DNA of 21,942 nt from positions 1 to 21,942 of the IMG/VR virus record IMGVR_UViG_3300013093_000312; one strand, written 5' to 3'. Numbering within the stretch: the first letter of the stretch is position 1; the number at the start of each line of letters is the position of its first letter. This stretch comes from a virus. This document shows positions 1 through 21,942 of this stretch, piece by piece. Below the pieces are notes generated by a model, which was not told the origin of the DNA, ran no database searches, and saw only the letters and a list, made by a program, of their open reading frames with translations. Made by a program: the position numbers and the translations under genes.

Positions 1-116
1 AAGAATGGGTAGGGTTAACAGATGAGGAAATTGTTGATTTGGTAATAAAAAACGCAGGTTTTCCAACTAAATTAGCAAAAGCAATAGAAGCTAAATTAAA
101 GGAAAAGAACACATGA
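1..116 (+). CDS. Partial hypothetical phage protein (3' end only)
   Basis: An open frame runs in from the left edge. The first whole codon is at base 3 and the stop TGA is at 114-116. The visible 37 residues read EWVGLTDEEIVDLV onward and end in a Lys-rich helix-like tail. The stop overlaps the next ATG (ATGA at 113-116), which supports it as a real upstream operon member rather than chance. No start is visible and I assign no function. Confidence 0.6.
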   Translation, partial: EWVGLTDEEIVDLVIKNAGFPTKLAKAIEAKLKEKNT

Positions 117-370
117 ATATCACAGAAGAATGGAAAATTGACGAGAAAAACAAAGTAAAAGCCGTTTGGAATAAAGACAAGACCAAACTAATTAGCGTAG
201 AAGTCATGGCTGAGGAAAAAAAAGACTTTGCAGTCAGCGCTTGCGTAAAGTTCAAACTTGGCGTTCAGGGTGATTATTTGGAGTTTTCTAAGATAGGAAA
301 CCACAACGTAGAGTTTGTCTTTGACGGCACAACTCAGAAGCTCAAGGCTTTGAGGAGAATCAAAGAATGA
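113..370 (+). CDS. Hypothetical protein, 85 aa
   Basis: The 85-residue protein is charged and Lys-rich, with no signal peptide, membrane helix or motif I recognise. Alternating hydrophobic and polar residues in the second half (for example the stretch HNVEFVFDG) suggest a small beta-rich fold. An AAGGA ribosome site lies about 10 bases before the ATG. The start overlaps the preceding stop and its own stop overlaps the next start (ATGA at 367-370), so it is part of a tightly coupled run of small genes. Function is unknown; the operon context is the only clue, and it points to an accessory gene outside the structural block. Confidence 0.7.
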   Translation: MNITEEWKIDEKNKVKAVWNKDKTKLISVEVMAEEKKDFAVSACVKFKLGVQGDYLEFSKIGNHNVEFVFDGTTQKLKALRRIKE

Positions 371-630
371 GATATTTACTGCTTATTGCCCTGTTAGTTG
401 GGTGCGCTCAGACCCGTGTAGAGCCTTTAGGCGTGCCAATTGTGCCTGTGAGGGTTGAGCCACAAGCGCAGCAAATGAGTCGCTCTGAGGTCGTTTCTGC
501 CACTATCCAATGCGAACAAGACGGGCTGAGAGCTGTTCCGGTCATGTCTAAACGCATTATTAGTGGGATGTATAGCGATATTGTGATAGATATCCAATGC
601 TTACCTAAGAGGCAGTCGTACTTCCAATGA
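367..630 (+). CDS. Small predicted lipoprotein, 87 aa
   Basis: The N-terminus has the form of a type II signal peptide: MRYLLLIAL followed by a lipobox L10-V11-G12-C13, so Cys13 would be lipidated and become the mature N-terminus. Ala at +2 predicts outer-membrane sorting in a Gram-negative host. The mature part has a Pro/Val-rich stretch (about residues 18-32) and two further Cys (49 and 78) that could form a disulphide in the periplasm. The start overlaps the previous stop and the stop overlaps the following one-helix peptide. Possible roles are an outer-membrane spanin subunit or a superinfection-exclusion lipoprotein, but no family is recognised and neither is proven. Confidence 0.72.
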   Translation: MRYLLLIALLVGCAQTRVEPLGVPIVPVRVEPQAQQMSRSEVVSATIQCEQDGLRAVPVMSKRIISGMYSDIVIDIQCLPKRQSYFQ

Positions 631-734
631 ACATCTTACTCATTTATTTTTTGTTGGTTTTGGGTGCAAGCGTGGCTTTTTTGGGATTTTCCTCGGTCAT
701 TCTGTTTAAAATATTTGTTGAAAATAAAGAATAA
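627..734 (+). CDS. One-helix membrane micropeptide, 35 aa
   Basis: The ATG at 627 overlaps the lipoprotein stop in an ATGA junction and the frame ends TAA at 732-734. The peptide starts MNILLIYFLLVLG, stays hydrophobic to about residue 31 and ends in the charged tail ENKE, so it is a single transmembrane segment with almost no soluble part. Translational coupling to the lipoprotein suggests the two act together at the envelope, for example in lysis or exclusion. That is inference from position only. The gene's 3' end overlaps a predicted promoter for the next gene. Confidence 0.55.
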   Translation: MNILLIYFLLVLGASVAFLGFSSVILFKIFVENKE

Positions 735-745
735 TCAGATAAAAT
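718..745 (+). promoter_or_regulatory. Predicted sigma70-type promoter
   Basis: TTGAAA (718-723) matches 5 of 6 bases of the -35 consensus and TAAAAT (740-745) matches 5 of 6 of the -10 consensus, with a 16-base spacer. Transcription would begin near 751-753, directly at the hairpin described next, and would drive the gene at 799. It overlaps the end of the 35-aa peptide gene, so it is an internal promoter. The prediction is by eye with no transcript data. Confidence 0.5.
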
Positions 746-751
746 GACTGT

Positions 752-779
752 GCTCGAAAGAGCTTTTCTTGCAAGAAAA
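752..779 (+). promoter_or_regulatory. 5' leader hairpin plus 16-bp perfect palindrome
   Basis: GCTC-GAAA-GAGC (752-763) is a short hairpin with a GNRA tetraloop, followed by four T. It is abutted by TTTTCTTGCAAGAAAA (764-779), which is perfectly self-complementary over all 16 bases. A dyad with no loop fits a dimeric repressor operator better than an RNA hairpin, though it could also pair as RNA. It lies just downstream of the predicted start of transcription, where a bound repressor would block the promoter at 718-745. The AAGGA ribosome site for the next gene follows at about 789-793. Confidence 0.45.
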
Positions 780-798
780 CTTATTTTTAAGGATTATT

Positions 799-1146
799 AT
801 GTATTCAACTCGTGCAGAATCAGGGGAAAAACTCCCAAAGCGTGCAACTTCTAGTGACATGACTGGCGAAAAGAAAGTTCGTGTGCCTAAAGCTGACAAA
901 GAGTACGGTGGCGTTCCATCTACAACAGGCGCAAAATCTCCTAAAGGCGCAACATCTAGCGACACCAGCGGAGAGCGTAAAGCCCCGATCATGGGTGGAG
1001 TTGGAATGGGTAAGGCTGACGGAATGGGTATGCGCCCAGCTGCTCACGCTGGTCATCATGATGGCCGTATGGGCGAGATGAACGATGGTTCTAAAGAGCG
1101 TGAAGTATATTCTCACGTTCGTGTAGGTCACGCCCAAGAAATGTAA
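799..1146 (+). CDS. Hypothetical Gly/Met/His-rich protein with duplicated motif, 115 aa
   Basis: I use the ATG at 799, which has an AAGGA site at about 6 bases, instead of an in-frame TTG at 769 that falls inside the palindrome. The protein is very polar and probably disordered. A 15-residue motif occurs twice, at residues 12-26 and 47-61 (PKRATSSD and PKGATSSD cores followed by a GEKK/GERK end), 35 residues apart. Residues 64-94 are rich in Gly, Met and His (GGVGMGKADGMGM, HAGHHDG), which could bind metal but may simply be flexible. It has its own predicted promoter and is followed by a GC hairpin, so it may be a separate transcription unit. The family is not recognised and the function is unknown. 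Confidence 0.72.
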   Translation: MYSTRAESGEKLPKRATSSDMTGEKKVRVPKADKEYGGVPSTTGAKSPKGATSSDTSGERKAPIMGGVGMGKADGMGMRPAAHAGHHDGRMGEMNDGSKEREVYSHVRVGHAQEM

Positions 1147-1150
1147 AGCG

Positions 1151-1181
1151 TAGAGAACCCGTGGGAGCACACGGGCCTCTA
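1151..1181 (+). terminator. Stem-loop after the 115-aa gene (terminator-like, no T tract)
   Basis: CCCGTG (1158-1163) pairs with CACGGG (1170-1175) around a six-base loop, and the outer TAGAG (1151-1155) pairs with CTCTA (1177-1181). The two stems are separated by a small AA/C internal loop. The hairpin begins five bases after the stop codon. No run of T follows, so it may be a Rho-independent-like pause, an mRNA 3' end stabiliser or a processing site instead of a full terminator. Confidence 0.45.
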
Positions 1182-1210
1182 CTAACCAAAACAACTACCA
1201 AGGAGTTGAT

Positions 1211-1522
1211 GTGGCTAATAGTAATTGTAGGTTATGTAGACATTTTGATCTACAACCGAATCAGGATTTAGGCCAATGTAGGCGTTATCCAACGTATCAG
1301 AACCGTCACGCTACGGAGTGGTGCGGAGAATTTGCAGTTGTTGAGAAGACAACTTTGACCGTGGGTAATCTGCCTACGGTCTTTTCTGATCTACCCGATA
1401 CGATAGAGAATTTGGTCGCAGAAGCAGAGAAAAGAGAGGGTTTGGACATTGCCAAGCCTGTGGACATTTTGGCCAAAAGAAAGCCCGGAAGACCTAAACT
1501 TAGTGGGAGACAGATCCCATGA
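1211..1522 (+). CDS. Small Cys-cluster protein with AT-hook-like tail, 103 aa
   Basis: The start is GTG at 1211 behind AAGGAG five bases upstream; an ATG at 1209 is in another frame and soon stops. The N-terminal 41 residues hold four Cys in the spacing C6-x2-C9, C23 and C38, within the pattern CRLC, GQCRRYP and WCGEF, as in small phage zinc-binding proteins. The middle is acidic and helical (about 60-80). The C-terminus has KRKPGRPK at 89-96, whose GRP core flanked by basic residues is the AT-hook pattern for minor-groove binding. A small zinc- and DNA-binding protein is a reasonable inference, perhaps regulatory. The stop overlaps the GroES-like start in an ATGA junction. Confidence 0.75.
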   Translation: MANSNCRLCRHFDLQPNQDLGQCRRYPTYQNRHATEWCGEFAVVEKTTLTVGNLPTVFSDLPDTIENLVAEAEKREGLDIAKPVDILAKRKPGRPKLSGRQIP

Positions 1523-1797
1523 AGCCCATAAAAGACAAAATAATAGTCAAACCCGTACCTAGAATTCAATCAGTTCTTTACATTCAGACTGCTGAGGTAG
1601 ATACTTGTGGTTATGTAACTGCAGTTGGGGACGAGGCTGCTGAGGAGGGTTTAAAGGTTGGGGATAAGGTCTGGTTTGGGACTTTAGCCAAGGACTACAA
1701 AGACGAATACCTGAAATATCACAATTTTAAGGACGGGGACGAGAAATTTCTCGTTATGTCTTGGCAGGATGTCTGTTTCGTTGAGGAGGTTGAATAA
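1519..1797 (+). CDS. GroES-like co-chaperonin (Cpn10 family), 92 aa
   Basis: The start MKPIKDKIIVKP has the usual Cpn10 opening, followed by GYVTAVGDEA, GLKVGDKVWFG and a C-terminal FLVMSWQDVCFVEE. This order (N-terminal strand, VxAVG turn, KVGDKVxFG strand, terminal strand) and the length near 95 residues fit GroES. The mobile-loop region (about 17-29) differs from bacterial GroES, as is common in phage versions. Such proteins cap the host GroEL ring so that phage proteins fold, as known for T4 gp31. Here the likely client is the coat or a fibre, which is inference. It overlaps the gene before (4 bases) and shares one base with the gene after. Confidence 0.82.
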   Translation: MKPIKDKIIVKPVPRIQSVLYIQTAEVDTCGYVTAVGDEAAEEGLKVGDKVWFGTLAKDYKDEYLKYHNFKDGDEKFLVMSWQDVCFVEEVE

Positions 1798-1970
1798 TGG
1801 ATTTAAAAGATATTCAGCAACTTGAAGACCCTAATTTAAGAATTGCTTTATTAACTAAGCCAAATATTACGTTTGGTGAGTTTTTAAAAGAAAAAGAACC
1901 AATTATTGATAAAAAAAATTACGCATTTGGATATAAAAATTACTTTGAGGAAAAAAATGCCATTAGTTAA
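1797..1970 (+). CDS. Hypothetical small protein, 57 aa
   Basis: The ATG at 1797 shares its A with the TAA of the GroES-like gene (TAATG), giving a coupled start, and the frame ends TAA at 1968-1970. The peptide begins [19 protein letters not shown] and is very rich in Lys, Ile and Asn. The underlying DNA is visibly more AT-rich than its neighbours. It has no signal peptide or membrane helix. It overlaps the next gene by 14 bases. I do not recognise it and rate it as real mainly because of the coupled start and the tiled arrangement. Confidence 0.5.
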
Positions 1971-2100
1971 ATCTACCAAAAAAGAAGCGTTTAAAAAGAA
2001 CATCGCAACAGAAGTTAAAGCAGGAAAGCCTGTTAAACAAGCCGTGGCAATAGCTTATTCCGAAAAACGTGAGGCTGAAAAGGCCAAAAAGAAGAAATGA
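1957..2100 (+). CDS. Small Lys-rich conserved-type phage protein, 47 aa
   Basis: I place the start at ATG 1957, preceded by a GAGG site, because [16 protein letters not shown] is the N-terminus typical of a very common short phage and environmental protein. An upstream in-frame alternative start at 1906 adds residues unlike that family. The body contains [19 protein letters not shown], a predicted amphipathic helix, then a highly basic tail ending AKKKK. Function is unknown; the charge suggests nucleic-acid or virion association. The stop overlaps the next ATG (ATGA). Confidence 0.7.
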
Positions 2101-2225
2101 GCACTTTAGCCGTACATTTATTGGTCGCTATGGGCGTGGATGAGCATTTATTCATGAAATGGCGATCAGGAAAGAACTTTCACTCAACCAAAAAAGGACC
2201 GGGTAGAAGACACAAGCAGGGCTAA
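2097..2225 (+). CDS. Hypothetical basic micro-protein, 42 aa
   Basis: The ATG at 2097 overlaps the previous stop (ATGA) and the frame ends TAA at 2223-2225. The peptide starts [20 protein letters not shown] and finishes with the basic stretch [11 protein letters not shown]. It has a short hydrophobic N-terminal segment but no clear lipobox or cleavage site. The chain of coupled small genes supports translation, but the size makes this uncertain. Its stop codon touches the first bases of the long stem in the following untranslated stretch. Confidence 0.45.
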
Positions 2226-2360
2226 CAAGTATGAGGATTGAAGCGATGCGTAGCTGTCGGACGCGTTCCGTCTTTAAGTGCAGTCCTCATTCTTGTTGGT
2301 GGCTGAACCGATAACAATAGTACTCAAGAGTCGTTATCCCCGAAACTGCCAACTTTTTTT
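2224..2360 (+). ncRNA. Candidate structured non-coding RNA
   Basis: The 149 bases between genes hold no credible frame but strong structure. Bases 2224-2240 pair with 2281-2297 over 17 positions with one T-T mismatch (2230/2291) and one G-T wobble. Inside, ATGCGT (2246-2251) pairs with ACGCGT (2261-2266) around a 9-base loop. Next comes a second hairpin, whose outer stem is 2295-2302 with 2346-2353 and whose inner stem is GATAAC (2310-2315) with GTTATC (2333-2338). It ends in seven T (2354-2360). A long stem followed by an intrinsic terminator is the usual shape of a small phage RNA, or of a leader controlling the cassette that follows. I cannot match it to a named family. Confidence 0.5.
2295..2360 (+). 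terminator. Predicted Rho-independent terminator before the ParB cassette
   Basis: GTTGGTGG (2295-2302) pairs with CTGCCAAC (2346-2353), including two wobbles. An inner GATAAC/GTTATC stem extends the hairpin, and TTTTTTT follows directly at 2354-2360. It would end transcription of the accessory genes or of the candidate RNA. Bases 2295-2297 are also used by the long upstream stem, so the two helices compete at their base. Confidence 0.55.
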
Positions 2361-2374
2361 AACAAGGAACATAA

Positions 2375-2566
2375 ATGATTAAGATTGATTTATCACACAC
2401 AGTAGAAGAACTAGACCTGATCCTCGCTGGACTCAGAAAACTACCATTTGAGCTTGTTGCAGATTTACATCACAGACTCAACGTAGAAGGAAAAGCTCAA
2501 TTTGACGCTCATCCTGAGAACCCAGCAAATCAAAAGCCCGAAGCAGATGCAAGTCCAGCAGCTTAA
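2375..2566 (+). CDS. Hypothetical small protein, 63 aa
   Basis: The ATG at 2375 follows an AAGGA site at a good distance. The first 45 residues (VEELDLILAGLRKLPFELVADL core) look like two amphipathic helices joined by a turn, of a type common in environmental phages. The tail is Pro/Ala-rich and probably disordered. It is the first gene after the predicted terminator and overlaps the ParB-like gene by 20 bases, so the two are probably translated together. No function is known. It could be a partner of the ParB-like protein, which is inference from overlap only. Confidence 0.65.
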   Translation: MIKIDLSHTVEELDLILAGLRKLPFELVADLHHRLNVEGKAQFDAHPENPANQKPEADASPAA

Positions 2567-3086
2567 AGTTGAAGACTTAATTCCTTACGTCAACAACTCT
2601 AGGAAGCACTCAGACGAGCAAGTGGCGCAGATTGCTGCTTCTATTAAAGAGTTTGGGTGGACAAACCCCATCTTAATTGACGGGGAAAAAGGGATTATTG
2701 CTGGACACGGGCGTTTGATGGCAGCTCGTAAGCTAGAAATGTCAGAAGTTCCGGTCATTGAGCTCAATCATTTAACGCCTACACAAAAGAAAGCATTAAT
2801 CATTGCAGACAATAAATTGGCATTAAATGCTGATTGGGAACAAGAATTACTAAAAATTGAGATTCAAGCGTTATCTGACGATGATTTTGATATTACTTTG
2901 CTAGGGTTTGACGAAATCGAGCTTGGTAAGATGTTTGACGAAATGGACGAAGAAGACGATATAAAATCTCAAAATTACAACGAAGTATTTAATATTATTG
3001 TTGAATGTGAAGACGAGGCAGAGCAAGAGAAGATATTTAATCGACTCAATACTGAGGGTTATAAATGCCGAGTGCAAAGTTTGTAA
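2547..3086 (+). CDS. ParB/Srx-fold protein (ParB-like nuclease domain), 179 aa
   Basis: I start at ATG 2547 (MQVQQLKVEDLIPYVNNSRKH), where the ParB fold normally begins; a TTG 45 bases upstream adds unrelated sequence. Motifs in order are the N-terminal strand with N16-N17-S18-R19 and H21, a helix EQVAQIAASIKEFGW, the core box GIIAGHGRLMAARKL (residues 49-63), and IADNKLALNADW (86-97). This is the form found at the front of phage ParB-methyltransferase proteins, but no methylase follows here. Instead an acidic linker (about 122-139) leads to a short terminal unit, VFNIIVECEDEAEQEKIF to CRVQSL. The gene overlaps both neighbours, by 20 and 22 bases. Such domains bind or nick DNA, or hydrolyse CTP. 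Its job here is probably to bring the ABC-GNAT partner to DNA, which is inference. Confidence 0.85.
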   Translation: MQVQQLKVEDLIPYVNNSRKHSDEQVAQIAASIKEFGWTNPILIDGEKGIIAGHGRLMAARKLEMSEVPVIELNHLTPTQKKALIIADNKLALNADWEQELLKIEIQALSDDDFDITLLGFDEIELGKMFDEMDEEDDIKSQNYNEVFNIIVECEDEAEQEKIFNRLNTEGYKCRVQSL

Positions 3087-4129
3087 TTGAGTCTAAAACC
3101 TCAGATTCATTTAAAGCAAACAAAGTCAAATCAATGTTTGACTGTGAAATGAATGTTGTTTCTAAAACTTTTGATGTAAATATTCCAATTGAAGATATTA
3201 AATGGAATATAGAATTGATTGTCGGAGCGTCAGGAACTGGAAAAACTACGATTGCCAAGCAAATATTCAAGAATTATGAGTTTTTTGAGGGTTTTGAATG
3301 GGTTGGGCAGTCAATCATTGATGATTTTGGCGATCATTCAGCTAAAGATATAACAGAAATACTGTCAAAAGTAGGGTTTGCGTCTCCCCCTGACTGGTTA
3401 AAGCCCTTTTTTGTGCTTTCAAACGGTCAGAAAATGAGGGCTGAGTTGGCCAGATTGATCTTAAACTGCAAAGAGCCATTCATTTATGACGAGTTCACCT
3501 CAGTCGTTGACAGACAAGTAGCGTGTATAGGGTCAGCTGCTATTCAAAAGTTCATTAGGAAGCAAAATAAGCAGTTTATAGCGCTTTCCTGTCACTATGA
3601 TATAGAAGAATGGTTAGAGCCAGATTGGGTATTTGACTGTAATACGATGCAATTTTCTCGGAGGTCACTTTGTCGACCACCCATTGAATGTAAGATCAGA
3701 GAAGCAAGCCAGTCAGAATGGGGTCAATTCATGGACTTTCACTATCTGAGTCATGAACACAACAAAGCAGCCCATAAATATATCTGTGAGATTGAGAATC
3801 ATCCAGTTGCTTGGTGTTCAGTATTGCATTTTCCGCACCCTTCTGTTAAAAATATGAAAAAGATTCACAGAATCGTGGTGAAGCCAGATTATCAGGGAAT
3901 TGGGCTCGGGACGATGTTTATGAGCGAGATCGCAAAGAAATACAAAAGACAGAAAATGCGTATTTCCCTTGTGACAAGTTCTCCAGCGTTTATTCATGGT
4001 CTGAAACACAGTAAAAACTGGGTAATGACACGAAAACCAAGCAGAGTTCCACAATCCAACAATGGTCTAGCTATCAGCAAATCACATTCAGTAGATAGAC
4101 TAACGGCAACATTTGAGTACAAAACGTAA
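3065..4129 (+). CDS. ABC-type ATPase fused to GNAT acyltransferase, 354 aa
   Basis: Residues about 45-195 form a compact ABC ATPase: Walker A GASGTGKT (54-61), signature LSNGQ (118-122, a variant of LSGGQ), Walker B with catalytic pair in FIYDEF (D142, E143), D149 in the D-loop position and H-loop H177. There are no membrane helices, so it is not a transporter. Residues about 208-330 form a GNAT domain, with acyl-CoA loop VVKPDYQGIGLG (271-282) and upstream HYLSHEHN (226-233). GNAT fusions to ATPases modify macromolecules (TmcA acetylates tRNA), and Mu Mom, which modifies adenine, has a GNAT fold. A GAGGG site precedes the ATG, which overlaps the ParB-like gene by 22 bases. Domain assignment is firm. 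A DNA-modification role is inferred from ParB and terminase linkage; tRNA or protein as target is possible. Confidence 0.85.
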   Translation: MPSAKFVIESKTSDSFKANKVKSMFDCEMNVVSKTFDVNIPIEDIKWNIELIVGASGTGKTTIAKQIFKNYEFFEGFEWVGQSIIDDFGDHSAKDITEILSKVGFASPPDWLKPFFVLSNGQKMRAELARLILNCKEPFIYDEFTSVVDRQVACIGSAAIQKFIRKQNKQFIALSCHYDIEEWLEPDWVFDCNTMQFSRRSLCRPPIECKIREASQSEWGQFMDFHYLSHEHNKAAHKYICEIENHPVAWCSVLHFPHPSVKNMKKIHRIVVKPDYQGIGLGTMFMSEIAKKYKRQKMRISLVTSSPAFIHGLKHSKNWVMTRKPSRVPQSNNGLAISKSHSVDRLTATFEYKT

Positions 4130-4164
4130 TAAAATAGTCCTAAACATTTACCCCCTATAAAAAT

Positions 4165-4509
4165 ATGCTTGAACATGAACCAAACGATGAACTAAGAAAA
4201 ACGGCAAAAAGAGCTGCTGGTCTGGGTCTTCCGCACGAGCAGATCGGGGCGCTGATTGGCATTAGTGATAAGACATTACGCAAGTATTACGCTCCCGAAC
4301 TGGCTTTGGGTAAAGCGCAAGCATCGGCTCGTATTGCTCAGACGCTGTTTAACAAAGCTGAGAAGGGTGACACGACCGCTATGATTTGGTGGACAAAAGC
4401 GCAGATGGGTTGGGGAGAGACCAACACGACTAAGATAGCAAACCCAGATGGCTCTGCAATTGAAGGTTTCCAAATAGTGTTTAAAAATGCTGAATCTAGC
4501 GGAAGTTGA
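4165..4509 (+). CDS. Terminase small subunit-like HTH protein, 114 aa
   Basis: Residues about 20-42 (GLPHEQIGALIGISDKTLRK) form a clear helix-turn-helix. A helical region with ALGKAQASARIAQTLFNKA and a WWTKAQMGW segment follows, the usual arrangement of small HTH proteins lying directly before TerL in environmental phages. The role is recognition of phage DNA for packaging and assembly with TerL. It overlaps the TerL start by 23 bases. No Shine-Dalgarno sequence is evident before the ATG (the upstream bases are CCCCCTATAAAAAT), so translation may be weak or leaderless. Sequence alone cannot exclude a generic HTH regulator, but position makes TerS the best call. Confidence 0.78.
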   Translation: MLEHEPNDELRKTAKRAAGLGLPHEQIGALIGISDKTLRKYYAPELALGKAQASARIAQTLFNKAEKGDTTAMIWWTKAQMGWGETNTTKIANPDGSAIEGFQIVFKNAESSGS

Positions 4510-5755
4510 ATTTCCTCAAAAGCTGCAATGCTTGTTCCAGCCTGAGTATTCTCGTTACCGAATACTGTACGGGGGTCGAGGCGGGGCAAAGTCTTGGGGA
4601 GTTGCTAGAGCTCTATTAATTAAAGGCGCTCAAAAAACGCTGAGAATATTATGCGCCCGGGAATATATGATTTCCATGAAAGACTCGGTTCATAAGCTGC
4701 TTTGCGATCAAATTTTAGCGCTTGGGCTAGACGGGTTTTATGAGATTACGCAAAATTCTATTCGTGGCAAAAACGGCACAGAATTCTCGTTTGTCGGTCT
4801 GAAGAACAATGTTGCCAATGTGAAGTCGCACGAAGGCGCTGATGTCTGCTGGGTAGAGGAAAGCCAAACGGTGAGCCGAATGAGCTGGGACGTATTAATC
4901 CCAACTATTCGAAAAGAAAAGTCTGAGATATGGATCACGTTTAACCCTGAGCTTGAGACGGACGAGACTTACGTTCGCTTTGTGTTAAATCCACCACAAA
5001 ACTCTATCGTTCAAAAGATAAACTGGTCCGATAACCCATGGTTTCCGCAGACTCTAAAAGAGGAAAAAGACCAGCTCAGGGCTAGAGACATAGAAGCCTA
5101 CAACACAGTCTGGGAAGGTTTATGCCGTAAGACCGTGGACGGTGCGATCTTCCAGAAAGAGATCAACATGGCAGACCTAGAGGAAAGGATTACTCGAGTT
5201 CCTTACGATGCTACGAAGCCCGTACACATGATATTCGACCTTGGCTGGTCCGACATGACGGCAGTCTGGTTTCTACAGTTTGTGGGTATGGAAAACAGGC
5301 TAATCCGTTACTTTGAGGTCAATCAGACCAAAATGACGGATATTCTCGCTAAATGCCAGACCTTTGGGTACGTCTTTGATACGCTTTGGCTGCCTCATGA
5401 TGCTGAGAATAAGACTCTCGCAGGGAATGGGCGCTCGATTGAGGAAATTGTGCGTAACGCAGGGTTTAAGACTCGAATCATCCCTAAAGTGCCAATCGTG
5501 GACTCCATCAACGCTGCCCGGACAATATTTTCTAATTGTTATTTTGACCGGGAAAACTGCCACCAAGGACTCCAATGTCTCAGGCACTATCGTTACGAGG
5601 TCGATCCAGACACCAAGCAATTCTCTAAAAACCCTTTGCACGATATTTGGTCGCACGGGGCTGATGCTTTCCGCTACATTGGTTTGATGATCCAAGAACC
5701 GAAAAAGATAGTGAAAAAACAAATACAGTTGCCAGTTTCTAATTGGATGGGATAG
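4487..5755 (+). CDS. terL: Terminase large subunit (packaging ATPase-nuclease), 422 aa
   Basis: The N-terminal ATPase has Walker A GGRGGAKS (29-36), Walker B ending DVCWVEE (119-125) and the coupling motif TFNP (151-154). The C-terminal RNase H-like nuclease has the metal-binding acidic residues in IFDLGWSD (D251), WLPHDAEN (D305) and HGADAFRY (D393). Length and motif order fit Terminase_3/6-type enzymes that cut concatemers and drive DNA through the portal. The start at 4487 lies inside the TerS gene, so the pair is translationally coupled. It is followed 21 bases later by the portal gene, with a GAGG site in the gap. All catalytic residues are present and I see no frameshift. Confidence 0.95.
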   Translation: MLNLAEVEFPQKLQCLFQPEYSRYRILYGGRGGAKSWGVARALLIKGAQKTLRILCAREYMISMKDSVHKLLCDQILALGLDGFYEITQNSIRGKNGTEFSFVGLKNNVANVKSHEGADVCWVEESQTVSRMSWDVLIPTIRKEKSEIWITFNPELETDETYVRFVLNPPQNSIVQKINWSDNPWFPQTLKEEKDQLRARDIEAYNTVWEGLCRKTVDGAIFQKEINMADLEERITRVPYDATKPVHMIFDLGWSDMTAVWFLQFVGMENRLIRYFEVNQTKMTDILAKCQTFGYVFDTLWLPHDAENKTLAGNGRSIEEIVRNAGFKTRIIPKVPIVDSINAARTIFSNCYFDRENCHQGLQCLRHYRYEVDPDTKQFSKNPLHDIWSHGADAFRYIGLMIQEPKKIVKKQIQLPVSNWMG

Positions 5756-5776
5756 AATCGGGCGAAGCGAGGTAAT

Positions 5777-7867
5777 ATGGCTGAAGATACTCAGAGCGCA
5801 GATTTTGACTCACGCATTGAACAGGCTAAGAAATTCTTACAGCTTGCGAACGAGGCTGACACTACAAATCGCTCTGAAGCCTTAGAAGACTTACGTTTTG
5901 GCGCAGGGGATCAATGGCCAGTCGAGATTCAGAACAGTCGTACTTTAGAAGCTCGTCCTTGTCTGACTATTAATAAGATTGACCCGTCTGTACGTCAGAT
6001 CACAAATCAAATCCGTCAGCAGCGCCCAAGAATGAAATGTCACGGGATGAACTCTCAAAGTGATAAAAAACTCGCTGAGATAATTACCGGAATATTTAGG
6101 CACATCGAAGTTCAATCAGACGCAGACCAAGCTTACGATAACGCAAATGACTTTCAAGTTCGCATGGGCTGGGGCTATTGGAGAGTTACGACAGACTATA
6201 TTTCTGACGATTCTTTCGATCAAGAAATCTTTATCAAGCAGATTACAAACCCTTTCACCGTATATTTCGATCCAAACTCTGTTATGCCTGATGGCTCAGA
6301 TGCTGAAGAATGTATGGTCACTGAGGTTATCCCGAAAGCTCAGTTTAGATCGATGTATCCCGGTGCTGATGACGGTGGAAACTTCACACTTCGGGGAACT
6401 GGGGATTCTGATGCGATGTGGGTGATGAAAGAGGACGTTCGGATTGCCGAATACTTCTACACCGTTCGCAGTCAGACAACTCTTTATTTGCTCTCAGACG
6501 GGTCTAAAGTCTTCAAAGAAGATTACGACAAAGATTCAGGTCTGACAATCATGGAAGAACGTGAGACCGTCCGCAAAGATATTCATTGGTGCAAGCTCAC
6601 CGCTATGGAAATCTTAGAAGAAGGCGTTTGGGCTGGTAAATATATCCCAATCGTTCCTGTTTACGGACAACAATTAATCGTTGACTCTAAGCGTAAGCGG
6701 TTTGGTTTGATTCGTCAGGCCAAAGACCCTCAGAGAATGTACAATTATTGGTCTACATCAATGACCGAGTCTATCGCTCTAGCTCCAAAGGCTAAGTGGT
6801 TGATTGCCGAGGGTCAAGACGAAGGACACGAGCAGGAATGGGCACAGGCCAACACAAAGGCTTTCCCTGTTTTGCGCTATAAACAAAAAGATATCGAGGG
6901 AATCCCTGCGCCAGTACCGTCTAGGATTCAGCCTGAGCCTCCTCCAGCTGGGGTGATGGGTGCGATGGGCGTTATTGACCAAGATTTAAAGTCTGTGCTT
7001 GGTGTCTTTGATCCAAATCAAGTACCGACCGGAAATATCTCAGGTAAAGCATTAAATGGTCAGCAGCAACAGATTGATCTGACAAATTATCACTATTACG
7101 ACAACTTTACCCGTTCCCTGCGCTGGACTGGAAAGATCATTCTCGATCTGATTCCGAAGGTTTACGACACGCAAAGAACTCTCAGAATTATCGGAGATGA
7201 CGGAAAGCCTGACCTAGTGACTCTAAATGAGCGCAAGATTAATGAGATGGGCGTTGAGGAAGTCTTAAACAACGTCACAGTCGGTGAATACGATGTGGTC
7301 ATGGATACAGGCCCGGGTTACAACTCTAAGCGTCAGGAAGCCGTAGACTCGATGATGACTTTACTGAGCGCAGATCCCGGACTGATGCAAACCGCTGGGG
7401 ATTTGATCTTTAGAAACATGGATTTCCCCGGTTCGGACGTTATTGCCGACAGAATGGCTGCTGCGAACCCGTTGGCTCAGGTTAACGATAAATCTGACGT
7501 ACCGCCCCAAGTTCAAATGCAATTGGCGCAGTCTCAGGCGGTTATTAAACAGCTCCAGCAACAAATCCAACAAATGCAACTTGAGCAGAAATACGGAATG
7601 TCTGTCAAGCAAATGCAAGAAACCGAAGAAACCAAGCGTGAACTCATGCGTCAGACTGCGAAAGCGCACGACATTGAGATGAGAGATTCTGAGCGTAAGT
7701 ACGTTGCAGAGCTCAATGTTCACGGAAAAGCACAAGATGCTGATTTGAAGTCTCAGACTCAGTTGGAAGTCGAGCACATTAAAGCTCAGGTGGCTTTATT
7801 GTTGGCTCAGGTGGACAAAATGAGCGAGAAGGCTTCAACGCAACAGACAATCGAGAGAGCAATTTAG
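5777..7867 (+). CDS. P22-type portal protein, 696 aa
   Basis: The N-terminal third carries portal features of the P22 family: ALEDLRFGAGDQWP (residues 35-48), RPCLTINKIDP (60-70), ITNQIRQQRPRMK and MGWGYWRV, then NPFTVYFDPNS. The length is close to P22 gp1 (725 residues). The last ~120 residues are Gln/Glu/Lys-rich with long heptad-like helices (VIKQLQQQIQQMQLEQ), matching the helical barrel that P22 portal projects into the capsid. Twelve copies would form the vertex ring through which TerL pumps DNA and to which gp4-like protein attaches. The gene sits between TerL and scaffold as expected, and two hairpins follow its stop. Confidence 0.93.
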   Translation: MAEDTQSADFDSRIEQAKKFLQLANEADTTNRSEALEDLRFGAGDQWPVEIQNSRTLEARPCLTINKIDPSVRQITNQIRQQRPRMKCHGMNSQSDKKLAEIITGIFRHIEVQSDADQAYDNANDFQVRMGWGYWRVTTDYISDDSFDQEIFIKQITNPFTVYFDPNSVMPDGSDAEECMVTEVIPKAQFRSMYPGADDGGNFTLRGTGDSDAMWVMKEDVRIAEYFYTVRSQTTLYLLSDGSKVFKEDYDKDSGLTIMEERETVRKDIHWCKLTAMEILEEGVWAGKYIPIVPVYGQQLIVDSKRKRFGLIRQAKDPQRMYNYWSTSMTESIALAPKAKWLIAEGQDEGHEQEWAQANTKAFPVLRYKQKDIEGIPAPVPSRIQPEPPPAGVMGAMGVIDQDLKSVLGVFDPNQVPTGNISGKALNGQQQQIDLTNYHYYDNFTRSLRWTGKIILDLIPKVYDTQRTLRIIGDDGKPDLVTLNERKINEMGVEEVLNNVTVGEYDVVMDTGPGYNSKRQEAVDSMMTLLSADPGLMQTAGDLIFRNMDFPGSDVIADRMAAANPLAQVNDKSDVPPQVQMQLAQSQAVIKQLQQQIQQMQLEQKYGMSVKQMQETEETKRELMRQTAKAHDIEMRDSERKYVAELNVHGKAQDADLKSQTQLEVEHIKAQVALLLAQVDKMSEKASTQQTIERAI

Positions 7868-7904
7868 GGCAAAAGCCCAAAACCTTACCCGTCAGGTAGA
7901 CGGG
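7867..7904 (+). promoter_or_regulatory. Tandem intercistronic hairpins between portal and scaffold
   Basis: GGGC-AAAA-GCCC (7867-7878) begins on the last base of the portal stop. A second hairpin, CCCGTC-AGGTA-GACGGG (7888-7904), follows ten bases later. Neither has a T tract. They lie 20 bases before the GAGG ribosome site of the scaffold gene. Plausible roles are mRNA processing or 3' protection that lets portal (12 copies) and scaffold/coat (hundreds of copies) be expressed at different levels. Confidence 0.45.
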
Positions 7905-7924
7905 GAAAATCCTTGAGGTAACTC

Positions 7925-8815
7925 ATGAGCGACAAAGAAGCAAGTAACGTAGTTACAAGCGAAAATTCAGCGGATTTCTATTCGCAAAAACTTGGTTTAA
8001 CTAATGAAACGCCTGTTGAGGCTGTGGTCGAGGAAACTCCCGCAGAGCCGACAGAAGAAGTAGTTGAGGACGAGCCTAGTGCGGAAGAAGAAGCGAAAAC
8101 GACAGGCAAGAAAAAGGGTATTGACAAGCGATTCAAAGAACTTACTTCAGAGCGTGAATTGGCCCGTCAGGAAGCTGATAGGGAGCGTCAGGCAAGGATT
8201 GAGTTAGAGAACCAGCTTAAAGAGATTCAAACTCGTACTGAGCAGTCTAAAAAGGGTGCAGAAGTCGATCCAGAGCCTCAACCCTCACAATTTGGCGATA
8301 TGGTTGAATACTATAAAGCCTTGAGTGAGTGGAATACCGACAAAGCGATGCGAGAGCGTGACCAGCGAGAATTACAGGCAAGAATGGATGCTGAGAAAGC
8401 CAGAGTTATGAGCTCTTGGAATGAAAAGCAAAACAAGTTCAAGTCTGAAAATCCTGATTACGAAGAAAAAGTTAAGCAGTTGCAGTTCCCTGCTTCGCAA
8501 GAAGTACAGGATGCAATTCTTACAAGTGATTTCGGAGCGGAAGTTTTGTATCACTTGGGCAAGAATCCTGATCTAGCAAAAAAGATCGTGGAGATGCCAC
8601 TTACTAAAGCATTGAAAGAACTCGGTAAGATTGAGGCGCAGTTTGAATCCAAGCCCGAAGAAAAGCCTGTCGTTACAAAAAGTAATGCACCGAAGCCGAT
8701 TTCTCCGCTTAAAGCGACTTCATCCGCTGCTGATACACCGATTGGATCTGATGGACAGTTTCACGGTACTTATCAACAATGGAAAGAAGCACGCAAAGCA
8801 GGAAAGATCAGATAA
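7925..8815 (+). CDS. Capsid scaffolding protein, 296 aa
   Basis: The position between portal and coat, the length (P22 gp8 has 303 residues) and the composition identify it. A disordered acidic N-terminus (about 27-58, rich in Glu) is followed by a long charged coiled coil (about 64-110, with RFKELTSERELARQEADRER). A helical middle with FPASQEVQDAIL comes next, then a Pro/Ser linker. The last residues, YQQWKEARKAGKIR, are basic, as in the P22 scaffold C-terminus, which binds coat through a basic helix-turn-helix. It directs coat assembly into procapsids and leaves before or during packaging. No protease gene is visible, so exit without cleavage, as in P22, is likely. Confidence 0.85.
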   Translation: MSDKEASNVVTSENSADFYSQKLGLTNETPVEAVVEETPAEPTEEVVEDEPSAEEEAKTTGKKKGIDKRFKELTSERELARQEADRERQARIELENQLKEIQTRTEQSKKGAEVDPEPQPSQFGDMVEYYKALSEWNTDKAMRERDQRELQARMDAEKARVMSSWNEKQNKFKSENPDYEEKVKQLQFPASQEVQDAILTSDFGAEVLYHLGKNPDLAKKIVEMPLTKALKELGKIEAQFESKPEEKPVVTKSNAPKPISPLKATSSAADTPIGSDGQFHGTYQQWKEARKAGKIR

Positions 8816-8838
8816 ATTTTTAACTTTAAGGAAATATC

Positions 8839-10086
8839 ATGTCGAATAATTTTTTGACGATATCGAAAATCACCAACGAAGCGTTGATGGTTCTAGAGAA
8901 CGAACTCACATTTACGAGCGAGGTGGATCGCAATTATGATGATCAGTTTGCGGTCATTGGTGCGAAGATAGGAAATACTGTGAACGTCCGCAGACCCGGT
9001 AGGTTCATCGGTACTACAGGCCCAGCTTTGAACGTTGAAGACTTCAACGAATCAAGTGTGCCAGTAACTCTAAGCACGCAGTTCCATGTCGACACACAAT
9101 TTACTACCCAAGACTTAGCATTAAGCCTTGATATGTTCTCTGACCGTGTGCTGAAACCCGCTGTTGCAGCAATCGCTAACAAGATTGACCGTGATGGTTT
9201 AAACATGGCTGCTCTGCAAACTGCTAACATCGTTGGCGTTGCTGGTACACCTCCAACAGGACTAATCACTTTCTTAACAGCTGGTGCTTATCTTGATTCT
9301 GAAGGCGCACCAAGAGATGGCCGTCGTTCATGTATCGTTGAGCCTTTTACAACTGCAACAATCGTTGACTCTTTGAAAGGACTTTTTGTTCCTCAAGAAG
9401 CCATCGGTGAGCAGTATCGCAAAGGCCTGATGGGCCGGGATTCCGCTGGGGTAAATTGGCGTTTGGACCAAAACGTTGTGAGCCAAACATTTGGTTCATA
9501 CTCTGGTGTAACTTTGCAAGCTAACACAACAGCTGCTGTTGGTTACTTGACAAGCGGTTGGGCACAATACTCAACGATCCAATTGAATACCGCATCTAGC
9601 ACAGCTACGCTGAACGCTGGTGACGTTATTCAGATCGCTGGTTTGTACGCAACTAACCCACAAAACCGTCAGGCTTATGGTTCAGGCAAACTCCGTAACT
9701 TTGTTGTTCAAGCTACTACTACAGTAACTACAGGCGCAACAAACATCCAAGTTTCTCCTGCAATCATCACAGGCGGTCAGTTCCAAAACACAATCGTGAT
9801 TGGTGCTACATCCACAACTGCAACAGTAACTCCTTTCAACAACACTGGTACTTTGTCTCCACAAAATATCATGATGCACAGGAACGCTTTTACCTTAGCC
9901 GTTGCGGATTTGGAGCTGCCAGAGGGAGTCCATTTTGCCGGTCGTGCAAGCGACAAAGAAATCGGTCTTTCCATGCGTGTTGTGAGGCAGTACACCATTA
10001 ACAACGATTCAATCCCGACTCGTCTAGATGTGTTGTATGGCTGGGCACCTTTGTACCCTGAACTCGCTTGCCGTATCGCAGCTTAA
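8839..10086 (+). CDS. Major capsid protein, P22 gp5 family, 415 aa
   Basis: The start MSNNFLTISKITNEALMVLE with YDDQFAVIGAKIGNTVNVRRP and LDMFSDRVLKPAVAAIANKID is characteristic of P22-type coat proteins with the HK97 fold. The length is close to P22 coat (430). The region about 240-340, with AGDVIQIAGLYATNPQNRQ and a Thr-rich beta stretch, corresponds to the inserted domain of this family. The C-terminus closes with RLDVLYGWAPLYPELACRI. A strong AAGGA ribosome site precedes the ATG. It forms the icosahedral shell around the scaffold. It is a possible client of the GroES-like protein, as P22-type coat folds with chaperonin help; that link is inference. Confidence 0.95.
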   Translation: MSNNFLTISKITNEALMVLENELTFTSEVDRNYDDQFAVIGAKIGNTVNVRRPGRFIGTTGPALNVEDFNESSVPVTLSTQFHVDTQFTTQDLALSLDMFSDRVLKPAVAAIANKIDRDGLNMAALQTANIVGVAGTPPTGLITFLTAGAYLDSEGAPRDGRRSCIVEPFTTATIVDSLKGLFVPQEAIGEQYRKGLMGRDSAGVNWRLDQNVVSQTFGSYSGVTLQANTTAAVGYLTSGWAQYSTIQLNTASSTATLNAGDVIQIAGLYATNPQNRQAYGSGKLRNFVVQATTTVTTGATNIQVSPAIITGGQFQNTIVIGATSTTATVTPFNNTGTLSPQNIMMHRNAFTLAVADLELPEGVHFAGRASDKEIGLSMRVVRQYTINNDSIPTRLDVLYGWAPLYPELACRIAA

Positions 10087-10106
10087 TCATTTAAAGGAAA
10101 CAAAAA

Positions 10107-10553
10107 ATGAGTAATCCCGGACCAGCAACCACAGTATCGGCACACCCAAGTAACGTCACCACAAATCAAGCTCTCCGCTTGATCGCTGTGGCTAAAGGCG
10201 TAAACTTAAATGCCGTTGCTTTCACTCCTGTGCAAGTTAACAACTCCACAGCTTATTTACCTAAAGAATTGATTGTTACCAACGTGAATAACGCTGGTTC
10301 AGTTGTATCTCTGTCTACAACGACAGCTTTAGGTATCACAACCACAAACGCTGGATCACCATCTAGCTTGTTTGGTGCGTTGTCAACTGCTCAAATCGCA
10401 GCTTTGTCAACATCAACTTTAGGCACAGCTTACTTGGACTCTAGTTCAACAAGCCTGTCTTTAGCTAACCAAACTTTGTACGTTGACGTAACAGTCGCTT
10501 CTGGCGCTACTGGAACTGGTGACGTATACGTTTATGGCTACGATTTCAGCTAA
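10107..10553 (+). CDS. Probable head decoration or minor virion protein, 148 aa
   Basis: The gene lies 20 bases after the coat gene with an AAAGGA site. The protein is rich in Thr, Ser, Ala and Val with alternating beta-strand patterns (for example ELIVTNVNNAGSVVSLSTT), has no Cys and no signal peptide, and ends in the strand GDVYVYGYDFS. Such small beta proteins directly after the coat gene are usually capsid decoration or stabilising proteins. The intrinsic terminator right after it suggests it is the last member of a highly expressed coat transcript. Family is not recognised, so the role is from position and composition. Confidence 0.6.
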   Translation: MSNPGPATTVSAHPSNVTTNQALRLIAVAKGVNLNAVAFTPVQVNNSTAYLPKELIVTNVNNAGSVVSLSTTTALGITTTNAGSPSSLFGALSTAQIAALSTSTLGTAYLDSSSTSLSLANQTLYVDVTVASGATGTGDVYVYGYDFS

Positions 10554-10571
10554 TCGCAGTTAAAACCGGGG

Positions 10572-10600
10572 AAAGTCACCTCCAAAAGGGGTGGCTTTTT
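10572..10600 (+). terminator. Rho-independent terminator
   Basis: AAAGTCACCTCC (10572-10583) pairs with GGGGTGGCTTT (10588-10598) around an AAAA loop. The stem is about eleven base pairs with two G-T wobbles, and T runs follow at 10596-10600 and 10604-10608. It lies 19 bases after the stop of the 148-aa gene and divides the packaging/coat block from the fibre block. This is the strongest terminator in the window. Confidence 0.88.
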
Positions 10601-10613
10601 CTGTTTTTATCGC

Positions 10614-10619
10614 TACAAT
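10614..10619 (+). promoter_or_regulatory. Possible -10 element after the terminator
   Basis: TACAAT matches five of six bases of the -10 consensus and sits between the terminator and the AAGGA site of the gene at 10638, where a promoter would be needed. No acceptable -35 is present 16-18 bases upstream, because that space is the terminator stem. It may need a phage or alternative factor, or be chance. Confidence 0.25.
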
Positions 10620-10637
10620 TAATTCAAAGGAAACATC

Positions 10638-10976
10638 ATGCCCTCTACCACAATCGCTCGTGGCAATGCTCACGAAACCTTTTACATTGCGCCCAGCATC
10701 ACTCCCGCTGCGCTAACAACATCAGCAACTCAGTCTTTACAAACATTTGCAATTTCTGGTTTGCAGACAACTGACATCGTTTCTTTACAACAATACCAAG
10801 GAAATCAAACTTCCAACGTAATCGTAAGTAACGTAGATGTTGCAACTGCCAATGTTTTAACAGTTCAGTTCCAGAACACTTCAGGCGCTGCTACTGCTAT
10901 CACTCCGGCTGCTGGTGTTTATCAGTTCCAAGTGGTACGCATTGAAGGCGCTCCACAGTCTACGAACGCAGCATAA
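10638..10976 (+). CDS. Small beta-rich structural protein, 112 aa
   Basis: An AAGGA site lies upstream of the ATG. The sequence alternates Thr/Ser-rich loops with strands (LQTFAISGLQTTDIVSLQQY; ANVLTVQFQNTSG), typical of compact beta-sandwich phage proteins, and has no Cys, signal peptide or membrane segment. The C-terminus, FQVVRIEGAPQST, is a final strand plus flexible tail. It starts the transcript after the terminator and its stop shares a base with the next start (TAATG at 10974-10978). It is probably a minor head or fibre-base protein. I do not recognise a family. Confidence 0.6.
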   Translation: MPSTTIARGNAHETFYIAPSITPAALTTSATQSLQTFAISGLQTTDIVSLQQYQGNQTSNVIVSNVDVATANVLTVQFQNTSGAATAITPAAGVYQFQVVRIEGAPQSTNAA

Positions 10977-11338
10977 TGGCTAATACAAGCGTCTTTAGGC
11001 CAGTTGGCCCGTCCTACGCTATATCGGTGTCTACAACCGCATCAAGCGCTTTGACCGTGACCCCAACGGGTAACGATCAGATCAACTTTTGTGGTTTTTT
11101 GAACACTTCGACAAATCCTGTGGCTATTACGATTTCCGAAGCTAACGCTTTGAATTCCGTAACCCCAGCAACTCCAGTTATGCCTGTTTCGGGTACGCCC
11201 CAACAAGTCGTAATGCTTGGAGTTTCCATGTCTAGTCCTATGGTTATTGCCGTACCCCCCAACGGGTTTGCGGTAAGCGCTATTTGTGGGGCTAACACAG
11301 CGACTGTTTATGTAACTCCTATGGCAGATCAATCATGA
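10976..11338 (+). CDS. Small beta-rich structural protein, 120 aa
   Basis: The start is coupled to the preceding stop by a single shared base. Residues rich in Thr, Ser, Val and Pro alternate through the whole length (SALTVTPTGNDQINFCGF; QQVVMLGVSMSSPMVIAV), giving a predicted all-beta fold. Two Cys (39 and 104) are present, unusual among its neighbours. No export signal is seen. It lies in a run of four short genes between coat and fibre, so a virion role such as decoration or fibre attachment is likely, but this is inferred from context. Its stop overlaps the next ATG (ATGA). Confidence 0.6.
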   Translation: MANTSVFRPVGPSYAISVSTTASSALTVTPTGNDQINFCGFLNTSTNPVAITISEANALNSVTPATPVMPVSGTPQQVVMLGVSMSSPMVIAVPPNGFAVSAICGANTATVYVTPMADQS

Positions 11339-11694
11339 CCAACCAAGTTGCATATACAAGCACTCCCAACACGACTCCTGTTAACACTTTCGCTGCTCAA
11401 CCAATTATTGCTAGTGGATTCGGTACTGCACCCAAAATCGTGGGCGCAACACCAAACGCTTTTGCAATAACTATTGGAAGCGGTGGAGCTAATAACGGAG
11501 TCTTGACATTACCACCAGCACCAAATGGATGGATTGCTTTTGCTAATGATTTAAATACCTCAACCGGTGTTTATATTCTGCAAACAGCATCTTCAACAAC
11601 ATCTATTACTGTTACAAGTTACTCAAATACAAGCGGTTCAGCTTCCCCAATGACAGCTGGAGACGTAGTATTGTTTAACTGTATTCCCTACTAA
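11335..11694 (+). CDS. Small beta-rich structural protein sharing its N-terminus with the fibre, 119 aa
   Basis: The protein opens MTNQVAYTSTPNTTPV and is then Gly/Thr/Ser-rich with predicted beta strands (NGVLTLPPAPNGWIAFANDL; TTSITVTSYSNTSG). The first sixteen residues match the next gene product (MTNQTAKTVTTNIVPV) at about nine positions, suggesting a shared docking peptide or an old duplication. It is coupled to both neighbours by overlaps of four bases and one base. A virion role close to the fibre base is the best guess; no named family is recognised. Confidence 0.62.
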   Translation: MTNQVAYTSTPNTTPVNTFAAQPIIASGFGTAPKIVGATPNAFAITIGSGGANNGVLTLPPAPNGWIAFANDLNTSTGVYILQTASSTTSITVTSYSNTSGSASPMTAGDVVLFNCIPY

Positions 11695-13964
11695 TGACTA
11701 ATCAAACTGCAAAAACCGTAACGACAAATATTGTCCCAGTTCAGGCAATATTTGATGTCAATGGCGTTTGCGTTGGTTTAGTAGGCCCGGGGGGAGAGTT
11801 CTTCTCTCCTCCTCTTTCTTCTGATATTATTAATTTTGCTACGATCACAAATAGCACGATTGATAGTTCTCCAATTGGTGCGACAACTCCCTCAACGGGT
11901 GCGTTTACCAGTCTATCTAGCTCAAATGTAAACATTACGGGCGGATCAATTTCAGGCGTTAGCATAGCGATTACTGCGCTAAATAACACTCCTGTGGGCA
12001 ATATAACGCCCTCTACAGGCGCTTTTACGACTCTAGGTGCTACAAGTGCATCATTCACGAATTTAAGCGTTACAAACACGATTACAGGGTCTATTTCGGG
12101 TAACGCTGCGACTGCTACAACGGCTACAACTGCGACTACCGCAACGACTGCGACTACGGCTACAACGGCTACAAATTTGGGTGGCGGGTCTGCTGGGGCA
12201 GTTCCCTATCAAACGGGCTCTGGGGCTACGTCTTTTGCGACAGGAACAGGGGTTTTTGTTGGTGGATCGACTCCGAGTTTTACAACAACTCCTACATTTG
12301 TAGGAACAAACATTTCTGGCACAGCTTCTGCTTTAAGTATCGGTGGAAACGCTGCGACTGCTACTACATCTACCAATCTTGCTGGAGGCTTTGCTTATGC
12401 AATACCGTACCAAACGGGCTCTGGCACGACTTCGTTCGTTAGCTCGGGCACTTCAGGCCAACTCTTTCAAACGCTGGGTTCAGGGTCTGCGCCACAATGG
12501 GTAAGTCAGTCTTCACTATCGGTAGGCTCGGCTTCTAATATAGTCGGGGGTGCTGCTGGGCAGATTCCTTATCAAACCGCTATTGGTGCAACGAGCTTCA
12601 CCGTTGCCGGAACAACTGGCCAACTGCTTCAATCTAACGGCACAAGCGCCCCAACTTGGGTCAATGCGAACTCTTTAAGTGTGGCGAGTGCGACTAATTT
12701 ACTGGGTGGAGCGACTGGATCGCTTCCCTATCAGTCCGCAACAAACGCAACGACTTTTCTAGGAATTGGCTCAAACGGGCAAGTTTTAGGTATTTCGGGT
12801 GGTGCGCTGACTTGGACTACACCGACTGCCTACGCAACGGTGACGGATGACACGACCACCAACGCAACTCGATATCCGTTATTTGCAAATCAGACAAGCG
12901 GAAATCTAAGTACAGAATACACAAGCTCGACTAATTTAAAGTATAACCCAAGCACGGGTTCTTTTAGTGCCTTGCAGTTTGCGGTTGGGACTTTAAATTA
13001 CACCCCGGCTAATGCTTTGGCTTATCTGCAAAACTCGGTTAGCACATATAACCAGTTTATTATTCAGAACACAAACACAGGAGGCACGGCTTCCTCTGAT
13101 GTAATCGTCAACAATAATCTTTCTACCGACTCCACTTATTACGGTGATTTCGGTATGAACAGCTCTAATTTCAGCGGTTCAGGGTCATTTAATGCGCCTA
13201 ATATGGTGTATTTAACGGCTACGACTGCTGATTTAGCGATTGGAACGACCACAGGAAACGCTGTTCACTTTGTTACGAGTGGCACGACAACCGATAACGC
13301 AACGATTGCCTCAACAGGAATTTGGACGTTTAACAACGCTATAAATCTAGCGACCGGGACAACAACTCTAGCGCCCCTGACGTTTGCATCGGGCACAAAT
13401 TTAACAACCCCGATTCAGGGAGCTTATGAGTTTGACGGGGCATCGCTTTACATTACTGGAAACACAAGCACAGGCTCTGGCAGACAGATAATTAATGCTT
13501 CTCAGGTGGCTCAGTTAGCGACCAGCGCAAGTGTGGCCTCGGGTGGACAATTCTTCACTTCTACCGTCAGACCTGAGTTGATTTCAGGGCATTTGTATAA
13601 ATTTCAGTACAAATTGATCTTTACAAAGTCAACTGCTGGGACGGTTACAGTATCGTTTTCTAACTCCGCTACGTCCAATTTCACCGTATTTGATGCAAAT
13701 ATGCAGCTTATACAGGTAAATAATGGTACTACTGCGAACTATAACGCTTACGCAGCTGCTGCAACCACCGCAACATTCCAAGCCTCGTTCTCGCTTTTGG
13801 ATGCGACAACTTATGTGGCCAATATTGAGGGTGACATCATTCCATCGGCAAACATGAGACTTCAGCTTTTAGTGACAGATTCCGCAGGGACTGTAACTTC
13901 ATTACTTGGGTCTAATTTTGTATTTACAGACTTTGGCACGACAAATATAGGGAATATCGGATGA
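11694..13964 (+). CDS. Long repetitive fibre protein, 756 aa
   Basis: The N-terminus may be the virion anchor. Two copies of a TPSTGAFT-type motif follow (residues 66-74 and 106-114) with ITGGSISGVSI-like strands. An (Ala-Thr-Thr) run comes next, at about 141-160, then four copies of a 21-residue unit with a GG-x5-PYQ core. The C-terminal ~200 residues, with YEFDGASLYITG and LYKFQYKLIF, look like a globular beta domain, perhaps the receptor-binding or trimerising tip. Composition (Gly, Thr, Ser, Ala; almost no charge) is typical of phage fibres. The gene lies between head and gp4-like genes, so a head or collar fibre is as possible as a tail fibre. No enzymatic motif is seen. Confidence 0.75.
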   Translation: MTNQTAKTVTTNIVPVQAIFDVNGVCVGLVGPGGEFFSPPLSSDIINFATITNSTIDSSPIGATTPSTGAFTSLSSSNVNITGGSISGVSIAITALNNTPVGNITPSTGAFTTLGATSASFTNLSVTNTITGSISGNAATATTATTATTATTATTATTATNLGGGSAGAVPYQTGSGATSFATGTGVFVGGSTPSFTTTPTFVGTNISGTASALSIGGNAATATTSTNLAGGFAYAIPYQTGSGTTSFVSSGTSGQLFQTLGSGSAPQWVSQSSLSVGSASNIVGGAAGQIPYQTAIGATSFTVAGTTGQLLQSNGTSAPTWVNANSLSVASATNLLGGATGSLPYQSATNATTFLGIGSNGQVLGISGGALTWTTPTAYATVTDDTTTNATRYPLFANQTSGNLSTEYTSSTNLKYNPSTGSFSALQFAVGTLNYTPANALAYLQNSVSTYNQFIIQNTNTGGTASSDVIVNNNLSTDSTYYGDFGMNSSNFSGSGSFNAPNMVYLTATTADLAIGTTTGNAVHFVTSGTTTDNATIASTGIWTFNNAINLATGTTTLAPLTFASGTNLTTPIQGAYEFDGASLYITGNTSTGSGRQIINASQVAQLATSASVASGGQFFTSTVRPELISGHLYKFQYKLIFTKSTAGTVTVSFSNSATSNFTVFDANMQLIQVNNGTTANYNAYAAAATTATFQASFSLLDATTYVANIEGDIIPSANMRLQLLVTDSAGTVTSLLGSNFVFTDFGTTNIGNIG
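12114..12173 (+). repeat. Ala-Thr-Thr coding repeat in the fibre gene
   Basis: Six consecutive 9-base units each encode Ala-Thr-Thr, plus a partial Ala-Thr. Codons vary between units (GCT, GCG and GCA for Ala; ACA, ACG, ACT and ACC for Thr), so the peptide is conserved but the DNA is not a clean microsatellite. It follows an SGNAA motif and acts as a linker before the first GG-x5-PYQ unit. Confidence 0.85.
12174..12758 (+). repeat. Four imperfect 21-residue units in the fibre
   Basis: Units at 12174-12236, 12375-12437, 12537-12599 and 12696-12758 each encode Asn, a Gly-Gly pair, a PYQ triplet and an end A/T-T-S/T-F, as in NLGGGSAGAVPYQ and NLAGGFAYAIPYQ. Their starts are 201, 162 and 159 bases apart, with linkers of the GTSGQLFQTLGSGSAPQWV type between them. 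This is a spaced array of the kind that builds a repeating trimeric shaft. Confidence 0.8.
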
Positions 13965-14275
13965 CCTATACATGGAAAATTAAAGATATGGAAGTGGAAA
14001 ATGACGTTATTTTGGGCGCTCATTATTCCTGTATTCTTTCTGATGACACAAATTCTGTAGAAACTGAGGGCTGGTGGCCTTTAAAACCTCGAATTCCAAT
14101 GCCCGTATTTAAAGATATTACTGAAGAACAAGTTTGTGCTTGGGTCGAAGAAGATAGTACACAAGACGGAGTAAATCCGATAAAATCTCGTCTAGCAGAA
14201 CAATTGGCAAACTTGAAAAAAGAAAAAGTAAAGATGCCGTGGCTTCCTGCTGAAACTTTTAAGGTGTCCCTATGA
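13961..14275 (+). CDS. Hypothetical protein of a common environmental-phage type, 104 aa
   Basis: The start MTYTWKI is a recurring opening of small phage proteins of the DUF7936 type, which I recall but cannot verify here. The N-terminal ~50 residues look beta-rich ([13 protein letters not shown]). A helix with [14 protein letters not shown] follows, and the C-terminal [14 protein letters not shown] helix ends in [13 protein letters not shown]. The EEQVxAWV and LxxQLxxLK pattern resembles proteins found beside tail-fibre genes. It overlaps both the fibre before (ATGA) and the gp4-like gene after (ATGA). It may be an assembly factor or minor component of the fibre; that is inference. Confidence 0.65.
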
Positions 14276-15456
14276 CCGTGCCAATAGATGTTATTACGAG
14301 GGCGATGAAAGACATAGGGGCTATTGCCTCGGGAGAAACACCGACCCCAGACGAAGCGCAAGATGCTTTTGATATGCTTAACGATTTATTGGATCAGTTG
14401 TCCAATGAGTCAATGATGACGTTTTACAAGACTGAAATCATCTTCCCTATCGTACCCGGTCAAACTCAATACACGATTGGCCCAACTGGTCAAATCGGTG
14501 CTCAAGTGACTGGCACAATTACGGGGAATGTTTTAACGATCAACACCATTAATTCAGGTGGCGTGGCAATCGGTCAAATGCTATCAGGCCCGGGAATTAC
14601 GACAGGAACGACCATTACAGGCTTTCTGACGGGTGCTGGGGGTCAAGTTAACGAGGCAGGGACGTATCAGGTTAACATCAATCAAAACACGCTTGCTCCT
14701 GCGTTTACAGGGTCTATCTCTGGCACGACTTTGACTGTAACTGCGGTGTCTCAAGGCTATATCGGTCTTGGGGCGGTGATTACAGGAACGGGCGTGACCA
14801 CAGGCACTACGATTTCAGGGCTGATTAGCGGAACGGGTGGCACAGGAACTTATCAGGTGAGTGTCAGTCAGACGGTCGGTAGCGAATCAATGACTGCAAC
14901 AGTTACACCGATCACGATTCAGCTTTATTACCAAAGACCTTTAGCAATTAATTCAGGGTTTGTAAGGGTAAACACTAATTCAAATGGTGTGCCTGTTTAT
15001 CAGGGTGGACTGGATTATCCGTTGTCCGTTCTTGATTACGGTCAATATCAAATGATCGGACTGAAGACTCTGAGTGGTCCGTGGCCTAAAGCGTTTTATT
15101 ATCAGCCAAGCGAAGAACTTGGAAATATTTTTGTTTGGCCAAACCCATCTCAGGGTGAAATGCACTTATTTGCAGACACTTTGTTCACAAGATACACAAA
15201 TCTGACCGACCCAATGTATCTGCCACAAGGTTTTTCAAACGCACTCAGATGGTTGCTTGCTGAGAGACTAATGCCAATGTTCGGTAAAGTTAACGGCACT
15301 CAGCTTCAAATGATCGGTGCTTACGCAGCTCAAGCAAAGTCTGAACTCAAGCGTACAAATATGCGTCCTCCACCAGTTTCTCGCTACGATGAAGTTATCA
15401 CGTCCAGTCGTTCTCGTGACGCTGGTTGGATTTTGTCGGGTGGCTTCTTTAGATAA
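14272..15456 (+). CDS. P22 gp4-like tail accessory (head completion) protein with inserted repeats, 394 aa
   Basis: The first ~77 residues ([28 protein letters not shown] with [15 protein letters not shown], then [16 protein letters not shown]) are the helical core and opening strand of P22 gp4-type adaptors, which bind the portal after packaging. The fold resumes at about 213 with [25 protein letters not shown] and [19 protein letters not shown], and ends with a helix and an Arg-rich tail. Residues 79-210 are a foreign-looking insert of two beta-repeat units, which explains the length (P22 gp4 has 166). The insert would project from the adaptor ring. The start overlaps the preceding stop, and a short gap with AAGG leads to the next gene. 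Confidence 0.85.
14506..14901 (+). repeat. Two inserted beta-repeat domains in the gp4-like protein
   Basis: Residues 79-143 and 145-210 follow the same pattern: TG-x-I-x-G-x-x-LT(I/V), then G..IG..(L/I), G.G(I/V)TTGT, and a closing GTYQV strand followed by SQ/NQ. Examples are [12 protein letters not shown] with GTYQVNINQ, and [12 protein letters not shown] with GTYQVSVSQ. The second copy is close in sequence to units found in the gp10-like protein 2.7 kb downstream. Confidence 0.82.
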
Positions 15457-15464
15457 GGTAAAAC

Positions 15465-16634
15465 ATGGCATCAACTACATTCGTCAATTATCAAACCGTT
15501 ATAGACGCTGGATGGCTCAACGATGTCAACTCAGCGGTTTATAGCGGTACATTCCAAGCGACTACTCTGAGTCCTACCAATATCACGGTCAGCGGTGCTA
15601 TTACTGCTAACGGGACTATTTCAGGTTCAGGGTTTAGCACCTACTTAGCAAGTCCTCCTGCGATTGGAGGCACTACCGCAGCTGCTGGATCGTTTACCAC
15701 TTTAAGCGGTTCAACTTCTGTGACTTCTCCTATTGTTGGAGCAGCTTCAGGCGCTTCACTTAGTTTGAGAGCAAACGGAACAACTTACGCAACTATATTA
15801 GGTGCTGGGACTAATAACGGATATTTTGGTATTGGAACAACAAGTCCTAGTTTTCCATTGACTGTAAGTTCATCAGCTACAACTTATATTGGAATAAATG
15901 GAGCAAATACTTATTCAGCGGGTCTTCAGTTTCAAAATGCGGGTACAACATATTGTTATGTTGGTAGGGGTTTAGCTACTGGTAATAACGATTTAGATTT
16001 ATATACAAATACTGCAACTAATATCAAGTTTTTTACTAATAGCGCAGAAGCAGGACGTTTTGATAGTAGTGGTAATTTGTTGGTTGGACAAACTACTGTT
16101 GGCACATCAAATTCAAATTCTTTATCTTTACAAAATGGTGCAGTTGGTGTAAACCATGTTTCCGGTTCCTCAAGTGGAAGTAATTATGTTTATTTTGCTT
16201 ATAACGCTTCACTAATTGGGTCTATTACTCAATCAGGAACATCGGGAGTTCTTTACAATATTACCTCAGACAGACGTTTAAAAGCCAACATTGTTGATTT
16301 TACGGATAGTGGTAAATATATAGATTCTTTTAAACCAAGATCATTTACTTGGATAGCAGATAATTCTCAAGATATAGGTTTTATTACTGACGAATATCAA
16401 CAAACATTGCCATCAGCAATTAGTGGTGAAGCTAACGCAACTAAAGAAGAAGAATATGAAATAACTCCTGCGGTAAAAGATGAGCAAGGAAACATCACAA
16501 CTCCTGCGGTAATGGGTACAAGAACAGTTGCTGTTTATCAACAAGGTGATTTCTCAACTTCTGCAAAGATGGCTATTATCATTGCCGAACTTCAATCCCT
16601 CCGTGCAAGACTTAAAGCAGCGAACATAGCATGA
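15465..16634 (+). CDS. Tail fibre/spike with C-terminal S74-type self-cleaving chaperone, 389 aa
   Basis: The N-terminus has TFVNYQTVIDAGWLNDVNSA, a recurrent virion-attachment element in phage fibres. Beta-rich shaft sequence follows, with ISGSGFSTYLASPPAIGG and a FGIGTTSPSFPLTV module. From residue 268, SDRRLKANIVDF starts the intramolecular chaperone of endosialidase (Peptidase_S74) domain. Ser268 before Asp269 is the expected cleavage nucleophile, and the domain ends in a helix AKMAIIIAELQSLRARLKA. The chaperone trimerises the fibre and then cuts itself off. GC drops from about 52% near 15661 to about 30% in the C-terminal half, suggesting module exchange. The stop overlaps the next start. 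Confidence 0.88.
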   Translation: MASTTFVNYQTVIDAGWLNDVNSAVYSGTFQATTLSPTNITVSGAITANGTISGSGFSTYLASPPAIGGTTAAAGSFTTLSGSTSVTSPIVGAASGASLSLRANGTTYATILGAGTNNGYFGIGTTSPSFPLTVSSSATTYIGINGANTYSAGLQFQNAGTTYCYVGRGLATGNNDLDLYTNTATNIKFFTNSAEAGRFDSSGNLLVGQTTVGTSNSNSLSLQNGAVGVNHVSGSSSGSNYVYFAYNASLIGSITQSGTSGVLYNITSDRRLKANIVDFTDSGKYIDSFKPRSFTWIADNSQDIGFITDEYQQTLPSAISGEANATKEEEYEITPAVKDEQGNITTPAVMGTRTVAVYQQGDFSTSAKMAIIIAELQSLRARLKAANIA

Positions 16635-16810
16635 ATAAAATAATCACACTCCTAAAAACAAAGTCTGTTCAATGGGCTTTGGTAGTTGCGGTTTTATCCG
16701 TACTCCAAGGTTTTGTAATGGAATTCCCACTAACCCCAGTCCATCAAATGATTGCTGGTGTGACTATTTCAGTTGTCGTAGTTCTTCTTAAATTTTTGGA
16801 AGGCGTCTAA
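16631..16810 (+). CDS. Two-helix membrane protein, holin-like, 59 aa
   Basis: The ATG at 16631 overlaps the fibre stop (ATGA) and the frame ends TAA at 16808-16810, just before the gp10-like ATG. The peptide begins MNKIITLLKTKSVQWALVV. Helix one is at about 14-29 and helix two at about 40-56, joined by a short Pro-containing loop EFPLTPVHQ. Small size and two membrane segments fit class II holins, and similar PLTPxHQM peptides are common in environmental phages. No endolysin is visible beside it, so the lytic role is uncertain; a tail-associated membrane peptide is the alternative. Confidence 0.6.
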   Translation: MNKIITLLKTKSVQWALVVAVLSVLQGFVMEFPLTPVHQMIAGVTISVVVVLLKFLEGV

Positions 16811-18991
16811 ATGGCCGATTTTGGCTTTGTCGGAGCTGCTTATCAAGCACCATCAATCTACCAAGATGCTCAAGAATGTATCAACTGGAGACCTGAAGTT
16901 GATCCGACTAAAGCACAAGGTGAGCGAGGTGTAGTTGCGCTCTATCCGACTCCCGGACTTACGACAAAGATCGTTTCTCAAAATCAACAAGAAGTTAGAG
17001 GGCTTAGAACGCTCTCAGGTGGTTCTCAATGTATGGCCGTTGTTGGGCCTTACGTTTACGTTTTATCTTCTAATTTCACGCCCTCACTCGTTGGTCAACT
17101 CTTAACCACCACAGGACGGGTCGGCATTTCTGATAACGGTGTAAACGTTTATATTGTGGATGGATCGCATCGTTACACATGGCGCATTTCTAATCCTAGT
17201 ACGGCTACGTTTTCAGGTTCAATCTCCGGCACAACGCTATCTGTTTCTAATCTGACAACAGGGGCGGTGGCTATTGGTCAGCAAGTATTTGGAATCGGTG
17301 TTACGCCCGAGACTGTGATTGTTAGCGGAAGCGGTACGACTTGGACTGTCAATATCTCTCAGACTGTATCGTTTGAGAAAATGAACACAGCCAATTCAGG
17401 TGCGATTGTGACGGGTTCTTTAGGGTCAGGAACTCTAACGGTAACTGCGGTGAGCTCTGGTACGCTTTACGTTGGGCAGACTGTTCAGGGTTCGACAGTT
17501 ACTTCAAACACGGTGATAACTGCTCTCGGTTCAGGGATTGTCCTCTCTGGCGCAGTTCACTCAGGTTCAGGCGGTACAGGATACGCTGTAAATGACACGG
17601 TAACGGTCGTAGGAGGCGTTTATTCTCAACCAGCGACCTATTTAGTGACCGGGGTGTCTTCGGGCGCTGTAACGACTATTACGCAGACTTCAGGCGGATC
17701 ATATACTTCGACTCCTGTAAGCCCAGTTACGACAACGACTAGCGGAGCTGGAACGGGACTTGTCTTAGATTTAACTTTCGGATCGGGTACAGGAGGAACG
17801 GGAACTTATACAGTTTCAGGCTCACAGACTGTTAGCTCAGAAACTTTATACGCTCTTGATTTCTCGGTAATCCCAAGCTCAGACGGTGCTTTCCCGGGGG
17901 CGGATGTGGTGGATATTGTGGACAACTACTTTGTCTATAACAATCCCGACAGTCAGGAATTTGGGGCTACAAACGCTTTATCTCCTATCTCGACTTATTT
18001 ATCATTCGCTTCAAAAGACGGTGCGCCTGATAATTTAGTCTCGATTATTGTTGACCATAGAGAGATTTATTTGCTCGGTGAGGCTTCTTCTGAGGTTTGG
18101 GTGGATGTGGGTACGTTCCCTTTTCCTTTCCAAAGAATACCCGGGACTAATACTCAGCATGGTATCGTGGCCAAATTCTCAGTTTCTAGACTAGGCGATT
18201 CTTTTGCTTATGTGGCTAGAAATCAACGGGGTCAGGGCGAAATCGTCATGATGAACGGGTATACCCCTCAGAGAATCTCTACTCACGCTGTTGAGCAGAC
18301 TTTAGTCAATAAATACATCGGGGATGCGGTCGCTTGGACTTATCAATTAGAAGGTCACGAGTGTTATGTTGTATCTTTCCCGACTTTAGATTTAACTTGG
18401 TCTTTTGATGCTGCAACTGGTTTGTGGCATAAATGGCTTTGGGTTGACAATCAAAACGTCTATCACAGGCACAGAGGCAATTGCGCTACACAATTCCAAG
18501 GAATAGTGCTTGTCGGAGACTGGCAAAACGGTAAAATCTACGAGTTAGACCCATCTAATTACACGGATGACGGACAAGAAATTAGAAGGGTCAGAAGGAC
18601 TCCTCACATCACGACTGATCTACAAAGACAGTTTTTTGATGAGCTTCAGATTCAGTTTCAACCGGGTGTCGGTGTTCCCGGGGTTTTGACAAGACAAAAC
18701 ACAAACGCAACGGCAGGAATTGCCATAGCAGGGTATGCGGTCGCTGGAGGCTCGTATGTCGCTCCTGCAGGGGTAAATCCACAAGCGATGCTTAGATGGT
18801 CAAATGACGGTGGCGCAACTTGGTCAAACGAGCATTGGACTGGAATTGGTGCGATTGGTAAGTATTACAACAGAGCTCGTTGGAGACGTTTGGGTTGGGG
18901 TAGAGACAGAGTGTTTGAGGTCGTTGTGACCGATCCTGTCAATGCTGTGATTATTTCTGCGAATTTAAAAGCAAGTTCGGGGGATAATTAA
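16811..18991 (+). CDS. P22 gp10-like packaged-DNA stabilisation protein (tail hub) with inserted repeats, 726 aa
   Basis: The start FVGAAYQAPSIYQDAQECINWRP with YPTPGL, then TLSGGSQCMAVVG and GRVGISDNGVNVYIVDG, is the opening of Phage_stabilise (P22 gp10) proteins. The later part carries DNYFVYNNPDSQEFGATN, IIVDHREIYLLGEASSEVW, QHGIVAKFSVSRLGDSFAYV and WHKWLW, the conserved beta-propeller-like core. Residues 131-348 are inserted repeat domains. Without them the protein has about 508 residues, near P22 gp10 (472). It would sit below the gp4-like ring, seal DNA in the head and connect to fibres. A GGAAGG ribosome site lies within the end of the holin-like gene. Confidence 0.88.
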   Translation: MADFGFVGAAYQAPSIYQDAQECINWRPEVDPTKAQGERGVVALYPTPGLTTKIVSQNQQEVRGLRTLSGGSQCMAVVGPYVYVLSSNFTPSLVGQLLTTTGRVGISDNGVNVYIVDGSHRYTWRISNPSTATFSGSISGTTLSVSNLTTGAVAIGQQVFGIGVTPETVIVSGSGTTWTVNISQTVSFEKMNTANSGAIVTGSLGSGTLTVTAVSSGTLYVGQTVQGSTVTSNTVITALGSGIVLSGAVHSGSGGTGYAVNDTVTVVGGVYSQPATYLVTGVSSGAVTTITQTSGGSYTSTPVSPVTTTTSGAGTGLVLDLTFGSGTGGTGTYTVSGSQTVSSETLYALDFSVIPSSDGAFPGADVVDIVDNYFVYNNPDSQEFGATNALSPISTYLSFASKDGAPDNLVSIIVDHREIYLLGEASSEVWVDVGTFPFPFQRIPGTNTQHGIVAKFSVSRLGDSFAYVARNQRGQGEIVMMNGYTPQRISTHAVEQTLVNKYIGDAVAWTYQLEGHECYVVSFPTLDLTWSFDAATGLWHKWLWVDNQNVYHRHRGNCATQFQGIVLVGDWQNGKIYELDPSNYTDDGQEIRRVRRTPHITTDLQRQFFDELQIQFQPGVGVPGVLTRQNTNATAGIAIAGYAVAGGSYVAPAGVNPQAMLRWSNDGGATWSNEHWTGIGAIGKYYNRARWRRLGWGRDRVFEVVVTDPVNAVIISANLKASSGDN
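17201..17854 (+). repeat. Inserted beta-repeat domains in the gp10-like protein, one interrupted
   Basis: The first unit is residues 131-192 ([12 protein letters not shown] to WTVNISQTV). The second is residues 198-348 (VTGSLGSGTLTV to GTYTVSGSQTV). The second is broken at residues 243-323 (bases 17537-17779) by a different domain with GYAVNDTVTVVGG, VTGVSSGAVTTI and TTSGAGTGLVLDL. The triplet Gly-Ser-Gly flanks the break on both sides (240-242 and 324-326). Confidence 0.8.
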
Positions 18992-19224
18992 TGAACAACA
19001 TTTTTGGCTCAACTCAGAATAACCCGTATCCGCAATCGGAGTTTTTAGACTCAACCACTAAAAGACCGACACGGGCATGGCAACAGTTCTTTATAAACTT
19101 GTTAAATTTCAGCAGTTCGACTACAGCCACTCAGGGGTCGGGGAAACTTCCAGCTTCTCCTGTGGGCTTTATCAATGTGACTGTGAACGGTAAGCCTTTT
19201 AAAGTGCCTTACTACAATCAATGA
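18991..19224 (+). CDS. Small tail-associated hypothetical protein, 77 aa
   Basis: The start shares one base with the gp10-like stop (TAATG). The sequence has a helical segment RPTRAWQQFFINLLNF, a Ser/Thr linker and a C-terminal beta stretch SPVGFINVTVNGKPFKVPYY. That GFxxVxVNGxxxKxPYY ending recurs in small proteins beside gp10-like genes in environmental phages. It is far too short to be a P22-type tail needle, although the position after gp10 matches that of a tail tip component. The function is unknown, and the call as a virion component is inferred from position and the conserved-looking tail. Confidence 0.65.
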   Translation: MNNIFGSTQNNPYPQSEFLDSTTKRPTRAWQQFFINLLNFSSSTTATQGSGKLPASPVGFINVTVNGKPFKVPYYNQ

Positions 19225-19231
19225 GGTAAAA

Positions 19232-20428
19232 ATGGCATATCAAACAGACGCTAATGGCGATATTTACGACACAACAGACGGATCATTGATAGGTAACGTC
19301 AGTCAGGGCTTTTCAGTCGATCAATCTGGAAATCTAAACTTTGGTGACGGAACTACGTCTTCCACAGTTGGAACGTCTAATCCTGTTGATTTAAGCGGAA
19401 TCAGCTCAAGTCTTGGCGGTACAGGCGCTAACCCTTTGACCACTTTGGCTGGATTGGCAAGCGGTTTAGGTTCAAGTGTCAACAGTATCAATAGCGCTTT
19501 GGGCGGTTCTTTGGGCACTCAGAGCTTGGCAAACGTGGGTGGCGCTGCTTATCTGGGTAACGCAATCACAGGGTCTGCTAATAACATAGCAAACGCTGCT
19601 ACAAATGTTGCTCAAAATATTGGTACAAATGCCCAGCAAAATATTGGTAATCTACAAAATCTCTACGGATTACAAGAATCTCAGTATTCCCCGTATATAC
19701 AAACTGGTCAACAAGGAAATGCTGCGCTGCAACAAAACCTTCCTTATTTGTCTAGCCAGTTTACAAATGCCGACCTAAATTCACAGTTAGCGCCTAATTA
19801 TCAGTTCCAGCTTCAGCAAGGTCTTGGTCAGGTTCAAAATCAGCAAAACGCTTTGGGTGGTTTGGTTGGTGGTAACGCACTTCAAGGCTTACAGAATTAC
19901 GCTCAGAATTACGCAGGAAACGCTTATCAGAACGCTTTTAATAACGCTCAAGCGCAAAAGACAAACATTTACAACACTTTGTCTGGAATAGCAGGAATAG
20001 GACAAAATGCGTTGACTGGCCAATCAGGGCTTGTTTCTAATCTTGGAACAAACACAGCAAATATCAGCACAGGCGCTGCCCAGCAAGGCGCTCAACTCGG
20101 TCTCACGGCTGCTCAGGCTGCCGGAGCTGGTACTACAAACGCTGCGAATGTGTACTCAAATGCTTTGAATCAGGTGGCCAATAACAATGTTTTAGCTTCC
20201 CTGTTAAACAAATCATCTACTGCCCCAGTCACAGTGAACGTGGGAAGTGGCGGTACTTCTTCAGGTTCTGCAACGGGTAGCACAAATAGCGCAATCGGAC
20301 AAGCTGCAAGCGCATTAGGTCAAGCAAATACTGCAAATAATGCGTTGACTACAGCCAGTTCAAGTGGTGGAATACTTGATACTTTAGGCTCTGTGGGTAG
20401 CGCAGTTGCCAGTTTCTTTGGATTCTAG
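19232..20428 (+). CDS. Probable DNA-ejection protein (DNA transfer protein p32-like), 398 aa
   Basis: Residues about 150-260 carry the signature of a widespread phage family often labelled DNA transfer protein: SQYSPYIQTGQQGNAALQ, PYLSSQFTNADL, NYQFQLQQGLG, ALGGLVGGNALQGLQNYA, and YQNAFNNAQAQ with GIAGIGQNA. The remainder is Gly/Ala/Ser/Asn-rich and low in charge. A possible hydrophobic stretch ends the protein (SVGSAVASFFGF). Such proteins travel in the capsid and help DNA cross the envelope, as P22 gp7, gp16 and gp20 do. The position after gp10-like genes agrees. A GAGG site precedes the start. Family similarity is recalled from motif pattern, not searched. Confidence 0.78.
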   Translation: MAYQTDANGDIYDTTDGSLIGNVSQGFSVDQSGNLNFGDGTTSSTVGTSNPVDLSGISSSLGGTGANPLTTLAGLASGLGSSVNSINSALGGSLGTQSLANVGGAAYLGNAITGSANNIANAATNVAQNIGTNAQQNIGNLQNLYGLQESQYSPYIQTGQQGNAALQQNLPYLSSQFTNADLNSQLAPNYQFQLQQGLGQVQNQQNALGGLVGGNALQGLQNYAQNYAGNAYQNAFNNAQAQKTNIYNTLSGIAGIGQNALTGQSGLVSNLGTNTANISTGAAQQGAQLGLTAAQAAGAGTTNAANVYSNALNQVANNNVLASLLNKSSTAPVTVNVGSGGTSSGSATGSTNSAIGQAASALGQANTANNALTTASSSGGILDTLGSVGSAVASFFGF

Positions 20429-20436
20429 GATTTAAT

Positions 20437-21846
20437 ATGCCAAATTACACAGTAGACACTTCATTTTTAAATCAACCAGCCCCAAAGACTCAGAACTTGG
20501 GAGACTTGATTAATACTGCGTCTGGAATTCAGAATTATCAGCAAGCTCAACAAATCAACCCATTGGCTCTACAAGAAGCGCAAAATAAAGTTGAGACAAG
20601 TAATCTTGCGTTACAAAAACAAAGAGAACTTCAACAACCCGAAATTGAAGCTGGAATTGCTAAAGCTGGTCGTGATGTTTACGAAACCAAACAGAAATAC
20701 GCTAACGAATTAAATGATGCAATGAGCGGTATGTTGCAAAGCAAATCCATGCAAAAAAATGATCTTGAAGGTTTTATTAATCACGTTGCAGATCAAAGAG
20801 ACAGACTAATTGACCAAGGTATGCCAAGGCATATTGCTGAATCTCAATTTGGGAAAGTAATTACAGCAGCCCATGATAAAGGTTTGGATTACGTTAGACA
20901 AACTCTTGAGAACACGCAAAAAGCTCAGTTGGGCGCAGCTAATAGACAAAATCTAATGACACCATCTGTTCAGCAGATTAACGGTGTTAGTTACTTTGTT
21001 AACCCAACTACCATGCAAATTACTCCTGTTGGAGGCCAACAGCAAGGTCAGCCACAAGGTCAGCCACAAGGACAGCCTCAAGTACAACCACAGTTGCAAC
21101 CACAGGCGCAACCACAAGGACAAATGCAAGGTCAAGCCCAAGGTCAATTGCCTATATTGGTTCAAGAAGACCCACAAATGTCTATTCCACCGGGTGTTCA
21201 GATTCCTCAACTTAATGAGCAGCAAAAAGCATCTTATACAAAAGGGCAAGCGTTAAAAGATTTAAGCGCTGGAGCTGCAAAGCAATCTCAGGAATCTTTG
21301 CAAACCATTCGAAAAGTTGAGCAATATGCTGACAAAGCAGCTGGAAGCGCCCCCGGTCAGGCTCTTAGAAGTGCTGGGAAATGGATTAAAGGCGATGCTG
21401 ATTACGATGAATTGCTTAAAAATATTGCTCGTATGCAATTAGATAACGCAATGACAATGGGCACTTCTACTGACGCATCAAGACATACAACCGAAGTCGC
21501 TTCAGGTAGCGCAGATATTACTGAAAAAGCATTAAGAGACATTATCAACAGAGCAAAAGCAGATGCAACAGGCGCAATTAAATTTGAGCAAGGGCTAAAG
21601 AATTACATTGGTAAGCGTGGTGATTACAACGGTAACATCAATGCTACTAAATTTAGAGATGCTTGGATTAACAATTACGATCCAAGATTATTAATGTATC
21701 AAAACATTAATGAATCTAATTTGCCTCAAAAGCAAAAAGATGAGATGATTCGTGAAATAAACGCAGGATTAACTAAAGATGATGTTGTGACCTTGCGTAA
21801 AAAGCAAGCTAATTTAATGCGCCTAGAAAATGGTGACTATAAATGA
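20437..21846 (+). CDS. Probable internal virion or ejection protein, Gln-rich, 469 aa
   Basis: The N-terminal ~170 residues are mostly helical and Gln-rich (NYQQAQQINPLALQEAQNK; LALQKQRELQQPEIE). A beta hairpin with VSYFVNPTTMQITPVGG and a Gln-Pro-Gly repeat (about 201-237) follow. A second helical domain (about 265-469) includes SAGAAKQSQESLQTIRKVEQY and ALRDIINRAKAD. No catalytic motif is visible. Size, helical character and location between a p32-like gene and another large gene fit an internal virion protein delivered with DNA. The stop overlaps the next ATG (ATGA). The assignment rests on context; an assembly factor cannot be excluded. Confidence 0.6.
   Translation: MPNYTVDTSFLNQPAPKTQNLGDLINTASGIQNYQQAQQINPLALQEAQNKVETSNLALQKQRELQQPEIEAGIAKAGRDVYETKQKYANELNDAMSGMLQSKSMQKNDLEGFINHVADQRDRLIDQGMPRHIAESQFGKVITAAHDKGLDYVRQTLENTQKAQLGAANRQNLMTPSVQQINGVSYFVNPTTMQITPVGGQQQGQPQGQPQGQPQVQPQLQPQAQPQGQMQGQAQGQLPILVQEDPQMSIPPGVQIPQLNEQQKASYTKGQALKDLSAGAAKQSQESLQTIRKVEQYADKAAGSAPGQALRSAGKWIKGDADYDELLKNIARMQLDNAMTMGTSTDASRHTTEVASGSADITEKALRDIINRAKADATGAIKFEQGLKNYIGKRGDYNGNINATKFRDAWINNYDPRLLMYQNINESNLPQKQKDEMIREINAGLTKDDVVTLRKKQANLMRLENGDYK
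21037..21147 (+). repeat. Gln-Pro-Gly low-complexity repeat
   Basis: Thirty-seven codons encode mostly Gln alternating with Gly, Pro, Val, Leu, Ala or Met (QPQGQPQGQPQ and variants). The first units, CAAGGTCAGCCA, are nearly identical at DNA level and later units diverge. The stretch links two folded parts of the protein and is a likely site of length variation. Confidence 0.85.
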
Positions 21847-21942
21847 GAGATTATGAAAATGATCCCAACATAACTGCTATTAGCTTGCCATCGGCAAATG
21901 TTAATGCAATCCCCGATATTGGAACTAAAAAAAGTTCAATGT
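21843..21942 (+). CDS. Partial gene at right edge, probably another virion protein
   Basis: The ATG at 21843 overlaps the preceding stop in an ATGA junction and the frame stays open to the window end. The 33 visible residues begin MRDYENDPNITAISLPSAN and contain no recognisable motif. Its place after two ejection-type genes suggests the large internal virion or ejection protein that usually follows in this gene order, but the fragment is too short to judge. Confidence 0.55.
   Translation, partial: MRDYENDPNITAISLPSANVNAIPDIGTKKSSM

Follow-up and report, generated by a model that had tools for sequence, protein, structure and literature searches.

A putative family of phage RNA arrays in which folded domains are exchanged between conserved stems

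We analysed a 21,942-nt stretch of viral DNA (IMG/VR virus record IMGVR_UViG_3300013093_000312, positions 1 to 21,942; hereafter the window), and the element lying in one of its intergenic gaps appears to be one member of a family of phage RNA arrays, in which a pool of probably well over 100 families of separately folded domains is carried in conserved clamp stems. Each unit is made of a stem A (AACAAGUAUGAGGAUUG ... CAGUCCUCAUUCUUGUU) around a domain X, followed by a stem B (GUUGGUG ... CACCAAC) around a domain Y, and an array holds one to four such units in tandem. The window contains one unit, with the X1 domain in stem A and the Y13 domain in stem B, and its RNA strand is the plus strand, as for the neighbouring genes (Table 1). 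The stems and several domains are conserved by compensatory change, and the element is a conserved structured RNA. Because three bases are common to the 3' arm of stem A and the 5' arm of stem B, the outer pairs of the two stems compete; in the window the outer three pairs of A and B (2224-2226, 2295-2297 and 2351-2353) contend for one GUU, and the overlap is found family-wide.

Table 1. Parts of the array unit in the window
Feature	Position	Strand	Remark
Whole inserted RNA array, one unit	2216..2360	+	Empty site in L003
Stem A, 5' arm (AACAAGUAUGAGGAUUG)	2224..2240	+	Partner 2281-2297; covarying arm pairs in relatives
Domain X loop, family X1, conserved CUUUAAGUG	2241..2280	+	11 distinct unit variants
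Stem A, 3' arm (CAGUCCUCAUUCUUGUU)	2281..2297	+	U.G wobble 2238/2283 conserved
Stem B, 5' arm (GUUGGUGG)	2295..2302	+	Shares its first 3 bases with the 3' arm of stem A
Domain Y loop, family Y13, hairpin 2310-2315/2333-2338 (GATAAC/GTTATC)	2303..2345	+	L025, L031, L302, L310, L312
Stem B, 3' arm (CUGCCAAC)	2346..2353	+	Pairs with 2295-2302
T7 run	2354..2360	+	Common only to arrays at the same site; not general in the family

An earlier note, made from the letters of the window, had described in this gap a 17-position stem with one mismatch, a 6-bp hairpin inside it and a second hairpin followed by T7. The stem was recovered at 2224-2240/2281-2297, with 16 of its 17 positions paired (one U.G wobble counted) and one U.U mismatch, and so was the internal hairpin (2256-2261/2267-2272), which lies beside a second small one (2242-2244/2253-2255), both within X1. 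The second hairpin also stood, but the T7 does not directly follow it: it lies 15 nt further, directly 3' of the long-range stem 2295-2302/2346-2353 that encloses this hairpin. The claim that such a stem is rare in random DNA failed, since at least one was found in 43 of 60 dinucleotide-shuffled windows, with a mean of 2.4 per window (17 positions, no more than one of them unpaired, G.U accepted as pairing, loop of 20 to 60 nt). The fold of 2215-2370 was not unusual (z = -0.95), and that of the element alone, 2222-2356, gave z = -2.17. Taken by itself, the stem proves little, and it is the comparative evidence that makes the element real.

Among the matches listed, the 252 copies of stem A present about 80 distinct arm pairs (78 to 80), and these covary. 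The positions of stem A pair in most copies, those of internal loops excepted; exchanges comprise C-G, A-U and U-A at position 4 and G-C, A-U and U-A at position 10, and position 14 keeps a conserved U.G that would be an A.C mismatch if read on the other strand. In an unbiased covariation scan the true pairs of stem A ranked top, within each subfamily too. The C-G pair at position 2 of stem A is frequently disrupted, which would be expected were the outer GUU to pair with the CCAAC of stem B. For the X1 unit, 17 cells were changed on both sides compared to 7.1 in shuffles, none of 500 shuffles reaching this count or the covariation score, and the 11 distinct unit variants include a compensatory A-U/G-C change at 2242/2255. 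As the numbers of double-changed pairs and of pair types were not above those of the shuffles, the X1 evidence rests on cell counts, covariation score and slid controls. In Y13, the apical pairs of the hairpin change from ACU..AGU to ACC..GGU in the relatives given in Table 1. The proposal of a structured phage RNA, to be checked by compensatory changes in related phages, is upheld, the stem being kept by such changes and the unit recurring in other phages.

Some Y loops hold a further domain, T (GGGUUAGCGCC ... CUGCUUUAUGUGA), which was found in at least 120 contigs and within many different stems. In its alignment of 105 distinct sequences among the matches listed, the top five covarying column pairs of an unbiased scan all belong to its two helices (scores of 0.55-0.79, where the highest shuffled score was 0.15), and 131 double-change cells were counted compared to 43.5 in shuffles (0 of 500 shuffles). 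The T loops GUUAGCG and UGCUUUAU appear fixed among the matches listed, a conservation that is partly by construction because the scan pattern required those bases; the pairing partners lie outside the pattern, and their conservation is not built in by it.

The family was collected in two steps, the X1 loop being sought first and the stem, whatever loop it closes, afterwards; these search patterns are biased to sequences near the seeds. It comprises at least 277 arrays, of one or more units each, in at least 263 phage loci, the array-bearing phages coming from lakes and other waters, and a second form of stem A (AACACGCAUGGGGAUUG ... CAGUCCCCAGCCGUGUU) occurs in at least 120 contigs. The loops of stem A, that is, the X domains, measure 24-105 nt. 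Among the matches listed, the X domains form ~90 clusters and the Y domains 77, with 168 combinations of X and Y neighbours, cluster counts that are approximate because the Y domain ends were set by a simple rule and some are wrong. A search of bacterial genomes with the AAG-type stem A pattern gave one match, in Segatella, with no likeness beyond the pattern and looking like chance; this record (L050) was left out of the counts, except for that of stem A copies and arm pairs.

These domains are exchanged between phages. Among the matches listed, 39 of the 48 X clusters seen in at least two loci have two or more Y partners, 29 of the 35 Y clusters seen in at least two loci have two or more X partners, and four of the X clusters are hosted by both forms of stem A. 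Domain T sits within B loops and within A loops, and also by itself in other stems. Moreover, phages that are nearly identical have gained, lost or replaced units, and the breakpoints fall in the arms of the stems: L022 and L028, whose flanks are 95-98% identical, differ by exactly one unit and the breakpoint falls in the repeated 3' arm of stem A, and between L038 and L049 (flanks 97-99% identical) both X and Y of the second unit are replaced. Since the breakpoints lie in conserved stem arms, the repeated arms act as seams for homologous recombination.

Contig L003 is 94.8-97.3% identical to the window on both sides of the gap; the match ends at 2215 and resumes at 2361, and both flanks abut in L003, contiguous at its base 4298. 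The about 145 extra bases of the window are an insertion relative to L003. At the same site, L031, L034 and L036 hold related but differing inserts. Between dissimilar adjacent flanks, L021 holds a copy of the window unit that agrees at 100% over 78 nt, the unit lies inside a 93-nt match in L022, which additionally matches window 1-117 at 95.7%, and L023 is also close to it. L025 carries X1 and Y13 too, but in separate units, and L302 and L312 hold relatives of both in the order of the window at a different genomic site. A T element is found elsewhere in the window relatives L004, L006 and L007, and the window has none. A blastn comparison of the window element with phage and plasmid records gave no match. 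The exact pattern GATAACAATAGTACTC was found in six contigs, in which the surrounding similarity was chance only.

Gaps holding arrays have a median of 322 nt, whereas the median over every gap of these loci is 15 nt. With genes called by a simple greedy rule, 134 of 237 cases had genes of the RNA strand on both sides and 19 had genes of the opposite strand on both sides. Arrays often lie 20-75 nt upstream of a start codon, and the starts of some directly follow a -10 box or a terminator. Immediately 5' of array starts, -10 boxes were only weakly enriched, in a comparison where the duplex step had placed T element starts too far upstream. The T element is present in one copy in 25 of 39 records and in two copies in 4, and the genes downstream of it are of many kinds, including terminase small subunits and repressors. 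At L023:6520-6720, just after the array, a promoter of TTGACA/TATAAT type leads into a short RNA-like stretch (..GAAGCCACTT..AAGTGGCTTTTTTT) with a terminator-like end, and comparable stretches follow the arrays in L119, L157 and L059; to judge from their sequences, these look like a separate small RNA common to several of these phages.

The reading that we rate most likely, with about equal confidence for and against it, is that the array is co-transcribed and that its domains act on host factors in trans, possibly in counter-defence or host takeover. The array would be co-transcribed from the surrounding operon and, as its placement suggests, the domains may act on host molecules, for instance as decoys or inhibitors of host or defence factors. 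Trans action is favoured because the domains move freely between different genes, because T usually occurs once per phage record, whatever gene follows, and because close relatives differ in their repertoire, a turnover like that of accessory host-interaction loci. No protein partner of the array domains was found. The position of many arrays just upstream of a start codon would also fit a role in cis. Hairpins at 5' ends and put-type RNAs stabilise, process or antiterminate mRNA, and the arrays could be leader or spacer RNAs doing so for their own mRNA, with loop identity mattering little. Their location on the coding strand in operonic gaps, often at the short distance from a start codon given above, and the array starts that directly follow a -10 box or a terminator speak for this reading. 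We nevertheless consider it unlikely, since several loop domains keep both sequence and covarying helices across phages, which argues that the loops matter, one and the same domain precedes unrelated genes, and the near-identical operon of L003 manages without an array.

The exchange data could also be explained by selfish or recombinogenic hairpin cassettes, similar to MITEs, REPs or integron attC sites, which would spread by recombination of their arms without benefit to the phage. Presence or absence at one site, exact gain and loss of units at repeated arms and an identical unit in unrelated surroundings are all in line with this possibility, which becomes improbable given that structural selection acts on the RNA strand of the loop domains, with G.U pairs as well as compensatory changes, that arrays follow the gene strand, that no recombinase or transposase lies beside the arrays examined and that T is mostly single-copy per record. 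For the window, the earlier note had proposed an intrinsic terminator and either a regulator of the following ParB/ABC-GNAT cassette or an independent small RNA. Window 2541-4129 encodes a ParB-like protein and, after it, an ABC-type ATPase fused to a GNAT acetyltransferase domain (phrog_11143, of unknown function); upstream, window 1519-1797 encodes a weakly GroES/Cpn10-like protein, and the phage portal is of the P22 type. The T7 directly 3' of the stem B arm would suit a terminator or attenuator, and stems A and B can compete like a terminator and an antiterminator because of their three shared bases. However, the T-run follows a stem with a 43-nt loop and is restricted to relatives at the same site (identical in L031, similar in L034), whereas most arrays elsewhere lack one, their final CCAAC leading into a ribosome-binding site or a promoter. 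A terminator scan did not list the element as an intrinsic terminator, a short G+C-rich hairpin with a T-run directly behind it. Neighbouring genes vary as well: the window unit adjoins unrelated genes in L021, L022, L023 and L025, and of the contigs L002 and L003, which both encode a 99% identical ABC-GNAT protein, L003 has the cassette without the RNA. The intrinsic terminator and the regulator of the cassette are therefore dropped, and a terminator or attenuator of this cassette is highly improbable.

Large structured-RNA families are usually single fixed folds; the fixed stems described here hold well over 100 exchangeable folded domains recombining between phages, in at least 263 viral loci. 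Returning to trans action, a bolder version of it, which we offer only tentatively, is that the domains, set in standard stem clamps, would form a combinatorial library which phages maintain and pass among themselves, an arsenal for host takeover or counter-defence that consists of RNA in place of protein. If the domains do bind host factors, they would be an RNA counterpart of the protein accessory genes in the arms race. In isolated Stenotrophomonas phages, related domains sit in long non-coding gaps, making the question testable in the laboratory. Phage SOVA965 (L286:761-1684) has a 920-nt unannotated gap with much predicted structure before four tRNA genes, in which blastn identified X8-like and Y1-like domains beside a sub-cutoff match to Proteo-phage-1 RNA, and relatives of Y15, a domain with two T-loops, were found by blastn in phages Pokken, Piffle and Paxi.

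A covariance-model search of the window with Rfam 15 gave no family above its gathering score, and no Rfam 15 family covers stem A, the window domains or domain T, the most widespread of the domains. Sixteen array or related loci gave two tRNA matches only in Rfam 15, one of them an array domain; the matches of array loci at relaxed E-values were chance only. This domain, the Y domain at L268:3294-3397 (minus strand), scores 40.1 bits as a tRNA (RF00005), with stem B as the acceptor stem, and a 42-nt insert replaces the ordinary anticodon arm; the domain has no anticodon. T-loop hairpins are enriched in Y domains (9 compared to 0.44 in shuffles), and therefore some domains may be of tRNA origin; most array domains are not tRNA-like, the window has no tRNA match and ARAGORN detected no tRNA in the array loci tested. 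Proteo-phage-1 RNA (RF03044), reportedly from Weinberg 2017, is a structured RNA named for proteobacterial phages and, like the arrays, a phage structured RNA, but it is a single fixed structure, whereas the arrays consist of exchangeable domains. It matched neither the window nor any of the 46 further IMG/VR records searched; its cut-off is 42 bits, and the best match in any record was the one of 34.7 bits in SOVA965 only.

Open-access papers on modular phage RNAs, on put RNA, on T-loop RNAs and on RNA decoys gave no account matching the arrays. Phages also encode the structured RNAs GOLLD and ROOL, which are of unknown function and often lie close to tRNA genes (PMC12286853). Each of them is one long conserved RNA, unlike the arrays of domains described here, and their Rfam models had no match in the window or in the array loci scanned. 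We know of no domain shuffling between fixed stems in either. Integron gene cassettes resemble the arrays in their cassette-type exchange with conserved stem-forming ends; the array cassettes differ in that those read had no open reading frames, no integrase was seen and conservation is at the RNA level. The TIGR systems of phages have tandem RNA units with fixed and variable parts (PMC12045711). TIGR and CRISPR arrays are in this respect like the arrays of the present study, but their variable parts are short guides, whereas those of the phage arrays are conserved folded domains reused between phages.
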